A stretch of 64,000 nt of DNA from Glutamicibacter halophytocola (GTDB lineage Bacteria; Actinomycetota; Actinomycetes; Actinomycetales; Micrococcaceae), in NCBI RefSeq assembly GCF_001302565.1, contig NZ_CP012750.1, positions 2,790,001 through 2,854,000 on the forward strand, read 5' to 3'. This document shows, one piece after another, positions 1 through 64,000 of the stretch. The position numbers and the translations under genes are program-made. Under the pieces are notes generated by a model. That model was not told the origin of the DNA. It saw nothing but the letters and a program-made list of their open reading frames with translations, and did no database searches. Each line of letters opens with the position of its first letter. The first letter of the stretch is position 1.

Positions 1-42
1 GCAGAACGCTGTTCGCGTTCTGCACGGCGGCAGCGTTTTTTC
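1..42 (+). terminator. hairpin, possible terminator of the upstream gene
   Basis: Positions 1-9 and 15-23 are a perfect 9-bp inverted repeat with a 5-nt loop. A run of six T follows at about 36-41, after a 12-nt gap. That gap is longer than in a classical intrinsic terminator, so this is only a candidate for ending a transcript that enters the window from the left. Confidence 0.3.
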
Positions 43-99
43 TCATTCATCAATAAACAATTGCCGTGGTTCACGACGCTTTGCATTAGATTTGAGTCC

Positions 100-552
100 A
101 TGACTGACACCGCACCACGCACGATCCTGCTGCTCAACGGGCCAAATCTGAACCTCCTGGGCACCCGCGAGCCGCAGATTTACGGACATGACACCTTGGC
201 CGATGTTGAACAGCTGGCCCGTGATGCTGCCGCCGCGCACGGATTTGAGCTGCGCGCCCTGCAGTGCAATCATGAAGGGGTGCTCATCGATGCCATTCAT
301 GAAGCTCGTACCAGTGCCGTGGGCATCGTGATGAACCCGGGAGCCTTCACCCACACCTCGGTCGCCTTGGCAGATGCCATCAGTGGTGTCCAGCTGCCCA
401 CGATTGAAGTCCACATCTCCAACGTGCACCAGCGCGAGGCATTCCGCCACCATTCCTACATTTCGCCGGTGGCCAGTTCCATCATCGTCGGCGCTGGCGT
501 CAACGGCTACAAGCTGGCCGTGGAACAGCTGGCGTACCTGCTGGGCAAATAA
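100..552 (+). CDS. aroQ: type II 3-dehydroquinate dehydratase
   Basis: The cytoplasmic enzyme converts 3-dehydroquinate to 3-dehydroshikimate, the third step of the shikimate pathway. The 150-aa length fits the small type II family. Visible family blocks are the N-terminal [16 protein letters not shown] with the active-site Arg, the IYG motif with the catalytic Tyr, [12 protein letters not shown], and [18 protein letters not shown] with the catalytic His. The ATG at 100 was chosen because the upstream TTG at 61 would add a non-conserved 13-residue leader. No strong ribosome-binding site precedes either start. The gene runs convergently towards the MarP-like gene with only 13 bp between stops. 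Confidence 0.95.
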
Positions 553-565
553 TTTGCCCCTTTGG

Positions 566-1756
566 CTAGTTGGCGATGCAGTCCCCGGTCTTGACCGAGG
601 TGCGCTGCGATCCGCCGAGCTCCATGGCGCGCTCCATCTCCTCTAGGCTCAGGGCGAATCCAACCTGCTCGTCGCTGCGGGACTTCGCGAAGATCAAGCC
701 AACGGCCTCGCCGCTTTCATCCACCAGCGGGCCACCGGAATTGCCCTGGGCCACTTCGGCGGTGATCTGGTAGACGGAAATTCGCGACGGGTCGGTGCCG
801 TAGATATTGGAGATCGAGACGTTGGCCCGCGAGGCGATCATGGCGCTGCGAATCTGCTGGGGGCCACCAGCCGGGTAGCCGATAAACGCCGCGGCGTCGC
901 CACGGGTGAGATCCTCATCGGCCAGGTCAATGGCCGGGGCCTCCAAGCCCTGCACGTACAGCAGCGCGATATCGGTCTCGGGATCGAAGTAGACCACCTT
1001 TCCGCGGTGAACTCCGTCACGACCGGTCTCCACGGTGGCTGCCCCAAGACCGGCCACCACGTGGGCGTTGGTCATCACCATTTCTGGAGCCACCACAAAG
1101 CCCGAACCGGTCAGGTTGACACCGCATTGCACTGCCGTGCCCGAGACCTTGGCGGCGGATTCCGCTGCGGTCCGCTGGAGATCGGTGGCCACCCAGTCGG
1201 TGTCCATGGGCTGGGCCACCGGCGGCGCAAAGGGCTCCAGGAATGCTGGCAGGGTTTCGGCGATCACCTTGGAGCGGGCCGAGGAAATGGCCGAGTTCAC
1301 AAAGGGCGGCGTCGCGCCGCGAATGGCCTGGATCATGGTGGACTTTCCAATTTCCAGGGACAGGCGCGGAATGCCCATGCTGGAGGTGGAAAACGCCAGC
1401 GCGCCAATGATCGTGGCGGTAATCAGCACCGAGAGCACGCCACCGGCAATGCGGTCTGCAGAGCGCAGGAAATCGACGTTCATCCAGTGCCGGATGCGGG
1501 TGGCAATGACCCGGCCCAGCGCCTGGCCCAGGATGATCAGCACGGCAGCCGTGGCGGCCATCAGCGCAACACGCCACCAGGGGTTGTTGGCGAAAGTGGA
1601 AACCAGCGGGATGGCAAAGAACGCGGCAACACCTCCCAGAACGAGGCCCACCATGTCGCCAACGGTCAAGAGAAAACCGCGGCGAAGTCCGATAATGAAA
1701 AAGGTCAGCAAAACAGCGCAGATGACTACGTCGAGCCAGCTGAAAATTCCGAGCAC
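566..1756 (-). CDS. MarP-like membrane-anchored serine protease (CvpA + trypsin-like domain)
   Basis: The protein has two parts. An N-terminal CvpA-like membrane domain (about residues 1-130) carries four hydrophobic segments. It is followed by a chymotrypsin-fold protease domain expected outside the membrane. The catalytic triad can be read as His232 (NAHVVAG), Asp262 (TDIALL) and Ser340 (GNSGGP). The architecture matches mycobacterial MarP, a periplasmic protease needed for acid resistance; that role here is inferred from the family. GTG at 1756 was chosen because GGAG lies 5 nt upstream; the TTG at 1759 would have only a 2-nt spacer. The gene diverges from the Crp-family regulator, as is common in actinobacteria. 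Confidence 0.88.
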   Translation of the reverse strand: MLGIFSWLDVVICAVLLTFFIIGLRRGFLLTVGDMVGLVLGGVAAFFAIPLVSTFANNPWWRVALMAATAAVLIILGQALGRVIATRIRHWMNVDFLRSADRIAGGVLSVLITATIIGALAFSTSSMGIPRLSLEIGKSTMIQAIRGATPPFVNSAISSARSKVIAETLPAFLEPFAPPVAQPMDTDWVATDLQRTAAESAAKVSGTAVQCGVNLTGSGFVVAPEMVMTNAHVVAGLGAATVETGRDGVHRGKVVYFDPETDIALLYVQGLEAPAIDLADEDLTRGDAAAFIGYPAGGPQQIRSAMIASRANVSISNIYGTDPSRISVYQITAEVAQGNSGGPLVDESGEAVGLIFAKSRSDEQVGFALSLEEMERAMELGGSQRTSVKTGDCIAN

Positions 1757-1887
1757 CAAGACTCCAATGCATTCAAATACTTTGTATTAACCCAAGGTAC
1801 CCTTAGAAGCTGATGGATTTCTGCGAGCATATTCGCGAGTTTTGGCCGAATGAGCGTGACGTTCAACATTTTCTCGGTGAAACCACG

Positions 1888-1903
1888 TGTGGAAACTGTC
1901 ACA
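1888..1903 (+). promoter_or_regulatory. Crp/GlxR-type operator
   Basis: A 16-bp site, TGTGG-N6-TCACA, matches the Crp/GlxR consensus TGTGA-N6-TCACA in 9 of 10 half-site bases. It lies 57 bp before the start of the Crp-family gene and about 130 bp before the divergent protease gene. This position suggests autoregulation and possible co-control of both genes. Confidence 0.65.
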
Positions 1904-1960
1904 TTGTTACTGAATACGGCACAATGAAGTAAGCGCCTACTACTGTTGACAGGAGATTTA

Positions 1961-2638
1961 ATGGATATCGAGGTACTGCGTCGCGCGCCACTGTTTGCGT
2001 CGCTTGGTGATGAAGTATTCGCCGCGCTCACCGAAGAATTGACCGAGGTTGATCTGTCCCGCGGTGCGTCGGTGTTCCGTGAAGGCGATCAGGGCGACCG
2101 CCTGTACTTCATCGTTTCGGGCAAGATCAAGCTGGGCCGCACCTCTTCGGATGGTCGCGAAAACCTGATTGCTGTTCTTGGCCCAGGCGAACTGTTTGGC
2201 GAGATGGCCCTATTCGATCCACACCCACGCAACGCGACTGCAACCGCCGTGTCGGAAACCCGACTGGCTGGCTTGAGCCACGAGAACATGCGCAAGGCGA
2301 TCCTGAACTCCCCTGAGGTCTCGATCCAGCTGCTGCAGGCTCTGGCTGCACGTCTGCGCCGCACCAACGAGTCCCTTGCGGACTTGGTCTTCTCCGATGT
2401 TCCTGGCCGTGTTGCCAAGGCTCTGCTTGATCTTGCTGACCGCTTCGGCCGTCCAGCAACCGACGGCATCCTGGTCGCTCACGAGCTGACTCAGGAAGAG
2501 CTGGCCCAGCTGGTTGGCGCATCGCGTGAAACCGTAAACAAGGCTTTGGCTGAATTTGTACAGCGCGGCTGGCTGCGCCTGGAAGCACGCGCCGTCGTGA
2601 TTCTGGACATCCAGCGTCTGCGCCAGCGTTCACGCTAA
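1961..2638 (+). CDS. Crp/Fnr-family cAMP-responsive regulator (GlxR/Crp type)
   Basis: This 225-aa dimeric transcription factor has an N-terminal cyclic-nucleotide domain (about 1-120), a dimerisation helix and a C-terminal winged helix (about 150-225). The phosphate-binding cassette FGEMALFDPHPRNATATA is intact, which suggests cAMP binding. The recognition helix region reads TQEELAQLVGASRETVNKAL, as in actinobacterial Crp/GlxR. ATG 1961 follows AGGAG at 1951-1955 with a 5-nt spacer; the in-frame TTG at 1946 lies upstream of that ribosome site. A near-consensus Crp operator sits just upstream. In corynebacteria and mycobacteria, members of this family are global regulators of carbon metabolism. 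Confidence 0.92.
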   Translation: MDIEVLRRAPLFASLGDEVFAALTEELTEVDLSRGASVFREGDQGDRLYFIVSGKIKLGRTSSDGRENLIAVLGPGELFGEMALFDPHPRNATATAVSETRLAGLSHENMRKAILNSPEVSIQLLQALAARLRRTNESLADLVFSDVPGRVAKALLDLADRFGRPATDGILVAHELTQEELAQLVGASRETVNKALAEFVQRGWLRLEARAVVILDIQRLRQRSR

Positions 2639-2645
2639 GCCAGTC

Positions 2646-2696
2646 AAAATAGTGTGGGCCGAAGATCCTTTTGGATCTTCGGCCCACACTATTTTT
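2646..2696. terminator. bidirectional intrinsic terminator
   Basis: A perfect 23-bp stem (2646-2668 with 2673-2695) closes a TTTT loop. T residues flank it on the plus strand and A residues on the other side. It lies between the convergent Crp-family and NUDIX genes and should stop both transcripts. Confidence 0.9.
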
Positions 2697-2713
2697 ATGT
2701 TGTTCTAGCTAAT

Positions 2714-3631
2714 TCATTGGCGGCCCGCGGCGGCCTGCCAGGGGCGCGAGGATTCGGCACTCATCGAGCCCAGAACCTCCAGATAGTAAATGCCGTCGCG
2801 CACCAGCAAGTCGGGGTGCTTCAAATCCAGGGACCGCGCCCGCGACAAATACGCCACCACCCCGTTGGCCTCGGACATTGCCTCGAGCATCATTTCCACG
2901 GCCGGGTAGCTGATCCGCGAGAAGTTCAGGCCCACGGTATTGGGCTGCCCCACCAGGTCGCCGAGCTCGCTGGTGTTTCGCTGGGCCAACACGCCGCTGG
3001 CCACCTGCCACCCGCCCCATTTGCCCTTGCCTCGAAGCAGCGTCGCCTCTTGGCGGTTGGGCACGGTGGCTGCGAAGTACCAGGTATCAAATCTGCGCAG
3101 GGCAAAGTTGGGATTCAGCCAGTGCGAGACCGGCCGCAATAAATCGGTGCGAAGCCCCAGGCCGCGACGGCGAAGAAACTCATCGAATGGAAGATCCTGG
3201 CCGGCAATCGCCTCGCGGGCGCCCATCCACTCTTCGGGGTCGGTCATTTCGATGATGGATTGCTCGTCGGTACCCGCCAGCAGGATTCCGGTTTCTTCAA
3301 AGAGCTCGCGAATGGCGCAAACGATATGCGCTTGGACCAGCTGCTGGTCCAATACGTCCATGCGCTTGGACCACTGCGAAAGGCTCGGTCCGAACCATTG
3401 ATAGGTTGCCCGGTCGCTGGCCTCGTGGCTGCCGCCGGGGAAGGCCACGTTGCCCATCGGGGAGCCTCCAGGCCGAAAGGTCAGGTAGGTCTCGACGCCC
3501 TTGGAACAGTCCCGCACCAGGCACACGGACGACGCGCGGCGCGGTGAGCGGGGGGTGCGGGAGCCGAAGGTGAACCAGTTTTCGGCCGTAGGGATCTGGT
3601 GTGGCGGCAGATCAAAGACTCTGCGCACCAT
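2714..3631 (-). CDS. NUDIX hydrolase with an insertion in the Nudix box (NUDT19-like)
   Basis: The 305-aa protein has a split Nudix motif. GGSHEASD (the GX5E part) is followed by about 30 extra residues before REL-FEETG (the REXXEEXG part). Family knowledge: such an insertion is typical of NUDT19-type hydrolases acting on CoA or acyl-CoA, so a CoA or nucleotide-diphosphate substrate is plausible but unproven. ATG 3631 was chosen because residues upstream in this frame overlap ridA and do not look like protein. A TTG at 3682 just after the ridA stop is an alternative; neither start has a good ribosome site. It is the last gene of a DUF4177-ridA-NUDIX operon. Confidence 0.82.
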   Translation of the reverse strand: MVRRVFDLPPHQIPTAENWFTFGSRTPRSPRRASSVCLVRDCSKGVETYLTFRPGGSPMGNVAFPGGSHEASDRATYQWFGPSLSQWSKRMDVLDQQLVQAHIVCAIRELFEETGILLAGTDEQSIIEMTDPEEWMGAREAIAGQDLPFDEFLRRRGLGLRTDLLRPVSHWLNPNFALRRFDTWYFAATVPNRQEATLLRGKGKWGGWQVASGVLAQRNTSELGDLVGQPNTVGLNFSRISYPAVEMMLEAMSEANGVVAYLSRARSLDLKHPDLLVRDGIYYLEVLGSMSAESSRPWQAAAGRQ

Positions 3632-3692
3632 GCCGCTGCGCGGCCCGCAAGGGAAAGCCTTGGCAGGCCGCGCAACAGGCAACTGAGGTGAA

Positions 3693-4169
3693 CTACTCAA
3701 ATTCGGCGATGACCTCAACCTCGACGGGTGCATCCAGCGGAAGCACGGCAACGCCAACGGCCGAACGCGAATGCAGGCCTGCGTCGCCAAGAACCTCGCC
3801 GAAGAATTCGGAAGCTCCGTTGATGACTCCTGGCTGCCCGGTGAACTCCGGTGCCGACGACACGAAACCGACAACCTTCACGATGCGCTTAATGCGATCT
3901 AGGTCACCAATTTCGGCCTTGATGGCTGCCAGTGCGTTCAGCGCGGCAACCTGTGCCTGGGCCTTGGCTTCTTCTGCTGAAACCTCTGCGCCGACCTTTC
4001 CCACAACTGAGAGTTCACCATTAATCAGCGGAAGCTGGCCGGAGGTGTAAACGTAGTTGCCGGTGGTGACTGCTGGCAGGTAGGCAGCGACGGGCTTGGC
4101 AACGCCTGGCAGGGCATAACCCAGTTCAGCCAGGCGCGTTTCGACACGCGAGGAAGTCGCTTCTTGCAT
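3693..4169 (-). CDS. RidA family protein (reactive imine/enamine deaminase-like)
   Basis: This 158-aa protein belongs to the longer YjgF/RidA group. It keeps the core TTGNYVYTSGQLPL and the conserved arginine in RSAVGVAVLPLDAPVEVE. Canonical RidA hydrolyses reactive enamine/imine intermediates from PLP enzymes; the exact substrate of this longer subgroup is uncertain. ATG 4169 is preceded by AAGGAG with an 8-nt spacer, so the longer reading from 4277, which overlaps the DUF4177 gene, was rejected. It lies 32 nt after the DUF4177 gene and shortly before the NUDIX gene, so the three are probably co-transcribed. Confidence 0.88.
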   Translation of the reverse strand: MQEATSSRVETRLAELGYALPGVAKPVAAYLPAVTTGNYVYTSGQLPLINGELSVVGKVGAEVSAEEAKAQAQVAALNALAAIKAEIGDLDRIKRIVKVVGFVSSAPEFTGQPGVINGASEFFGEVLGDAGLHSRSAVGVAVLPLDAPVEVEVIAEFE

Positions 4170-4201
4170 GGGCTTTTTCTCCTTAAGGAAGTATGTTTTG
4201 G

Positions 4202-4357
4202 CTACTCTTTTGGACGCTTCATGTAGGCCACCGGCGATGAGCCGTTGGGGCCAGGAACTACAGTAACCAGCTCCCAACCATCATCCCCCCATTGGTCCAA
4301 AATCTGCTTTGTTGCGTGAATCAAAAGTGGCAAAGTGGCGTATTCCCATTTAGTCAT
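4202..4357 (-). CDS. small DUF4177 family protein
   Basis: This 51-aa cytoplasmic protein carries the family pattern TKWEYATLPLL near the start and WGDDGWELVTVVPGPNG in the middle. No function is established for the family. The ATG at 4357 is 7 nt downstream of a TAACGT element on the same strand, which suggests a leaderless mRNA. In mycobacteria a similarly sized protein sits beside the RidA homologue between crp and ponA2, so the pairing is conserved. Confidence 0.85.
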   Translation of the reverse strand: MTKWEYATLPLLIHATKQILDQWGDDGWELVTVVPGPNGSSPVAYMKRPKE

Positions 4358-4364
4358 ACTGGAT

Positions 4365-4370
4365 ACGTTA
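4365..4370 (-). promoter_or_regulatory. -10 element of the DUF4177-ridA-NUDIX operon (leaderless)
   Basis: TAACGT on the minus strand ends 7 nt before the ATG at 4357, the spacing expected when transcription starts at or next to the start codon. No clear -35 element was seen. Confidence 0.5.
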
Positions 4371-4381
4371 TCGCGTCCTTG

Positions 4382-4387
4382 TAAACT
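4382..4387 (+). promoter_or_regulatory. -10 element of the penicillin-binding protein gene (leaderless)
   Basis: TAAACT ends 7 nt before the ATG at 4395 and no ribosome site is present. The same hexamer precedes purD (minus strand) and the asparaginase gene. Confidence 0.55.
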
Positions 4388-4394
4388 AGTGGGT

Positions 4395-6731
4395 ATGGCA
4401 GCCAAGAAGTCCCCCTTTTTTGATACCGCCACCACCCTTGGGAAAGTCGTTGCATTCTTTGGAATCAGCGCCCTGTGTGGTGTGCTCGCAGCAGGTATGC
4501 TCGTGCCCGTAGCGGCGATCGCAAAAACCGGTTTGACCACCGGTAACAACATCGTCAGCGCACTCCCGAGCTCCTTTGAGAAGCTTCCGATTTCGGAGCC
4601 GTCAACGATCGTCGACGCCAACGGCAAGACCATCGCGAATTTCTACCAGCAGAATCGCGAACCTGTGTCACTTGATGACATCTCGCCGTATATGCGCAAG
4701 GCCATCGTCTCGGTGGAAGATGAACGCTTCTACGAGCACAACGGTGTCGACCCCAAGGGCATCGCCCGAGCCATCGTCGGCAACCTGACCTCCACTTCGC
4801 GCTCTGGTGCGTCTACCCTGACTCAGCAGTATGTGAACAACCTCCTGGTGAACAACCAGGAGCTCACCGGTTCCGAGGAAACCACCGTGTCCGGCAACAA
4901 GGACTACTCGGAAAAGATCCGCGAGCTCAAGTACGCGGTAGCCATCGAAAAGGAAATGTCCAAGGACGAAATCCTCGAAGGCTACTTGAACCTCGTGCTG
5001 TTCTCCGGTCGCGAATACGGCGTACAGGCTGCCGCACAGCGCTTCTACTCTGTGGATGCCAAGGACTTGAACGTCCAGCAGTCGGCCATGCTTGCTGGCA
5101 TGGTCCAGCTGCCGAACGTCTACAACCCGATCAACAACCCAGAGCGTTCCCTTGACCGCCGCAATAAGGTGCTGGGCAACATGTACCGCACCGGCGCGAT
5201 CAATAAAAAAGAGTATGACGACGCGGTGAAGTCCGGACTTGAGCTCAAGCCCAGCACTTCCCCATCGGGCTGCTCAGCGGCCAAAGACAACGCATACTTC
5301 TGTGATTACGTCACCAACCTGATTCTGGGCGACGACACGTTCGGCAAGACCAAGGAAGACCGCGAGGGCCTGCTGTACCGCGGCGGCCTGACGATCAAGA
5401 CCACCTTGAATAGCGAGCTGAACAAGAAGGCTGCCAACGACGCTCGCAAGTCCATCGACCCGAACGCCAAGTCCAATAAGGATGTGTTCTCCTCGATCGT
5501 CTCGGTGGAGCCTGGCACTGGAAATATCCTGACCATGGCCCAGAACACCACCTATGGTGCTGAAAAGGGCAACACCGCAAAGACCATGCTGAACTTTGCT
5601 GTGGAGAAGTCCATGGGTGGCGCTGGCGGCTTCCAGGCCGGTTCGACGATGAAACCGTACACCACGCTGGCTTGGCTCAAAGAGGGCCATCACATGTACG
5701 ACACCATCAATGCCAAGCGGCCCTACTTCGCTCCTAGCCACAAGTGGCGTGCCTCGTGCCTGCCTGGCGGCCAGACTGTCACCGGTGGTGGAGAAGCTTG
5801 GCAGCCCCTGAACGCGTCGCGTGGCTTCTACCGTCCCATGACTGTCGACTACGGCTTGAAGTGGTCCATCAACTCCGCAACCATCCAGGAAGCATCCAAG
5901 CTCGACCTCTGCAACATCACCGATTTTGCCAATAGCGTTGGGCTTCGCGATTTGGACAGCGGCCAGCCTCAAGAGCTTTCGCCAGAGCATCCATCGTTTG
6001 TCATCGGTACGCCCAAGGTCGCTCCGCTGGCACAGGCTGCCGCCTTCGCCACCTTCGCCAACAAGGGCGAATATTGCGAGCCACGTGCGCTGACCAGCGT
6101 CACAGACAAGGACGGCAACCAGTACAAGGTCAAGAAGGAATCCTGCTCGCAGCAAATTGATCCGACCTACATCGCTGATCTGAACGGCACGCTGAAGAAG
6201 ATCGCCACGGATCGCGTGTCCAAGGGCAGAGTCGCCGGACCAATCGCCGGCAAGACCGGTACCAACAACTGGTCCACCTCCACGTGGTTCGTCGGCTACA
6301 CCACCGGCATTTCCACCGCTGCCTGGGTTGGCCGAGTTAATGCCACTGCCGCTGAAGAAGCGAACACCCTGCAGGGATCGATGATCAATGATGAGCGCGC
6401 CCCAAGCACGCTCGACTCCTCGACCTACGCAGCTCCGCTGTGGGTGGACTTCATGGAGGAAGCAGTCCAGGAGTACGATCGCAGCGGCTTCGGTGCGCCT
6501 CGCAGCAAGCCTGCCCCCAAGCCTGAACCGAAGGAAGAGGATTCTTCCAAGGAGGATTCCAAGTCCGACTCCGAGGACAAGGACAAGGAATCCAAAGCAG
6601 ACCAGTCCGAATCCAATGAGTCGAAGTCTGATTCCGGAAATAATGAATCGGATAATGGCAATGGCAACGGCAACGGCAACGGCAATGGCAATGGCAATGG
6701 CAAGGGCAACGGAAAGAAATCCGACGACTAG
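4395..6731 (+). CDS. class A penicillin-binding protein (transglycosylase/transpeptidase, PonA type)
   Basis: This 778-aa bifunctional enzyme polymerises glycan strands and cross-links peptidoglycan outside the membrane. A signal anchor lies at about residues 15-45. The GT51 domain has EDERFYEH with catalytic Glu108, GASTLTQQYVNN and the EILEGYLN region. The transpeptidase domain has Ser417-T-M-Lys, Ser491-I-Asn and Lys620-T-Gly. The C-terminus is an acidic Ser/Asp/Glu/Lys tail ending in Asn-Gly repeats; no PASTA domain is visible, unlike mycobacterial PonA2. ATG 4395 fits a leaderless start; the extension to 4335 would run back through the divergent promoter region. The metallophosphoesterase follows, as in other actinobacteria. 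Confidence 0.95.
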   Translation: MAAKKSPFFDTATTLGKVVAFFGISALCGVLAAGMLVPVAAIAKTGLTTGNNIVSALPSSFEKLPISEPSTIVDANGKTIANFYQQNREPVSLDDISPYMRKAIVSVEDERFYEHNGVDPKGIARAIVGNLTSTSRSGASTLTQQYVNNLLVNNQELTGSEETTVSGNKDYSEKIRELKYAVAIEKEMSKDEILEGYLNLVLFSGREYGVQAAAQRFYSVDAKDLNVQQSAMLAGMVQLPNVYNPINNPERSLDRRNKVLGNMYRTGAINKKEYDDAVKSGLELKPSTSPSGCSAAKDNAYFCDYVTNLILGDDTFGKTKEDREGLLYRGGLTIKTTLNSELNKKAANDARKSIDPNAKSNKDVFSSIVSVEPGTGNILTMAQNTTYGAEKGNTAKTMLNFAVEKSMGGAGGFQAGSTMKPYTTLAWLKEGHHMYDTINAKRPYFAPSHKWRASCLPGGQTVTGGGEAWQPLNASRGFYRPMTVDYGLKWSINSATIQEASKLDLCNITDFANSVGLRDLDSGQPQELSPEHPSFVIGTPKVAPLAQAAAFATFANKGEYCEPRALTSVTDKDGNQYKVKKESCSQQIDPTYIADLNGTLKKIATDRVSKGRVAGPIAGKTGTNNWSTSTWFVGYTTGISTAAWVGRVNATAAEEANTLQGSMINDERAPSTLDSSTYAAPLWVDFMEEAVQEYDRSGFGAPRSKPAPKPEPKEEDSSKEDSKSDSEDKDKESKADQSESNESKSDSGNNESDNGNGNGNGNGNGNGNGKGNGKKSDD
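6654..6713 (+). repeat. ten tandem hexamers encoding an Asn-Gly tail
   Basis: Ten consecutive 6-bp units of the form AAYGGC (unit nine is AAGGGC and unit ten AACGGA) encode eight Asn-Gly pairs, then Lys-Gly and Asn-Gly, at the end of the penicillin-binding protein. Because units are 6 bp, copy-number changes would keep the frame. Confidence 0.9.
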
Positions 6732-6743
6732 CTAAGCGCCGTT

Positions 6744-6779
6744 GAAGGCCGCGTTCAACTTTGGTTGAACGCGGCCTTC
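6744..6779 (+). terminator. hairpin after the penicillin-binding protein gene
   Basis: A perfect 16-bp stem (6744-6759 with 6764-6779) closes a 4-nt loop 12 bp after the stop codon. No T run follows, so termination may be inefficient or the element may protect the 3' end. Confidence 0.6.
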
Positions 6780-6850
6780 GGTCTAGATTGGCAATAGCGG
6801 ACTTCACCAGAAGTTGCCCCCGGGCATGAAAGGACGATGGCAGACAGGTC

Positions 6851-7804
6851 ATGGTTGAACACAAAACATTTGCTGCAGCACTACGTCATGCGGCCGGTAC
6901 CACAGCGCTGGCTGCCGGTGGAGCCCTGGCGCTAGGTGGTGCACTAGTTGGCTATGGCATGCTCGAGACCCAGAAATTCGGGTTGCGCCGCGAAACCCTG
7001 AACGTGCTGCCCCGCGGCGCCTCGGACATCAAGGTCTTGCACCTCTCGGATATCCACATGGTTCCGGGCCAGGAAACCAAGATCCAATGGCTGCGCGAGC
7101 TTGCAGACCTCAACCCCGACTTCATCATCAACACCGGAGACAACCTCAGCCACCGCAAGGGTGTCCCTTCACTGGTCAAGGCGTTGGAACCGCTGATGGC
7201 TTTCCCTGGAGCCTTCGTCCCGGGATCCAACTGCTACTACGCGCCCAAGCTGAAAAACCCGTTCAAGTACTTCGCTCGCAACGACGGCATCCCCAACCCG
7301 TCATCCCGGGATCAGCTTCCGTTTGAAGAGATGCACCGCGCTTTCGGCTCTGCCGGGTGGGTCAACATGTCCAATCGTTCGCATTCAATGGTCCTGAATG
7401 GACTGCGCCTGGATTTGACCGGAGTTGATGATCCGCACATCGACCGGGATCACTTCGCAGGCTGGCCACGAGGGTCCTCGACCAGCAGCCAGGCTCCCCA
7501 CGTCCGCATTGCGCTGACTCACGCGCCCTACCAGCGAGTCTTGGACCAGTTCGCCCAGGCGCAAGCCGACGTGATTTTTGCTGGCCACACCCACGGCGGC
7601 CAGGTCTGCATTCCTGGCTATGGCGCGTTGGTCTCGAATTGCGATTTGCCGACGTGGCGCGCCCGTGGCCTGAGCGATTGGGAGTACGCCGGCAACAGTG
7701 TTCCCCTGAACGTCTCGGCGGGCCTGGGCACCTCCCGCTTCGCGCCAATCCGCTTTGCCTGCCCGCCGGAAGCCATCCTGGTGACACTCACCGGGCGAAA
7801 GTAG
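6851..7804 (+). CDS. membrane-anchored metallophosphoesterase (YaeI-like)
   Basis: This 317-aa calcineurin-like phosphoesterase has a hydrophobic N-terminal segment (about residues 18-37), so it is probably membrane-bound. Metal-binding motifs in order are LSDIHM (DxH), NTGDN, GSNCYY at the place of GNHD/GSND, and GHTHGGQ. The Asp of the third motif is replaced by Cys, which is unusual for the superfamily. The substrate is unknown. ATG 6851 was taken although only a weak ACAGG lies upstream; an ATG at 6837 is in another frame. The gene follows the penicillin-binding protein, an order shared with mycobacterial ponA2-Rv3683. Confidence 0.88.
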   Translation: MVEHKTFAAALRHAAGTTALAAGGALALGGALVGYGMLETQKFGLRRETLNVLPRGASDIKVLHLSDIHMVPGQETKIQWLRELADLNPDFIINTGDNLSHRKGVPSLVKALEPLMAFPGAFVPGSNCYYAPKLKNPFKYFARNDGIPNPSSRDQLPFEEMHRAFGSAGWVNMSNRSHSMVLNGLRLDLTGVDDPHIDRDHFAGWPRGSSTSSQAPHVRIALTHAPYQRVLDQFAQAQADVIFAGHTHGGQVCIPGYGALVSNCDLPTWRARGLSDWEYAGNSVPLNVSAGLGTSRFAPIRFACPPEAILVTLTGRK

Positions 7805-7824
7805 CCGCGAAATCCATCTTCTGG

Positions 7825-7862
7825 ATCCCGGTGCTGCACGGAATATCGTGCGGCGCCGGGAT
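7825..7862 (+). terminator. hairpin after the metallophosphoesterase gene
   Basis: An outer 10-bp stem (7825-7834 with 7853-7862, one G-T pair) encloses an inner GCACG/CGTGC stem. It is followed by a pyrimidine-rich ATTCCCTTTA. It probably terminates the penicillin-binding protein-phosphoesterase unit. Confidence 0.55.
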
Positions 7863-7965
7863 TCCCTTTAACCTCATCTGAAGCATTTCTTTCCCAAATG
7901 AGAAAATCGATTGAATTCTCTCAACCACTGGCGGTAAGCTGAAGCTCTGTCTAACTTCTGGATGA

Positions 7966-9801
7966 ATGCGGGGTACCGTGGCGCAAGCACAAAAGGCCGA
8001 TTCTAGAGATCCGGTTCCCCTCTCAGCAACGTTGAAGCGGCTTTACCCGTTCGTGAAGCCAATCCTCCCGCGGCTTTTCTGCGGCTTCCTCTGCGCGCTC
8101 GGAGCCGGCATCATCGCCCTGGTGATCCCCCAGGTTTTGGCCTGGCTGGTGAACTCGGTTTTGCACCGGGACGGGGACTCATCCGAGGTCTGGATCTCCG
8201 TTGCCATCGTGGCAGCCCTGGGATTCGTCGAGGCCCTGCTGATCTTCCTGCGCCGCCAATTCGTGCTGAACCCAGCCGCCGGGCTGGAAACGAAGATGCG
8301 CATTCGGTTCTACAAGCATCTTCAGCGCCTTCCCGTCGCCTTCCACGAGCGCTGGGGCTCCGGCCAGCTCCTCTCGCGTTCCATGTCGGATCTCTCGCTT
8401 CTGCGCCGATGGCTGGCCTTCGGCGCCATGATGCTGGTGGTGGAGACCGTCACCGTCATCACCGGCTTGATTCTCATGTTCACCCATTCATGGATTTTGG
8501 GCCTGCTCTACCTGTTGGGATCCATCCCCATTGCCATCAAGGCCTACCGCTTCCGCAACGAGTACCGCGCCGCCAGCCGACTTAGCCAGGACCAGGCTGG
8601 TGACCTCGCCACCGCCGTAGAGGAATCAGTGCACGGCATTCGCGTCATCAAGGCCTTCGGCCGCGGCCCGCACATCTACGAAGGCTTTAATACCCAGGCG
8701 AAGTCGTTGCAGGAAACCGAAATCGCAAAGGCCAAAACCCTGGCAAGTTTCCTGCTCACCGTTGTCGCCGTTCCAGAAACCATTTTGGGCATTGGCCTGT
8801 TCATCGGCATTGCCCAAGTTGCCAACGGAACCTTGAGCGTTGGCGCCCTGGTGGCCTACTTCGCCATTGCCGCAGTCATCGCCGGACCGGTCGAAGGCAT
8901 GGGCATGCTCCTGGGCATGACGCTGAGCACCAAAACCGCACTAGACCGCCATTTCGAGGTCATGGATTCGGCCAACGACATCGTCTCTCCAGAACAGCCC
9001 CGCATCCCCGGAGAGCGTGATGGCAGCGTGCAGCTGCGCCACGTGCGCTTCGCCTACCCTGACACGGCCGGAACCCACCGGCCGATCCTGGCCGACATCG
9101 ACCTGGAAATCCGCCCCGGTGAAACCATGGCCCTGGTCGGGATCACCGGTTCCGGAAAATCAACCCTGTTGAACCTCATCCCCCGGCTCCATGAAGCCAC
9201 CGCCGGAGAGGTCCTGATCCATGGGCAAAACGTCAAGGATTGGGAGCTCGACCAGCTGCGCACCGAAATTGCCGTGGCTTTCGAGGACACCACCTTGTTC
9301 TCCAGCACCTTACGGGACAACGTCCTGCTGGGCGCACCCGCGTCCCTGGACGAGCACGAGCGCGAAGCACTGCTCACCGAAGCACTGGATGTAGCCCAAG
9401 CGCACTTCACCTACTCGCTGCCGCAAGGCGTGGATACGCTCATCGGCGAAGAGGGCCTGTCGCTTTCCGGCGGCCAGCGCCAGCGCATTGCCCTGGCCCG
9501 CGCCATTGCGGCTCGTCCGAGCGTACTGGTGCTCGATGATCCGCTTTCAGCCCTCGATGTGCGCACCGAGGAACTGGTCACCGAGAAGTTGCGGGAAGTA
9601 CTGGCCGGAACCACCACATTGATTGTGGCTCACCGCCCATCCACCGTGATGCTGGCAGATCGGGTTGCCCTGCTGCGCGACGGACGCATCGATGCGGTCG
9701 GAAGCCACACCCACCTGTTGAGCACCAACGAGCACTATCGATTTGTCATCGCAAGCCTGGATGACGAAGAACTGCCAATCGCCGAGGAGGCCTCACGATG
9801 A
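7966..9801 (+). CDS. ABC exporter half-transporter, subunit with degenerate Walker B
   Basis: This 611-aa protein has an N-terminal six-helix exporter domain (about 30-330) and a C-terminal nucleotide-binding domain. Motifs: Walker A GITGSGKST, signature LSGGQRQR, Walker B VLVLDDPLSALD. The catalytic Glu after Walker B is Asp, as in the inactive-site subunit of heterodimeric exporters. Its stop overlaps the start of the next half-transporter by 4 nt, so the two are translationally coupled and should form one complex. The substrate (lipid, drug or peptide) cannot be told from sequence. ATG 7966 is used; GTG 7978, preceded by GGGG, is an equally plausible start. Confidence 0.88.
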   Translation: MRGTVAQAQKADSRDPVPLSATLKRLYPFVKPILPRLFCGFLCALGAGIIALVIPQVLAWLVNSVLHRDGDSSEVWISVAIVAALGFVEALLIFLRRQFVLNPAAGLETKMRIRFYKHLQRLPVAFHERWGSGQLLSRSMSDLSLLRRWLAFGAMMLVVETVTVITGLILMFTHSWILGLLYLLGSIPIAIKAYRFRNEYRAASRLSQDQAGDLATAVEESVHGIRVIKAFGRGPHIYEGFNTQAKSLQETEIAKAKTLASFLLTVVAVPETILGIGLFIGIAQVANGTLSVGALVAYFAIAAVIAGPVEGMGMLLGMTLSTKTALDRHFEVMDSANDIVSPEQPRIPGERDGSVQLRHVRFAYPDTAGTHRPILADIDLEIRPGETMALVGITGSGKSTLLNLIPRLHEATAGEVLIHGQNVKDWELDQLRTEIAVAFEDTTLFSSTLRDNVLLGAPASLDEHEREALLTEALDVAQAHFTYSLPQGVDTLIGEEGLSLSGGQRQRIALARAIAARPSVLVLDDPLSALDVRTEELVTEKLREVLAGTTTLIVAHRPSTVMLADRVALLRDGRIDAVGSHTHLLSTNEHYRFVIASLDDEELPIAEEASR

Positions 9802-11606
9802 GCAAGCCATTGGGCGTCACCAACGAGGACTCCATCAAGCTCTCGGCCGCTGAGCGCAAGGTGGTGCGCCAGCGCTCCTTCCGATTGCTGGCCACCCTCG
9901 CCTTGCCGCAGAAAAAGCTCTTCATTCTCACGGTCGCGCTGGTCCTGGTCTCCAATGCCGCCCGCGTGATGCTGCCGGTGATCATCGCCTTTGCCATCGA
10001 CTGGACCTTGCCCCAGGTCCGCGAGGGCAATTGGGGCGCCCTGGGGCTCACCGGCGCCGGATACATCGTCTGCGCAATCCTCAGCGGGGTCCTGCTGGCC
10101 TGGTACATCAACTCCGCGGCAAGAATTTCGCAGGCCATGCTGCTGGATCTTCGCCAGCAGGTCTTCCGGCATACCCAGCGGCTCAGCCTCGAATTCCACG
10201 AGAACTACACGTCCGGCCGCATCATTTCCCGCCAGACCTCGGATCTGGAGACCTTGCGCGAGCTGCTGGACCAGGGAGTCTCCGAGCTGGCGTCCTCCTG
10301 CGTATTTATCATTTTCACGCTGTTTTCAATTTTCCTGCTGGACTGGCAAAGCGGGTTCGTGGTGTGCATCGCGGCCGTGCCGGTAGCCATCCTGTTCTAC
10401 TGGTACCAGCGCCGTTCCGAAGTCTTGTACCGGGAATCCCGTGTTGTTTCCGCGAAGGTCATTTCCACCTTTGTGGAAACCATGACCGGCATTCGCGCGG
10501 TGAAGGCTTTCCGCCGGGAACGCGCCAACGACCAGAACTACCAGCAGATCGCGGAGAAATACCGGGACAACTCGGTGCGCTCCTTCAACCTCTTCGGCAT
10601 CTTGCAGCCGGGGCTGGTTTTGATTGGCAACCTGACGGTCGCGGCACTTCTGGCCTACGGAGGCTTCCGCATCATCAACGGCTCCATGGAAGTCGGTGCC
10701 ATGGTGGCCATCCTCTTGGCATCCAAGCGGCTCTTCCAGCCGGTTGAGCACATTGCCATGTTCTACTCTTCCTTGCAGTCCGCCACAGCGGCCTTGGAAA
10801 AGGTCTCGGGACTTCTCGAAGAAGAGCCGACCGTGCGCGAGCCGGAACAGCCAAAGAGCATCGGCAAAGTGGCCGGCGAGCTCGAATTCAAGGACGCGGT
10901 CTTCGGCTATGGCGACGGCCCGATCATCATGGACAAATTCGATCTGCGCATTCCAGCAGGCCAAACAGTCGCCGTCGTCGGGCAAACCGGCGCAGGCAAG
11001 TCGACCCTCGCCAAGCTCATCGCCCGTTTCTATGATCTGCGCTCAGGCACGCTGAAACTGGACTCGGTGCCGATCAACGAGCTGTCCAACAGGGAATTGC
11101 GGCGGCATGTGGTGATGGTGACCCAGGAAGCGTTCCTGTTCTCGGGCTCGGTTGCCGAGAACATTGCCCTGGGCAGGCCTGGAGCATCCCTTGAGGACAT
11201 CCAGTCGGCTGCACGAGCCGTAGGCGCCCACGAATTCATCCTGGACCTGCCTGAAGGCTACGACACCGATGTGAATAAGCGTGGCGGCCGAGTCTCCGCG
11301 GGGCAGCGCCAGCTGATCTCCTTTGCCCGCGCCTTCTTGGCGGATCCGGCGGTATTGATCCTGGACGAGGCGACCAGTTCGCTGGATATCCCGTCGGAGC
11401 GGGCAGTTCAGCGCGGCCTGCAGACTTTGCTGGGCAACCGCACGGCTCTGATCATCGCCCACCGGCTCTCTACGGTTCAGATCGCCGACCGTGTCCTGGT
11501 GGTCCACGATGGGCAGATCTCCGAAGACGGCACCCCGCAGCAGCTGATTGCCGATGAGGGCCGTTTCGCCGCCTTGCACAAGGCGTGGAAGGACTCGCTG
11601 GTCTGA
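9798..11606 (+). CDS. ABC exporter half-transporter, subunit with canonical Walker B
   Basis: This 602-aa fused membrane and ATPase protein is the partner of the preceding gene (ATGA overlap). Motifs: Walker A GQTGAGKST, Walker B VLILDEATSSLD with catalytic Glu, and signature SAGQRQL, where the second Gly of the usual SGGQ is shifted to SAGQ. This is the complementary degeneracy expected in a heterodimer. One composite ATP site (this Walker B with the partner's LSGGQ) is fully canonical; the other is not. The substrate is unknown. A strong terminator follows. Confidence 0.9.
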   Translation: MSKPLGVTNEDSIKLSAAERKVVRQRSFRLLATLALPQKKLFILTVALVLVSNAARVMLPVIIAFAIDWTLPQVREGNWGALGLTGAGYIVCAILSGVLLAWYINSAARISQAMLLDLRQQVFRHTQRLSLEFHENYTSGRIISRQTSDLETLRELLDQGVSELASSCVFIIFTLFSIFLLDWQSGFVVCIAAVPVAILFYWYQRRSEVLYRESRVVSAKVISTFVETMTGIRAVKAFRRERANDQNYQQIAEKYRDNSVRSFNLFGILQPGLVLIGNLTVAALLAYGGFRIINGSMEVGAMVAILLASKRLFQPVEHIAMFYSSLQSATAALEKVSGLLEEEPTVREPEQPKSIGKVAGELEFKDAVFGYGDGPIIMDKFDLRIPAGQTVAVVGQTGAGKSTLAKLIARFYDLRSGTLKLDSVPINELSNRELRRHVVMVTQEAFLFSGSVAENIALGRPGASLEDIQSAARAVGAHEFILDLPEGYDTDVNKRGGRVSAGQRQLISFARAFLADPAVLILDEATSSLDIPSERAVQRGLQTLLGNRTALIIAHRLSTVQIADRVLVVHDGQISEDGTPQQLIADEGRFAALHKAWKDSLV

Positions 11607-11620
11607 TCAAGTCCAGACTG

Positions 11621-11672
11621 AAGCAGCCCCTGTCGACTCGGAATACTTCCGAGTCGACAGGGGCTGCTTTTT
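11621..11672. terminator. bidirectional intrinsic terminator
   Basis: A 23-bp perfect stem (11621-11643 with 11647-11669) has a 3-nt loop and is followed by T residues. It separates the exporter genes from the convergent purC. Confidence 0.9.
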
Positions 11673-11688
11673 GCGCCGGCTGCCGGTG

Positions 11689-12594
11689 CTAGGCGGTGAA
11701 GCTCTGTCCGGTCAGGCGCTCGTAGGCTTCGATGTACCGGGCACGGGTCTTCTCGACAATCTCAGCCGGCAGCTGAGGAGGCTGCTCGCCGGAGTTCTTA
11801 TCCCAGCCCGATGCGCTGCTGGTCAGCCAGTCGCGCACAAACTGCTTGTCGAAGCTCGGCTGGGCCTGGCCTGGCTGGTAGGCCGCGGCGTCCCAGAAAC
11901 GCGAGGAGTCCGGGGTCAGCACCTCATCGCCCAAGGTGATCTCGCCGGTCGCAGGATCCGCGCCGAACTCTACCTTGGTGTCCGCCAGGATGATGCCGCG
12001 CGCGCGGGCAATCTTCTCGGCCTGCTCGTAGAGCGCAACAGTCTTCTCGCGCAATGCTTCGGCCACATCGTTGCCAACACGCTCGGCGGTCTGCTCGTAG
12101 GTGATGTTCTCATCGTGCTCCCCGACCTCGGCCTTGGCCGATGGGGTGAACAATACAGGCTCCAGCCGGGAGCCATCCACCAGGCCATCAGGCAATGGCA
12201 GGCTGCACACGGTCTTGGAGACCTTGTACTCGGCCAGGCCCGAACCGGTGAGGTATCCGCGGGCGATGCACTCGATGGGGTACATTTCCAGCTTCTTGCA
12301 GACCATGGCGCGGCCGGCTACAGCCTCTGGTACATCGGTGGAGATCACATGGTTGGCGAAGTCGCCCAGCTGTTCAAACCACCATAGGCTCAGCTGCGTC
12401 AGCACCTTGCCCTTGTCCGGGATTTCGCTGGTGAGCACAAAATCGTAGGCGCTGATGCGGTCCGAAGCGACGACCAGTACGCGGTCGGTTTCTTCGAAGC
12501 TCGCACCAGCTGGCACGTAGAGGTCGCGCACTTTGCCCGAGTAGAAATGGTCCCAACCCTCAAGGTCGAGAACTTCGGTCTGGAATCCTGCCAT
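11689..12594 (-). CDS. purC: phosphoribosylaminoimidazole-succinocarboxamide synthase
   Basis: The cytoplasmic enzyme joins CAIR and aspartate with ATP to form SAICAR in purine synthesis. The 301-aa protein shows the family blocks YSGKVRDLY, DRISAYDF, ECIARGYLTGSG and DTKVEFG. Length matches the longer SAICAR synthetase type. ATG 12594 is 14 bp after the purD stop, so purD-purC is an operon; AGAGGA lies rather far upstream (about 10-12 nt), consistent with coupling to purD translation. Confidence 0.96.
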   Translation of the reverse strand: MAGFQTEVLDLEGWDHFYSGKVRDLYVPAGASFEETDRVLVVASDRISAYDFVLTSEIPDKGKVLTQLSLWWFEQLGDFANHVISTDVPEAVAGRAMVCKKLEMYPIECIARGYLTGSGLAEYKVSKTVCSLPLPDGLVDGSRLEPVLFTPSAKAEVGEHDENITYEQTAERVGNDVAEALREKTVALYEQAEKIARARGIILADTKVEFGADPATGEITLGDEVLTPDSSRFWDAAAYQPGQAQPSFDKQFVRDWLTSSASGWDKNSGEQPPQLPAEIVEKTRARYIEAYERLTGQSFTA

Positions 12595-12608
12595 AGCTAT
12601 CTGGTCCT

Positions 12609-13895
12609 CTACTTGCTTTGCTTTGCAACGACGATTTCGCCGCGTTCGGCCTTCAGCGCGATGTCGGTGCGCGACTGGGCACCGTCCCAGCTGATCTGGG
12701 CGACACCGGCGTAGGCGGTGGCACGAGCGGCTGCGAGGTCATCGCCCAGGCCGACTACTGCCAGGACACGTCCCCCGGAAACGATGATGTTGCCCTCGGC
12801 GTCAGCAGACGTGCCAGCGTGCATCACGTGCACATTCTCCAGCGCGTTGGCTGCATCCAAACCGGAAATCACTGCGCCCTTGACCGGGGTATCCGGGTAG
12901 TTCTCGGCGGCGATAACAACATCCACGGCGGTGAGCGGCGACCAGTTCAGCTGCTCTGCGTCATCCAGCTGGCCCTTGGCAGCGGCCAGCAAGACACCGC
13001 CCAGCGGGGTCTTCAACCGGGCCAGCACGGCCTGGGTTTCCGGATCGCCAAAGCGGGCATTGAATTCGATAACGCGGATGCCGCGCTTGGTGACGGCCAG
13101 GCCGCAATACAGCACGCCGGTGAATGGCGTGCCGCGCTTTTCCATTTCGCGCAGGGTTGGGTAGGCGACGCGGTCCATGACCTCGTCAACAAAGTTCTCT
13201 GGAAGCCACTCAAGCGGCGAGTAGGCACCCATGCCGCCGGTATTCGGGCCTTCGTCATTGTCGAAGATGCGCTTGAAGTCCTGTGCAGGAGAGAGCGGAA
13301 CGGCATGCTTGCCGTCGCAAATGACAAAGAGCGAAACTTCCGGTCCATCGAGGAATTCCTCGATGACCACGGTGCCGCCGGCTGCGAAGCAGGCTTCGGC
13401 GTGCTCCAGTGCTTCATCGCGGTCCGAGGTGACCACAACGCCCTTGCCAGCGGCCAGGCCATCGTCTTTGACCACATACGGTGCGCCGAAGTCATCCAGC
13501 GCGCTGGCTGCTTCCTCGCGGTTAGTGGCCACGTGGGCCATGGCGGTGGGCACTTCAGCGGCAGCCATGACGTTCTTGGCAAAAGCCTTCGATGCCTCAA
13601 GCTGCGCTGCAGCTTTGGTAGGACCGAAGACGGGGATGCCAGCCTCGATCAATGCATCGGATACACCGGCAGCCAGTGGCGCTTCCGGGCCGACAACCAC
13701 CAGGTCGCTGGCCAGTTCGCGAGCCAGGGCGAGAACCGCGGCAGGATCCTGCGCGTCGATGTTGTGGGTGGTGACATCCTGCGCGATGCCGGCGTTGCCG
13801 GGGGCGCAATGGACTTCTTTGACGTAGGGGTCTGCACTCAGTGCTCGGACAATTGCATGCTCACGGCCGCCTGGGCCAATAACCAGTACCTTCAC
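12609..13895 (-). CDS. purD: phosphoribosylamine--glycine ligase
   Basis: This ATP-grasp enzyme (428 aa) makes GAR from phosphoribosylamine and glycine. Visible features are the N-terminal KVLVIGPGGREHAI, the ATP-grasp region VVKDDGLAAGKGVVV, NDEGPNTGGMGAYSP and the C-terminal EFNARFGDPETQ. The GTG start at 13895 is 7 nt downstream of a minus-strand TAAACT, so it is probably leaderless. It is the first gene of the purD-purC operon and diverges from the asparaginase gene. Confidence 0.96.
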   Translation of the reverse strand: MKVLVIGPGGREHAIVRALSADPYVKEVHCAPGNAGIAQDVTTHNIDAQDPAAVLALARELASDLVVVGPEAPLAAGVSDALIEAGIPVFGPTKAAAQLEASKAFAKNVMAAAEVPTAMAHVATNREEAASALDDFGAPYVVKDDGLAAGKGVVVTSDRDEALEHAEACFAAGGTVVIEEFLDGPEVSLFVICDGKHAVPLSPAQDFKRIFDNDEGPNTGGMGAYSPLEWLPENFVDEVMDRVAYPTLREMEKRGTPFTGVLYCGLAVTKRGIRVIEFNARFGDPETQAVLARLKTPLGGVLLAAAKGQLDDAEQLNWSPLTAVDVVIAAENYPDTPVKGAVISGLDAANALENVHVMHAGTSADAEGNIIVSGGRVLAVVGLGDDLAAARATAYAGVAQISWDGAQSRTDIALKAERGEIVVAKQSK

Positions 13896-13902
13896 TCGCC
13901 CG

Positions 13903-13908
13903 AGTTTA
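13903..13908 (-). promoter_or_regulatory. -10 element of purD-purC (leaderless)
   Basis: TAAACT on the minus strand ends 7 nt before the GTG start of purD. The same hexamer is used at 4382 and 14019. Confidence 0.55.
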
Positions 13909-14018
13909 CCGGAGAAACCGGCGGTGGATGCTGTCTATGACATCCGCTGAGCCTGTGCTTTTACCCGCATCGGCTACTGGCTCGCAGCCCGCCACGCGGC
14001 ACGGCCCTCCCACGCGAA

Positions 14019-14024
14019 TAAACT
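14019..14024 (+). promoter_or_regulatory. -10 element of the asparaginase gene (leaderless)
   Basis: TAAACT ends 6 nt before the ATG at 14031. The block from TAAACT to the ATG closely resembles that in front of the penicillin-binding protein gene. Confidence 0.55.
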
Positions 14025-14030
14025 AGGGGA

Positions 14031-15005
14031 ATGGACCGACCAATGGATATTTCCGATTGCGCGCAGCTGGTACAGGTGAGCCGCAACGGCGTCACTGAAT
14101 CCCGCCACTATGGCGCCGCAGTGGTGCTGGGGCCAGACGGCACAACTCTCATGGCCCTGGGCAACCCCGAGGCGCTGATCTTCCCCAGGTCCGCGGTGAA
14201 GCCATTCCAAGCCATCGCTTCATTGCGCTGTGGCGCCGAGCTCGACGACGAGCAGCTGGCCCTGGCCTGTGCCAGCCATATCGGCACCTTCGCCCATCAG
14301 GACGTTGCCCGGCGAATGCTCGCATCGGCGGGGCTGAATGAATCGGATCTGCAATGCCCGCAATCCTGGCCCGTGGATTCGGCAACCAGGACGCAGATGA
14401 CCCTTGAGCACCTGCCAAAGTCCGCAGTGGCATTCAACTGCTCCGGAAAGCATGCCGGGTTCCTGCTCGCGGCGAAGGCCTCAGGTTCTGGCACTGCTGG
14501 CTATCTTGATCCGGATCACCCCGTGCAGCGGATGGCGCGCTCGGTCCTTGAAGAATTTTGCGGCCCGCTGCCATTCACCGGGATTGATGGCTGCGGGGCA
14601 CCGGCCGTCCAGATGTCGTTGAAGAGCCTGGCCCACGGCTTCCAGCAGCTCGTTGTTTCCGAGCAGAAAGAAGCCCAGCGCGTTGTCGCCGCGATGCGCA
14701 ATCACCCGTGGGCCGTTCGGGGCAAGGGCCATCCCAATTCCGAAGTCATCGAACAGACCGGGGCCATAGCCAAGCTGGGTGCCGAAGGCGTGCTGGCCAT
14801 GGCGGCACCCAATTCGCTGACTGTGGCCATCAAAATGCTCGATGGCTCTTCGCGGGGCACCGACCTTTTGGCCCTATCGCTGCTGCACGAATTCTCGGCC
14901 ATCGAGGAAGCGGCTTATCGCGATTTGCGCCAGCAGCTGCAACCGGTTGGAGGCACTGCCGGCGCACGGGCTGCTGGACTACAGTTGGCTGGGGCCGATT
15001 TCTGA
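14031..15005 (+). CDS. asparaginase (Asparaginase_II / PF06089 family)
   Basis: This 324-aa protein belongs to the bacterial asparaginase II family that is unrelated to the E. coli AnsA/AnsB fold. Characteristic blocks are ESRHYGAAVVLGPDG near the start, FPRSAVKPFQA, CASHIGTF, NCSGKHAGFL and GIDGCGAPAVQMSL. It should hydrolyse asparagine to aspartate and ammonia; aspartate is the co-substrate of the neighbouring PurC, though that link is only inference. An internal ATG at 14043 is a possible alternative start, but the promoter spacing favours 14031. Confidence 0.88.
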   Translation: MDRPMDISDCAQLVQVSRNGVTESRHYGAAVVLGPDGTTLMALGNPEALIFPRSAVKPFQAIASLRCGAELDDEQLALACASHIGTFAHQDVARRMLASAGLNESDLQCPQSWPVDSATRTQMTLEHLPKSAVAFNCSGKHAGFLLAAKASGSGTAGYLDPDHPVQRMARSVLEEFCGPLPFTGIDGCGAPAVQMSLKSLAHGFQQLVVSEQKEAQRVVAAMRNHPWAVRGKGHPNSEVIEQTGAIAKLGAEGVLAMAAPNSLTVAIKMLDGSSRGTDLLALSLLHEFSAIEEAAYRDLRQQLQPVGGTAGARAAGLQLAGADF

Positions 15006-15086
15006 TTTACAGAGTTCCGCACCCCACATCAAGTCCAGGCAAATGTGACGGTTTTACGTCATCGAGAGAAAGAGATGCATCACCCC

Positions 15087-15467
15087 ATGGCAATCAAGCG
15101 ACGCGTTGACGAAATTGCTGGGCGCGCAGCGGTGCGCGAGTGGGCTGGTGCCGGGCAGGGACAAGGAAAAATAGCCCGTCCGGTGCTGGCCATGGCAGTT
15201 CGCTACCTGCTGGAGGAATTAGCCTCTCGTGCCGAGGGCAATTCCGTAGAGGTGCGCATCCCGCCCTTTGGTGTGACTCAGTGCATAGCCGGACCCCGGC
15301 ATACCCGCGGAACCCCGCCGAATGTGGTCGAAATGCCTGCTGAACTCTGGCTTTCACTGGCTACCGGCCTAACCTCATGGGCCGATGCATTGCAAACTGG
15401 GCAATTGCACGCCTCCGGACTTAGGGCAGACTTGTCCGCGCACCTACCACTTATTGAGTACCCTTAA
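15087..15467 (+). CDS. sterol-carrier-like (SCP-3 type) family protein
   Basis: This 126-aa cytoplasmic protein resembles the short sterol-carrier-family proteins found near purF in actinobacteria. It starts MAIKRRVDEIAGRAAVREWA, has the block ARPVLAMAVRYLLEELA, and a C-terminal LWLSLATGLTSWADALQTGQLHASGLRADLSAHLPL, which matches the SCP2-fold pattern. Its ligand is unknown. ATG 15087 is chosen by similarity; ATG 15075 and GTG 15045 are in frame and possible. Weak AAAGAG lies upstream. Confidence 0.7.
   Translation: MAIKRRVDEIAGRAAVREWAGAGQGQGKIARPVLAMAVRYLLEELASRAEGNSVEVRIPPFGVTQCIAGPRHTRGTPPNVVEMPAELWLSLATGLTSWADALQTGQLHASGLRADLSAHLPLIEYP
15459..15464 (+). promoter_or_regulatory. -10 element of the small membrane protein gene (leaderless)
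   Basis: TACCCT ends 7 nt before the ATG at 15472 and lies inside the last codons of the preceding gene. Confidence 0.45.
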
Positions 15468-15471
15468 GGGT

Positions 15472-15798
15472 ATGGAGCAACACCCCGCTACCCCGACATC
15501 TGCAGATCAAAGTGTCGAAGTGCAAATTCACTCGGCGCCCAAATTCTGGCCATTCATTTTGACCTTCGTCGTACTTGGTGCGCTGATTGGCCTGGTCATT
15601 GGCTTGCTCGGCGAGCCATCGCAGGAGTACACCCGTGCATCAGCTTCCGGATTCTTTGCAATGTTCGGTGCTGGACTGGGTGTGGGTATCGGCGGGCTGG
15701 TGTTCGTGATCATAGATCGCTTCACCTCGCGTAAATCCACCAAGCATCTGGCAGTTCCTCTGGCCGAGGACACTGACTCCAGCGGACAACCAGGCTAG
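15472..15798 (+). CDS. small two-helix membrane protein
   Basis: I do not recognise a named family. The 108-aa protein has a polar N-terminus (about 1-24), a transmembrane segment at about 26-46 (FWPFILTFVVLGALIGLVIG), a short linker with TRASASG, a second segment at about 58-80 (GFFAMFGAGLGVGIGGLVFVII) and a basic-then-acidic tail, so both ends are probably cytoplasmic. Similar short proteins occur next to purF in related genera. The start overlaps a leaderless promoter pattern; the longer reading from 15385 overlaps the previous gene and was rejected. Confidence 0.75.
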   Translation: MEQHPATPTSADQSVEVQIHSAPKFWPFILTFVVLGALIGLVIGLLGEPSQEYTRASASGFFAMFGAGLGVGIGGLVFVIIDRFTSRKSTKHLAVPLAEDTDSSGQPG

Positions 15799-15825
15799 GC
15801 AGCTTTTCCCTTCCACTGAAAAGCG

Positions 15826-15847
15826 GGCGGCCGCGCACCTGGCCGCC
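15826..15847 (+). terminator. weak hairpin upstream of purF
   Basis: A 7-bp GC-only stem (15826-15832 with 15841-15847) has an 8-nt loop and no T run. It may attenuate read-through into purF. Confidence 0.3.
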
Positions 15848-15903
15848 ACCCACCACACAAACGGTCGGTGTCGACCAAACCAGAACATGAGAGAATAACT
15901 GAC

Positions 15904-17427
15904 ATGGCGCGTGGCGATGGATTCTTAAATCACGACCTGCTTCCAGGCGAGAAGGGGCCGCAGGATGAATGCGGCGTTTTCGGCGTCTGGGCTCCTGGCG
16001 AAGAGGTTGCGAAACTGACCTATTACGGTCTGTACGCCCTCCAGCACCGCGGGCAGGAATCGGCGGGCATTGCGACCAGCGATGGCGCCCGCATCAACGT
16101 CTACAAGGACATGGGCCTGGTTTCCCAGGTCTTCGACGAGAATACGCTGAATTCCATGAGCGGCCAGCTGGCCGTCGGCCACTGCCGCTACTCCACCACC
16201 GGCGCCAGCCACTGGGCCAATGCGCAGCCGACCCTGGGCCCAACCCAGACCGGCACCGTGGCCCTGGCGCACAACGGCAACCTGACCAACTCCGCCGATC
16301 TGGCCGACATGGTCGCTGCCAAGCAGCAGGCCGACGGCGGCAAGGTCCGCGGCGAAATCGCCCAGGGCAACACCACCGACACCGCCCTGGTCACCGCCCT
16401 GCTCGGCGGCATCGAGGGCCAGTCGCTGGAAGAAACCGCGCTGGAACTGCTGCCAAAAATCGAAGGCGCCTTCTGCTTCGTGTTCATGAACGAAGACACC
16501 CTGTACGCTGCGCGTGACCCGCACGGCGTTCGCCCATTGGTTCTGGGCCGCTTGAACCGCGGCTGGGTCGTCGCATCCGAGCAGCCTGCCCTGGCTACCG
16601 TGGGCGCATCGTTCATCCGCGAAATCGAGCCAGGCGAAATGATCGCCATCGATGAAAACGGCGTGCGCTCCACCCGCTTCGCCGAGGCCACCCCCAAGGG
16701 CTGCGTTTTCGAGTACGTGTACCTGGCTCGCCCGGATGCTGCCATTGCCGGCCGCTCGGTGTACGAGTCCCGCGTGGAAATGGGCCGCCAGCTGGCCCGC
16801 GAAAACCATGCGGAAGCCGATATTGTCATTCCGGTTCCGGAATCCGGCACCCCGGCAGCCATCGGCTACGCCGAGGAATCAGGCATTCCCTTCACCCACG
16901 GATTCGTGAAGAACGCCTACGTGGGCCGCACCTTCATCCAACCTTCCCAGACCTTGCGCCAGCTGGGCATCAAGCTCAAGCTCAACGCCCTGGAAACCGT
17001 GCTGCGCGGCAAGCGCGTCGTAGTGGTCGATGACTCGATCGTGCGCGGCAACACCCAGCGCGCCGTGGTGCGCATGCTGCGCGAAGCCGGTGCTTCCGAG
17101 GTCCATGTCAAGATCTCCTCGCCTCCGGTGAAGTGGCCTTGCTTCTACGGCATCGACTTCGCCTCGCGCGCCGAATTGATCGCCAATGGCGCTGCTGTGG
17201 ACGAGATCGCCACCTCCATCGGCGCCGACTCGCTGGCCTACATTTCCGAAGACGGCATGATCGAAGCCACCCGGCAGCCACGCGAGCGCCTGTGCACCGC
17301 GTGCTTCACCGGCGACTACCCGATCGCGCTGCCGCATGAGGAGCGCCGCGGAAAGAACCTGCTGGAGCGCAGCAACCAGCCAGGTTGCGAGCCCGGCCCG
17401 GATTCCGAATTCGAAAACGCCAGCTAG
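15904..17427 (+). CDS. purF: amidophosphoribosyltransferase
   Basis: PurF transfers ammonia from glutamine to PRPP, the first committed step of purine synthesis. The 507-aa protein has a short N-terminal propeptide ending before Cys23 (QDEC-GVFGV), the Ntn-hydrolase nucleophile exposed after processing. A glutaminase domain follows (about 23-250; YGLYALQHRGQESAG, HNGNLTN), then the phosphoribosyltransferase domain with the PRPP motif VVVDDSIVRGNT. C-terminal cysteines (RLCTACFTG) fit the Fe-S-containing Bacillus type. ATG 15904 was chosen; the upstream start at 15868 would add 12 residues. It precedes purM by 81 bp. Confidence 0.96.
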   Translation: MARGDGFLNHDLLPGEKGPQDECGVFGVWAPGEEVAKLTYYGLYALQHRGQESAGIATSDGARINVYKDMGLVSQVFDENTLNSMSGQLAVGHCRYSTTGASHWANAQPTLGPTQTGTVALAHNGNLTNSADLADMVAAKQQADGGKVRGEIAQGNTTDTALVTALLGGIEGQSLEETALELLPKIEGAFCFVFMNEDTLYAARDPHGVRPLVLGRLNRGWVVASEQPALATVGASFIREIEPGEMIAIDENGVRSTRFAEATPKGCVFEYVYLARPDAAIAGRSVYESRVEMGRQLARENHAEADIVIPVPESGTPAAIGYAEESGIPFTHGFVKNAYVGRTFIQPSQTLRQLGIKLKLNALETVLRGKRVVVVDDSIVRGNTQRAVVRMLREAGASEVHVKISSPPVKWPCFYGIDFASRAELIANGAAVDEIATSIGADSLAYISEDGMIEATRQPRERLCTACFTGDYPIALPHEERRGKNLLERSNQPGCEPGPDSEFENAS

Positions 17428-17508
17428 ACCCGACCGTCCTCCCCCATATACCTCGTTGCAAGCGGCACCGGAGAACCGGTGCTCACGACAGAAAAGGAAC
17501 CCTCTGCC

Positions 17509-18648
17509 ATGAGCGGCAATGATCAGCCAACTTCCATCACCTATGCCGGTGCCGGCGTTGACGTCGAGGCCGGTGACCGCGCCGTTGAGTTGATGAAGGG
17601 TGCGATCAAGGCCACGCACACTTCCGGCGTCGTCGGAGGGGTTGGCGGTTTCGCCGGGCTTTTTGATGTCTCCTTCCTGACCGGCTACAAGAAGCCCTAC
17701 CTGGCGACCTCCACCGACGGCGTGGGCACCAAGGTGGCGATTGCCCAGAAGCTGGACATCCACGACACCATCGGCCAGGACCTGGTCGGCATGGTCGTTG
17801 ATGACATCGTCGTGGTGGGCGCCAAGCCGCTGTTCATGACCGACTACATTGCCACCGGCAAGGTGGTTCCGGAGCGCATTGCCGACATCGTGCGCGGCAT
17901 CGCCGAGGGCTGCAAGCTCGCCGGCACCGCGCTGGTCGGCGGCGAAACCGCTGAGCACCCTGGCCTGCTGGCCGAGGACGAGTACGATGTGGCCGGTGCC
18001 GCCACCGGTGTTATCGAGGCTGACCAGCTGCTGGGCCCGGAACGCGTGCGTGCCGGCGACGTGGTCATCGGCATGGCTTCCTCGGGCATCCACTCCAACG
18101 GCTACTCGCTGGTGCGCCGGGTCATCGCCCACGCCAAGTGGGAGCTGGACCGCGAGGTGGCCGAGTTCGGCAAGACCCTGGGCGAGGAGCTGCTGGTGCC
18201 AACCCGCATCTACACCAGCGCTTGCCTGGATTTGATTGGCGAGTTGAACGACGGCGAGAACTTCGGCGTGCACGGCTTCAGCCACGTCACCGGTGGCGGC
18301 CTGGCCGCCAACCTGGCCCGCGTGCTGCCACAGGGCCTGATGGCCCGCGTGGACCGTTCGACCTGGGCACTGCCGGCAGTGTTCTCCACCATTGCTTCCC
18401 TGGGCAACGTGCCGCAGCCTGACTTGGAGCGCACCTTGAACCTGGGCGTTGGCATGGTGGCGATCGTTGACCAGGCCGTGGCCGACCGCGCTGTGCAGCT
18501 GCTGAACGCTGCTGGCATGGGCGCATGGGTTATGGGCCAGGTTGAGAACCTGGATCCATCGGCTGCCGAGGCTGGCCTGGACTTCGTCCAGGGCGCCAAG
18601 GGTGTTGACGGTGGCGCCGTGCTGCTGACCGGGGCCTACGCCAAGTAG
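17509..18648 (+). CDS. purM: phosphoribosylformylglycinamidine cyclo-ligase
   Basis: PurM converts FGAM to AIR with ATP. The 379-aa cytoplasmic protein shows YAGAGVDVEAGDRAVELMK, GGFAGLFDV, TDGVGTKVAIA, LVGGETAEHPG and the C-terminal VTGGGLAANLARVLP region. ATG 17509 follows AAAGGAA with about a 10-nt spacer; the longer start at 17479 lies upstream of it. In many actinobacteria purM is directly followed by a DUF3073 gene; here that gene lies 4.1 kb further on, after a VanZ/VanY/two-component/sirtuin block. Confidence 0.96.
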   Translation: MSGNDQPTSITYAGAGVDVEAGDRAVELMKGAIKATHTSGVVGGVGGFAGLFDVSFLTGYKKPYLATSTDGVGTKVAIAQKLDIHDTIGQDLVGMVVDDIVVVGAKPLFMTDYIATGKVVPERIADIVRGIAEGCKLAGTALVGGETAEHPGLLAEDEYDVAGAATGVIEADQLLGPERVRAGDVVIGMASSGIHSNGYSLVRRVIAHAKWELDREVAEFGKTLGEELLVPTRIYTSACLDLIGELNDGENFGVHGFSHVTGGGLAANLARVLPQGLMARVDRSTWALPAVFSTIASLGNVPQPDLERTLNLGVGMVAIVDQAVADRAVQLLNAAGMGAWVMGQVENLDPSAAEAGLDFVQGAKGVDGGAVLLTGAYAK

Positions 18649-18666
18649 CACCCAGAGCTTCGAATC

Positions 18667-18698
18667 CACCGGCGGACCAGTTTTCTGGTCTGCCGGTG
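18667..18698 (+). terminator. hairpin after purM
   Basis: A 14-bp stem with one G-T pair (18667-18680 with 18685-18698) closes a TTTT loop. No T run follows. Confidence 0.5.
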
Positions 18699-18725
18699 TT
18701 CGCTTATCCACGGAGTAATTCCGCC

Positions 18726-19232
18726 ATGGCCGAACCAGCAGAAGCCTCCCAGCTTCGCCGCCGGAGCTTCATCTTCGCCGGGCTGTACCTGTTTTTCCTC
18801 GCGTGGATCATCCTCTTCAAGCTGGCCCTGCCGCATCTGGGCAGCGGCGAACTGCGTTCAATCAAGCTGCTGCCTTTCATTGCCGATGCGCGCTTTGCTG
18901 CCAGCGGCTTGAAGGAAAGCCTCGTCAATCTGCTGCTGTTCATCCCAATCGGCTTGAACCTCCGGCTTTTGTGGCCCCGGCTGCGTTGGGTGCAGGCGGC
19001 CGCAGCCGGGCTCGGCCTGTCCTTGCTGCTTGAAATCCTGCAGTACACGCTGGCGGTGGGAAGCTCCGACACCTCGGACCTGGCCACCAATGTAGCAGGG
19101 TGCCTGCTGGGCTTCGCCGCTGCTGGCCGGCTGGAACCGCTGCGGCGCATCTGTGCATGGATTGGAATTGCAATGACGGTGCTGGCCTTGGCTTTCATCG
19201 CCTCCCCCATAAGATTCGCTGCCGCCGGATAG
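18726..19232 (+). CDS. VanZ-like membrane protein
   Basis: The 168-aa protein has about four transmembrane helices and the VanZ pattern: an N-terminal helix, KLLPFI, ESLVNLLLFIPIGLNLRLL, LLLEILQYTLAVGSSDTSDLATNVAGCLLG. In VanA-type clusters VanZ gives low-level teicoplanin resistance by an unknown mechanism, but VanZ-like proteins are widespread and often have no resistance role. GGAG lies 10 nt before ATG 18726. It is followed by a VanY-like gene and a two-component system. Confidence 0.8.
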   Translation: MAEPAEASQLRRRSFIFAGLYLFFLAWIILFKLALPHLGSGELRSIKLLPFIADARFAASGLKESLVNLLLFIPIGLNLRLLWPRLRWVQAAAAGLGLSLLLEILQYTLAVGSSDTSDLATNVAGCLLGFAAAGRLEPLRRICAWIGIAMTVLALAFIASPIRFAAAG

Positions 19233-19294
19233 CGGAGAAGTTCTTCGCAACACTCTTTACACTGGCTTAACACCTGATTTGATGTTCTTGGCTC

Positions 19295-19870
19295 ATGAGA
19301 AAAACACGAGTCATGATTTCCACGGTGCTTATCGCGATCGCGGCCCTGTTCCTGGGCTCCTGCGCTGCATTGACCACCAGCACGAGTGCTACCGCCGATC
19401 TCGGGGCCAAGGCAGTGAAGACGATCTTCACGGCCTCGGAGGACGACGAGCTGCGCGAGAGCCAGGTGAGCCCCTTCGATGACAGCCATCGCGCAATCAG
19501 CAACCTGGATCCCCAGCTGCGCGAGGCACTTCAGGAAGCGGCCGCTGCTGCCAAGGAGCAGGGCATCAAGGATTTCTGGGTTACCTCCGGTTGGCGTTCA
19601 CGCGGCTACCAGCAGGAATTGCTGGATCAGGCGATAGCCAAATATGGCAGTGAAGCCGAAGCCTCAAAGTGGGTGGCATCCCCGGACGATTCCTCGCATG
19701 TCACCGGCAATGCCGTTGATGTCGGCCCGACAGTTGCCGCGGACTGGCTCTCGCGCAAGGGCCAGCGGTTCGGGCTGTGCCAGAGATACGCCAACGAGCT
19801 CTGGCACTATGAGCTGGCGGCAGACCCCCAGGGGCAGTGCCCGGCGATGCGCCCCAGCGCCGCTTCCTAG
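19295..19870 (+). CDS. VanY-type D-alanyl-D-alanine carboxypeptidase, probable lipoprotein (M15B)
   Basis: This 191-aa protein has a signal peptide ending in a lipobox-like LGSC (Cys at about residue 23), so it should be anchored outside the membrane. The peptidase region carries TSGWRSRGYQQELL, the zinc motif SSHVTGNAVDVGP (SxHxxGxAxD) and ELWHYEL (ExxWH). These are the M15B/VanY metal ligands and catalytic Glu. It would remove the terminal D-Ala from peptidoglycan stem peptides. No ribosome site is obvious before ATG 19295. The two-component system follows after a separate promoter. Confidence 0.85.
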   Translation: MRKTRVMISTVLIAIAALFLGSCAALTTSTSATADLGAKAVKTIFTASEDDELRESQVSPFDDSHRAISNLDPQLREALQEAAAAAKEQGIKDFWVTSGWRSRGYQQELLDQAIAKYGSEAEASKWVASPDDSSHVTGNAVDVGPTVAADWLSRKGQRFGLCQRYANELWHYELAADPQGQCPAMRPSAAS

Positions 19871-19896
19871 CTGCTGCCGAGTACTCGGAACCGTCC

Positions 19897-19902
19897 TAGG
19901 AT
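19897..19902 (+). promoter_or_regulatory. -10 element of the response regulator gene (leaderless)
   Basis: TAGGAT ends 6 nt before the ATG at 19909, 26 bp after the VanY-like stop. Confidence 0.55.
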
Positions 19903-19908
19903 AAGACC

Positions 19909-20583
19909 ATGAGAGTATTGCTCATCGAAGACGAACCGTATATTGCCGAGGCAGTTCAACAGGGGCTGCAGCAGGCAGGCATTGCGGCGGATGTGGCCAT
20001 GGACGGCCACCGTGCCATCGAGCTGCTGTCGCTCAACGACTATGACGTGGCGGTGGTCGATCGCGATATTCCGGGCCCGTCGGGCGATGAGGTTGTTGCA
20101 TGGCTGCACGAGAAGCGCTTGGGCACCCGGGTGCTCATGCTCACCGCGGCGACTCGGCTCGATGACAAGATCTCGGGTTTCGAGGCTGGCGCCGATGACT
20201 ACCTGACCAAACCGTTTGCGCTCAAGGAAGTCATCCTGCGGCTTCATGCGCTCTCCCGGCGCCCGGCGGTGAGCGCCCCTCCAGTCATGGAGCTGCGCGG
20301 CATCACGCTGAATCCCTTTAAGCGCACTGTGCAGCGCAACGGCGTTGGAATCGACCTCTCAAAGAAGCAGTTTGCCATCTTGCAGATTCTGATGGAAGCA
20401 GATGGCGGCGTAGTCAGCTCCGAAGAACTGCTGGAGAAGGCCTGGGATGTGAACGCAGACCCATTCACCGCGGTAGTCCGCGTAACCATGTCCTCGCTGC
20501 GCAAGAGGCTCGGAGAGCCAACACCCATTGAAACAGTGACCGGTGTCGGCTACCGGCTTGTTGACCCGGAATTTTCTGCATGA
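19909..20583 (+). CDS. OmpR/PhoB-family response regulator
   Basis: This 224-aa two-domain regulator has a receiver domain (1-118) with the acidic pair Glu7/Asp8, phospho-acceptor Asp51 (AVVDRDIPG), the LTAATR switch and the LTKPF lysine. A winged-helix DNA-binding domain follows (about 128-222), ending VRVTMSSLRKRLGEPTPIETVTGVGYRL. The stop overlaps the start of the sensor kinase gene by 4 nt. Targets are unknown; the adjacent VanY and VanZ genes are the obvious candidates. Confidence 0.93.
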   Translation: MRVLLIEDEPYIAEAVQQGLQQAGIAADVAMDGHRAIELLSLNDYDVAVVDRDIPGPSGDEVVAWLHEKRLGTRVLMLTAATRLDDKISGFEAGADDYLTKPFALKEVILRLHALSRRPAVSAPPVMELRGITLNPFKRTVQRNGVGIDLSKKQFAILQILMEADGGVVSSEELLEKAWDVNADPFTAVVRVTMSSLRKRLGEPTPIETVTGVGYRLVDPEFSA

Positions 20584-21680
20584 ACAATGTCGATCGGCCC
20601 CGTGGCCTCAGCGCCAGGCTCAAGCTGAGCATCACCATGTGCCTGCTCGTCGTTGGCACAGGTGCAGTGCTCTTCGCCCTGGTCTACCTCTTCCTGCTTC
20701 GCTATATCCCCGATGGGGTGCTGAACACGAAGTTCGGCGAATTCGCTCCGAGCCGCAAGGACCTGGCCAGGGCTTTTATTCCGCGGGCGCTTTGGGCGCT
20801 GGGCTTCCTCGTAGCAGGCAGCGGCATCGGCTCCTGGTTCTTGGCAGGACATCTGCTGCGCCCGCTGGCACGCATGCAGCGGACCGCGAATTCGGTCAGC
20901 TCAGGGGATCTGAACCGTCGTGTCCATCTTCATGGTCCACGCACTGAATTCTCCGACGTGGCCGACGCCATGGATTCCATGCTTGACCGGCTCGAAAACC
21001 AGATCACTCAGCAGCAGCGATTCGCGGCGAATGCATCCCATGAACTGCGCACCCCTTTGGCCGCGCTGCGCACCACCTTGGAGGTGGGTCCCAGCCAGCA
21101 GCTCCCCGGGCCGCAGTTCATCCAACGCCTGCAGCACATCACGGCCAAGGCCGAGCGTTCCGTGGATTCATTGCTCACGCTCTCGCGCGCCCAGTCCAAT
21201 GGCCTGGCCAAGATGCCCATAGACCTCTCGCTGCTGCTTGAGGATTTGGTGGAGCAATACCTTCCCGAGGCGATCACCCGCGGCCTCGAATTCGACATTC
21301 AGCTCGGCGATCTTCCCGCGGTGGAAGCCGATGCCGACCTGTTGGAACATGCAGTAGCCAACTTGGTTCGCAATGCGCTGTCCTACTCGAATTCGAAGGC
21401 TTGGCTCTGCTCCGGATCTGATGGGAGCATGGTCGAGATTACCGTTGAAAATGATGGCGAAGTGCTCACCGCGGAACAGGCCCAGCTGATCCTGGAGCCT
21501 TTTCACCGCCTGGAACGCATCGGAAGCATCAAATCCTCGGGAAGCGGCCTGGGGCTGCCTATTGTTGCCGCCGTGGTCCAGGCCCATGGAGGAGCCTTCC
21601 GGCTTGCTCCCCGGCCTGCCGGTGGCCTGTCCGCTGTGATACGACTGCCGGCCCTGAAACCCTGGGCCCCGAGCTTCTAG
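20580..21680 (+). CDS. sensor histidine kinase
   Basis: This 366-aa membrane kinase has transmembrane segments at about 18-42 and 70-90 with a short extracytoplasmic loop. A HAMP-like linker follows, then the dimerisation/phosphoacceptor domain with His154 in NASHELRTPLAAL and the ATPase domain with N box NLVRNALSYS and G box SSGSGLGLPIV. The small sensor loop (about 25 residues) suggests sensing at or within the membrane, as in cell-envelope stress kinases. It is coupled to the response regulator (ATGA). Its stop codon overlaps the convergent sirtuin stop by 3 nt. Confidence 0.93.
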   Translation: MNNVDRPRGLSARLKLSITMCLLVVGTGAVLFALVYLFLLRYIPDGVLNTKFGEFAPSRKDLARAFIPRALWALGFLVAGSGIGSWFLAGHLLRPLARMQRTANSVSSGDLNRRVHLHGPRTEFSDVADAMDSMLDRLENQITQQQRFAANASHELRTPLAALRTTLEVGPSQQLPGPQFIQRLQHITAKAERSVDSLLTLSRAQSNGLAKMPIDLSLLLEDLVEQYLPEAITRGLEFDIQLGDLPAVEADADLLEHAVANLVRNALSYSNSKAWLCSGSDGSMVEITVENDGEVLTAEQAQLILEPFHRLERIGSIKSSGSGLGLPIVAAVVQAHGGAFRLAPRPAGGLSAVIRLPALKPWAPSF

Positions 21681-22597
21681 GTCAGCTGGGACAGCGCGGT
21701 TTCCAGCGGAACTCGCCAGCGCCAGGTAGCCTTCTGTTCCCCACGCACGTGCCCGTTGGTAATCAGGGCTACTGGCAGTTCCCTTTTGACGAAGTTCAGC
21801 AGCACCTTGTAGCCGCTCATCACGGCCAGTGATGACCCGAGGACCAACAGCGCGCTGGATTCTGCTTCCAGCGCCGCCATGAGTTCCTTGCGCTCAGGCG
21901 GAACGCTCTCCCCGAAGTACACCACATCTGGCTTCAAGGCATAGGAATCACAGTTCAAGCAGCGGACCATGGCAAACTGGTCGATCAGGTATTGAGGCAG
22001 CTCCACGTCGCCATCGGGATTCACTGCGGAAGGGTCGATCTCTACCGCTTCGAGGTATCCTTCGTTCGCTGCCTCAAGACGGACGTCGAAGTCTCGGCGG
22101 TCCTCGCTGAAGCCGCAGTTCAGGCATCGAACGGTAGACAAATCCCCATGCACCGGGATGACCCGCTTTGATCCAGCCTGCTGGTGCAGGCCATCCACGT
22201 TTTGCGTGATGATGCCGGTAATTTTTCCTTCTTGTTCCCACTGCACCAGCCGCCGGTGGATCTGGTTCGGCTCGGCCTTGTCCATATGGCGCCAGCCGAC
22301 ATAGCCTCGGGCCCAATAGCGCTGGCGCGCTTCCGGGCGGTAGCGGAACTCCTGGTACGTCATCGGACGGTGGCGCTGCAGCGAGCCGTTCGGCCCGCGG
22401 TAATCCGGGATGCCCGAATCGGTGGAGACACCGGCGCCGGTGACCACCAGGACGCTGCCTGAGTTCAGCATCTGCTGCACCCCGGCGCGGGCTTCATCCT
22501 CTGGTGACGCTGGCGCTTGTTGCTCCACTATGCGCTGCATCGAGCGGATCGCCGAGTGATGCGCCATCTGGATGGCTAGCTCTTCTTTGGTGCTCAC
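21677..22597 (-). CDS. Sir2-family NAD-dependent protein deacylase
   Basis: The 306-aa sirtuin shows TGAGVSTDSGIPDYRG for NAD binding, TQNVDGLH, the catalytic His in PVHGDL, and a structural zinc site of two CLNC pairs with a long (about 65-residue) spacer. It should remove acyl groups from lysine using NAD+; targets are unknown. GTG 22597 is chosen because GAGG lies 6 nt upstream; ATG 22609 would place that ribosome site inside the gene. It has its own upstream region and ends against the sensor kinase gene. Confidence 0.9.
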   Translation of the reverse strand: MSTKEELAIQMAHHSAIRSMQRIVEQQAPASPEDEARAGVQQMLNSGSVLVVTGAGVSTDSGIPDYRGPNGSLQRHRPMTYQEFRYRPEARQRYWARGYVGWRHMDKAEPNQIHRRLVQWEQEGKITGIITQNVDGLHQQAGSKRVIPVHGDLSTVRCLNCGFSEDRRDFDVRLEAANEGYLEAVEIDPSAVNPDGDVELPQYLIDQFAMVRCLNCDSYALKPDVVYFGESVPPERKELMAALEAESSALLVLGSSLAVMSGYKVLLNFVKRELPVALITNGHVRGEQKATWRWRVPLETALSQLT

Positions 22598-22629
22598 GTT
22601 CCACCTCATGCTTGTTGGACACGACAAAG

Positions 22630-22670
22630 GCCGCAACGACTTAAAGCTAATCTAGCTTAGTCGCTGCGGC
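22630..22670 (-). terminator. imperfect hairpin after DUF3073
   Basis: GCCGCA/TGCGGC, CGACT/AGTCG and AAGCT/AGCTT arms form a long hairpin with one mismatch and one bulge. On the minus strand TTTGT follows. It lies between DUF3073 and the sirtuin gene on the same strand and probably separates the two units. Confidence 0.5.
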
Positions 22671-22758
22671 ATGTCGCAAAATGTACTGAAGAGCTGTACC
22701 ACTGCGTGCTCTAGCTGTGGCACTCCGAGCCAAGAACTCCCGGTCTCAGAAAAGGAAC

Positions 22759-22977
22759 CTAATCCTCGTCGTCGTCTCGCGAGTACTTCTTAGTCAGCTC
22801 GTCGTAATCCGAATATTCTTCGTCATACGATGAATCATTACGCTCGGTGTTCTGAGCATGATGATCGGACTGAACGCCCAACTCGCGTTCAAGTGCCGAA
22901 AGGTCAGTGGACGGCGAGTAGTACTTGATATCTCGCGCCTGACGCTGTGCTTTAGCCTTTTGACGGCCGCGCCCCAT
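22759..22977 (-). CDS. DUF3073 family protein
   Basis: This 72-aa highly charged protein starts MGRGRQKAKAQRQARDIKYYSP, the family signature, and ends in an acidic tail (KKYSRDDDED). The function is unknown; the family is restricted to actinobacteria and usually neighbours purM. ATG 22977 has GAGGGGG about 7 nt upstream, so the extended start at 23019 was rejected. Confidence 0.9.
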   Translation of the reverse strand: MGRGRQKAKAQRQARDIKYYSPSTDLSALERELGVQSDHHAQNTERNDSSYDEEYSDYDELTKKYSRDDDED

Positions 22978-23199
22978 GGCGTGACCCCCTCTTTTCAGTA
23001 GAGTCGGGAGGTGGTCCATCTAATTAGATGAAGGCCCCCGAATATGTGATCAGTTCTTTCGTAATTAAAGGTTAACATGATTCACCGGCGAGCGCTGAAC
23101 GCAACACCCGTCGATACAGCTAGACTGTCGATTAGTCCAACGACTATGTATTGAGCTGACGAATAACTGAACGCCCCCGACCATGAAGGAGCTCAGCAG

Positions 23200-23868
23200 G
23201 TGGTGGAAGAAAATCTGCCCGAGCCGCAGGCGGCTTTACCGCCATTGCAGCCCGAACCGGAAAAGCCCAAACGGCATGGTGGCCAGTGGGCCCTCCTGGT
23301 CATTGCCGTTTTGGCGCTGGCCGCTGCTCTGGTTTTCTTGGTGTTGCGCATCATAGATCCCCCCGCTTCGCCCGTTGCGAACAACGTGGAACGCAATGAA
23401 AATCCGGGGCTTGATGGGGTCATCGCTACCGAAATGCCCCCTGCACAGTTGCAGCTGGGTGATTGCTTGCGCGGGTTTGACTCACCGCTGGATGCCCAAA
23501 CCGTGGTCACCTGCGATTCAGCGCATAATGCCCAGATGATCGGTTCTTTTGAGGTCTCCGGAACCGATTACCCTGGCGCCAGCGAATTGCTCACCCAGTC
23601 AGAGGACCTGTGCAAGTCGGTCTCGCTGGATCCGAGCGCTGGCCTCGACTCCACTTGGACCTATCACTTCTCCCGTCCCTCCCAGAGCACCTGGGAACAG
23701 GGCGACCGCGCCGTGTCCTGCTTCTTGAGCTTGGCTGAAGGGAACGTGCGCACCTCGCTGTTGCCACCAGAGGCAACGGACAACGCAACCGATGAAGATT
23801 CTTCGGAACCCGACAATGGGAACTCCGACGATGAGAGCCAAAAGGCTGAAGAGACCACCGAGAGCTAG
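23200..23868 (+). CDS. membrane protein with septum-formation (Septum_form) domain
   Basis: The 222-aa protein has a short cytoplasmic Pro-rich N-terminus, one transmembrane helix (about 27-51) and an extracellular part. The latter shows the cysteine pattern GDCLRGFD...VVTCDSAHNAQMIGSF of the Septum_form family, two further Cys, and an acidic low-complexity tail. Its role is unknown; the domain was named from proteins thought to act in division. GTG 23200 follows AAGGAG with an 8-nt spacer. Confidence 0.75.
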   Translation: MVEENLPEPQAALPPLQPEPEKPKRHGGQWALLVIAVLALAAALVFLVLRIIDPPASPVANNVERNENPGLDGVIATEMPPAQLQLGDCLRGFDSPLDAQTVVTCDSAHNAQMIGSFEVSGTDYPGASELLTQSEDLCKSVSLDPSAGLDSTWTYHFSRPSQSTWEQGDRAVSCFLSLAEGNVRTSLLPPEATDNATDEDSSEPDNGNSDDESQKAEETTES

Positions 23869-23887
23869 CTGAATTCAAGCAGTGCAA

Positions 23888-23925
23888 GCCGAGGGCGTGA
23901 ACAGGATCCTGTTCACGCCCTCGGC
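23888..23925. terminator. perfect 38-bp palindrome between convergent genes
   Basis: The two halves (23888-23906 and 23907-23925) are exact inverted repeats with GGATCC at the centre. It lies between the septum-formation-type gene and clpB. There is no T run on either side. Confidence 0.65.
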
Positions 23926-23934
23926 CATATTGAG

Positions 23935-26529
23935 CTAGCTCTTTTTCTGCACCTTCAGCTGGTCACCGGGCTCATCCAGCGACACCTGAACGATGTCCCC
24001 GTCTTGCACGGTGCCGGCAAGGATCTCCTTGGCCAGCCGGTCCCCGATCTCGCGCTGGACAAGTCGACGCAGCGGGCGAGCTCCATAGGCGGGATCGTAG
24101 CCTGTCAGGGCCAGCCATTCGCTCGCCCCCTGGTCTACCTCCAAGGTCAAACGGCGTTCGGCCAGGCGCTCCGAGAGCAAATCGATCTGAAGCTTGACGA
24201 TATTGCCCAGTTCCTCGATGCTCAGCGGATCAAAGAGGATCACCTCATCCAGTCGGTTCAGGAATTCCGGCTTGAATGACGCGTTGACGACGTTCATCAC
24301 GGCGCTCTTCTTGGCTTCGTCCTCCAATGCGGGATCCACCAGGAACTGCGAACCCAAGTTGGAGGTGAGGATCAAGATGGTATTCCTGAAGTCCACCGTG
24401 CGCCCCTGGCCGTCGGTCAACCGGCCGTCATCGAGCACCTGCAACAATATGTCGAAGACTTCTGGATGGGCCTTTTCGACCTCGTCGAGCAAGATCACCG
24501 AGTATGGGCGACGGCGCACCGCCTCGGTGAGCTGTCCGCCTTCCTCGTAGCCGACATATCCCGGCGGAGCACCGACCAGCCGGGAAACAGCGTGCTTCTC
24601 GGAGTATTCCGACATGTCGATGCGCACCATGGCACGCGGGTCATCAAACAGGAAGTCCGCCAGGGACTTGGCAAGCTCGGTCTTGCCCACGCCGGTTGGG
24701 CCAAGGAACAGGAAGGATCCGGTAGGCCGGTTCGGGTCGGCAATGCCGGCCCTGGTGCGGCGGACCGCATCCGATACGGCAGACACTGCCTGCTTCTGCC
24801 CCATCAGGCGCTGGCCGATGATCTCTTCCATGTCCAACAGCTTTTGGCTCTCGCCCTGCAGCATGCGCCCGGCAGGGATGCCGGTCCAGGCCGAAATCAC
24901 CTCGGCGATGTCATCCGCGGTGACTTCCTCGGCGACCATGCTCGGCTGCGCAGAACGGTCTGCTTCAGCCAGGGCTGCTGCGTCGAGTTCCTTTTGCAGC
25001 GCAGGGATCTCCCCGTATAGCAGCCGGGACGCCTTTTCCAAATCGCCTTCGCGCTGCGCCTTGTCCGCCTGCCCGCGCAGTTCATCGAGCTTGACCTTGA
25101 GATCACCGACGCGGTTCAAGCCGGCTTTCTCGGATTCCCATTGCGAGTTCATCGCATCGAGCTTTTCCTTCTTGTCTGCCATGTCCTTGCGCAGGGCTTC
25201 GAGGCGCTCCACCGAAGCTGGATCTTTCTCATCCGACAAAGCGAGCTCTTCCATGGTCAACCGGTCAACCTCGCGGCGCAGCTCGTCGATTTCCTCCGGA
25301 GCGGAGTCAATCTCCATGCGCAGCCGGCTGGCGGCTTCATCAACAAGGTCGATGGCTTTATCCGGTAGCTGCCGTCCCGAGATGTAGCGGTTGGACAACG
25401 ATGCCGCAGCGACCAGCGCAGAGTCGGCGATGGACACCTTGTGATGGGCTTCGTAGCGCTCCTTGAGTCCTCGAAGGATAGCGATGGTGTCATCCACGCT
25501 TGGCTCCCCGACGTACACCTGGGCAAAGCGGCGTTCCAGAGCCGGATCCTTCTCGATGTTCTCCCGGTACTCGTCCAAGGTGGTTGCACCGATCAGGCGC
25601 AGCTCGCCGCGGGCCAGCATCGGCTTGAGCATGTTGCCTGCGTCCATGGCGCCTTCCGAGGCTCCAGCACCAACCACGGTGTGGATCTCGTCGATGAAGG
25701 TCACGATCTGGCCATCGGAAGATTTGATCTCTTCCAGCACTGACTTCAGGCGCTCTTCGAATTCGCCACGGTATTTTGCACCCGCGACCATCGCGCCCAA
25801 ATCCAAGGAGATCAGCGTCTTGCCGCGCAAGGACTCTGGCACATCCCCAGCGATCATCCGCTGGGCCAGCCCTTCGACTACAGCTGTCTTGCCCACGCCC
25901 GGCTCACCGATGAGCACCGGATTGTTCTTGGTGCGGCGCGACAATACCTGCACCAGGCGCCGGATTTCGCGGTCCCTTCCAATGACCGGATCCAGCTTGC
26001 CCGAGCGCGCCAGCGCTGTCATGTCGGTGCCAAACTTTTCCAGGGACTGGAAGGTGGCCTCGGGGTTGGGATTATCTACCTTGCGGTCACCGCGAATGGT
26101 CGGCAAGGTTCCAACCAGCAGCTCGCGCGTTGCCCCGAACTCCCGCATCGCTTCGCCGGCCTTCGACTGGTCGGCGGCGAGGGCGATCAGCAGGTGTTCG
26201 GTGGAAACATAGGTATCGCCCATTTCGGTGGCGGTTTCCTGGGCGTTGCCGACTACCTGCAGTAGTTGGCGGGAGAACTGGGCCTGGGCTACAGAACTTC
26301 CTGAGCTTGTAGGCAACGCGCTGATTGTGGCACTGGCCTTAACGGAGAGCGCGTCGACATCAAGCCCGGCCGTTTTCAGCAAGGCAACGGCGACCGAGTC
26401 GCGCTGGTCCAGCAATGCCTTGAGCAGGTGCGCAGGTTCAATCTGCGGATTTCCTGCCGTTGAAGCGTTCATGCCGGAAGCTGAGAGAGCCTCTTGGCTC
26501 TTGGTGGTGAGTTTGGTGTCCACGCGCAT
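23935..26529 (-). CDS. clpB: ATP-dependent disaggregase ClpB
   Basis: This 864-aa Hsp100 chaperone works with DnaK to dissolve protein aggregates. Domains in order: N-terminal Clp repeats (about 1-145), first AAA+ domain (Walker A GEPGVGKT), the long coiled-coil middle domain (about 400-525) that marks ClpB rather than ClpA or ClpC, and a second AAA+ domain (Walker A GPTGVGKT). It lacks a ClpP-binding loop as expected. ATG 26529 follows GGGAAAGG. A HAIR element 28 bp upstream places it in the HspR regulon together with the dnaK operon. Confidence 0.97.
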
Positions 26530-26557
26530 CCTTTCCCTTGTTGGGTGAACCCATAAA

Positions 26558-26578
26558 CTTGAGTGTACTTAACTCAAC
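26558..26578. promoter_or_regulatory. HAIR element (HspR operator) of clpB
   Basis: CTTGAGT-N7-ACTCAAC matches the HspR-associated inverted repeat CTTGAGT-N7-ACTCAAG in 13 of 14 positions. It lies 28 bp before clpB. Confidence 0.9.
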
Positions 26579-26680
26579 TCTACTCGCTGCCTTCTTATTC
26601 CGCCTAGAACTAGATTCTCGAAAAATTTTTATCGCTTTGCCTGCAACTCGAAAATCCGCGCCACGGGCAACTCCTCCGGT

Positions 26681-26686
26681 TAGGAT
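26681..26686 (+). promoter_or_regulatory. -10 element of the DinB-like gene (leaderless)
   Basis: TAGGAT ends 5 nt before the ATG at 26692. Confidence 0.45.
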
Positions 26687-26691
26687 GAGGC

Positions 26692-27189
26692 ATGCCAAAC
26701 CCGGATTCGCATGACATCTACCAGCTCGGCTACGACGACATGGTGCAGGTATTCATTGATCAGCACCGCCTCATGCTCATGACGTGCCTCGACGGACTCA
26801 CCGAAGGCGAAGCCCGGGCCAGCTTGGTCAGGTCCAAAACCACATTGCTTGGGCTGGTCAAGCACGCAACCTTTGTTGAACGCGTGTGGTTCGGCGAGGC
26901 CGCCACCGGTAAGAGCCGGTCAGAACTGGGAATCGCCGCCACACCGGACGAGTCATTCGCGCTGAAAACCTCAGACACCATCGAAACGGTGCAGCGCGAC
27001 TACACCCGGGCCCTGGAAGAATCCCGCCAGGCGCTCAGCGGCAAATCGGGTGACGACATTTTCCCCGGCAACCGCCGCGGACCACTACCCGTCCGATGGG
27101 TGCTGTTGCATATGCTGCGCGAATTGGCACAACACTGTGGCCACGCAGATATTCTGCGAGAACAAATCCTGGCTTCGCGAAAGCAGTAA
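26692..27189 (+). CDS. DinB/DUF664 family protein (possible mycothiol-dependent transferase fold)
   Basis: The 165-aa protein fits the four-helix DinB superfamily. Blocks: LDGLTEGEARASLVRSKTTLLGLVKHATFVERVWF and WVLLHMLRELAQHCGHADILREQI, with His residues placed to bind one metal (LVKHATFVE and HCGHADI). In actinobacteria members of this group include mycothiol S-transferases; the substrate here is unknown. It diverges from clpB and is followed by a GNAT gene with its own promoter. Confidence 0.82.
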   Translation: MPNPDSHDIYQLGYDDMVQVFIDQHRLMLMTCLDGLTEGEARASLVRSKTTLLGLVKHATFVERVWFGEAATGKSRSELGIAATPDESFALKTSDTIETVQRDYTRALEESRQALSGKSGDDIFPGNRRGPLPVRWVLLHMLRELAQHCGHADILREQILASRKQ

Positions 27190-27203
27190 CCCGGACAGCC
27201 AGC

Positions 27204-27209
27204 TAGACT
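27204..27209 (+). promoter_or_regulatory. -10 element of a GNAT gene (leaderless)
   Basis: TAGACT ends 6 nt before the ATG at 27216. Confidence 0.55.
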
Positions 27210-27215
27210 CCGAAT

Positions 27216-27683
27216 ATGCCGCTTACACTTCTTCCACTTGCTGCAGAACAATTTTCGTCATGGATGAAGAGGAGCGCTGCAGAATACATCGCAGACCTTC
27301 TCGCCGCCGGGGTCACGGAAAGCAAAGCGCAGGCAGACGCGTACGGCACCATGGCGCGCGCCTTCCCAGATGGACTGCCCAGCGCAACAAATGCGGTATT
27401 CACCCTGGAGAGCTCCGCACTTGGCAATGTTGGATACATATGGGTCGGATGCGACGCCTCAGGGGATCTTGCCTCGTGGTGGGTATGGGACATCGTCGTC
27501 GACGCGAAGCACCGCGGCAACGGCTTTGGCCGCCAGGCCATGATCCTGGCTGAAGGTTATGCCCGATCCCAAGGCGCAGAAACTCTAGGGCTGAATGTAT
27601 TCGGGTTCAACACTGCCGCCCGCGGACTCTATGAATCATTGGGCTACGAGACCACCAGCATCAAAATGCGAAAAACGCTTTAG
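27216..27683 (+). CDS. GNAT-family N-acetyltransferase
   Basis: This 155-aa acetyl-CoA-dependent transferase shows the motif A region IVVDAKHRGNGFGRQAMILAE (acetyl-CoA pyrophosphate loop R-G-N-G-F-G) and the C-terminal LGLNVFGFNTAARGLYESLGYE, typical of the fold. The N-terminal part is helical with no special domain. The substrate is unknown. It has its own leaderless promoter, so it need not be co-regulated with the preceding DinB-like gene. Confidence 0.88.
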   Translation: MPLTLLPLAAEQFSSWMKRSAAEYIADLLAAGVTESKAQADAYGTMARAFPDGLPSATNAVFTLESSALGNVGYIWVGCDASGDLASWWVWDIVVDAKHRGNGFGRQAMILAEGYARSQGAETLGLNVFGFNTAARGLYESLGYETTSIKMRKTL

Positions 27684-27802
27684 TGCACATCCGAATCTTC
27701 GAATTGCCCTCAGCACCTATCCAAGCGCAAGGCAACGAAGTACATTACAGTTCACAACGACATTTAGAAGACAAGAACTTTCCTCAGAACATCAGATCAG
27801 GT

Positions 27803-27808
27803 TAGGCT
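27803..27808 (+). promoter_or_regulatory. -10 element of the terC riboswitch transcript
   Basis: TAGGCT ends 4 nt before the first base of the aptamer outer stem at 27813. This predicts that the RNA begins with the aptamer. Confidence 0.4.
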
Positions 27809-27812
27809 GGAA

Positions 27813-27926
27813 GCACGTAAGGGAGTATTCCTAAGCGCTTGACCCGTCAATACGTAGATCTTCGTAGATCCACCGGGTTTTGCGGCCAGCCTCCGGGCAG
27901 GCGAAGAGACTTACTCGACAGCGTGC
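27813..27926 (+). promoter_or_regulatory. yybP-ykoY (manganese) riboswitch
   Basis: The two hallmark loops are present: GTAAGGGAGTA at 27817-27827 and GCGAAGAGACTTAC at 27901-27914. They are joined by GTAAG/CTTAC pairing that forms P1, extended by GCACG/CGTGC at 27813-27817 and 27922-27926. The region between contains a CCGGG-rich stem. This class binds Mn2+ and switches on Mn2+ exporters of the TerC and MntP type. A TerC-family gene starts 30 nt later. Confidence 0.88.
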
Positions 27927-27955
27927 TTGCGCGCCTTACGAAAGTAGGAAACCCT

Positions 27956-29140
27956 ATGGAAGTTTCTCCTTTAATCTGGGCCATTACAGTGGCCGTCATC
28001 CTGGCGCTTCTCGCCTTCGACTACTTTTTCCATATTCGCAAGGCGCACGTACCCAGCCTTCGGGAAGCTGCAATCTGGTCGAGCATTTATGTCGGCCTCG
28101 CCTTGATTTTCGGTGTGGTCGTGCTGGTTTTCGGCGGCATCGATATGGGCGCCGAGTACTTCGCGGGGTACATCACGGAGAAAGCGTTGTCCGTTGACAA
28201 CCTCTTTGTCTTCCTGATCATCATCGCAAGTTTCCGGGTTCCGCGCGAAGACCAGCAGAAGGTCCTGCTCTTCGGCATCGTCTTCTCCCTCATCGCCCGA
28301 ACGGCCTTCATCTTTGTCGGTGCCGCGTTGATCAACCAGTTTGCCTGGGTGTTCTATCTCTTTGGCCTGATCCTGCTGCTCACCGCGGGCAACCTGCTGA
28401 AGAAGGATGATGAATCGGACGAAGCGAACAACTTCATCATCCGCATCGCCAAGAAGCTCTTCCACACCACCGACAGCTACGACGGCGACAAGCTGTTCAC
28501 CAAGATTGATGGCAAGAAGGTCCTGACCCCAATGCTGCTGGTCATGGTGGCCATCGGCGGAACAGATATCCTCTTTGCACTGGATTCGATTCCCGCCATC
28601 TTCGGGCTGACCCAGAACGTGTACATCGTCTTCACGGCAACCGCCTTCTCGCTGATGGGCCTGCGCCAGCTATACTTCCTGCTTGATGGGCTGCTTGACC
28701 GCTTGATCTACCTTTCCTACGGTTTGGCAGCCATCCTCGCGTTCATCGGCGTCAAGCTGATCCTGCACGCGCTGCACGAAAACAATCTGCCATTTGTCAA
28801 CGGCGGAGAGCCAGTCCACGTGATCGAAATCAGCACGGGCCTGTCCCTGAGCGTAATCATCGGTGTGCTGGTGGTGACGGTCTTGGCTTCCTTGTTCAGC
28901 AAGGCCGGCAAAGCGCAAACTGCCATTGGCAACCTGCGGCGCCACGCAAACAGCTACACGGATTTGACCTACACCGCTGATGCAAACGAGCGCGAGCGCA
29001 TCTATCGTGCGCTAGTGGAAGAAGAAGCCTACTTGAAGACCATGGAAAAGAAATACCGAGACAAGGCCAAGGACGTGGATAAGATCCGCGAAGAGGTCAA
29101 AGAAGCCCATCGACAGCACGATGAGTACCTCAAGAGCTAG
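27956..29140 (+). CDS. TerC-family integral membrane protein, probable Mn2+ exporter
   Basis: This 394-aa protein has about seven to nine transmembrane helices and family blocks AGYITEKALSVDNLFVFLIII and GGTDILFALDSIPAIFGLT with the conserved membrane acidic residues. The C-terminus is a charged helical cytoplasmic tail (about 330-394). TerC homologues were first linked to tellurite resistance, and several (Alx, MeeF/MeeY) export Mn2+. The upstream Mn2+ riboswitch supports that role. ATG 27956 follows AGGAAA with a 5- to 6-nt spacer. The apparent in-frame extension upstream lies in the riboswitch and is not coding. Confidence 0.9.
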   Translation: MEVSPLIWAITVAVILALLAFDYFFHIRKAHVPSLREAAIWSSIYVGLALIFGVVVLVFGGIDMGAEYFAGYITEKALSVDNLFVFLIIIASFRVPREDQQKVLLFGIVFSLIARTAFIFVGAALINQFAWVFYLFGLILLLTAGNLLKKDDESDEANNFIIRIAKKLFHTTDSYDGDKLFTKIDGKKVLTPMLLVMVAIGGTDILFALDSIPAIFGLTQNVYIVFTATAFSLMGLRQLYFLLDGLLDRLIYLSYGLAAILAFIGVKLILHALHENNLPFVNGGEPVHVIEISTGLSLSVIIGVLVVTVLASLFSKAGKAQTAIGNLRRHANSYTDLTYTADANERERIYRALVEEEAYLKTMEKKYRDKAKDVDKIREEVKEAHRQHDEYLKS

Positions 29141-29160
29141 CCGTCCGCTCGGCATTAATT

Positions 29161-29202
29161 GGCAACGGCCGCCATCCCGATCAAGGGACGGCGGCCGTTG
29201 CC
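29161..29202. terminator. bidirectional hairpin terminator
   Basis: An 18-bp stem with one mismatch (29161-29178 with 29185-29202) and a 6-nt loop separates the convergent terC and yccF genes. The T content after the stem is low. Confidence 0.65.
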
Positions 29203-29214
29203 GTGTCTGGGCAG

Positions 29215-29625
29215 CTAGCGCTTCATGCCGGCAATGTAGTAGTCCGAAGGGACGATAACTTTGCCCAGCGGCATCAGGGAAATCGGGATCATCTTCAAGT
29301 TTGCGATTCCCAGCGGGATGCCGATGATCGATACGAACATCGGAATAGCGGTCACCACGTGTCCAATGGCAATCCAGATGCCTGCGAAGACCACCCAGAT
29401 GACATTGCCCAAAGTGGAGAATGCCCCGACTGGCCCCCGGTCAACTACGGTGCGGCCAAATGGCCACAGCGCATATCCGGCAATGCGGAAGGAAGCGATG
29501 CCAAAGGGAATGGTCACTATCAGCAAGCAACAGATGATGCCGGCCAAAACGTACCCCAAGGCCAGCCAGAGCCCGCCGAACACCAACCAGATAACGTTGA
29601 GAATACCTCGCACTAAATCAGTCAT
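29215..29625 (-). CDS. YccF domain membrane protein
   Basis: The 136-aa protein has two related halves, each with the YccF pattern: LNVIWLVFGGLWLALGYVLAG...TIPFGIASFRIAGYALWPFGR and GNVIWVVFAGIWIAIGHVVTA...GIPLGIANLKMIPISLMPLGK. About four transmembrane helices are visible. The internal duplication suggests a symmetric membrane channel-like protein, but the function is unknown. No ribosome site or TANNNT pattern was seen before ATG 29625. Confidence 0.88.
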   Translation of the reverse strand: MTDLVRGILNVIWLVFGGLWLALGYVLAGIICCLLIVTIPFGIASFRIAGYALWPFGRTVVDRGPVGAFSTLGNVIWVVFAGIWIAIGHVVTAIPMFVSIIGIPLGIANLKMIPISLMPLGKVIVPSDYYIAGMKR

Positions 29626-29736
29626 GATTTCATTCTTCAGCCCCGCCCGGCTTCACGCCATAGGTGATCCCCCGGATCATCCCCTAGGGTGTCCAATCCC
29701 CTAGTCCCTGGCGAGCAGTGGAGCCCTTGGCTCAGC

Positions 29737-29742
29737 TAGGAT
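29737..29742 (+). promoter_or_regulatory. -10 element of trmB (leaderless or short leader)
   Basis: TAGGAT ends 8 nt before the ATG at 29751. Confidence 0.45.
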
Positions 29743-29750
29743 TAATCATC

Positions 29751-30608
29751 ATGAGCGAATCGAGCGATCAGCAGCGCCCAGCCCACGGCACTGCCCCCAG
29801 AGACCCGAATCTTTTCCGCGCAGAGCCAGTGTCGTTCGTACGCCGCGGCAACCGCCTGCAAGGCCGGCGCGCCAGCGCGTGGGAACGCAATGCCGAGCAG
29901 TACGTCATCGAGCCACCGCGCAAAATTGCCGACACTTCGGTGGCCGACGACTTCCGGCTAGATCCTGCCGAAGCTTTTGGCCGCACCGCCCCACTGGTGG
30001 TCGAGATCGGCACGGGTCTGGGCGAGTGCATCGCCAACGCAGCCAAGGATGATCCCGAGCGCAATTACCTGGCCGTCGAGGTTTACCGCCCAGGGCTGGC
30101 ACAGCTGATGCTGAAGGTCGAGTCCTTCGGCATCAGCAACGTCCGCGCCATCCAGGCCAATGCGCCAGAAGTCCTGGACGTGATGCTCGAGGAGAACAGC
30201 GCGGATGAAATCTGGATCTTCTTCTCCGATCCGTGGCACAAGCCTCGCCACCACAAGCGCCGCCTGATCAAGAAGTCGTTCCTCGACAAGGCCTCACGCG
30301 TGCTCAAGCCAGGTGGAACCCTGCGCTTGGCGACCGACTGGTCCAACTACGCCGAACAGATGCGTGAAGTTCTTGAAGCACATGCGGATTTTGAGAACCA
30401 GCATCCGGGCAACCTGGCCGGTGAAGACAGCAACCTGACCAAGGTGCGCCGTGGCGGCATGGAAGGCTTTGATCCGGAGCCTGAATTCACCGACGGGCAA
30501 GGCGGCTGGGCGCCACGCTTTGAGCGTCGCATTCTCACCAGCTTCGAAGGCAAGGCGCTGAAAGCCGGTCGCCTGGTTTTTGATTTGGCCTACACCCGCG
30601 TCGGTTAA
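29751..30608 (+). CDS. trmB: tRNA (guanine46-N7)-methyltransferase
   Basis: TrmB methylates G46 in the tRNA variable loop using S-adenosylmethionine. The 285-aa protein has the AdoMet motif LVVEIGTGLGECI, NYLAVEVYRPGLAQLMLKV, EIWIFFSDPWHKPRHHKRRLIKKSFL with the family signature DPWPKxRHxKRR, and GTLRLATDWSNYAEQM. The N-terminal extension of about 60 residues rich in Arg is common in actinobacterial forms. ATG 29751 was chosen over the start at 29718, which lies before the promoter element. Confidence 0.95.
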   Translation: MSESSDQQRPAHGTAPRDPNLFRAEPVSFVRRGNRLQGRRASAWERNAEQYVIEPPRKIADTSVADDFRLDPAEAFGRTAPLVVEIGTGLGECIANAAKDDPERNYLAVEVYRPGLAQLMLKVESFGISNVRAIQANAPEVLDVMLEENSADEIWIFFSDPWHKPRHHKRRLIKKSFLDKASRVLKPGGTLRLATDWSNYAEQMREVLEAHADFENQHPGNLAGEDSNLTKVRRGGMEGFDPEPEFTDGQGGWAPRFERRILTSFEGKALKAGRLVFDLAYTRVG

Positions 30609-30629
30609 TATCGGCGACGAAAGCCATTG

Positions 30630-30668
30630 AAGGGCCATGGAATCCATAGGATGGATTCCATGGCCCTT
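30630..30668 (+). terminator. perfect inverted repeat after trmB, overlapping the next gene's start
   Basis: A 17-bp perfect stem (30630-30646 with 30652-30668) has a 5-nt loop. The right arm contains the ATG at 30660 of the next gene, and the loop holds most of that gene's TAGGAT promoter element. It may terminate trmB transcripts or block access to the downstream start in read-through RNA. Confidence 0.6.
30647..30652 (+). promoter_or_regulatory. -10 element of a GNAT gene (leaderless)
   Basis: TAGGAT ends 7 nt before the ATG at 30660 and lies in the loop of the inverted repeat 30630-30668. Confidence 0.45.
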
Positions 30669-31286
30669 ACTTCATCCGAGATCAATAGCTACGCGCAGGC
30701 GCCCACGATGGAATATGCCGGGGTGCGTTTAGAACAGCTCTCCCTTGGCCACGCAGAAGACTTGTCCGAGGCGGTCACCGCAGGCCAGCTTGATGGAATC
30801 TGGTACACGTCTATTCCATCGGCGCAGGAAATGGCCGGCGATATCAACAAGCGCTTGGCCCTGCAGGAAGCTGGAGCGATGGCGCCCTTTGCGATCATCG
30901 ATTTGTCCACGGGCAAGGCCGTGGGCGCCACAACGTATTTGAACATTGATGAACCGAACAAACGCGTCGAAATCGGCTCAACCTACCTGTCCCCATCAGT
31001 CCACGGCACAGGAATCAACCCTGCAGCAAAGTTCATGTTGCTGCAGCGGGCTTTTGACGAGCTGGATTGCTATTCGGTGGCGTTCTGCACGCACTGGCAC
31101 AATGCCGCTTCTCGGGCAGCCATTGCCCGCCTAGGCGCCAAGCAGGATGGCGTGCTGCGCAATCACAAGTATGATCCGGCAACTGGCACGCTGCGCGACA
31201 CCGTGATTTTCTCGATTCTTCCGCACGAGTGGCCGGCCGTGCGCACCAATTTGCTGGCGCGGCTCGCACGCCATGGCCGCTGCTAG
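30660..31286 (+). CDS. GNAT-family acetyltransferase (RimJ/RimL-like)
   Basis: The 208-aa protein resembles the ribosomal-protein-alanine acetyltransferase branch: FAIIDLSTGKAVGATTYLNID, VEIGSTYLSPSVHGTGINPAAKFMLLQRAFDELDCYSVAF, HNAASRAAIARLGAKQDGVLRNH. The substrate may be a protein N-terminus or a small molecule; it cannot be told here. ATG 30660 fits the promoter spacing; an ATG at 30651 and the longer reading from 30627 are in frame but less likely. It overlaps the convergent proline dehydrogenase gene by 4 bp. Confidence 0.85.
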   Translation: MALTSSEINSYAQAPTMEYAGVRLEQLSLGHAEDLSEAVTAGQLDGIWYTSIPSAQEMAGDINKRLALQEAGAMAPFAIIDLSTGKAVGATTYLNIDEPNKRVEIGSTYLSPSVHGTGINPAAKFMLLQRAFDELDCYSVAFCTHWHNAASRAAIARLGAKQDGVLRNHKYDPATGTLRDTVIFSILPHEWPAVRTNLLARLARHGRC

Positions 31287-32290
31287 TTCGCGTTCATCCC
31301 GGATCCCTGGGCGGCATTGTGCGTTCGCTGGAGATCTGCCACTGCCAGCATAATTCGCTGTGGCTCCTCAGCCAGCCGATTCAGCACGTACAGCCAGTAT
31401 TCTGGCCCGAAAACCGCGTATTCCCGGGTGGTGAACCCCTCCTCGCGCAACGCGTCCAGCTGCTGCGTCCCGAGGCCCTGGAGCATCTCGAATTCCACCT
31501 GCGGCGATAGCAACGCCGCTCCGTGCTCCTCTTTAAGCCTGCGGATCAGCCGCGCGTCGTGGGTGGCAATATTTGTCTGCCTGCCTGAGGAGATCAGCGC
31601 TCCGGCCAGCTGCGCGTACCTGTCGGCCAGGCCTGGATCGTTGCGCGCCATGGCCGTTTCCAGCGGCTCCTGGAAGGCTCCCTTGACCAGCCGGACAGGG
31701 CCTGCCTGAAGCTCTAGAACGCGCACGAGATCCTGCGATGTTCGTGATAGGCGAGCCTGCAAGGTGATACCCGTTTCCGGAAAATCGCAGATCAGCTTCT
31801 CCCAGAGCTCAAGCACCAGGTCGGTGCGATCCGATCCTTCGGCCGAAATCATCAGGTAGGTTCCCGCTTCGCGCGCGGCTCGGGCGACGCGCAACGCATT
31901 GCGCAATCCCAGCTCGGGATCAATGGCGGAACCGAGATGCGAGAGATCGAAGCTCAAGGTCGTATCGGTTTTCGAGCGCTTCAAGCGTTCGGCGAGGCGC
32001 AGGAATATTCCGGTTTCCGCCTCAGCGACGTGGCGATCCCGAATCGATTCGCCCACGCATTCAATGCTGCTGCGATGCCCTCGCGCCGTGATCTGGGCAA
32101 CCTGGGCGAAGGCAGAGTCGATGGAGTCCCCGGCCAGGTATCGTTGCGAGATCCGTTGCGCAATCCTGGCCAAGGCCGGCGTAGCCATGACTTGCGCCTT
32201 GAGCCGTTCGTCCAACGCCAATGCACGCAGATTATCTGCGGCCAATTCAAATTCTTCAGGTGAAATGAGCATGGGATGATCATTTCGCAT
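31283..32290 (-). CDS. proline dehydrogenase
   Basis: This 335-aa FAD enzyme oxidises proline to pyrroline-5-carboxylate, the first step of proline use. Visible family features: FDLSHLGSAID early in the barrel, TYLMISAEGSDRTDLVLEL, ITLQARLSRTSQDLV, VRLVKGAFQEP and the C-terminal NIATHDARLIRRL and EFEMLQGLGTQQLDALREEG. It is a single-domain enzyme without the P5C dehydrogenase part of PutA. ATG 32290 lies 8 nt after the stop of an AraC-type regulator on the same strand, so the two form an operon; ATG 32272 is an alternative start. Confidence 0.88.
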   Translation of the reverse strand: MRNDHPMLISPEEFELAADNLRALALDERLKAQVMATPALARIAQRISQRYLAGDSIDSAFAQVAQITARGHRSSIECVGESIRDRHVAEAETGIFLRLAERLKRSKTDTTLSFDLSHLGSAIDPELGLRNALRVARAAREAGTYLMISAEGSDRTDLVLELWEKLICDFPETGITLQARLSRTSQDLVRVLELQAGPVRLVKGAFQEPLETAMARNDPGLADRYAQLAGALISSGRQTNIATHDARLIRRLKEEHGAALLSPQVEFEMLQGLGTQQLDALREEGFTTREYAVFGPEYWLYVLNRLAEEPQRIMLAVADLQRTHNAAQGSGMNAN

Positions 32291-32298
32291 GCCTGATG

Positions 32299-33135
32299 CT
32301 AAGGTCTTGAACGATATTGCAGCGGCGCTCGGTACTTTCCGGGGGCCGCTGCAACGTGCGAGCGAAAGACCCTGTGGAAGTGGCTCTGGTCTGAGAAGCC
32401 CAGCTCTGCCGCGGTCTGCGCTATCGAGGCTCCCGAGCGCAAGAGTTCGCGCGAGCGGTTCACCAGCTGGTTATGCCGCCACGCGATCGGGGTGAAGCCG
32501 GTACTGCTGTGCATGAGCCTGATCAGCTGGTACTTGCTCAAGCCGGCGAGCAGTGCCAGCTCGCCCAGCTGCGGGGCCACAGCATCGTTGCCCAATCGCT
32601 GCAGGACCGGAAGCAATCGCGCATCGCCGGGCCCTATCCCCGGCGGGAGCGCCTCGAAGACTGGAGCCAGACCCTGCACGACGGAAAGCATGGACCCCAG
32701 CGACTGCTCAACGGATCGCCTTTCCATGCCGGCGAAGAGCTGCTGGTTAAAGTCGTTCATCAACTCGTAGAGCTCCGGCACCCTGAATATCCGTATGCCC
32801 CAGAACAGATCCTGAGCTGGGATTGGCGCAAGCCGGGAAATCCACGATTGGTCTGCATGAATCATCTGGTATCGCCAGTAGCCATTTTTCGGATTACAGG
32901 CATGGAGGTGATCGCGCGGAATGACGATCACGTCGCCAGGGACCAGCGTTGCCTGCTGCCCGTCATGCCCGGTGAATTTGGTTTCGCCTTCGTCGATGAT
33001 CCCCATTGAAAAACGTTGATGGGCATGTGGCCGGTAGCAGGAAATTTCTTGGCACGAACGCCGCGACTCTAATTCCGGGAATTCCGGGTCATGCCAGAAT
33101 TCGGAGTCGTCCGGGATTGGCAGATTGGCTGCCAA
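32299..33135 (-). CDS. AraC-family regulator upstream of proline dehydrogenase
   Basis: The protein of about 278 aa has an N-terminal cupin sensing domain (CYRPHAHQRFSMGIIDEGETKF...LVPGDVIVIPRDHLHAC) and a C-terminal double helix-turn-helix domain (LALLAGLSKYQLIRLM, IAQTAAELGFSDQSHFHRVFRSHVAAAPGKYR). It probably controls the proline dehydrogenase gene 8 nt downstream, perhaps in response to proline; this rests on position only. The start is uncertain: TTG 33135, next to the hspR stop, is the first start-like codon outside hspR, and no ribosome site is visible. Confidence 0.82.
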   Translation of the reverse strand: MAANLPIPDDSEFWHDPEFPELESRRSCQEISCYRPHAHQRFSMGIIDEGETKFTGHDGQQATLVPGDVIVIPRDHLHACNPKNGYWRYQMIHADQSWISRLAPIPAQDLFWGIRIFRVPELYELMNDFNQQLFAGMERRSVEQSLGSMLSVVQGLAPVFEALPPGIGPGDARLLPVLQRLGNDAVAPQLGELALLAGLSKYQLIRLMHSSTGFTPIAWRHNQLVNRSRELLRSGASIAQTAAELGFSDQSHFHRVFRSHVAAAPGKYRAPLQYRSRP

Positions 33136-33136
33136 T

Positions 33137-33565
33137 CTAGCGGCCGATGGCCCGGCGGGCGGTAAATAGCGTGACAGTCGGTTCACGGCGTTCCGGACGC
33201 ATGCCGCGGGCCAAGGACACCACGTCTCCGCCGGAGGTTCCTGCTGCAAAGATGCGGGTTTGGCCTTGGCGTACCGCGCTGAGTTCATTGCGCAGGTCGT
33301 TCACTTCGGTTTGCAGGTACGCGACCTGGTCCTGCAGGTCCAGGATTCGCTTGATGCCTTCAAGGGACACGCCGTCCTTGCTCAACGCCTGGACTTGGCG
33401 GAGCAGTGAAACATCGCGCTGCGAATAGCGGCGTTGCTTGCCCGACTGGCGGCTCGGCGACACCAAGCCAATCCGGTCATATTGGCGTAGCGTCTGCGGG
33501 TGCATATCTGCCAGTTGAGCGGCGACGGAAATGACGAAGACAGGTCGCAGGTACTCCCCGTTCAC
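33137..33565 (-). CDS. hspR: heat-shock repressor HspR (MerR family)
   Basis: This 142-aa MerR-type repressor binds HAIR operators with DnaK as co-repressor. The DNA-binding part shows VFVISVAAQLADMHPQTLRQYDRIGLVSPSRQSGKQRRYSQRDV, the HspR signature, followed by a coiled-coil (LQDQVAYLQTEVNDLRNELSAV) and a variable tail. GTG 33565 follows AAAGGTGG. It is the last gene of the dnaK-grpE-dnaJ-hspR operon, giving autoregulation. A minus-strand TAGACT at 33621-33626 could be an internal promoter for hspR. Confidence 0.93.
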   Translation of the reverse strand: MNGEYLRPVFVISVAAQLADMHPQTLRQYDRIGLVSPSRQSGKQRRYSQRDVSLLRQVQALSKDGVSLEGIKRILDLQDQVAYLQTEVNDLRNELSAVRQGQTRIFAAGTSGGDVVSLARGMRPERREPTVTLFTARRAIGR

Positions 33566-33683
33566 GTTGCTTCGACCACCTTTCTACATGGCTAAATGGC
33601 TCTGCAGCCTCTGTTCATTGAGTCTAGCCTCCCCGGCCGGGCTACTTCGAGGGCACGACCGGAAAGGCAAGACGCAGTCTCTC

Positions 33684-34655
33684 CTAGAGCTTGGCCTTGG
33701 CAGCCAAGTCGACACGTGGATCTTCGCCTTCGGTGGCAGCGGCAAAGTCCTCCACCGCCTTTTTCGCGGCATCCGAAAGATTCTGCGGAATCACCACATC
33801 CAGGATGATCAACAGATCTCCGGTGGCCTTCGAGGTCTTCACGCCACGCCCTTTCAGGCGCAGTGTGCGACCGGAATTCGAGCCGGCCGGGACCTTCATC
33901 GCGACCGTTTCACCATCCAATGTCGGGACGTGGATCTTGGCGCCCAGCACTGCTTCGTCAAAGGTGACCGGAACATGGATGCGGATATTGTTCTCTTCGC
34001 GCTTGAAGAAGGGATGCTCGGTGACCTTGACCTTGACCAGCAGATCGCCGTTGCCGGCCGCCCCTGGTTGTCCCTTGCCGCGCACGCGCACGGACTGCCC
34101 GTCCTTGATGCCTGCAGGGATGCGCACGTCGATGACTTCGCCATTCTGCTCGCGCAGCCCGATGGTGGTTCCCTTGATGGATCCTGAGAAGGAGATCGTG
34201 GTATTCGCGGTGCGGTCCGCTCCCTTGCGTGGCGGTGCGCTCTGGCCGAAACCGCCACCGCCAAATCCTCCGCCACCGCCGAACAGGTCGGAGAAGTCCG
34301 GCTGTCCGCCGCGGCTTCGCGACGAGCCGCCGCCGCCAAAGAGATTGGAGAAGATGTCCTCGAAGCCGGCTTGGCCTCCCGGAGCCCCGCCAGGTCCTCC
34401 GGCTGAGAATCGCGCTCCCCCGCCCATGGCCCGGATCGCGTCGTATTGCTCGCGTTGTTCCTTATCCGCGAGCACCGAGTGGGCTTCGGAAATGTCCTTG
34501 AATTTTTGTTCCGCTGCTGCATCGCCCTGGTTGGTATCCGGGTGGTACTTGCGTGCAAGCTTGCGGTATGCCTTTTTGATGTCCGCCTCGCTGGCGTCCT
34601 TGGCGACGCCCAAAATGGCGTAGAAGTCTTTTTCGATCCAGTCCTGACTTGCCAT
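33684..34655 (-). CDS. DnaJ-class co-chaperone without zinc finger (CbpA-like)
   Basis: The 323-aa protein has an N-terminal J domain (about 8-75) with the HPD motif in KYHPDTNQGD, a long Gly/Phe-rich linker (about 78-145) and the two-lobed substrate-binding C-terminal region. It contains no cysteine at all, so the CxxCxGxG zinc finger of classical DnaJ is missing and it is a class B J protein. It stimulates DnaK ATPase and delivers substrates. The gene is separated from grpE by a 14-bp-stem hairpin and followed by hspR. Confidence 0.92.
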   Translation of the reverse strand: MASQDWIEKDFYAILGVAKDASEADIKKAYRKLARKYHPDTNQGDAAAEQKFKDISEAHSVLADKEQREQYDAIRAMGGGARFSAGGPGGAPGGQAGFEDIFSNLFGGGGSSRSRGGQPDFSDLFGGGGGFGGGGFGQSAPPRKGADRTANTTISFSGSIKGTTIGLREQNGEVIDVRIPAGIKDGQSVRVRGKGQPGAAGNGDLLVKVKVTEHPFFKREENNIRIHVPVTFDEAVLGAKIHVPTLDGETVAMKVPAGSNSGRTLRLKGRGVKTSKATGDLLIILDVVIPQNLSDAAKKAVEDFAAATEGEDPRVDLAAKAKL

Positions 34656-34683
34656 CAGGGCACCGTCCTTTCAATGCCAATTC

Positions 34684-34723
34684 GAAACTGCCCACTGACG
34701 ATTTCTCGGCAGTGGGCAGTTTC
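34684..34723 (-). other. hairpin between grpE and dnaJ
   Basis: A perfect 14-bp stem (34684-34697 with 34710-34723) with a 12-nt loop lies within the operon, on the RNA between the grpE stop and the dnaJ start. No strong U run follows, so partial termination, mRNA processing or stabilisation of the dnaK-grpE message are all possible. Confidence 0.6.
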
Positions 34724-34740
34724 AAATGTGTTATTCGTGG

Positions 34741-35322
34741 CTATTCGCCGGTAGCTACCAGCACCTGGGCTGCGCGCAGGATGGTGGCTCCCTTGCGGTA
34801 GCCGCTGCGCAGCACCTGCCCCACGTGGTCGGCAGGAACTTCCGGAACAGCCTGGCGAAGCAGTGCTTCGTGGATGTTCGGATCGAATTCCACGCCGGCC
34901 TCGTTGATTCGCTCCAGGCCATGCTGGACCAGAATGGTATCCAGCTTGTTGGCGATCGAAGCGAACGGCCCGTCGGTCAGATCCCCGTGCGCCCGGGCTG
35001 CATCGATATCATCGAGCACTGGGAGCAAGGTGGTCAGAACCGACTGGACGGCGTTTTCCCGCGCCACAGCCCGGTCACGCTCAACGCGCTTGCGGTAGTT
35101 GACGTATTCGGCCTGCAGGCGCAGCAGGTCGTTGCGCAGCTCGGCTTCGCCGGCGCCAGCTTCTTCCTGCTGCTCTGAGGACTCGTCGACACCAGCGGCA
35201 GCTTCGTTCAGGATCGCCTCGGCCTGGCCCAGGGCGTCAGCGGTTGGCTGCTCGCTGGCAGCCTCTGGCTGGTTCTCCGACTCGGCGTCGAAGTTCTCGT
35301 TCTGGTCTTTTGCCTCGGACAT
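34741..35322 (-). CDS. grpE: nucleotide exchange factor GrpE
   Basis: GrpE releases ADP from DnaK. The 193-aa protein has an acidic disordered N-terminus (about 1-60), the long coiled-coil (LRNDLLRLQAEYVNYRKRVERDRAV) and the C-terminal beta domain with ILVQHGLERINEAGVEFDPNIHEAL and VLRSGYRKGATILRAAQVLVATG. ATG 35322 lies 13 nt after the dnaK stop with GGGAG/AGGGAA upstream; the longer upstream frame overlaps dnaK and was rejected. Confidence 0.95.
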   Translation of the reverse strand: MSEAKDQNENFDAESENQPEAASEQPTADALGQAEAILNEAAAGVDESSEQQEEAGAGEAELRNDLLRLQAEYVNYRKRVERDRAVARENAVQSVLTTLLPVLDDIDAARAHGDLTDGPFASIANKLDTILVQHGLERINEAGVEFDPNIHEALLRQAVPEVPADHVGQVLRSGYRKGATILRAAQVLVATGE

Positions 35323-35335
35323 GTTCCCTGGCTCC

Positions 35336-37189
<1,854 letters not shown>

Positions 37190-37243
37190 AATGGCTCTCC
37201 TTTGCCTTGGTTGAAAGTACTAACGCCGAGGGCCCTTACCCTC

Positions 37244-37264
37244 ATTGAGCGTTCTGGACTCAAG
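37244..37264. promoter_or_regulatory. HAIR element 1 of the dnaK operon
   Basis: ATTGAGC-N7-ACTCAAG matches the HAIR consensus with one perfect and one partly changed half-site. It lies 54 bp before dnaK. Confidence 0.8.
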
Positions 37265-37295
37265 TTTACTCAGCCGTTTTCGACTGTCAAATCAA

Positions 37296-37316
37296 CTTGA
37301 GCCAACCTCACTCAAC
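37296..37316. promoter_or_regulatory. HAIR element 2 of the dnaK operon
   Basis: CTTGAGC-N7-ACTCAAC matches the HAIR consensus in 12 of 14 positions. Its centre is 52 bp from that of element 1, about five helical turns, so both lie on the same DNA face. Confidence 0.8.
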
Positions 37317-37437
37317 TTTGCGTTCTGTCTTATTCAACGGGCGAAGTGCGAAAATGATTCCCGTAAACCAGAAAATTTTCGGCACCCCGCCACCAGCGGT
37401 GGCAGTTGTCGAAAACTCCCAGATCAAGGAGCACATC

Positions 37438-37671
37438 ATGGCAGCAGCAAAGAAGAATAAGTTCTCCGAGCTATCCCTTGCCAGCAAAGTTTCGCTGATC
37501 ACAGCTGCCACCGCGCAAATCACCTTGCTGATCGCCGCGCAGATCGATCTGAGTCGGCGCGACAGCTCCCAGGTCCGCGGAAATAAGCCAGTCTGGGCTG
37601 CGGTGAACTTCATCAGCTTTATCGGTCCGCTCAGTTACTTCACCTTTGGCCGCACCCACAACAAGCGCTGA
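37438..37671 (+). CDS. small PLDc_N-like membrane protein
   Basis: This 77-aa protein has a basic N-terminus and two hydrophobic segments. The second reads KPVWAAVNFISFIGPLSYFTFGR, which resembles the phospholipase D N-terminal (PLDc_N) membrane module found as a stand-alone protein in actinobacteria. The function is unknown. ATG 37438 follows AAGGAG with a 7-nt spacer; the longer in-frame reading starts in the dnaK regulatory region and was rejected. It diverges from dnaK, so HspR might affect it too. Confidence 0.78.
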   Translation: MAAAKKNKFSELSLASKVSLITAATAQITLLIAAQIDLSRRDSSQVRGNKPVWAAVNFISFIGPLSYFTFGRTHNKR

Positions 37672-37688
37672 GCCCAAGGCTTAAACCA

Positions 37689-37726
37689 GCGGGCCGGCAA
37701 ACCTGTCATCAGGTTTACCGACCCGC
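37689..37726. terminator. hairpin terminator
   Basis: A 17-bp stem with two mismatches (37689-37705 with 37710-37726) and a TCAT loop is followed by GATTTTC. It lies between the small membrane protein gene and the convergent pullulanase gene. Confidence 0.65.
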
Positions 37727-37746
37727 GATTTTCGCAGTGCCCAGAG

Positions 37747-40700
37747 CTACCGGGCGCCCCCTTCAGCTTCCACCAGCACCGCAGCGGTCCTTGCAGGAAT
37801 CATCAGCTTGCCCGACGAGCTGTCAAACGATGTGGATTTCACGCGCTTATCGCTTCCCTGTTCGAGCGCTTCAGCCAAGTCGTATTCATGTCCTGCCAAT
37901 TCCTCGACGACTTGCGTGTGATCCTGCGGCGAAGCATTGAAGACCACTAGGGCTCCGTCATGCTCGCTATCGGCGTCCTCGCCCGCCCTGTCATCGATAC
38001 GCATCACGATGATTCCTGGTTCCGCTTTTGGACCACTGAGCGGGAAACTCACCTTCTGCTCGATCAGCTCAGCAGAGCCCAATCGCAGCAAGCCGACGTC
38101 TCGACGGGTGCGCAGCAGATCAAGTGCCGCACCTTCAGCCCGAGACATCGCTTGCGCATCCGGCTTAAGCTCTGGATCTTCCAGCAATGGAGCCATCAGG
38201 TCCCATTTCTCATTATTATCGGCCTCCGGCGGCAGGCCGGAACCGAAGGTATTCTCCTGCCCGGAGAAGTCAATGCGATTGAACCAGTCCCCCGAGTTAT
38301 AGCTATTGCGGTCCAGTGATTTGGAGCGCAGCAGCTCAGTTCCGGCATGCCAGAACGGAACTGCTTGCGAGTACATCACTGCCGCCTGCGACAAAGTATT
38401 CATGCGCACCCGGTCCTCCATGGATGTGCCACGAGGCAGCTTGAGCACGGTCAGATCGTAGAGCGTCTCATTGTCATGGGCATCAACATAGTTGATCACT
38501 TCCCCGGGCTGCGAGGCATAGCCGGCTGCCGCTCCGCGGTAGTCCAGTTCATCACCGCGCTGCATCTGGCCCTCAGACGTCAGAAACTCATACCCGGCAA
38601 GGTTGCCAACTAGACCCAACCGCACGAGGTCGGTTTCGTGGCCCAGATCCTTTAGCGCTTCTTCGGCAGTACCGTTGACCGCATGCCCGTTGGGGTCGGT
38701 TCCCAAACCGGTTCCAAAGCCCTGCTGGAAAGTCGAAGACGAATCGACCGGACTTCCACCGTGGATCGCATCGCGCAATCGATCATTGAATGTACCAATT
38801 CCGGTGCCGTTCAGCTGCCCCTGGGTCGCCTGATAGAAACGGGCATTGTCGGCGACTTCCCCGAAGTTCCATCCCTCGCCATACAGGTAGATGGACTCGC
38901 CATCCACGCCATCGCGCCCTGGCTCCAGCTCATCCAGCGCACTGCGTGCTGCTTCCATGGTTTCCCGCGAGTGGTGTCCCATGAGATCAAAGCGGAAACC
39001 ATCAACCTTGTAGTCCTTCGCCCAGACCACCAGTGAATCGATCATCAGCTTCTGCGCTGCGGCGTGCTCGGTTGCCAGATTCTGGCAGCAGGTAGAGGTC
39101 TCGACCTGGCCGGCGGCATCCAGCCGGTGGAAGTAGCCGGGCACGATCTTGTCCAGCACGCTTTGATCCGCCTGCCCCGAAGCCGCCGTGTGGTTGAAGA
39201 CCTGATCCAAGACGACTTCCAGCCCCATCTCATGCAGAGACCCAACCATGCCGCGGAATTCCTCTACGCGCTCGGCGCCATCGGGATTGCTCGCATAGGA
39301 TCCCTCAGGGGCCATGAAATGGAATGGGTCATAACCCCAGTTGAATCCATCGTCGGCAGCGTGCGCGCTCACGCATTCTTGCTGCTTGGGTGAGGCGGCG
39401 GGCAGCGATTCCAAATCGCAGCTGGTTTCGATGCGCTGGTTTTCATCTTCTTCGATGCTCGCAATATCGAAACTTGGCAACAGGTGAACTGTAGTCAGCC
39501 CGGCTTCGGCGAGCTGCTTGAGCTGCTTGCTACCAGCACCGTTGGTTCCGAAGGCTCCGTAGCGACCTCGCTGCTCTTCCGGCACCGAAAAGTCGGAGAC
39601 CGAGAAGTCGCGGATCTGCAGCTCATAAATGCTTCGATCCACGTCTTTTTCCACGCCGGCTGCTTTGGCTTTGCGCCACTGCTTGGGCTGATGCTTGGGA
39701 TCTTCCAGGTTCACGGCCACCGACTGGGTGGAGTTCATGGTCAACGCGACCGAATACGGGTCGGTGACAATATTCGTTTCAATCTTGCCGGTCTCTGGAA
39801 CAAAGACCTGAACTTCCCAGAGGTATTTGGCTTCAGTGAATTGAGGCTTGCCCTTGACGGTCCATGCTCCGCTGTTTTTGTCGAAGGTGGCATCATGCCG
39901 CGAAGTCTTCTCGTTTTTATCAGTAATGAGAAGAGTCGCCCGATGCGCACTCGGAGCCCAGAGCCGGAATGTGGGCTTCTTTCCTGTGAAGCTGACGCCT
40001 AATTCGACATTCTCAAGCCCCTGGGCGTAGAGCTCATCAATCGCTCCAGCAGTCTGCACGCCGGTGAAGGCTGTCAGCTTAGAGTCCTCTCCCTGCGTCT
40101 CAAAACGTGCCAATGCCAACTGGGAGCGCAAGGCGGTGGCAGTTTCTTCGTGTGCCATGTCTACATGTACGGCACGGTAGTTGACCAGATGCGGGAATTT
40201 CTTCCGCTGAGCGTTAGTGAGCCCGCCTATAACCGTAGCTAGTTCTATGGGCTTGGCTCCCGAGATCACTTCCCCGTCCAATCTCAGGCTGGCGTCCTTA
40301 GAAGCATAGAGGGCAAACCTCTGCCCACTACCCAGATCCCGGGGGATGGCAATCGTATCGGTTGAAATCCATTGAGCCTTGGACTGTCCTACGCCGGCCA
40401 CTGATTCACTGGTTCCGCCGATCTGGACAATGTGAGTTTCAGAATCGTATTTGAAGCTCACCTGGTCCCCCGACTTTACCGAGAGAGTGTAGTTCGCACC
40501 TCCAGCAGCCCCGTCTACACCATAGTTTTCGTCCCAGCCGAAGTTGTGCGTTGCCTTGAAATCGTAGGTCCCATCTGGAATTTGGCCTGTCGTAAACTCA
40601 TAGATTCCGTCCCCGTCAGAATCGTCCATCAAGGTGGCCACGCAGCTTGGATCCCAGTCTGCAGCGCAACCCAACTCGTCTTGGAAACTACCTGCCAATG

Positions 40701-40884
40701 TCACGGTGGCTTCCTCGGCAGAGGCAGGGGACACGGCTAGTGGAACCATGGACACCAGGACCAGCAGGGGCGTGGCCGTCAGAGCGGTCAATCGGCGGCG
40801 CCATAGGTGCTGCGGCCCTTGGTGTGGCGGATATTCTTTGCACGCAGCTAAGGCAGCGCTTTTGCTGTTCACGAAATGCTCCAT
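37747..40884 (-). CDS. secreted pullulanase-type alpha-1,6-glucosidase (GH13)
   Basis: The protein of about 1045 aa cuts alpha-1,6 branches in pullulan, glycogen or starch. A long N-region and hydrophobic core end in SPASAEE, a signal peptide cleavage site. A beta-sandwich module follows (SFQDELGCAADWDPSCVATLM to THIVQI), then CBM48-like domains (FTGKKPTFRLWAPSAHRATL) and the catalytic domain with FNWGYDPFHF, DGFRFDLMGHH (nucleophile Asp), YLYGEGWNFG (acid/base Glu) and YVDAHDNETLYD. A C-terminal beta domain closes it. ATG 40884 is chosen because the mapped promoter would start transcription near 40935, past the TTG at 40938. LacI-type operators suggest sugar control. Confidence 0.92.
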   Translation of the reverse strand: MEHFVNSKSAALAACKEYPPHQGPQHLWRRRLTALTATPLLVLVSMVPLAVSPASAEEATVTLAGSFQDELGCAADWDPSCVATLMDDSDGDGIYEFTTGQIPDGTYDFKATHNFGWDENYGVDGAAGGANYTLSVKSGDQVSFKYDSETHIVQIGGTSESVAGVGQSKAQWISTDTIAIPRDLGSGQRFALYASKDASLRLDGEVISGAKPIELATVIGGLTNAQRKKFPHLVNYRAVHVDMAHEETATALRSQLALARFETQGEDSKLTAFTGVQTAGAIDELYAQGLENVELGVSFTGKKPTFRLWAPSAHRATLLITDKNEKTSRHDATFDKNSGAWTVKGKPQFTEAKYLWEVQVFVPETGKIETNIVTDPYSVALTMNSTQSVAVNLEDPKHQPKQWRKAKAAGVEKDVDRSIYELQIRDFSVSDFSVPEEQRGRYGAFGTNGAGSKQLKQLAEAGLTTVHLLPSFDIASIEEDENQRIETSCDLESLPAASPKQQECVSAHAADDGFNWGYDPFHFMAPEGSYASNPDGAERVEEFRGMVGSLHEMGLEVVLDQVFNHTAASGQADQSVLDKIVPGYFHRLDAAGQVETSTCCQNLATEHAAAQKLMIDSLVVWAKDYKVDGFRFDLMGHHSRETMEAARSALDELEPGRDGVDGESIYLYGEGWNFGEVADNARFYQATQGQLNGTGIGTFNDRLRDAIHGGSPVDSSSTFQQGFGTGLGTDPNGHAVNGTAEEALKDLGHETDLVRLGLVGNLAGYEFLTSEGQMQRGDELDYRGAAAGYASQPGEVINYVDAHDNETLYDLTVLKLPRGTSMEDRVRMNTLSQAAVMYSQAVPFWHAGTELLRSKSLDRNSYNSGDWFNRIDFSGQENTFGSGLPPEADNNEKWDLMAPLLEDPELKPDAQAMSRAEGAALDLLRTRRDVGLLRLGSAELIEQKVSFPLSGPKAEPGIIVMRIDDRAGEDADSEHDGALVVFNASPQDHTQVVEELAGHEYDLAEALEQGSDKRVKSTSFDSSSGKLMIPARTAAVLVEAEGGAR

Positions 40885-40941
40885 TGGAATCGAAGGGGCG
40901 AACGACAGGCCGCAAGAAGCAGCATGTCGGTGATCCAAACC

Positions 40942-40971
40942 ACACTACTTAACGGAAACCTTCGAGTGCAA
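40942..40971 (-). promoter_or_regulatory. pullulanase promoter
   Basis: On the minus strand TTGCAC (40971-40966) and TAGTGT (40947-40942) form -35 and -10 elements with an 18-bp spacer. Transcription would start near 40935. Confidence 0.55.
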
Positions 40972-40980
40972 GCGTTTCCA
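40967..40980. promoter_or_regulatory. LacI/MalR-type operator 1
   Basis: TGCAAGCGTTTCCA is a pseudo-palindrome with the central CG typical of LacI-family operators. It overlaps the -35 element of the pullulanase promoter, so bound repressor would block polymerase. Confidence 0.55.
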
Positions 40981-41041
40981 ATATTTACATTTTTGAACGC
41001 GATGAAGTGAAAATTTTACAATTTTTATCGGTCTTTTTTGA

Positions 41042-41055
41042 GGTAAGCGTTTCCA
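41042..41055. promoter_or_regulatory. LacI/MalR-type operator 2
   Basis: GGTAAGCGTTTCCA shares the 11-bp core AAGCGTTTCCA with operator 1, centred 75 bp further upstream (about seven helical turns), an arrangement that allows looping. Confidence 0.5.
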
Positions 41056-41190
41056 AAACGACAGCACAGTGCCGTTACGCTCATCTTTTCCGCGCAGCGC
41101 ACAGGAAGCAAGCCACCCCCAAGCCTGAAGGCGAGGCCGCAAGATGGAACTGCACGGAACCCCGGGCGGCGCTTTACGGCGGCAACACTG

Positions 41191-41976
41191 TCAGGAGAGT
41201 GCAAAGAGCCGAGACGCATTGTCCGAGAACAGCTGCTGGAAATGGTCAGCGCCGACAGCCTCGCGATCCCATGCCTTGAGCTGCCCAAAGTAATTGTCCT
41301 CATGGCGAGTGAAAGGCCAATCGCTGCCGAAGACCATGCGCTCCCCCGCCCCGGCAGCCAGCAGCTCCGCCACCATGGACGAGGCCCCCTCCAGCGTGCT
41401 GCGGTAGCACCCGGACACCTTCACCTAGGCGCTGTCGCGCACGGCGAGCTGCAGCACCGCGGCTCGGCCTTCGGGCACGGCGGCATCCGGCAATCCCAGA
41501 TGATCGATCACCAGCAGTGCCGGCCACTGAACCAGCGCCGGCCCCAGGGTTACCCATTGCTGCGCACTGGCCTGGATTTCCAAATGCCATCCGTGGCGCT
41601 GCATAATCCGTCCGACCAGCTGCCAGCTCGCTCCCGATATCTGCGGCAGCGGCTTGCCGAGCAGGTTCAGGCGCACCCCTCGCACGCCGGCAGCGTCCAG
41701 ATGCCGCACGCGCTCTTCCGACAACTCGCGCTCCAGCTTGTAATCATCCACCACGATGACACCCCGCAACCTCTCCGGGTGCCGAGCCAGGGCTTCGAGC
41801 AAATAGCTGTTGTCGGTGCCCAGGAAACTTGGCTGCACCAGCACACCGTGGCTCATGCCATGGGCATCGAGCACTCCCAGATAGTCGCCGAGCGTCGCGG
41901 CATAGTCCGGTACATAACGGGCGTCAGCGGCTACGGGAAGCCCCGGTTCAAAAATATGGGCGTGGGGCATGTGCAT
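41191..41976 (-). pseudogene. amidohydrolase (PDC-lactonase-like), interrupted by an in-frame amber codon
   Basis: The reading frame runs from ATG 41976 (MHMPHAHIF) to the stop at 41191 but is cut by a TAG at 41425-41427. The first part has the amidohydrolase-2 pattern PHAHIF...GVRGVRLNLLG...ALLVIDHLGLPDA; after the stop the same frame continues VKVSGCYR...MVFGSDWPFTRHE. Family members usually read W-V-K-x-S-G at this point, so a single TGG-to-TAG change explains the break. The product would be about 261 aa. It may be a recent pseudogene, a sequencing error, or rarely a read-through site. A GTG directly after the stop could restart translation of the last 77 codons. Confidence 0.8.
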
Positions 41977-42049
41977 GATCGTAGCCGCCCGGTCCTGGCC
42001 TGGCTGGCCTTCATCGTCCTGTAGCCGCGGATCCGGCCGGAAAATAAAA

Positions 42050-42093
42050 CAGCCCGGGGACCAGTTCACAATGCTGAACTGGTCCCCGGGCTG
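42050..42093 (-). terminator. intrinsic terminator of the DEAD-box helicase gene
   Basis: A perfect 19-bp stem (42050-42068 with 42075-42093) with a 6-nt loop is followed on the minus strand by TTTTATTTT. It lies 18 bp after the helicase stop. Confidence 0.9.
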
Positions 42094-42111
42094 GTTTGCT
42101 AGATCGAGGCT

Positions 42112-43668
42112 TTAGCGGCCGCTGTGCGTTGCAGGGCTGCTCGCCCGGCGCGGTCCGCGGCCGCTGCCGGTGGCTGGACGGGCGGACTGGCCGCCCTGGC
42201 CGGCAGTGCGTGTACCGCGGCCGCTGCCGGATGGACGCTCGGTGTTGGCGCCACGGGCTCCGCGGGCCGGTCGGTCGGCGTTGGCACCACGCGATGCGCG
42301 GGCTGAACGCTCGCCCTGGCCCATGGCGCCGTCGCGCTCCGGACGGCGGCGCTCGCCACCACGGCCCTGGCTTTCACCAGCAGGCTTGCCACCGCGTGCG
42401 TTGCGTCCGCCACCACGGCCACCACGAGCGTTGGAAGATTCGCCAGCAGGCTTGTTCTTCGCCGGGTTTCGCTTCTGCTGCACTGGAGCAACGTAAGGAA
42501 CGTGCTCGGCAACTTCGCCAACAACCTTGGCCACAACTGGCGATTCCAGGTTGACCTTTTCGAAAGGCACCTTCAGTCCGGCCTGCCTCAGCAAGGTAGC
42601 AACGTCGCCCTGCTGATCAGGGGTGCAGATGGTGACCACGGTTCCATCCGAACCTGCACGCGCGGTACGGCCCGAGCGGTGGGTGTATGCCTTGTGCTCT
42701 GCTGGTGGATCGATGTGAACGACCAGCTCCACGCCATCAACATGCACGCCACGGGCGGCAACGTCGGTGGCGACAAGAACCTTTGCTTCGCCGGATGCAA
42801 AAGCAGCCAGGTTGCGGTCACGGGCATTCTGCGAGAGATTGCCGTGCAGGTCTACTGCGGGAACGCCAGCCTTGGACAGGGTGACGGCCATCTTCTTGGC
42901 GTGGTGCTTGGTGCGCATGAACATGATGCGGCGGGCCGTGCCCTGGGCCAGAACCCGAATGAGTTCCTTCTTGTCATCGCTGGGAACCACGAATACGTGG
43001 TGCTCCATGGTGTTCACAGCGGCTTCCGGCGCATCCACCGAGTGAATGGTCGGGTTGCTCAGGTAGCGCTTGACCACCTTGTCCACTCCGTTATCCAAAG
43101 TGGCAGAGAACAGCATGTGCTGGATGCCGGTTGGCATGCGATCCATGATGCGGCGAACTACCGGCAGGAAGCCCATATCAGCCATGTGGTCGGCCTCGTC
43201 CAGCACCGAGATCTCCAGCTGGGACAGGTCAACGATCTTCTGCTTGATCAGATCATCAAGTCGGCCAGGGCAGGCAATGACAATGTCAACACCGTCATTC
43301 ATGGCCTTTTCCTGGCGGCTCTGGGCCACGCCGCCGTAGATGACGGTGGTGCGCAGGCCGCTAGCCTTCGCCAGGGGATCGACAGTCTTGGCGATCTGGG
43401 TTGCCAATTCACGGGTTGGCGCCATGATCAATGCGCGGGGGAAGCGGGCCTTGCGGCGCTGTGGACGCTGTGCCAAGCGAGCGACCAGTGGCAACGAAAA
43501 AGCCAAGGTCTTGCCGGAACCGGTCTGTCCGCGGCCAAGGACATCGCCGCCAGCCAAAGTGGATGGCAAAGTGGCTTCCTGGATCGGGAAGGGGGTTTCG
43601 ATTCCGCTCTCGGAAAGGACTTTGGCAAGGTTTCCAGGCACGCCCAGGGCGCTAAAAGTTACGGACAT
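42112..43668 (-). CDS. DEAD-box ATP-dependent RNA helicase
   Basis: The 518-aa helicase unwinds RNA duplexes, for example in ribosome assembly or cold adaptation. Motifs: Q motif TPFPIQ (25-30), Walker A GQTGSGKT (47-54), PTRELA, VLDEADHM, LFSATL, and in the second RecA domain DVAARGVHVDGVELV and HRSGRTARAG. After about residue 400 comes a basic tail rich in Arg and Gly (GRGGGRNARGG type), typical of RNA-binding disordered tails. ATG 43668 has GAGAAAG 8 nt upstream; the longer frame upstream is not protein-like. The 288-bp region before it could hold a long leader. Confidence 0.94.
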   Translation of the reverse strand: MSVTFSALGVPGNLAKVLSESGIETPFPIQEATLPSTLAGGDVLGRGQTGSGKTLAFSLPLVARLAQRPQRRKARFPRALIMAPTRELATQIAKTVDPLAKASGLRTTVIYGGVAQSRQEKAMNDGVDIVIACPGRLDDLIKQKIVDLSQLEISVLDEADHMADMGFLPVVRRIMDRMPTGIQHMLFSATLDNGVDKVVKRYLSNPTIHSVDAPEAAVNTMEHHVFVVPSDDKKELIRVLAQGTARRIMFMRTKHHAKKMAVTLSKAGVPAVDLHGNLSQNARDRNLAAFASGEAKVLVATDVAARGVHVDGVELVVHIDPPAEHKAYTHRSGRTARAGSDGTVVTICTPDQQGDVATLLRQAGLKVPFEKVNLESPVVAKVVGEVAEHVPYVAPVQQKRNPAKNKPAGESSNARGGRGGGRNARGGKPAGESQGRGGERRRPERDGAMGQGERSARASRGANADRPARGARGANTERPSGSGRGTRTAGQGGQSARPATGSGRGPRRASSPATHSGR

Positions 43669-43956
43669 ATTCAAGCTTTCTCTCTGATTCGCACGCCACG
43701 AGCCGTGGCGCTGGGTCTCGCCGAGCCAGGAGGAAGTCCGCACCGCGCAGGGCCATCGTTCTGGCCTGCAACCACCGGTGAATCCGCACGGAATCATTCC
43801 GGGGAATCAGCTGGAGGGGAAATCTAAACTGTCGACGCATGCATCCGGTCAAATCCGGAGGTGCACAAGTATCCACTCTACAGTGCTTGAACCCGATTGG
43901 CCTGTGACCATCCCCGCTTTGCCCTTGATATGCCGGAGACTTTCACCACGTTCCCG

Positions 43957-46095
43957 CTACTTGCTGGCGCCAGTTTTGCGTGCCAATTTGGAGGGCCACC
44001 AGACCTTTGGCCCAATCTCCTCCACCAGTGCTGGCACGAGCAGACTGCGGACAATAAAAGTGTCAAGAAGCACGCCGAAGGCAACAATGAACCCCAGCTG
44101 TCCCAGGAACATGATGGGTACAACCCCTAGTGCGGCGAAGGTTGCCGCAAGAACAACACCTGCAGAAGTAATCACGCCGCCGGTGACCTGCAGCCCGCGG
44201 CGCATGCCTTCATAGGTGCCGATTTTCAAGGACTCCTCGCGCACTCTTGTCATGAGGAAAATGTTGTAATCCACGCCCAGCGCTACCAGGAATACAAAGC
44301 CGAACAACGGCACCGAAGGATCCGCGCCAACATAGTTGAAGACATTATTGAAGACCAATGCGCTAACGCCCATGGCCGTTCCATAGGAGAGCACCGTGGT
44401 GATCATCAAGAGCAATGGTGCGAGCACCGAGCGCAAGAGCAGCATCAGAATCACCAGGATCGCGCCCAGAGTTGTGGGGATGATCTTGTAGAGGTCCGCC
44501 TGCGCCGTTGCATTGGTATCGAGCTGCGTGGCGGTGGTGCCGCCAACCAGCGCTTGCGAATTGACCTGGTGCACTGCATCGCGCAGCGCAACGATAGTTT
44601 GCTTGGCCTCATCGGAGTCGGCGGCATCGGCCAGGGTCACAGAAATGAGGTTCCGCCCCTGGACCTCATACGGCTCAATTCCGCGCTCGGCAACCGCAGG
44701 GCCGCCATTTTCGGCCTGCAGGTACGCTGAGTCAACGCCCGTCACATCAAGAGCCTCGTCCAGGGTTGCCTGGGCATCTGCTTGATCAACAATCACCGTT
44801 GCCGGGGAGCCGGTTCCTCCCGGGAAATGCTCGCCCAGCGCTACCTGGCCATCCCGGGCTTCGGAACCGCCAACCACCAGTTCGCTTTGAGGCACTCCGT
44901 GGGCCTTGAGCCCGGTGACACCCAGAACTCCCGCGGCCAGGACGACAACTGTGATCATCCAGATCGGCCGTGGATGCCGGGCGACAAATCCAGCGATCCT
45001 GCCCCACAGGCCCGCCGGGATCCCCTGGTCCTGTTGACCGCTTTGAGGCTTGGGAGCAAATGGCCAGTAGGCGGCCCTGCCCAAGAGCCCCAATGCTGCT
45101 GGCAAGAAGCTCAGTGCAGCAATAATCGAGAAGATGATGCCCGAAGCGCCGATGGGCCCCAGAGCCTTGTTGGAGTTCAAATCCGAGAAGAGCAGGCAAA
45201 GCAGGCCCACGGTAACGGTGCCACCCGAAGCGATAATCGGCTCCAGCGAGCTCCTGAACGCCGTGGACACTGCCTGCCACTTGTCAGCGCCGGCGACCAA
45301 GGCTTCCTTGTGCCGTGCGACAAAGAGCAACGAGTAATCCGTGGCCGCGCCTATCACCAAAATGGAAAGGATGCCTTGGGCCTGGCCATCCAACCGGATC
45401 CAGCCTTCCGAGGCCATGAAATAGACGCTCAGAATCGCGGCGCAGAGGGCAACCATCGAGGTCATCAGCACCGTGATGGGCAGCAACAACGAGCGATAGA
45501 CCAGCAGCAGGATAACCAGCACCGCTGCCAGTGCCACGCCCAGCAGAACACCGTCGATGCCGCCGAAGGCTTCAGCCAGGTCCGCGCTGAACCCTGCCGG
45601 ACCGGTCACGTAGGCAGTGGTGTCTTCGGGCTTTTCCTCGGCGATCAGGGAGCGCAGTTCCTCCACGCCTTCTTTGGCTTCGGTCTCGCCGGAGATTGGT
45701 ACGAGCAGTTCAGCAGCTTGCCCGTCCTTGGAAATAAACGGGCCAACCACATCCCCTTCGAGGTATGTGAAGCCGGCAAGCTTTTCGGCGAGCGCAGTGA
45801 CGGCAGAAGTCTCTAGTTGCCCCGTGCCGGTTAGGACCACGACGGCGGGGATCGCTTCAGAAGTTTGGAATTTGTTCTGCCATTCAAGGGCCCGGGTGGC
45901 TTCTGCGCTGGCCGGAAGGAAAGAGGTCTGGTCATTGGTCTGGACTTCGGAAAGCTTCCCGAAAGTGGGTCCGCCAAGTCCAGCCACGCCGAGCCACAGC
46001 AGAATCAAGACAGCGTAGATTCCAGCTCTTATACCTATGCTTTTTCTTTTTCTGGTAGTGGACGAGCCGTTTGCTAGCTGGGTTTGTTGTGGCAC
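43957..46095 (-). CDS. MMPL/RND-family exporter
   Basis: The 712-aa protein has the RND-like plan of two repeats: an N-terminal helix and large extracellular loop, then five to six helices, twice. Blocks such as GPAGFSADLAEAFGGIDGVLLGVALAAVLVILLLVYRSLLLPI, GAATDYSLLFVARHKE and ALGVDYNIFLMTRVREE carry the conserved membrane Asp residues for proton coupling. MMPL proteins export lipids, siderophores or drugs; in non-mycolate actinobacteria a drug or lipid role is likely. GTG 46095 has GAGGAAA upstream. It diverges from a MarR regulator with a shared 21-bp palindrome. Confidence 0.9.
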   Translation of the reverse strand: MPQQTQLANGSSTTRKRKSIGIRAGIYAVLILLWLGVAGLGGPTFGKLSEVQTNDQTSFLPASAEATRALEWQNKFQTSEAIPAVVVLTGTGQLETSAVTALAEKLAGFTYLEGDVVGPFISKDGQAAELLVPISGETEAKEGVEELRSLIAEEKPEDTTAYVTGPAGFSADLAEAFGGIDGVLLGVALAAVLVILLLVYRSLLLPITVLMTSMVALCAAILSVYFMASEGWIRLDGQAQGILSILVIGAATDYSLLFVARHKEALVAGADKWQAVSTAFRSSLEPIIASGGTVTVGLLCLLFSDLNSNKALGPIGASGIIFSIIAALSFLPAALGLLGRAAYWPFAPKPQSGQQDQGIPAGLWGRIAGFVARHPRPIWMITVVVLAAGVLGVTGLKAHGVPQSELVVGGSEARDGQVALGEHFPGGTGSPATVIVDQADAQATLDEALDVTGVDSAYLQAENGGPAVAERGIEPYEVQGRNLISVTLADAADSDEAKQTIVALRDAVHQVNSQALVGGTTATQLDTNATAQADLYKIIPTTLGAILVILMLLLRSVLAPLLLMITTVLSYGTAMGVSALVFNNVFNYVGADPSVPLFGFVFLVALGVDYNIFLMTRVREESLKIGTYEGMRRGLQVTGGVITSAGVVLAATFAALGVVPIMFLGQLGFIVAFGVLLDTFIVRSLLVPALVEEIGPKVWWPSKLARKTGASK

Positions 46096-46163
46096 TTTCG
46101 CGTTTCCTCATTCATAGTCGCGCTCTGCGCATCGATCCTCGATGTGAATCCAACATTACCCTA

Positions 46164-46184
46164 GATAGTTCCACCATCGAACTA
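46164..46184. promoter_or_regulatory. MarR-type operator between the MMPL and marR-like genes
   Basis: ATAGTTC-N7-GAACTAT is a perfect palindrome with 7-bp arms. It lies 41 bp before the MarR ATG and 68 bp before the MMPL start, so one MarR dimer could repress both directions. Confidence 0.7.
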
Positions 46185-46212
46185 TTTTTTCTGGACACCG
46201 GCCAAAACGGTT

Positions 46213-46218
46213 TAGGAT
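46213..46218 (+). promoter_or_regulatory. -10 element of the MarR gene (leaderless)
   Basis: TAGGAT ends 7 nt before the ATG at 46226. Confidence 0.55.
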
Positions 46219-46225
46219 TGCGGCT

Positions 46226-46738
46226 ATGACTGCAAGCGACTACCAGCAGCTGGTGGTGCTCCTACAGGAATTCAGCCAGGCAACCGACCGCTATGTTGAA
46301 TCCACGGGAGCGCAATTCGGCACCCACCGAACGGACATGAACGCCCTGTCCATCATCATGAAGTACCAGCAACGCGGAGCACTGCCGTCCCCCAAGGACC
46401 TGAGCCATGAACTGCAATTGAGTTCCCCCGCCACCACTGCGATGCTGGACCGCCTCGCACGCCTGGGCATGATTGAACGGCTGCGCTCCGACCAGGATCG
46501 ACGAGTCATCCGGATCTCTCCAACCGACAAGGCCCGGCTCAAGGGACGCCAAATGTTCATGCCGCTGGGCATGAAAATGATGGAAGTCATCGGCACCTAC
46601 AACGACCAAGAACTCCAGATCGTTACCCGCTTCATGAACGATGCCATCGCCGGGGTCGACGCTGCCCGTCAAGAAGCCGTAACGCAAAGTCCCGCGAATC
46701 CCTCGAACCCGCCAGCGGGCACTAGCATTAACCGGTGA
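46226..46738 (+). CDS. MarR-family transcriptional regulator
   Basis: The 170-aa regulator has the MarR winged-helix core: LPSPKDLSHELQLSSPATTAMLDRLARLGMIERLRSDQDRRVIRISPTDKARLKG, with the wing residues DQDRR. Flanking helices give the dimer interface, and the C-terminus is a short Pro/Ser-rich tail. It probably represses the divergent MMPL exporter and itself, with release by a small ligand. It overlaps lysE by 4 nt (GTGA). Confidence 0.92.
   Translation: MTASDYQQLVVLLQEFSQATDRYVESTGAQFGTHRTDMNALSIIMKYQQRGALPSPKDLSHELQLSSPATTAMLDRLARLGMIERLRSDQDRRVIRISPTDKARLKGRQMFMPLGMKMMEVIGTYNDQELQIVTRFMNDAIAGVDAARQEAVTQSPANPSNPPAGTSINR
46723..46728 (+). promoter_or_regulatory. -10 element of the lysE-like gene (leaderless)
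   Basis: TAGCAT ends 6 nt before the GTG at 46735 and lies inside the end of the MarR gene. The lysE-like gene could thus be both coupled to marR and transcribed alone. Confidence 0.45.
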
Positions 46739-47358
46739 CTCTTTCACTGTGGTTTTCCCTGCTCAGCGCCTGCATCATCATCAGCTTCACTCCCGGTGCT
46801 GGCGCCATCAACACCATGAACAATTCGATGCGCCAAGGCTGGCGCGCCTCCATCTGGGGCATCCTCGGACAGCAAATCGCCTTGCTCATCCATGTAGTGA
46901 TTGTCGCCGCCGGCGTTGGAATCCTGGTAGCCAATAGCCCAGCGCTCTTTGCCATCATCCGATATGCCGGAGCGGCCTACCTGGTGTATCTGGGAATCCG
47001 AATGCTGCTGTCCAAGCCGGAAGTGGCCTCCGATGGAACCACCTCGGGGCGGCAGCTGACCCGACGCGCGATGCTCAACCGCGGGATCCTGGTCAACTTG
47101 CTCAATCCCAAGGCCATCGTGTTCTTTTTGGCTTTCACCCCGCAATTCATCAACGCGGATCAGCCGCTGCTGGGTCAATACGCGTTGTACATCGGAACGG
47201 TCATCGCCGTGGACATCCTGGTGATGTACTTCTTCTTTGCCGGAACCGCACGCACTTTCCAGCGCTTCACCGCCACCTACCGCGGCGCAAAGATGCTGAA
47301 CATCCTCTTCGGGGTCCTGTTCATCCTTGTCGCTCTTCTGCTGCTGTTCCTGCACTAG
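46735..47358 (+). CDS. LysE-family amino-acid exporter (RhtB type)
   Basis: The 207-aa membrane protein has five to six helices and the LysE/RhtB signatures FTPGAGAINTMNNSMRQGWRASIWGILGQQIALLI and GAAYLVYLGIRMLLS. It should export an amino acid or derivative; the substrate is unknown. The GTG start overlaps the marR stop. Its place behind the MarR gene suggests control by the same regulator as the MMPL exporter. Confidence 0.9.
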   Translation: MTLSLWFSLLSACIIISFTPGAGAINTMNNSMRQGWRASIWGILGQQIALLIHVVIVAAGVGILVANSPALFAIIRYAGAAYLVYLGIRMLLSKPEVASDGTTSGRQLTRRAMLNRGILVNLLNPKAIVFFLAFTPQFINADQPLLGQYALYIGTVIAVDILVMYFFFAGTARTFQRFTATYRGAKMLNILFGVLFILVALLLLFLH

Positions 47359-47436
47359 CGGCATCAACCCTGAAACGTTACCGATTTATGCCCGACTTTC
47401 GGGCGCGTAGCTATCGCACCAGAGCGCTTGTGCCCA

Positions 47437-47442
47437 TAGACT
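47437..47442 (+). promoter_or_regulatory. -10 element of the LMW phosphatase gene (leaderless)
   Basis: TAGACT ends 6 nt before the ATG at 47449. Confidence 0.55.
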
Positions 47443-47448
47443 GATGCC

Positions 47449-47958
47449 ATGTTCCGGATAATGATCGTGTGCACGGGGAATATCTGCCGTTCGCCTATGG
47501 CCGAGTACATGCTCAAAGACGCCTTGGTTAATGCCGACGTCAACGAAGTTCAAGTACTCTCGCGGGCCATCACCGACGGCGAAGTCGGCAACCCCATCGA
47601 CGAGCGCGCCGCCAGCATCCTGCACAGCCATGGACTGGACGCCTCAGAACATGTCGCTGCCCAAATCGACGCCGATGAATTGGCCGATATGGATCTCGTC
47701 CTGGCCATGGACACCGACCACTTCGAAGAACTGGTACCAGAGTTGGCGGAGCTCGACCCGTCGCAACGACCTCAGCTGCGCATGTTCCGCTCCTTTGATC
47801 CGCAGGCCGCCAGCTCGCCGCATGACCGCCAGGGCGTTTACGACCCCTGGTATGGCGATGCCGGCGACTTCCGTGAAACCTGGAAACTTATTTCTGCTTC
47901 CCTGCCCGCCCTTGTAGATTACGTGCGGAGTAATATCGCTTCTCGTGGAAACCGCTAG
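47449..47958 (+). CDS. low-molecular-weight protein phosphatase
   Basis: The 169-aa cytoplasmic phosphatase has the P-loop Cys8-TGNIC-Arg14-S near the N-terminus and the acid motif DPWYGD near the C-terminus, both needed for catalysis. The family acts on phosphotyrosine or, in the McsB-linked branch, phosphoarginine; the Thr after Cys8 resembles YwlE-type arginine phosphatases, but this is only suggestive. Its end overlaps the next gene (P-loop kinase-PabB fusion) by 14 nt. Confidence 0.92.
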   Translation: MFRIMIVCTGNICRSPMAEYMLKDALVNADVNEVQVLSRAITDGEVGNPIDERAASILHSHGLDASEHVAAQIDADELADMDLVLAMDTDHFEELVPELAELDPSQRPQLRMFRSFDPQAASSPHDRQGVYDPWYGDAGDFRETWKLISASLPALVDYVRSNIASRGNR

Positions 47959-49960
47959 ACCAACTTTCATTGCCATTGATGGACGCTCCGGTTCAGGCAA
48001 AAGCACCTTCTCATCAGACCTAGCGCAACGCCTCTCAGCCACTTCGCCGGTGGCTGTGCTGCGCCTGGAAGACCTCTATCAAGGCTGGCACGGACTGGGC
48101 CATGCCTGCGAGCTGTACAACCAGTTGCTTCCTGCACTGGCCCGCGGGGAACAAGTCGCCTACCCCACCTGGGATTGGGCCGCTGGCTGCCTGGGGGAAC
48201 AGCAAATCTTCTCCCCGGGCAGGATCGTGATCATCGAAGGTGTCGGCGCGCTCAATGACCAGGCGGCGAGCTTCATCGATGTGGGCATCTGGCTTGACGC
48301 GCCAGAGGACCTTCGGCGCGAGCGCGCCCTCGCCCGCGACGGCCAGACCTACACGCCATTCTGGAGCACCTGGGCTGATCAGGAAAACGGCTATCTGGCC
48401 GCAAATTCGCCGGAGCACCATGCTGACTTGGTCATCAACACCGCAACACTCGCCGATCCGCTCTCCGCCCTGGTCGAGGCTTCGCGGTTTCTGCCGGCAG
48501 GGAGCAAGCCATTGGGCCTGATCGGGTCCCAGGCCAACAGCGTGCCCACGCTGCGCCAAAGCTATCAAGCACCAGCCGACGCGGCCGCGCTCTTCGAAGC
48601 GCTCACCGAGCGGCTGCCGCATGCAGCCCTGCTGGAATCCACCAGCCAGCATCTGGAGGATCCGCTAGGACGCAACCGGTATTCCCTGCTCGCATTCTCC
48701 ACCGCCCAGCAACCCCCGCTGCTCACCGCCGATGCCAGCGGAACCACGCTCCGCCTTCCCGGTGCACGCGTGCAACTGGGCCACGGCTTTTTTGATTCGC
48801 TCGCAGGGCTGTGGCCGCCAACCGCTCCGCTGGACACCGAGTACCCCTTGCCGTTGTGGGTCGGCTACCTGGGCTACGAGCTCAAGCGCGAAGTGGGTGC
48901 CGCGAATCTCCACGCGCACATCGCTGAGGGATCCTGCCGTCCCGACGCGCAATTCTTCGCCCCCGATACCATCGTGGTCATCGACCACCAGCTTTCGCGG
49001 ATGCACCTGCACAGCACCGGCAAACCGGATGCCGCCATCACCATCCTGCTAGGCAATCCGCCATCGCATCGCGCCAGTGCAGCACTCCCCGTTCCGCAAT
49101 TCAGCTGCGCCGACACGGCCTCCGGATACCAGGAGAAGATACGCCGTGCCCAGCATGAAATCTACGAGGGCAACACCTACGAGGTTTGCCTGACCACCGA
49201 GCTGACAGCCCATGCAGAGGACTTCAACCCCTTCGAAGCCTACTGCCGGATGCGCCAGTCCAGCCCGGCGCCGTTTGCGCACTATCTTCGGCTCACCGAT
49301 CTTGAAGTCGCCAGCATCTCCCCCGAGCGCTTCCTTGCGCTGTCCAAGAACGGCCGGCTGCGCGCCGAGCCGATCAAGGGAACCCGGCCGCGAGGCATCG
49401 ACGAGGAAACCGATCTGGCGCTCAAGCATGATTTGGCCACGCATCCCAAGGATCGTGCCGAGAACATCATGATCGTCGACCTGTTGCGCAACGATCTCTC
49501 CCATCATGCGGTGCCGGGGTCGGTGCGCGTGACCCGGCTGTGCTCGGTGGAAAGCTATGCCACGGTGCACCAAATGGTCTCCACCATTGATGCAGCCTTG
49601 CAGTCCCCAGAACTTGCAGCCGATGCTTTGCGCGAAGCCTTCCCGCCCGGATCGATGACCGGCGCCCCCAAGCTATCGACCATGAACATCTTGGACGAAC
49701 TCGAAGAGCATCGGGCGCGCGGCTTGTATTCCGGCGCCGTGGGCTATCTCGGGGCCGATGGAGCCGCGGATTTCTCGGTAGTCATCCGCACCCTGGTCTG
49801 CGACAGGCTCCCCGACCAGTCGTGGCGCTTGTCGCTGGGACTCGGCGGCGCCATCACCGCGGATTCGGTGCCTCAGGATGAATGGGACGAAGTCATCACC
49901 AAGTCCCGTGGCGTGCTCCAGGCGCTGGGAGCCAGCTTCCCAGCCGCTACTGCAAGGTAG
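47945..49960 (+). CDS. pabB: fusion of a P-loop kinase-like domain with aminodeoxychorismate synthase component I (PabB)
   Basis: The 671-aa protein joins two unrelated units. Residues 1-185 look like a uridine-kinase-type P-loop NTPase: IDGRSGSGKST (Lys19), RLEDLYQGW, IIEGVGAL (Walker B-like), RRERALARDG. Residues about 205-665 are PabB: an N-terminal lobe with GRNRYSLLAF, then PIKGTRPRG with catalytic Lys478, AENIMIVDLLRNDL, PPGSMTGAPK, GAVGYLG and GGAITADSVPQDEW. PIKGT rather than PIAGT supports aminodeoxychorismate synthase over anthranilate synthase. It makes the folate precursor ADC with a PabA glutaminase, not seen here. GTG 47945 has TAATAT 8 nt upstream. pabC is nearby. Its 3' end overlaps the convergent cardiolipin synthase gene by 14 bp. 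Confidence 0.88.
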   Translation: METARPTFIAIDGRSGSGKSTFSSDLAQRLSATSPVAVLRLEDLYQGWHGLGHACELYNQLLPALARGEQVAYPTWDWAAGCLGEQQIFSPGRIVIIEGVGALNDQAASFIDVGIWLDAPEDLRRERALARDGQTYTPFWSTWADQENGYLAANSPEHHADLVINTATLADPLSALVEASRFLPAGSKPLGLIGSQANSVPTLRQSYQAPADAAALFEALTERLPHAALLESTSQHLEDPLGRNRYSLLAFSTAQQPPLLTADASGTTLRLPGARVQLGHGFFDSLAGLWPPTAPLDTEYPLPLWVGYLGYELKREVGAANLHAHIAEGSCRPDAQFFAPDTIVVIDHQLSRMHLHSTGKPDAAITILLGNPPSHRASAALPVPQFSCADTASGYQEKIRRAQHEIYEGNTYEVCLTTELTAHAEDFNPFEAYCRMRQSSPAPFAHYLRLTDLEVASISPERFLALSKNGRLRAEPIKGTRPRGIDEETDLALKHDLATHPKDRAENIMIVDLLRNDLSHHAVPGSVRVTRLCSVESYATVHQMVSTIDAALQSPELAADALREAFPPGSMTGAPKLSTMNILDELEEHRARGLYSGAVGYLGADGAADFSVVIRTLVCDRLPDQSWRLSLGLGGAITADSVPQDEWDEVITKSRGVLQALGASFPAATAR

Positions 49961-51443
49961 CGGTCAAGCGGGCCACATTGTCGATCCAGCGCTGCATGCG
50001 CGGACGGCGGCGCCACTGCGACAAGGTAATTTCCGAAGAAATCTCCCGATAGTGGTTCTGCACCGCATTCACGGCATCGACCATGTCCTTGCCCAGGAGC
50101 ATGACCGAAATTTCCATGTTCAAGCTGAATGAGCGCATGTCCATATTCGAGGAGCCCACCACGGCGACGTCATCGTCCACGGTGAAGCACTTGGTATGCA
50201 GGACCATCGGAGCGGGATAGCAGTGGATGCGCACGCCTGCTTCCAGCAGTTGCTGGTAGTAGGACTGCTGCGCGTGATGGACCAGGAACTGGTCTCCTTC
50301 TTCACAGACGAACAGTTCCACTTCCACCCCGCGCTGCGCGGCCGTGGTGATCGCATAAAGCAGCGAATCGTCGGGGACAAAGTAGGGGCTGGTAATTTCC
50401 AGGCGTTCGGACGCCGAGTAGATCAGCGTGTTGAACAGGCGCAGGTTATTCTCCGTGCCAAAGCCCGGACCGCTGGGAAGCAGCTGGGCCAGAGTAGAGC
50501 CCGGGCGCTCTTCATAAGCCAGCGGATGCCGTGCCTCGTTCATGTCCATCAGCACTTCTTGGTCGTCATCCTCTTGCCACCAGTCGATGGCAAAGGTCAC
50601 GTCCAGGCTGCGCACCAATGGGCCTTCAACGCGAAGCATCATTTCAACCCATTCACGCCCGACCTTGTGCGAGGACTTGCGCTTGTAGCCGGGCTCAATC
50701 AAGTTCTGGCTTCCGGTGAAGCCGACTTCCCCGTCGATCACCAAGATCTTGCGGTGGTTGCGCAAATCCGGGCGGCGCCAGCGCCGGCCAATCAGGTCGA
50801 TGGGCAGCATCGGACGCCAATTGATGCCCGACTTCTTGAGCCGTTTTTTCAGCTCGCCATAGCCCTTGACCCGCAAGGTGCCCAGGTGGTCGAAGAGCAA
50901 GCGCACGTGCACCCCGCGCTGGACTGCCCGCTCCAGCGCGTCGAGCACCGGTCCAACATATTCTTCGTCATCACCCATGATGTAGAACTGGATGTGGACA
51001 TAGCGGGTGGCCTTGTCGATTTCTTCGCGCATCGACTCCATGGAGGAACGATACTCGGAAATCACCTCGACACTGTTGCCGCCTTCCAGCGGCATCGCGC
51101 CGAGGTTGCGGTTGAGCATCACCGCGGATTCAACCCACTCTTCTTGTGAATGGAACTCCTCCGGCATCTGCATGTGCCTGGTGGCATCCATGATCTGCGC
51201 ATGGGCGCGTTGCTGCTTTTCCAAGCGGCGGCGAGAAAGGCGCGGATTGGCAAACAGCCAGTAGGCCAGCAGCCCGACCACGGGGAGGAAGAAGATCGCC
51301 AGCAACCAGGCCATGGCCGTTGTCGGGCGCCGATTGCCGGGGACGATGCCGATCATGAAGTAGCGAACCGCGAGTTCGATAGCGACCAGGATGCTCCACA
51401 GCACGCCACCGATTTGCACCAGCACTTCATTGCTTGGCAACAC
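49947..51443 (-). CDS. cardiolipin synthase (phospholipase D family)
   Basis: The 498-aa membrane enzyme joins two phosphatidylglycerols to cardiolipin. Two N-terminal helices (about 8-30 and 40-63) are followed by two HKD half-sites: HRKILVIDGEVGFTGSQNL and HTKCFTVDDDVAVVGSSNMDMRSF. Length is close to bacterial ClsA. GTG 51443 was chosen because AAGGGGG lies 7 nt upstream; the GTG at 51467 lies before that site. The 3' end overlaps the convergent pabB gene. Confidence 0.92.
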   Translation of the reverse strand: MLPSNEVLVQIGGVLWSILVAIELAVRYFMIGIVPGNRRPTTAMAWLLAIFFLPVVGLLAYWLFANPRLSRRRLEKQQRAHAQIMDATRHMQMPEEFHSQEEWVESAVMLNRNLGAMPLEGGNSVEVISEYRSSMESMREEIDKATRYVHIQFYIMGDDEEYVGPVLDALERAVQRGVHVRLLFDHLGTLRVKGYGELKKRLKKSGINWRPMLPIDLIGRRWRRPDLRNHRKILVIDGEVGFTGSQNLIEPGYKRKSSHKVGREWVEMMLRVEGPLVRSLDVTFAIDWWQEDDDQEVLMDMNEARHPLAYEERPGSTLAQLLPSGPGFGTENNLRLFNTLIYSASERLEITSPYFVPDDSLLYAITTAAQRGVEVELFVCEEGDQFLVHHAQQSYYQQLLEAGVRIHCYPAPMVLHTKCFTVDDDVAVVGSSNMDMRSFSLNMEISVMLLGKDMVDAVNAVQNHYREISSEITLSQWRRRPRMQRWIDNVARLTATLQ

Positions 51444-51597
51444 TAAGGCACCCCCTTGGCAATGCACGATGATCGACGCAATTTTCGGCTCTGATCTGCG
51501 TCAGGCAGCTCAAATGCCTCCGCCCAGCTTATCTAAGATTCTTCGCCTTGTCTGAACACCATTCAGAAGAAAGGCCACGGAAGTGGCATGGGTTCGA

Positions 51598-51603
51598 TAA
51601 TCT
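51598..51603 (+). promoter_or_regulatory. -10 element of pabC (leaderless)
   Basis: TAATCT ends 6 nt before the ATG at 51610. Confidence 0.55.
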
Positions 51604-51609
51604 GTAGGT

Positions 51610-52485
51610 ATGAGCTCACTAGTATTCTTGGATCCGGCCTATCCGGCAGGCTACTTGGCCGATATTTCAGCACCCCAGCTTCTGGTCACCGCGCAGGGAG
51701 TCACCCGCGGTGACGGTGTTTTCGAATCGATGCTCTACACCAACCAGGCTGTCCGAAAAATCGAGGCCCACTTGGCCCGCCTGGCCACCTCGGCCGAGGT
51801 GGCCGATCTGGTCATCCCCGATGCGCGCAGCTGGTACGCGGCGGTGGATACCGCAGTCGCCGACTTTGATGCCACCGGCGGCGCCGAAGAAGCAGTGGTC
51901 AAGCTAGTTGCAGCCCGCGGCCAGCACGATGAGGATCCGGCCATCTGCTGGGTCACGGTCACCCCGGCCCCGGCCTTGGGCAAGGAACAGCGCGAGACCG
52001 GTGTCGACGTGTTGCTGCTGGATCGCGGCTACGACTCGAAACTCTCCGAACGCGCACCGTGGCTGATGATGGGCGCCAAAACCCTGTCCTACTCAGTGAA
52101 CATGGCGGCCCTGCGCTACGCCCGCAAGCACGGAGCCCACGACGTCATTTTCACCTCGGCCGACGGCATCGTGCTCGAAGCGCCAACCTCTACCGTGCTG
52201 GTGGCCCAGCGCGATGGCGAGACCAAGCGCCTGCTGACCCCGATGCTGGAAACCGGCATCTTGCCGGGAACCACGCAGAGCGCCATTTTTGATGCGGCAG
52301 CCCAGGATGGCTGGGAACTGGGCTACGGCCCATTGCGTCCCGAGGACCTCTACCAGGCAGACGGCGTATGGCTGGTTTCTTCCATCCGCCTGCTCACCCC
52401 GGTGCGCACCATCGACGCCAAGCCGCTGCGCTTGGACGCCGAGCTCCATGAAGAGCTCAGCGCCCTCAGCGAGGCGATCCGCTAG
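51610..52485 (+). CDS. pabC: aminodeoxychorismate lyase / class IV aminotransferase
   Basis: The 291-aa PLP enzyme has QGVTRGDGVFESMLYTNQ near the start, the PLP lysine in GAKTLSYSVNMAALRYARKHGA, VLEAPTSTVLV and TGILPGTTQSAIF. These fit fold-type IV enzymes; the close pabB and the length favour ADC lyase, which makes p-aminobenzoate, over D-amino-acid or branched-chain aminotransferase. It is separated from pabB by the oppositely oriented cardiolipin synthase gene and overlaps the ECF transporter gene by 4 bp at the 3' end. Confidence 0.85.
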   Translation: MSSLVFLDPAYPAGYLADISAPQLLVTAQGVTRGDGVFESMLYTNQAVRKIEAHLARLATSAEVADLVIPDARSWYAAVDTAVADFDATGGAEEAVVKLVAARGQHDEDPAICWVTVTPAPALGKEQRETGVDVLLLDRGYDSKLSERAPWLMMGAKTLSYSVNMAALRYARKHGAHDVIFTSADGIVLEAPTSTVLVAQRDGETKRLLTPMLETGILPGTTQSAIFDAAAQDGWELGYGPLRPEDLYQADGVWLVSSIRLLTPVRTIDAKPLRLDAELHEELSALSEAIR

Positions 52486-54809
52486 CCCCAGACCAGGTTG
52501 TAGGTGCCGGCCAGCACGGCCGCGCCTACAGCCACGGTGCCCAGCACGATGCCCGCCAACAGCACCGCGGCATCCTTGCTGGTGAAGGTGGCTGTGCGAA
52601 TCCAGGTGCGTTGCCCGATGCCGAAGCCCTTGGCTTCCATGGTGACCGCCAGCCGCCCGGCCCGGCGAAGTGCTTGGACCAGCAGGGCCAGGCACTGGCC
52701 CAGCTTCGCGGAGATGCGCTGGGCAACGGTGCCGAAGCTGCCCACCCCGCGCGCCCGCCGAGCCAGCCCGAGAGTGGCGAATTCTTCGACCATCAGCCCT
52801 AGCAGGCGCATGCCAGCCAGCGCTCCGAGCACAAAACGGTGCGGAACTCGCAACTGCTGCGACAGTGCCCCGCCCAAGTCGCTGGGATTGGTGGTTGCCA
52901 GCAGCAAAATGCATGGAAGCGCCAAGGCGAAGGCCCTCAAGCCGGTGGCGATACCGCCGTGGACCGAGCCCTCGGTGATGCTGAAGATCCCCAGCTGCGC
53001 ATACACGGCGCCGCTGTCCTGCCCCACCAGGGCAATGCCCCAAGCGGCCACCACCCCGGCGATCAGCAGGGGCCAGGCCCGCTTGAAGAATCTTGCCGGG
53101 CTCAAGCCCGCCAAGGGGAAGGCCAGGATGGTCGCAGCCACGACCACCAGCGCCGAAACCCAATCCAAGGTGGTAATCAGGGGCAAGGTGGCTGCTGCCA
53201 CCGCGCCCAGCTTGGCCAGGGGATTGATCTTCGCCAGCCAGCTGTGGCCCACCGGAGCGTCCAGGACCGGGCCCCTGGCTATCGCGGGCTGTTGCTTCGC
53301 GACAGCGGCCAGGTGAATCTCCTGGGCCCCCAGAACGCTGGCCAAATGCTCATCGTGAGTCACTGCGATAATCGCAGTGTCCTGCTCCAATTGCTCCACG
53401 AGCAACCCGGCAAGCTCCCGCCACGTCCTGGCGTCCTGCCCGAAGGTTGGCTCGTCCAGGATCAGCACGTCCGGGGCCGCGGCCAACACCGTGCCCACCG
53501 ACAACCGGCGCTTCTCCCCTCCCGAAAGGGTGAAGGGATTGGCTTCGGCCAGATGCTGCAAGCCCAAACGCTGCAGCAGCGACTCGACCAGGGCATCAAC
53601 CTGCTGCGGTTCATACTTCAGCTCATGGCCGCCGCTTGCCTTCGCCCGCAGCGGCGCAAATGCCAATTCTTCGCGCACGCTCTGGGTGACAAATTGGTGT
53701 TCGGGTTCCTGGAACACCGACCCTATCCGGCCGATCAGGGCTCCTGCCCGCCAGCTGAACGGTGATTTCCCCAGGCCGTTGGCTAGCGCGTCGGAAGCCT
53801 GCAGGGCTCCCTGTGCCGGTTCCAGCAAACCGCCCAAGGTCAGTGCCAAGGTGGATTTCCCGGCGCCATTCTCCCCGCGGATAACCGTCGCCGTTCCGGC
53901 GCTCACCGCCAGATCCACCGCTTGGGTCCGGGGCGCTTGCCCGCTGCGGGCGCTGACCAGCTCGGCGGCTTCCAGAAGCAGCGCCCCGGGCCGGGGGCTG
54001 GCCGGTTGGACCTGTGGCGAATAGCCTGGCACCCACACCCCGGCCTCCGAAAGCTCTGCACGCAGGCTTTCATCGTCAATGAGCCGTTGCGGGTCCAGGT
54101 CGTGGGCGACACCTCCGCCTGGTTCGAGGACGATCACTCGATCCATATGTTCTGCCCACGCATCCAGCCGGTGCTCGACCACGATCAGCGTGGCGCCACT
54201 AAGCTGGGCGGCGTTGAGCACCGCATCGCGCAATGGCCCGATGCCTTCCGGGTCGACGTTGGCGGTGGGTTCATCAAGCAGCATCAGCCCCGGCTGCATG
54301 GCCAGGATTCCGGCCAGGGCCAGGCGCTGCTTTTGCCCGCCGGACAGTTCCTGGGTGCGGTGGTCCATGGGCAGCATGCCCAGCCCCACCGCGTCCAGGG
54401 CCTCGGGAATTCTCTGGCGGATGATGGCCGGATCCACCGCCAGGTTTTCGGCGCCAAAGGCCACATCGTCGGCGACCCGGCTTTGCACCACCTGGGTCTC
54501 CGGGTCCTGCTGCATCAGTCCCACCGGGTGTTCCCGGGCGAAGGCGTCCGACCCGTCGATGAGCAATTGACCGGCGATCTGCTCGGCCCCATCGACTTCC
54601 AGCAGTCCGGCCAGGGCATGGAGCAAGGTTGACTTGCCTGCCCCGGACGGGCCGATCAGCAGCACCTTTTCGCCGGAGTTGATCTGCACGTCAAATGCCG
54701 AGATGGCAGGTTGCGAGCGTTCCGGGTGTTGCCAGCAAAAACCTCGAGCAATGATCTCGATGCCTCGCCGAGTTTGTGCCGTGGCACCGGTGTTAGCCAC
54801 CGAACTCAT
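52482..54809 (-). CDS. fused ECF transporter: two ATPase domains plus T component (thiamine/HMP type)
   Basis: The 775-aa protein carries a whole energising module. ATPase 1 (about 18-245): Walker A GPSGAGKST (53-61), LSGGQKQR, LMLLDEPTANVD. ATPase 2 (about 280-500): Walker A GENGAGKST, LSGGEKRR, VLILDEPTFGQD. The remaining about 250 residues form a CbiQ/EcfT-like membrane domain with the conserved cytoplasmic Ala-Arg-Gly type motif ARRARGVGSFG. It should pair with the S component 4 nt upstream (ATGA overlap). In Bacillus the equivalents are the separate proteins YkoD and YkoC. A TPP riboswitch ahead of the operon indicates thiamine or precursor uptake. Confidence 0.9.
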   Translation of the reverse strand: MSSVANTGATAQTRRGIEIIARGFCWQHPERSQPAISAFDVQINSGEKVLLIGPSGAGKSTLLHALAGLLEVDGAEQIAGQLLIDGSDAFAREHPVGLMQQDPETQVVQSRVADDVAFGAENLAVDPAIIRQRIPEALDAVGLGMLPMDHRTQELSGGQKQRLALAGILAMQPGLMLLDEPTANVDPEGIGPLRDAVLNAAQLSGATLIVVEHRLDAWAEHMDRVIVLEPGGGVAHDLDPQRLIDDESLRAELSEAGVWVPGYSPQVQPASPRPGALLLEAAELVSARSGQAPRTQAVDLAVSAGTATVIRGENGAGKSTLALTLGGLLEPAQGALQASDALANGLGKSPFSWRAGALIGRIGSVFQEPEHQFVTQSVREELAFAPLRAKASGGHELKYEPQQVDALVESLLQRLGLQHLAEANPFTLSGGEKRRLSVGTVLAAAPDVLILDEPTFGQDARTWRELAGLLVEQLEQDTAIIAVTHDEHLASVLGAQEIHLAAVAKQQPAIARGPVLDAPVGHSWLAKINPLAKLGAVAAATLPLITTLDWVSALVVVAATILAFPLAGLSPARFFKRAWPLLIAGVVAAWGIALVGQDSGAVYAQLGIFSITEGSVHGGIATGLRAFALALPCILLLATTNPSDLGGALSQQLRVPHRFVLGALAGMRLLGLMVEEFATLGLARRARGVGSFGTVAQRISAKLGQCLALLVQALRRAGRLAVTMEAKGFGIGQRTWIRTATFTSKDAAVLLAGIVLGTVAVGAAVLAGTYNLVWG

Positions 54810-55426
54810 TTTGCGGCCAGTTTTCCGGATTCAAGGTGTGCCCGGCGGCTGGCCAAAGCGCTCAACGCGCCGGTCTTGGCCAGGCCGCGGGTTGCCAGCC
54901 AGGACAGCAGGCCTGCAACAATCAGCCCGGAGACACCGGTAGCGATCACGTGGAACAGCTTCAGCGCCGGGGTGTATTCAACGTAGTAGGCCATGATGTA
55001 GGCCTCGGAAATACCGGCGAAAAGTCCAGAGAAGAGCCCTGCAAGCAATGCCACGCCCAAGTTCCACTTGCGGTAGCGGAACGCGGCAAAGACCACTTCA
55101 GCACCCAGGCCCTGGACCAGGCCGGACAGCAGCACGGTCAGGCCATAATGCGAACCGAGCAGCGCTTCGACCACCGCTGCCAGCAGCTCGCAATACAGGG
55201 CCGCGCCGGGCTTGCGGATAATCAGCGCGCCAAGCACTGCGGGGAAGAGCCAAACGCCGGTGAGCAGCGCTGCCGCGGGCGGGAAGGCCGCAAAGGCCAG
55301 CGAGAACAGCCCGTAGCCTGCGCTCCAGGCCCAGAAGATGACGCCCGAGGCGACTGCGATGACCGATGCGGTGACGATGTCTACGACGCGCCAGCCAGAA
55401 CGCTGGTTTGCTGCTGATTGGTTCAT
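54806..55426 (-). CDS. YkoE-like ECF substrate-binding (S) component
   Basis: The 206-aa protein has about five or six helices and YkoE family features: VVDIVTASVIAVASGVIFWAWSAGYG, LLTGVWLFPAVLGALIIRKPGAALYCELLAAVVEALLGSHYGL, and LVQGLGAEVVFAAFRYRKW. YkoE binds thiamine or its pyrimidine precursor HMP. ATG 55426 has AGGAGG 7 nt upstream, which can pair with a CCTCCT in the leader. It is the first gene after the TPP riboswitch and overlaps the fused ECF gene. Confidence 0.9.
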   Translation of the reverse strand: MNQSAANQRSGWRVVDIVTASVIAVASGVIFWAWSAGYGLFSLAFAAFPPAAALLTGVWLFPAVLGALIIRKPGAALYCELLAAVVEALLGSHYGLTVLLSGLVQGLGAEVVFAAFRYRKWNLGVALLAGLFSGLFAGISEAYIMAYYVEYTPALKLFHVIATGVSGLIVAGLLSWLATRGLAKTGALSALASRRAHLESGKLAAK

Positions 55427-55433
55427 TGGTGGT

Positions 55434-55451
55434 CCTCCTATATCAAGGAGG
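55434..55451 (-). promoter_or_regulatory. ribosome-site-sequestering hairpin of the TPP riboswitch
   Basis: In the RNA, CCTCCT (55451-55446) can pair with the AGGAGG ribosome site (55439-55434) around a TGATAT loop. This would hide the ribosome site, indicating translational control of the ykoE-like gene. Confidence 0.7.
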
Positions 55452-55502
55452 GGAGATGTACGGATCCAGGGCACAATGCTCCCGGTCCGCATCCGAGATG
55501 CT

Positions 55503-55607
55503 CGACTTCCTTCGCCGGTACTAGCCGGAGCAGGTTCGAGGGTCTGCGATCTATCGCACTCTCAGCGTCTTGCGACTCCAGTTTCGAAGTCTGACGCTCC
55601 CCTGTCG
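55503..55607 (-). promoter_or_regulatory. TPP riboswitch (THI element)
   Basis: Read on the minus strand, the element has GGGGAGC near its 5' end, GACGCTGAGAGTGCG, GACCCTCGAACCTG, the CCGG-loop-CCGGCG stem and GAAGGAAGTCG at the 3' end, closed by CGAC/GTCG pairing. These are the conserved TPP-binding blocks. It lies 77 nt before the ykoE-like gene. Confidence 0.93.
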
Positions 55608-55686
55608 GAAAATTACTGCCCACCTACCATACCGCAGGTATGCTGGGCAGAGGAACGATAAGTCACGACGTTGAAGCGAGGGCAAA

Positions 55687-55938
55687 ATGAATACAGTGCA
55701 GAAACTTGCCACCACGGGAATTTCCATTGGCGCCGGTTTTGTCGGCAGCAAGCTGGTTGACCAGCTGTGGAAGGGTTTCACCGGAAACAAGGCACCCCGC
55801 AAGGGAAGTGAAGAAGCCGCCGAGGCTTCGCTGCGCCAGGCTCTCGGATTTGCGATCTTCTCGGCCATCGTGGCAGCCACCATTCAGGTGCTGGCAGACC
55901 GCGGTAGCAACAAGGTAGTCGCACGCTTTAGCAAGTAG
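55687..55938 (+). CDS. DUF4235 family small membrane protein
   Basis: The 83-aa protein has two hydrophobic segments, GISIGAGFVGSKLVDQLWKGFTG and QALGFAIFSAIVAATIQVLADRGSNKVV, with the family pattern A-G-F-V-G-x-K near the start. The function is unknown; the family is actinobacterial. ATG 55687 follows GAGGG with a 5-nt spacer. It diverges from the TPP riboswitch transcript and converges on the Mrp operon. Confidence 0.85.
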   Translation: MNTVQKLATTGISIGAGFVGSKLVDQLWKGFTGNKAPRKGSEEAAEASLRQALGFAIFSAIVAATIQVLADRGSNKVVARFSK

Positions 55939-55941
55939 TGC

Positions 55942-55986
55942 ACACAGCACGGGCATCCCGCCGTCGGCGGGATGCCCGTGCTGTGT
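55942..55986. terminator. hairpin between DUF4235 and mrpG
   Basis: A perfect 21-bp stem (55942-55962 with 55966-55986) with a 3-nt loop lies between the convergent genes. It probably ends both transcripts although T runs are short. Confidence 0.75.
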
Positions 55987-55990
55987 TGTC

Positions 55991-56395
55991 CTAGTCTTCA
56001 GATTTTCCCGATGCACCCGAGGTTGCATCGAAGGTTCCGGTGGGCGGGGCACTGCTGGTCTTGTCTACAATCTGCTTGAGCTCATCGGCATAGAGCGAAT
56101 CCTTGGCAGCGTGCTTGGTGCGGTAGCCGGAGCGCCCGATCATATGGGCCGAAACCGGCGCGGTCAACAACTGCATCCCCCATGCCAGGAAGAGCACGGG
56201 AACCACAGCCCAGCTGCGCAGATGAATCGCCAGCCCGGTGAAGATCAGCAAGAACCCGAGGACCTGGGGCTTGGTTGCGGCATGCATGCGGGTGAGCATG
56301 TCGGGAAAGGTCAGCAGGCCAATACCGGCAATCAGCGACATGAGGCAACCGGCAATCAGCAGTACTGCCACGAGAATATCCACGAACATCTCCAT
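55991..56395 (-). CDS. mrpG: Mrp Na+/H+ antiporter subunit G
   Basis: The 134-aa subunit has three helices and the MnhG/PhaG pattern GCLMSLIAGIGLLTFPDMLTRMHAATKPQVLGFLLIFTG, followed by a polar tail. It completes the Mrp complex, which exchanges cytoplasmic Na+ for protons. It is the last operon gene; its ATG overlaps the mrpF stop by one base. Confidence 0.95.
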   Translation of the reverse strand: MEMFVDILVAVLLIAGCLMSLIAGIGLLTFPDMLTRMHAATKPQVLGFLLIFTGLAIHLRSWAVVPVLFLAWGMQLLTAPVSAHMIGRSGYRTKHAAKDSLYADELKQIVDKTSSAPPTGTFDATSGASGKSED

Positions 56396-56661
56396 CAGGC
56401 ATTCCTCTGGTCAGAAACGTAGCGCGAGACGGTGACCGAGCCGATGAAGCCCAAAGTGCAAGCGGCAATGACGAAGAGCAGGTAGTCGGAGTGCCGGTTG
56501 TAGACCATCTCCAGGCACAGGGCCACGGAGATGATCAGCAGCATCACGTCCAGTGCGAGGACGCGGTCGAGAATCGAGGGGCCCTTGGCCACGCGGATTA
56601 CACAGGCAACGGTGGCCAAGCCCAGCATGATGCCGCAAATCCACATCACGATTTCCATCAT
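56395..56661 (-). CDS. mrpF: Mrp Na+/H+ antiporter subunit F
   Basis: The 88-aa subunit has three helices and the conserved block RVAKGPSILDRVLALDVMLLIISVALC of MnhF. ATG 56661 has AAGGG 7 nt upstream and overlaps the mrpE stop by 4 nt; a second ATG follows directly. The longer reading from 56697 lies within mrpE and was rejected. Confidence 0.94.
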   Translation of the reverse strand: MMEIVMWICGIMLGLATVACVIRVAKGPSILDRVLALDVMLLIISVALCLEMVYNRHSDYLLFVIAACTLGFIGSVTVSRYVSDQRNA

Positions 56662-57290
56662 TTTTTGCCCTTCATTCGCATCAGGTTCGGTCCGCATTCG
56701 TGCTTGATCGCGTCGAATTCATCCCGGCTGCCGATGGCCATGATCATCCGGCGTTCAATGTCGCGCACGGCTTCGCGGGCGCGGTCCATATCCTGCCTTG
56801 ATTCGATATTGATGTAGTGCAAGTACAGCGTTGAGGAACTGCGGTCCACGTCAATGACGAAGGATCCCGGGATCAGGGTCAGCACATGGCCAACCGTTGT
56901 CACGATCAGATCCGAGTCGGTGCGCAAAGGAACCGCAATGACCCCGCTGCGGGTCTTCTTTCCCCGGAAGATGGCCAGTCGGGCCACTTCGAAGCTGGCC
57001 ACAAACACCTGGCCGATAAACCAGATGAATAGCTGCAGGCAGTACCAAACGTTCATGCGTCCCGAAAGCACCACCGGAGGCAGCGGAAAGAGCGTGACGA
57101 TGACCAGCGCGATAATCACACCGAAGATCAGGTTCGCCGGAGAGAAATCCTGCCACAGTGCGCACCACACAAAAATCAGCAGGGCCAGCAGCGGCCATTC
57201 CTGCTTGAGCGTCGCCCGGTGGCGCACGCCTGAGGTATCCAGCGCATCATCAATACGCTGGTCACCGGGTTTCAATTTTTTAGTCGGCAT
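56658..57290 (-). CDS. mrpE: Mrp Na+/H+ antiporter subunit E
   Basis: The 210-aa subunit has two to three helices (LLALLIFVWCALWQ, LIFGVIIALVIVTLF, LFIWFIGQVFVASFEVARLAI) and a cytoplasmic domain with TLIPGSFVIDVDRSSSTLYLHYINI, typical of MnhE. An N-terminal polar extension of about 30 residues is present. ATG 57290 is preferred over 57293 because GGAGG is then 4 nt away. Confidence 0.94.
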   Translation of the reverse strand: MPTKKLKPGDQRIDDALDTSGVRHRATLKQEWPLLALLIFVWCALWQDFSPANLIFGVIIALVIVTLFPLPPVVLSGRMNVWYCLQLFIWFIGQVFVASFEVARLAIFRGKKTRSGVIAVPLRTDSDLIVTTVGHVLTLIPGSFVIDVDRSSSTLYLHYINIESRQDMDRAREAVRDIERRMIMAIGSRDEFDAIKHECGPNLMRMKGKK

Positions 57291-57301
57291 CATCCCTCCA
57301 A

Positions 57302-58903
57302 TCAGAATGGCAAGATCGCGTTGATGTATGCGTCGCGGGCAATGAGCTCCGCGGCGACCCGTTCACAGAATTCAAAAATCGGCCCGGCAAAAATAGTCAG
57401 GGCAATACCCGCTGCCACCAGCGAACCGGTGGCATAGCGCATGCCCCAGGGCAGGGACGCAGCTTCCAATTCCCGGGCCAGCTTCAGGCCCAGGCCGGGG
57501 TTCTGCGCTCCACCAGCCGCGGTTTCGGACGCCACCTGGGCTGCTTCATCCACCAGCTCCTGGTTCGGCACCTCGGCATCGGCAGCGCGACGCCAGAAGA
57601 TGCGGGCCCAGACACGAATGATCGCCAGCAACGTCAGCAGGCTGGTCAGCAGGCCGGCGCCCACCACCACCCAGGTCAGCGGGTCGGCATCCTGCACGGC
57701 GGCATGGAGCAGCCCGAACTTGCCCAGGAAACCGGAGAACGGAGGAATGCCGCCGAGGTTGATCGCCGGAATGAAGAAGAGCAGGGACAGGGCCGGGGAA
57801 AGCTTGGCCAATGAGCCCAGCTTGGTGACATTGGAGCTTCCGGCACGGCGTTCTATCAGGCCAGCGACCATGAACAGCGAGGTCTGGACGATGATGTGGT
57901 GGCCCACGTAGTAGATGGTCGCCGCAATGGCCAGCGGTCCCCCGACAGCCACGCCGAAAATCAGGTATCCGATGTGGCTGGTGAGGGTGAAGGAGAGCAT
58001 GCGCTTGAAGTCCGTCTGCGCCAGCGCACCAAGAATACCGATCACCATGGTCAGCGCCGCCACCACCAGCAGCCCGGCGTTCACGGCGCCACCCGGGAAA
58101 ATCAGTGTTTCGGTGCGCACGATTGCGTAGACGCCCACCTTGGTCAGCAAGCCGGCGAACACCGCGGTCACCGGTGCCGGTGCCGTCGGGTAGGAGTCCG
58201 GAAGCCACAGGGACAGCGGGAACACTGCCGCTTTAATGCCGAAGGCAATCAGCAGCAGCACATGCAAAATCAATTGCGGGCCCTGGTCCAGTTCGGGCAG
58301 CTTCACGGCCAGGTCGGCCATATTCACCGTGCCGGTCGCCGCATAGGTCATGGCGATGGCCATCAGGAAGATCACCGAGGACACCACCGAAACCACCACG
58401 TAGGTGGTACCGGCGCGGATGCGTTCGGCAGTTCCGCCCAGGGTCAGCAGCACGTAGCTGGCGGTCAGCAGGATTTCGAACCCGACGTACAGGTTGAACA
58501 GGTCGGCGGCCAGGAAGGCGTTGGACACACCGGCGAGCAGGATCAGGTAGGCCGGATGGAAGACCGACACCGGGCCGGGCTCATCGCCGTCGGCCAGGCC
58601 CTGGCTGGTGGCGAAGAAGAGCACTGCCAGCGAGACCAGGGTGGAAATCAGCAGCATGAAGGAGCTGAAGCCATCGACCATCAGCGCGATGCCAAAGGGC
58701 GACTCCCAGCCGCCGATGTGGATGGCGTAGCTTTCGCCTCCCCATACCGCGGCGAGCATGCCCGCTTCCAGCACGAGGGTCAAGCAGAGGATCCCGATGG
58801 TGATCAGGCGCTGGGTGCGCACCTGCCGCCGTGCCAAGAACGCCGCCCCGGCACCGATAATCGGCAAGACCACGGCCAGGGGTGCTAGATCCAGAAAATT
58901 CAC
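57302..58903 (-). CDS. mrpD: Mrp Na+/H+ antiporter subunit D
   Basis: The 533-aa subunit is homologous to complex I NuoN/NuoM and has about 14 helices. Visible: LFNLYVGFEILLTASYVLLTLGG with the conserved membrane Glu, AFGIKAAVFPLSLWLPDSYPTAPAPVTAVFAGLLTKVGVYAIVR with the conserved Lys residues, and LAQTDFKRMLSFTLTSHIGY. It forms one of the two proton/ion channels of the antiporter. GTG 58903 overlaps the mrpC stop (GTGA). Confidence 0.96.
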   Translation of the reverse strand: MNFLDLAPLAVVLPIIGAGAAFLARRQVRTQRLITIGILCLTLVLEAGMLAAVWGGESYAIHIGGWESPFGIALMVDGFSSFMLLISTLVSLAVLFFATSQGLADGDEPGPVSVFHPAYLILLAGVSNAFLAADLFNLYVGFEILLTASYVLLTLGGTAERIRAGTTYVVVSVVSSVIFLMAIAMTYAATGTVNMADLAVKLPELDQGPQLILHVLLLIAFGIKAAVFPLSLWLPDSYPTAPAPVTAVFAGLLTKVGVYAIVRTETLIFPGGAVNAGLLVVAALTMVIGILGALAQTDFKRMLSFTLTSHIGYLIFGVAVGGPLAIAATIYYVGHHIIVQTSLFMVAGLIERRAGSSNVTKLGSLAKLSPALSLLFFIPAINLGGIPPFSGFLGKFGLLHAAVQDADPLTWVVVGAGLLTSLLTLLAIIRVWARIFWRRAADAEVPNQELVDEAAQVASETAAGGAQNPGLGLKLARELEAASLPWGMRYATGSLVAAGIALTIFAGPIFEFCERVAAELIARDAYINAILPF

Positions 58904-59349
58904 TCTTCCCCCTCGCGCACTGGGCGGCCCTCTTCGTCAACGAATTCGGTCGTATCCTCTGCCACCGGCGAGTCTTCCTCTTCGTCGTATGCGGTCTTCT
59001 GCGAGACCTTGATATCTTCGGTGTCATCGGCCAGTTCATCGGCGCTGGTCAACGTCCAGGAACGGTAGATCATGGCCAGCAGGAAGGCGGTGACTGCGAA
59101 GGTGATCACGATGGCCGTGAGGATCAGGGCTTGCGGCAACGGATCCGAATATTCCTCGGCAGCCAATCCGGATTGGAACAGCGGTGCCACTCCGCGCCGG
59201 CCGCCGCTGGTGAGGATCAGCAGGTTGATGCCGTTGCCCAGCAGCATGATGCCCAGCAGCACGCGGGTCAGCGTGCGTTCAAGGACCAGATAGAATCCGG
59301 CCGCCAGCAGCACCCCGGTAATCACGAGGAAGGTGATGTTCACGCTCAT
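58900..59349 (-). CDS. mrpC: Mrp Na+/H+ antiporter subunit C
   Basis: The 149-aa subunit resembles NuoK: three helices with LERTLTRVLLGIMLLGNGINLLIL and PLPQALILTAIVITFAVTAFLLAMIYRSW. A cytoplasmic acidic tail of about 40 residues is longer than in Bacillus MrpC. The ATG overlaps the mrpA stop by 4 nt. Confidence 0.95.
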   Translation of the reverse strand: MSVNITFLVITGVLLAAGFYLVLERTLTRVLLGIMLLGNGINLLILTSGGRRGVAPLFQSGLAAEEYSDPLPQALILTAIVITFAVTAFLLAMIYRSWTLTSADELADDTEDIKVSQKTAYDEEEDSPVAEDTTEFVDEEGRPVREGEE

Positions 59350-62315
59350 CGTCCAACTCCTGTCCGTGATGCTTCAACAAAGTCGTGGCGATCCACCGGG
59401 CTGCGTCCTTCGGAGAGCGAATCGATCTCGCTGCCCAGCGAACGCAAGACATCCTGCACCAGGCCCAGCACCACCAGGTAGACGCCGATATCGAAGACGG
59501 TGGAGGTGACAAACTTGTGGTCGCCGAAGAACCAGAATTCCATGGCATAGGTCGTGAATATTTCATCGCCCATCAGCAGCGGCACAATTCCGGACAGCCC
59601 GGCCAGCGCAATCCCGCCACCGATCAGCATGCCCGGGGCGATCCGCATGGACTCGGAGAGCTCGATGCGTCCTCCGGCCAGGTAGCGGATGGTTAATGCC
59701 AGCCCTGCGATCAGCCCGCCGGCAAAACCGCCACCTGGCGTATTGTGCCCGGTGAGCAACGTGTAGACCGAGAGGATCAGCACCGAGTGGAACATCAGGC
59801 GGGTGACCACTTCAAAAATGATGGAGCGCCGTTCGGCGACCAGGGTGCTTCCTGCCATCAGCCAGTCCTGGTTGCCGCTGGAGGCGAAACGCCTGGCAAT
59901 GCGCAGTTCCACTTCCTTGGAGTCCTTGCCGCCCATGGCTTCGGAGCCCGAATCGATGCTTCCCGGGGCCACCTCGTGGGCACGCACCCGGTTGCCGAAG
60001 CTGCGTCCTGCGAAGATCAGCGACGCCACGCCGGTGGCAGCTGCCGCCAGCACGGTGATTTCACCGAAGGTGTCCCACACACGCATATCCACCAGGGCAA
60101 CGTTCACAATGTTCTTGCCGTAGCCCTGGTTGTAGGCCAATTCCGGCCAGGCCAGCGAGATGCTGGCTTCTTGGCGGGCGCCCATCATGGCGATGGCAAT
60201 GTAAATGACCATCACTGCCAAGGCAATCGCCATCAGGGCGCGGCCCCACTTGATACGGACCACCCCGCCCCACAAGCGCTTGGGCAGGGCGCGCAGGGCG
60301 AGCACGAAGGAAACCAGCACGATGGTTTCGACCAGCAGCTGGGTCAGCGCCAGATCCGGTGCCCCCTGCAGCGCAAAAATTGCCACCATGCCATAGCCGG
60401 TAACCGAGACCATCAGCACCGCCATGAAGCGCTTCGGGGCGATGATTGCCACCACGGCGCCGGCGATAATAATCGCGCCGATCAGCAGCTGGGCAGGATG
60501 ATCGGCAACAATCCAGTTCTGTGGCCATGGCGTAGACACGGTCAGGGCGATGCCCAGCGGAAGCACCAGCACTACGCCCAGGATCACTCCCAGGTAGAAG
60601 GACAGCGAACCACGCTGGGTGCGACCGGTGATCCAAATCGCCGCCATGTCCAAGGCGTTCACCGACATGCGGTAGATTTCTTCGGCCGAGACCGTCATCC
60701 GGCGCAGTGGTGCCCCGGTATCGGTTCGCCGGCGGATCCAGTAGAAGGCCAGGCCCAAGCTCGCCGACAGCGCGCTCAGCCCGAGGGCCGCATTAAAACC
60801 GGCAAACGGCAGCAGGTGCATCTTGCCTGGTCCGCCCTGGGCCTCAGACCACTGCAGCATCAGCGGTTCCACCAGCTGCGGGTAGACGCCAAGGAGGAGC
60901 GTCAGCGCCGAAAGCACCAGCAGCGGTGCCAGGAAAATGAGGGTGGGCGCCTTGCAGATCAGCGCAGGCACCGAATGCTTCTTCACCCCGAAAGCCCCGA
61001 AGAAGAAACGCAGCGAATAGCCCATGGTCAATCCGGCGCCCAGCACCAGACCGATCAGCGCGATCATGCCCCACGGGGTGTCAAGGTGCAACGCTGACTC
61101 GTAGACTGCTTCCTTGGCGACGAACCCGAAGAGCAGCGGGATTCCGGCCATCGAAGCGGCCGCGATCCCGGCGGTGGCTGTGAGGATTGGCATGGCACGG
61201 CGCAGCCCGCTGAGCTTTCGAATATCACGGGTGCCGGTGTTGTGGTCGATGATGCCCACGCTGAGGAACAGCGTCGCCTTGAACAGCCCGTGCGCCAAGG
61301 TCATGGCCAGCGCGGCGAAGGCAGCTTCCGGGGTGCCGAAGCCGAATATCGCGATGATGAATCCGAGCTGCGAGACGGTGCCAAAGGCCAGGATCAGTTT
61401 GAGGTCGTACTGCTTGAGCGCACGGAAGCCGCCGATCAGCATGGTCGCAATGCCGATGCCCACCGTCATCGGCGCCCACAGGTTGGTGTCGGCGAAGCCC
61501 GGTGCCAGCCGGGCGATGAGGTAGACGCCGGCCTTGACCATCGCGGCAGCGTGCAGATAGGCGGAGACCGGGGTTGGCGCGGCCATGGCGCCGGGCAGCC
61601 AGAAGTGGAAGGGCACCAGCGCCGACTTGGAAATGGCGCCCACAATGATCAGGGCCACTGCCACGTCGGTGTAGCCGCCCAAGGCGACCAGCTGATCTGA
61701 AGAAGCGATGATCTCGGAAAGCTGGTAGCTTCCGGCCTTGGCACCGATCATCAAGATGCCGGCGAGCATCACCAGCCCGCCCAGGGTCGTCACAATCAGC
61801 GCATTCATCGCCGAACGGCGGGCCGTGATCAGGGCCTGGTTAAAACCAATCAGCAGGTACGACAGGACACTGGTGATTTCCCAGAAGATGAACATGATGA
61901 TCACGTCGTCCGCGGTGACCAGGCCGGTCATTGCTCCGGCGAAGGCGACCATCTTGGCGGCAAATCCACCGATTTGCGGGTCATCGTTCTTGAAATAGCG
62001 GGCGCAGTAGAACAGCACCAGCGCGCCAACGCCGAGAATCAGCAGCAGGATCGTGGCCGCTAGCGAATCCAGCCGGAAGTTCAATCCGATATTCAGTCCG
62101 GGAATCCACTGAATGCCAATGGATGGTGGTGCGTTCGGCGCGCCGTTGGCCAAGGATTCATCGGCGGCGAGCACCCCCGGAAGCTGAGTCAAGAGCCAGG
62201 CGAATCCCGCTGCCGGGACGACCGCCACCACATAAAAGGCGTTTCGTTTCAGCGCCCGGAAGAGCATCGGGCACAAAAAAGCGGTCACAAACAACGCAGC
62301 GAGAATTACTAGCAC
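59346..62315 (-). CDS. mrpA: Mrp Na+/H+ antiporter subunit A with fused subunit B
   Basis: The 989-aa protein is the large subunit. The NuoL-like part (about 1-500) contains FWEITSVLSYLLIGFNQA, SKSALVPFHFWLPGAMAAPTPVSAYLHAAAMVKAGVYL and LILAFGTVSQLGFI. The C-terminal MrpA extension follows, then a MnhB domain (about 840-960; LMFHSVLILSVYTLLTGHNTPGGGFAGGLIAGLAL), so no separate mrpB is needed. GTG 62315 follows GAGGAG with a 5-nt spacer; the upstream start at 62360 lies before this site. It is the first gene of mrpA-C-D-E-F-G. Confidence 0.95.
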   Translation of the reverse strand: MLVILAALFVTAFLCPMLFRALKRNAFYVVAVVPAAGFAWLLTQLPGVLAADESLANGAPNAPPSIGIQWIPGLNIGLNFRLDSLAATILLLILGVGALVLFYCARYFKNDDPQIGGFAAKMVAFAGAMTGLVTADDVIIMFIFWEITSVLSYLLIGFNQALITARRSAMNALIVTTLGGLVMLAGILMIGAKAGSYQLSEIIASSDQLVALGGYTDVAVALIIVGAISKSALVPFHFWLPGAMAAPTPVSAYLHAAAMVKAGVYLIARLAPGFADTNLWAPMTVGIGIATMLIGGFRALKQYDLKLILAFGTVSQLGFIIAIFGFGTPEAAFAALAMTLAHGLFKATLFLSVGIIDHNTGTRDIRKLSGLRRAMPILTATAGIAAASMAGIPLLFGFVAKEAVYESALHLDTPWGMIALIGLVLGAGLTMGYSLRFFFGAFGVKKHSVPALICKAPTLIFLAPLLVLSALTLLLGVYPQLVEPLMLQWSEAQGGPGKMHLLPFAGFNAALGLSALSASLGLAFYWIRRRTDTGAPLRRMTVSAEEIYRMSVNALDMAAIWITGRTQRGSLSFYLGVILGVVLVLPLGIALTVSTPWPQNWIVADHPAQLLIGAIIIAGAVVAIIAPKRFMAVLMVSVTGYGMVAIFALQGAPDLALTQLLVETIVLVSFVLALRALPKRLWGGVVRIKWGRALMAIALAVMVIYIAIAMMGARQEASISLAWPELAYNQGYGKNIVNVALVDMRVWDTFGEITVLAAAATGVASLIFAGRSFGNRVRAHEVAPGSIDSGSEAMGGKDSKEVELRIARRFASSGNQDWLMAGSTLVAERRSIIFEVVTRLMFHSVLILSVYTLLTGHNTPGGGFAGGLIAGLALTIRYLAGGRIELSESMRIAPGMLIGGGIALAGLSGIVPLLMGDEIFTTYAMEFWFFGDHKFVTSTVFDIGVYLVVLGLVQDVLRSLGSEIDSLSEGRSPVDRHDFVEASRTGVGR

Positions 62316-62529
62316 GTGTCTCCTCTGTCGTCTGGCGGATGGGCAGAGTGCGATGACCACGAAAAAATAGTCTGCACCTGTAATTTTATCAGCCGGCCGC
62401 TGCCTGATTCCGTGGGATGTGACGCTGGCGGCATATTTTCTGCTGTTTCCGCGATCAGCTGATTTTGGGCTTTTACACAGGAACGCCTAATTTCTGTGTG
62501 GGGTTCACCAATGGTTCTCATGCAACGGG

Positions 62530-62535
62530 TACGAT
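62530..62535 (+). promoter_or_regulatory. -10 element of the MFS gene (leaderless)
   Basis: TACGAT ends 6 nt before the ATG at 62542. Confidence 0.5.
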
Positions 62536-62541
62536 TCGACC

Positions 62542-63864
62542 ATGTCAATCAATCAGCCGATGTCGAGGCCAGTGAGCGAAAAATGGCTCAACAAGTACAC
62601 CTTGGCATGGGCAAGCTGGGACTGGGGCCAGGCCGCCATCAACGCGGTCATGATCACCTTTGTATTCACGGTGTACCTGACCAGCGATCTTTTTGGCGAC
62701 AAGGACCATGCCTCCCTGGTGCTCTCCCAAGCACTGACCGTCGGCGGCCTGGCCATCGCCTTTTTGGTGCCCGTCACCGGGTTGCGCGCTGATGCTGCTG
62801 GCCGGCGCAAACTATGGATTGTGGTCAATACGCTGATCCTCGTTGCAATTTGCGCCGCCTGTTTCTTTGTCTACCCGAATCCGGCGTTCTTGTGGTTCGG
62901 GGCCATTCTTATCGCGTTGATGTCGGTGGTCAGCGAGTTTGCCGGGGTGAACTACAACGCCGTGCTCAACCAGATCTCCACCAAGGCCACCGTCGGCAAG
63001 GTGTCAGGATTCGGCTGGGGCATGGGCTACGTTGGCGGAATTCTCGCCTTGGCACTCGTGCTCTTCGGATTCGTTGAACCGATCGTCCAGTGGCCGGGGG
63101 CTTCCAGCGAGAACTCGCTGAATCTGCGATTGATCGCTCTCTTCTCGGCGGGCTGGTGCCTGGTCTTTGCCCTGCCGCTGTTTTTCATCATCCCCGAATC
63201 CCCACCGGCCAGTGCAGTCAAAATCCCGCTCAAGGATTCCTACAAGGTGCTGTTTGCGACCATCAGGAACTTGTGGAGCAGCGACCGCAACCTGCTCTTC
63301 TTCCTCTGCTCATCCGCAGTCTTCCGCGATGGCCTCGCCGCGATCTTCACCTTTGGCGGCGTCATCGCTGCAGGAACGTTCGGCTTCGCCCCCTCGGAAG
63401 TCATCATCTTCGCCATTGCCGGCAATCTGGTCGCGGCCCTCGGCGCAGTATTGGGTGGCCGGCTCGACGACACGCTGGGACCGAAAAAGGTCATCTGTGG
63501 TTCGCTGGCGGGACTGCTGGTTGCCGGCGCCGGGGTCTTCCTCTCTCCGGGGGCCAGCGGCTTCTGGATCTTCGGATTGCTGTTGTGCCTGTTCGTCGGT
63601 CCCGCCCAGTCCGCTTCGCGGTCCTACCTTTCCCGGCTGGTCCCCGCCGGGCGCGAAGGTGAGCTCTTCGGCCTCTACGCTACGACCGGGCGAGCGGTGT
63701 CGTTCTTGGCACCCGGGCTTTTCGGGTTGTCCATTGCCTTGGCCACCCCGTTTGTCGCTTCGGGGAGCGCCCAGCGTTTTGGCATCCTGGGCATCCTCGT
63801 GGTGCTGGCTCTCGGCTTGCTTCTGTTGTTGCCGATTCGATCGCCGCGGAATCCAGATGCCTAG
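62542..63864 (+). CDS. MFS transporter, UMF1/Atg22-like
   Basis: The 440-aa membrane protein has 12 helices. The N-terminus WASWDWGQAAINAVMITFVFTVYL matches the UMF1 (Atg22-like) branch of the major facilitator superfamily, as do GLRADAAGRRKLW in the loop between helices 2 and 3 and GFGWGMGYVGGILALALV. In yeast Atg22 exports amino acids from the vacuole; bacterial members are uncharacterised, so the substrate is unknown. It diverges from the Mrp operon with 226 bp between starts. Confidence 0.85.
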   Translation: MSINQPMSRPVSEKWLNKYTLAWASWDWGQAAINAVMITFVFTVYLTSDLFGDKDHASLVLSQALTVGGLAIAFLVPVTGLRADAAGRRKLWIVVNTLILVAICAACFFVYPNPAFLWFGAILIALMSVVSEFAGVNYNAVLNQISTKATVGKVSGFGWGMGYVGGILALALVLFGFVEPIVQWPGASSENSLNLRLIALFSAGWCLVFALPLFFIIPESPPASAVKIPLKDSYKVLFATIRNLWSSDRNLLFFLCSSAVFRDGLAAIFTFGGVIAAGTFGFAPSEVIIFAIAGNLVAALGAVLGGRLDDTLGPKKVICGSLAGLLVAGAGVFLSPGASGFWIFGLLLCLFVGPAQSASRSYLSRLVPAGREGELFGLYATTGRAVSFLAPGLFGLSIALATPFVASGSAQRFGILGILVVLALGLLLLLPIRSPRNPDA

Positions 63865-63892
63865 GCAATTGCTGCTTTGAAGCAGATAGCAC

Positions 63893-63924
63893 AATGGGTC
63901 GGCCCCCGCGGGGGCCGACCCATT
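63893..63924. terminator. hairpin after the MFS gene
   Basis: A perfect 14-bp stem (63893-63906 with 63911-63924) closes a CGCG loop. It lies between the MFS gene and a converging gene whose end is visible. Confidence 0.7.
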
Positions 63925-63931
63925 ATTGTGT

Positions 63932-64000
63932 TCAGCTTTCGATGTTCGTGCGATGGAAGTTCAGGTGGCTGCGCGACGCCGTGGGGCCACGCTGGCCCTG
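63932..64000 (-). CDS. 3' end of an unidentified gene (partial)
   Basis: Only the last 22 codons and a TGA stop (63934-63932) are in the window; the protein ends RGPTASRSHLNFHRTNIES. The frame is open to the window edge and lies directly behind a hairpin between convergent genes, which supports it being real. The visible tail is too short for me to name the family. Confidence 0.5.
   Translation of the reverse strand, partial: QGQRGPTASRSHLNFHRTNIES

Follow-up and report, generated by a model that had tools for sequence, protein, structure and literature searches.

In the closest described systems, PabB shares its chain with PabA or PabC. The aminodeoxychorismate (ADC) synthase of Streptomyces venezuelae (8hx6-8hx9) is a single PabA-PabB chain, whose glutaminase we take to be the N-terminal partner, and in PabB-PabC fusions the second enzyme comes from the same pathway. 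Among kinases of the NF005115/PRK06547 kind, unfused ones share motifs with the domain described here. The protein 1rz3 from Bacillus stearothermophilus, the best PDB sequence-profile match (67.5 bits), is not fused, and its title, 'possible uridine kinase', gives a possible function only. Here, we analysed a 64,000-nucleotide stretch of the Glutamicibacter halophytocola genome (the window), in which PabB is likewise joined to another enzyme-like domain, but this partner is a P-loop kinase-like domain and the chain has no GATase. We found no description of a kinase-PabB architecture by title or opening of the abstract in the open-licence literature; the enzyme is known, its domain architecture new.

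A kinase-like domain and PabB in one frame

The features considered are as follows (window coordinates).

47449..47958, plus strand: LMW phosphatase family protein (PF01451), with a 14-nt overlap with the fusion gene
47945..49960, plus strand: fusion gene, kinase-like domain and PabB, GTG start, 671 aa
47945..48499, plus strand: N-terminal P-loop kinase half, residues ~1-185 (Pfam, NCBIfam, structure, alignment), with Walker A at 12-20 including Lys19, E42 D43, W76 D77 W78, E98 G99, R131 D132 G133, and W140, W143 and E147
48500..48556, plus strand: junction, residues ~186-204 (structure model)
48557..49957, plus strand: PabB half, residues 205-671, with Lys478 in PIKGT (Pfam, NCBIfam, alignment)
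49947..51467, minus strand: presumed cardiolipin synthase-like gene, between the fusion and pabC
51610..52485, plus strand: PabC (aminodeoxychorismate lyase), NF005886 265.7 bits (cut-off 253)

The fusion gene is a single 671-codon open frame with a GTG start and without an internal stop, and three Pfam domains lie in it: PRK (PF00485, 38.6 bits against a cut-off of 22), Anth_synt_I_N (42.9 against 23) and Chorismate_bind (PF00425, 273.6 against 27, residues 393-653). An earlier note on this DNA had described one continuous frame encoding a kinase-like domain and a complete PabB, and this description is borne out. The two lysines which it named are also in place, Lys19 within DGRSGSGKS (residues 12-20) and Lys478 within EPIKGT (residues 475-480). 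We agree, moreover, that both halves retain their key residues and that there is no obvious pathway reason for joining them. Modelling of the fusion, which the note had proposed, gave a confident whole chain (mean pLDDT 89.7, pTM 0.91), with confidence dropping to 65-75 over blocks 181-200, at the junction. A search for sigma-70-like promoters and terminators in 47300-50100 returned no match, a result of little weight given the G+C-rich genome.

For the whole protein the top NCBIfam model is TIGR00553 pabB, with 323.7 bits against a cut-off of 328.4, i.e., 4.7 bits short. Since the fused relatives G172, G009 and G194 pass this cut-off, the orthologous group qualifies as PabB and the window member falls just short. 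The PabB half has the ADC synthase fold, and it carries the PIKGT lysine, which we take to distinguish PabB from TrpE and which is invariant in 48 aligned fusions. The Pfam scan found no GATase family in the chain; the genome has eight PF00117 glutaminase-type matches, two of them named (one TrpG/PabA-type, one HisH). The PabC gene also scores 273.8 bits with NF005887 (cut-off 278). Two dihydropteroate synthase (DHPS) genes above cut-off were noted in the same genome (G000:C1:95120-95899 and C1:2370789-2371550).

The N-terminal 200 residues are matched best by NF005115/PRK06547, 'hypothetical protein', over 161 residues and with 155.4 bits against a cut-off of 173. This score stays under the cut-off in all 197 Micrococcaceae genomes; 20 genomes of the order exceed it, and in those of them whose loci were read the kinase frame never included PabB. 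The kinase half thus appears, by its sequence, to be a diverged NF005115 relative, below the curated score and not filed as a member. Modelled alone (pLDDT 89.3), it is nearest in structure to uridine-cytidine kinases and phosphoribulokinases, followed by the N-terminal domain of Tad2, pantothenate kinase and nicotinamide riboside kinase; Pfam and structure comparison agree on the P-loop kinase fold of the UCK/PRK superfamily. Identity to uridine-cytidine kinases (3w8r, 1uej) is 21-25%. In the profile alignment, 12 residues of the Thermus thermophilus enzyme, including NYDHPDAFD, have no counterpart in the kinase half, and YDF is replaced by WDW. As these stretches, which presumably bind ribose and base, are missing or altered, uridine is an unlikely substrate. 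The curated udk scores are not reached either (TIGR00235, 42.2 against 220.3; NF004018, 50.3 against 180). The label 'uridine-kinase-type' given earlier therefore holds for the fold and fails for the ribose-binding stretch.

Spread and age of the fusion in the Micrococcaceae

When genome contigs were searched with the fusion and the best 80 of 565 relatives kept, both halves lay in one frame in 80/80. Matches ran from residue 1-9 to residue 665-671 with no stop between match start and end, under the record names Glutamicibacter, Paeniglutamicibacter, Arthrobacter, Paenarthrobacter and Pseudarthrobacter. Among 197 sampled Micrococcaceae genomes, NF005115 matches were present in 190 at E 0.001, five of them weak (E above 1e-5; G012, G042, G107, G153, G078). 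The whole fusion protein matched in 141/197 at E 1e-70, with 77 alignments covering both halves. One stop codon occurs in 17 of these 77, and in 16 of the 17 the kinase frame is at least 680 aa long while the remaining one (G013) was seen in one frame, so that the stop falls at the end or close to it. In 36 further genomes the kinase and PabB matches share a contig and their open-frame lengths are equal, and fetched DNA showed the fusion in six more (G043, G008, G060, G034, G128, G028). By hand count, the fusion is thus present in at least 119/197 genomes (77 + 36 + 6) and 21/32 genera. In G175 (L139) and G133 (L172) the two matches are in different frames; these are frameshifted copies or assembly errors, and they were left out of residue counts but kept in trees as separate halves. 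As a separate observation, G116 has, besides an intact fusion, a second PabB copy (L200, G116:C1:1219500-1225500, 1703-3112, minus strand), ahead of which the kinase model finds nothing, although by eye the sequence before it looks like the remains of a kinase half.

The 80/80 single-frame relatives and the spread in the family rule out a sequencing error or frameshift as the source of the fusion. The two observations that the earlier note had said would speak against it, a frameshift or missed stop between the halves and homologues in which they are always separate, are both contradicted by these data, and the list of fused genomes which it had called for now extends over 21 of the 32 genera. 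Its suggestion of a passenger gained by loss of a stop codon, as a recent event, does not fit at least 119/197 genomes. We conclude that the fusion is genuine and, within the Micrococcaceae, of long standing.

The same best 80 loci show PabC in 70 and the LMW phosphatase upstream, on the same strand, in 74; in 51 of the 74 the phosphatase overlaps the fusion, by a rough choice of start codons. The 14-nt overlap in the window was as reported. A link between phosphatase and kinase activities, proposed on that basis, was not upheld: the phosphatase is common in the family and matched at 0/20 non-family kinase loci, so that its position seems to reflect an arrangement inherited from a common ancestor.

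Beyond the Micrococcaceae, the kinase itself occurs in much of the order (240/356 genomes at E 1e-25) but in only 30/396 phylum genomes at E 1e-20. PabB lay in the kinase frame in 2 of these 30 loci, both from Micrococcaceae genomes, and in 0 of 26 further non-Micrococcaceae loci of 3.5 kb, none of which contained any PabB. In 396 order genomes, alignments spanning both halves occurred only in the Micrococcaceae, which is weak evidence on its own because many fused Micrococcaceae also give a PabB-only alignment. Compared by hand among the matches listed in both searches, draft genomes included, 44 non-family genomes had kinase and PabB matches that either fell on separate contigs or were 52 kb or more from each other. 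In the samples examined, no fusion was found outside the Micrococcaceae.

Gene context was considered as well. In 20 non-family kinase loci (~16 kb) there was no match to PabC or the phosphatase, and tblastn gave PabB-like matches only in L145 (~7 kb off) and L151 (~3 kb off); a match 0.7 kb off in L155 has only 79 bits and is therefore MenF-like. A kinase linked to PabB or PabC by context was thus rejected for these 20 loci beyond L145, L151 and L155. Ten neighbour proteins of non-family kinases are mutually unrelated by Pfam (DinB-type IMS, DUF2017, ClpS, FAD-binding, FUSC, peptidases, RibD_C, PH-like; one without match). Two further observations concern unfused kinases: in several genomes of genus g37, family f4 (e.g., G538, G737, G848, G831, G772), the kinase lies ~70-77 kb from a PabB match, perhaps merely a common gene order, and in L148 (G358) it is interrupted by one in-frame TAG.

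Separation and conservation of the halves

Twenty Micrococcaceae loci with a shorter kinase frame were fetched; one (L139) is the frameshifted fusion, and in 19/19 of the others PabB does not adjoin the kinase. Of the 19 loci, 12 have a phosphatase match and 14 a PabC match, and 13 of the genomes have a further, better PabB-model match elsewhere. Among these 13, as judged by eye, L186, L193, L194 and L196 have a glutaminase-like stretch ahead of PabB in a single frame, and in L187 and L188 a PabC-like stretch comes after PabB. PabB-PabC chains appear, by eye, in G083 and G103, with PabC-like text behind the PabB match. No recognisable PabB was found in six genomes (G183 L124, G159 L127, G131 L128, G120 L125, G005 L132, G036 L137), which have 1-2 matches at TrpE/MenF-level scores; absence was judged by scores, and the TrpE/MenF labels are taken over from relatives. 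DHPS is present in 6/6 of these genomes, and PabC is still near the kinase in 4/6 (L124, L127, L128, L132). Such strains may be auxotrophic for pABA or may rely on a different route.

The converse case is genus g13, in which ten sampled genomes have pabB-model matches and no convincing kinase (six none, four at E 2.5e-5 to 3.9e-4); 7/8 fetched g13 loci contain a cardiolipin synthase-like gene and PabC within the same 16.5 kb. In the PabB tree (84 rows), the 48 fused rows, ten g13 rows (nine genomes), the two frameshifted copies and L200 form a clade (100/100), with g13 sister to g4 (100/97). Loss of the kinase half in g13 is the simplest reading of this tree. The kinase tree has 88 rows; in it, three PabB-less g32 kinases cluster with five fused rows of g32 (99/88), and g6 groups with g4 (93/85, below the starred support level). 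Kinases placed beside fused ones suggest that in g32, and probably in g6, PabB was lost while the kinase stayed. Close to the base of the kinase tree, where resolution is weak, come the unfused g3, g15, g16, g11 and g22 kinases, which can equally well be read as having kept an ancestral unfused state.

Lys19, W78, R131, D132, W140 and W143 do not vary over 48 fused rows, 19 unfused rows of the family and 12 nearer rows from outside it, and E98 is replaced in a single row; in the fused rows Lys19, E98, R131 and D132 are kept in 48/48. Seven more distant outside rows retain Lys19, W78, E98 and R131 (7/7) and D132 and W140 (6/7), with E42 changed to D and the YPGW motif lost. Pairwise dN/dS, calculated with our own Nei-Gojobori script and with synonymous sites near saturation in several pairs, was 0.125-0.364 for the kinase half of the window against four relatives, and 0.059-0.090 for the PabB half in three pairs, the fourth being saturated. 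The kinase half is the faster-changing of the two. For kinases of PabB-less genomes the values were 0.18-0.26 in g32 (three pairs) and 0.11-0.24 in g6 (two pairs). Both halves are under purifying selection, the kinase also without PabB.

Possible roles of the fused protein

The protein is probably bifunctional, with two enzymes working independently on one chain: ADC synthase component I and a predicted small-molecule kinase. The PabB half, with ammonia from a separately encoded TrpG/PabA-type glutaminase, would convert chorismate to 4-amino-4-deoxychorismate, which PabC, encoded 1.6 kb downstream, would turn into p-aminobenzoate for folate. The N-terminal third would act as an ATP-dependent, NF005115-like small-molecule kinase of the uridine kinase/phosphoribulokinase superfamily. 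We infer the catalytic activity of each half, the use of a separate glutaminase and the absence of channelling. The joining may date from early in the history of the Micrococcaceae and may have been retained because both halves are then expressed together, neither needing the other, with some descendants dropping the kinase and others PabB. Since each half persists without the other, the fusion looks like one of convenience between two enzymes, not one new machine.

Persistence over 21 genera can also be read as functional coupling, in which the kinase would act on the pABA/folate route, sense it or gate it, e.g., by altering PabB activity on binding ATP or a metabolite of the pathway. PabC in 70/80 loci and a chain predicted as one confident unit (pTM 0.91) are in keeping with this, yet PabB persists without the kinase in g13, six genomes keep the kinase without a recognised PabB, and neither the 20 non-family loci (no PabC or phosphatase; PabB-like matches only in L145, L151 and L155) nor the 26 further 3.5-kb loci (no PabB) show the association. 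Coupling is therefore an unlikely reading, and the same persistence of each half leaves the earlier proposal that the kinase phosphorylates a pathway substrate without support. Slightly less likely again is that a kinase with an undescribed small-molecule substrate links, through the fusion, a salvage or cofactor route to pABA supply in an ATP- or metabolite-dependent way peculiar to the Micrococcaceae.

A catalytically dead kinase half, serving in binding or folding as a UCK-like domain presumably may at the front of fission-yeast Tad2 (7eey), is improbable with four key residues kept in 48/48 fused rows and purifying selection persisting without PabB. Finally, the idea that it is the uridine/cytidine kinase of the organism draws on the UCK fold and on a genome with no canonical udk found (TIGR00235 unmatched at 1e-15 in G000; the only other PF00485 protein CoaA-like by eye), but is very improbable with NYDHPDAFD lacking a counterpart and YDF changed to WDW. 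Co-occurrence gives no clear pattern of udk replacement either way (396 phylum genomes: 30 with the kinase at E 1e-20, 54 with udk-type genes at E 1e-15, 2 with both, ~4 expected by chance).

The kinase is a further kind of PabB partner besides PabA and PabC. The family offers a natural experiment, in which one and the same fused chain seems to have shed its kinase in some lineages and its PabB in others. Where a genome has DHPS and PabB is not recognised, external pABA should be needed, and a small purified domain could serve to look for the substrate of a conserved kinase family present in 240/356 sampled genomes of the order.
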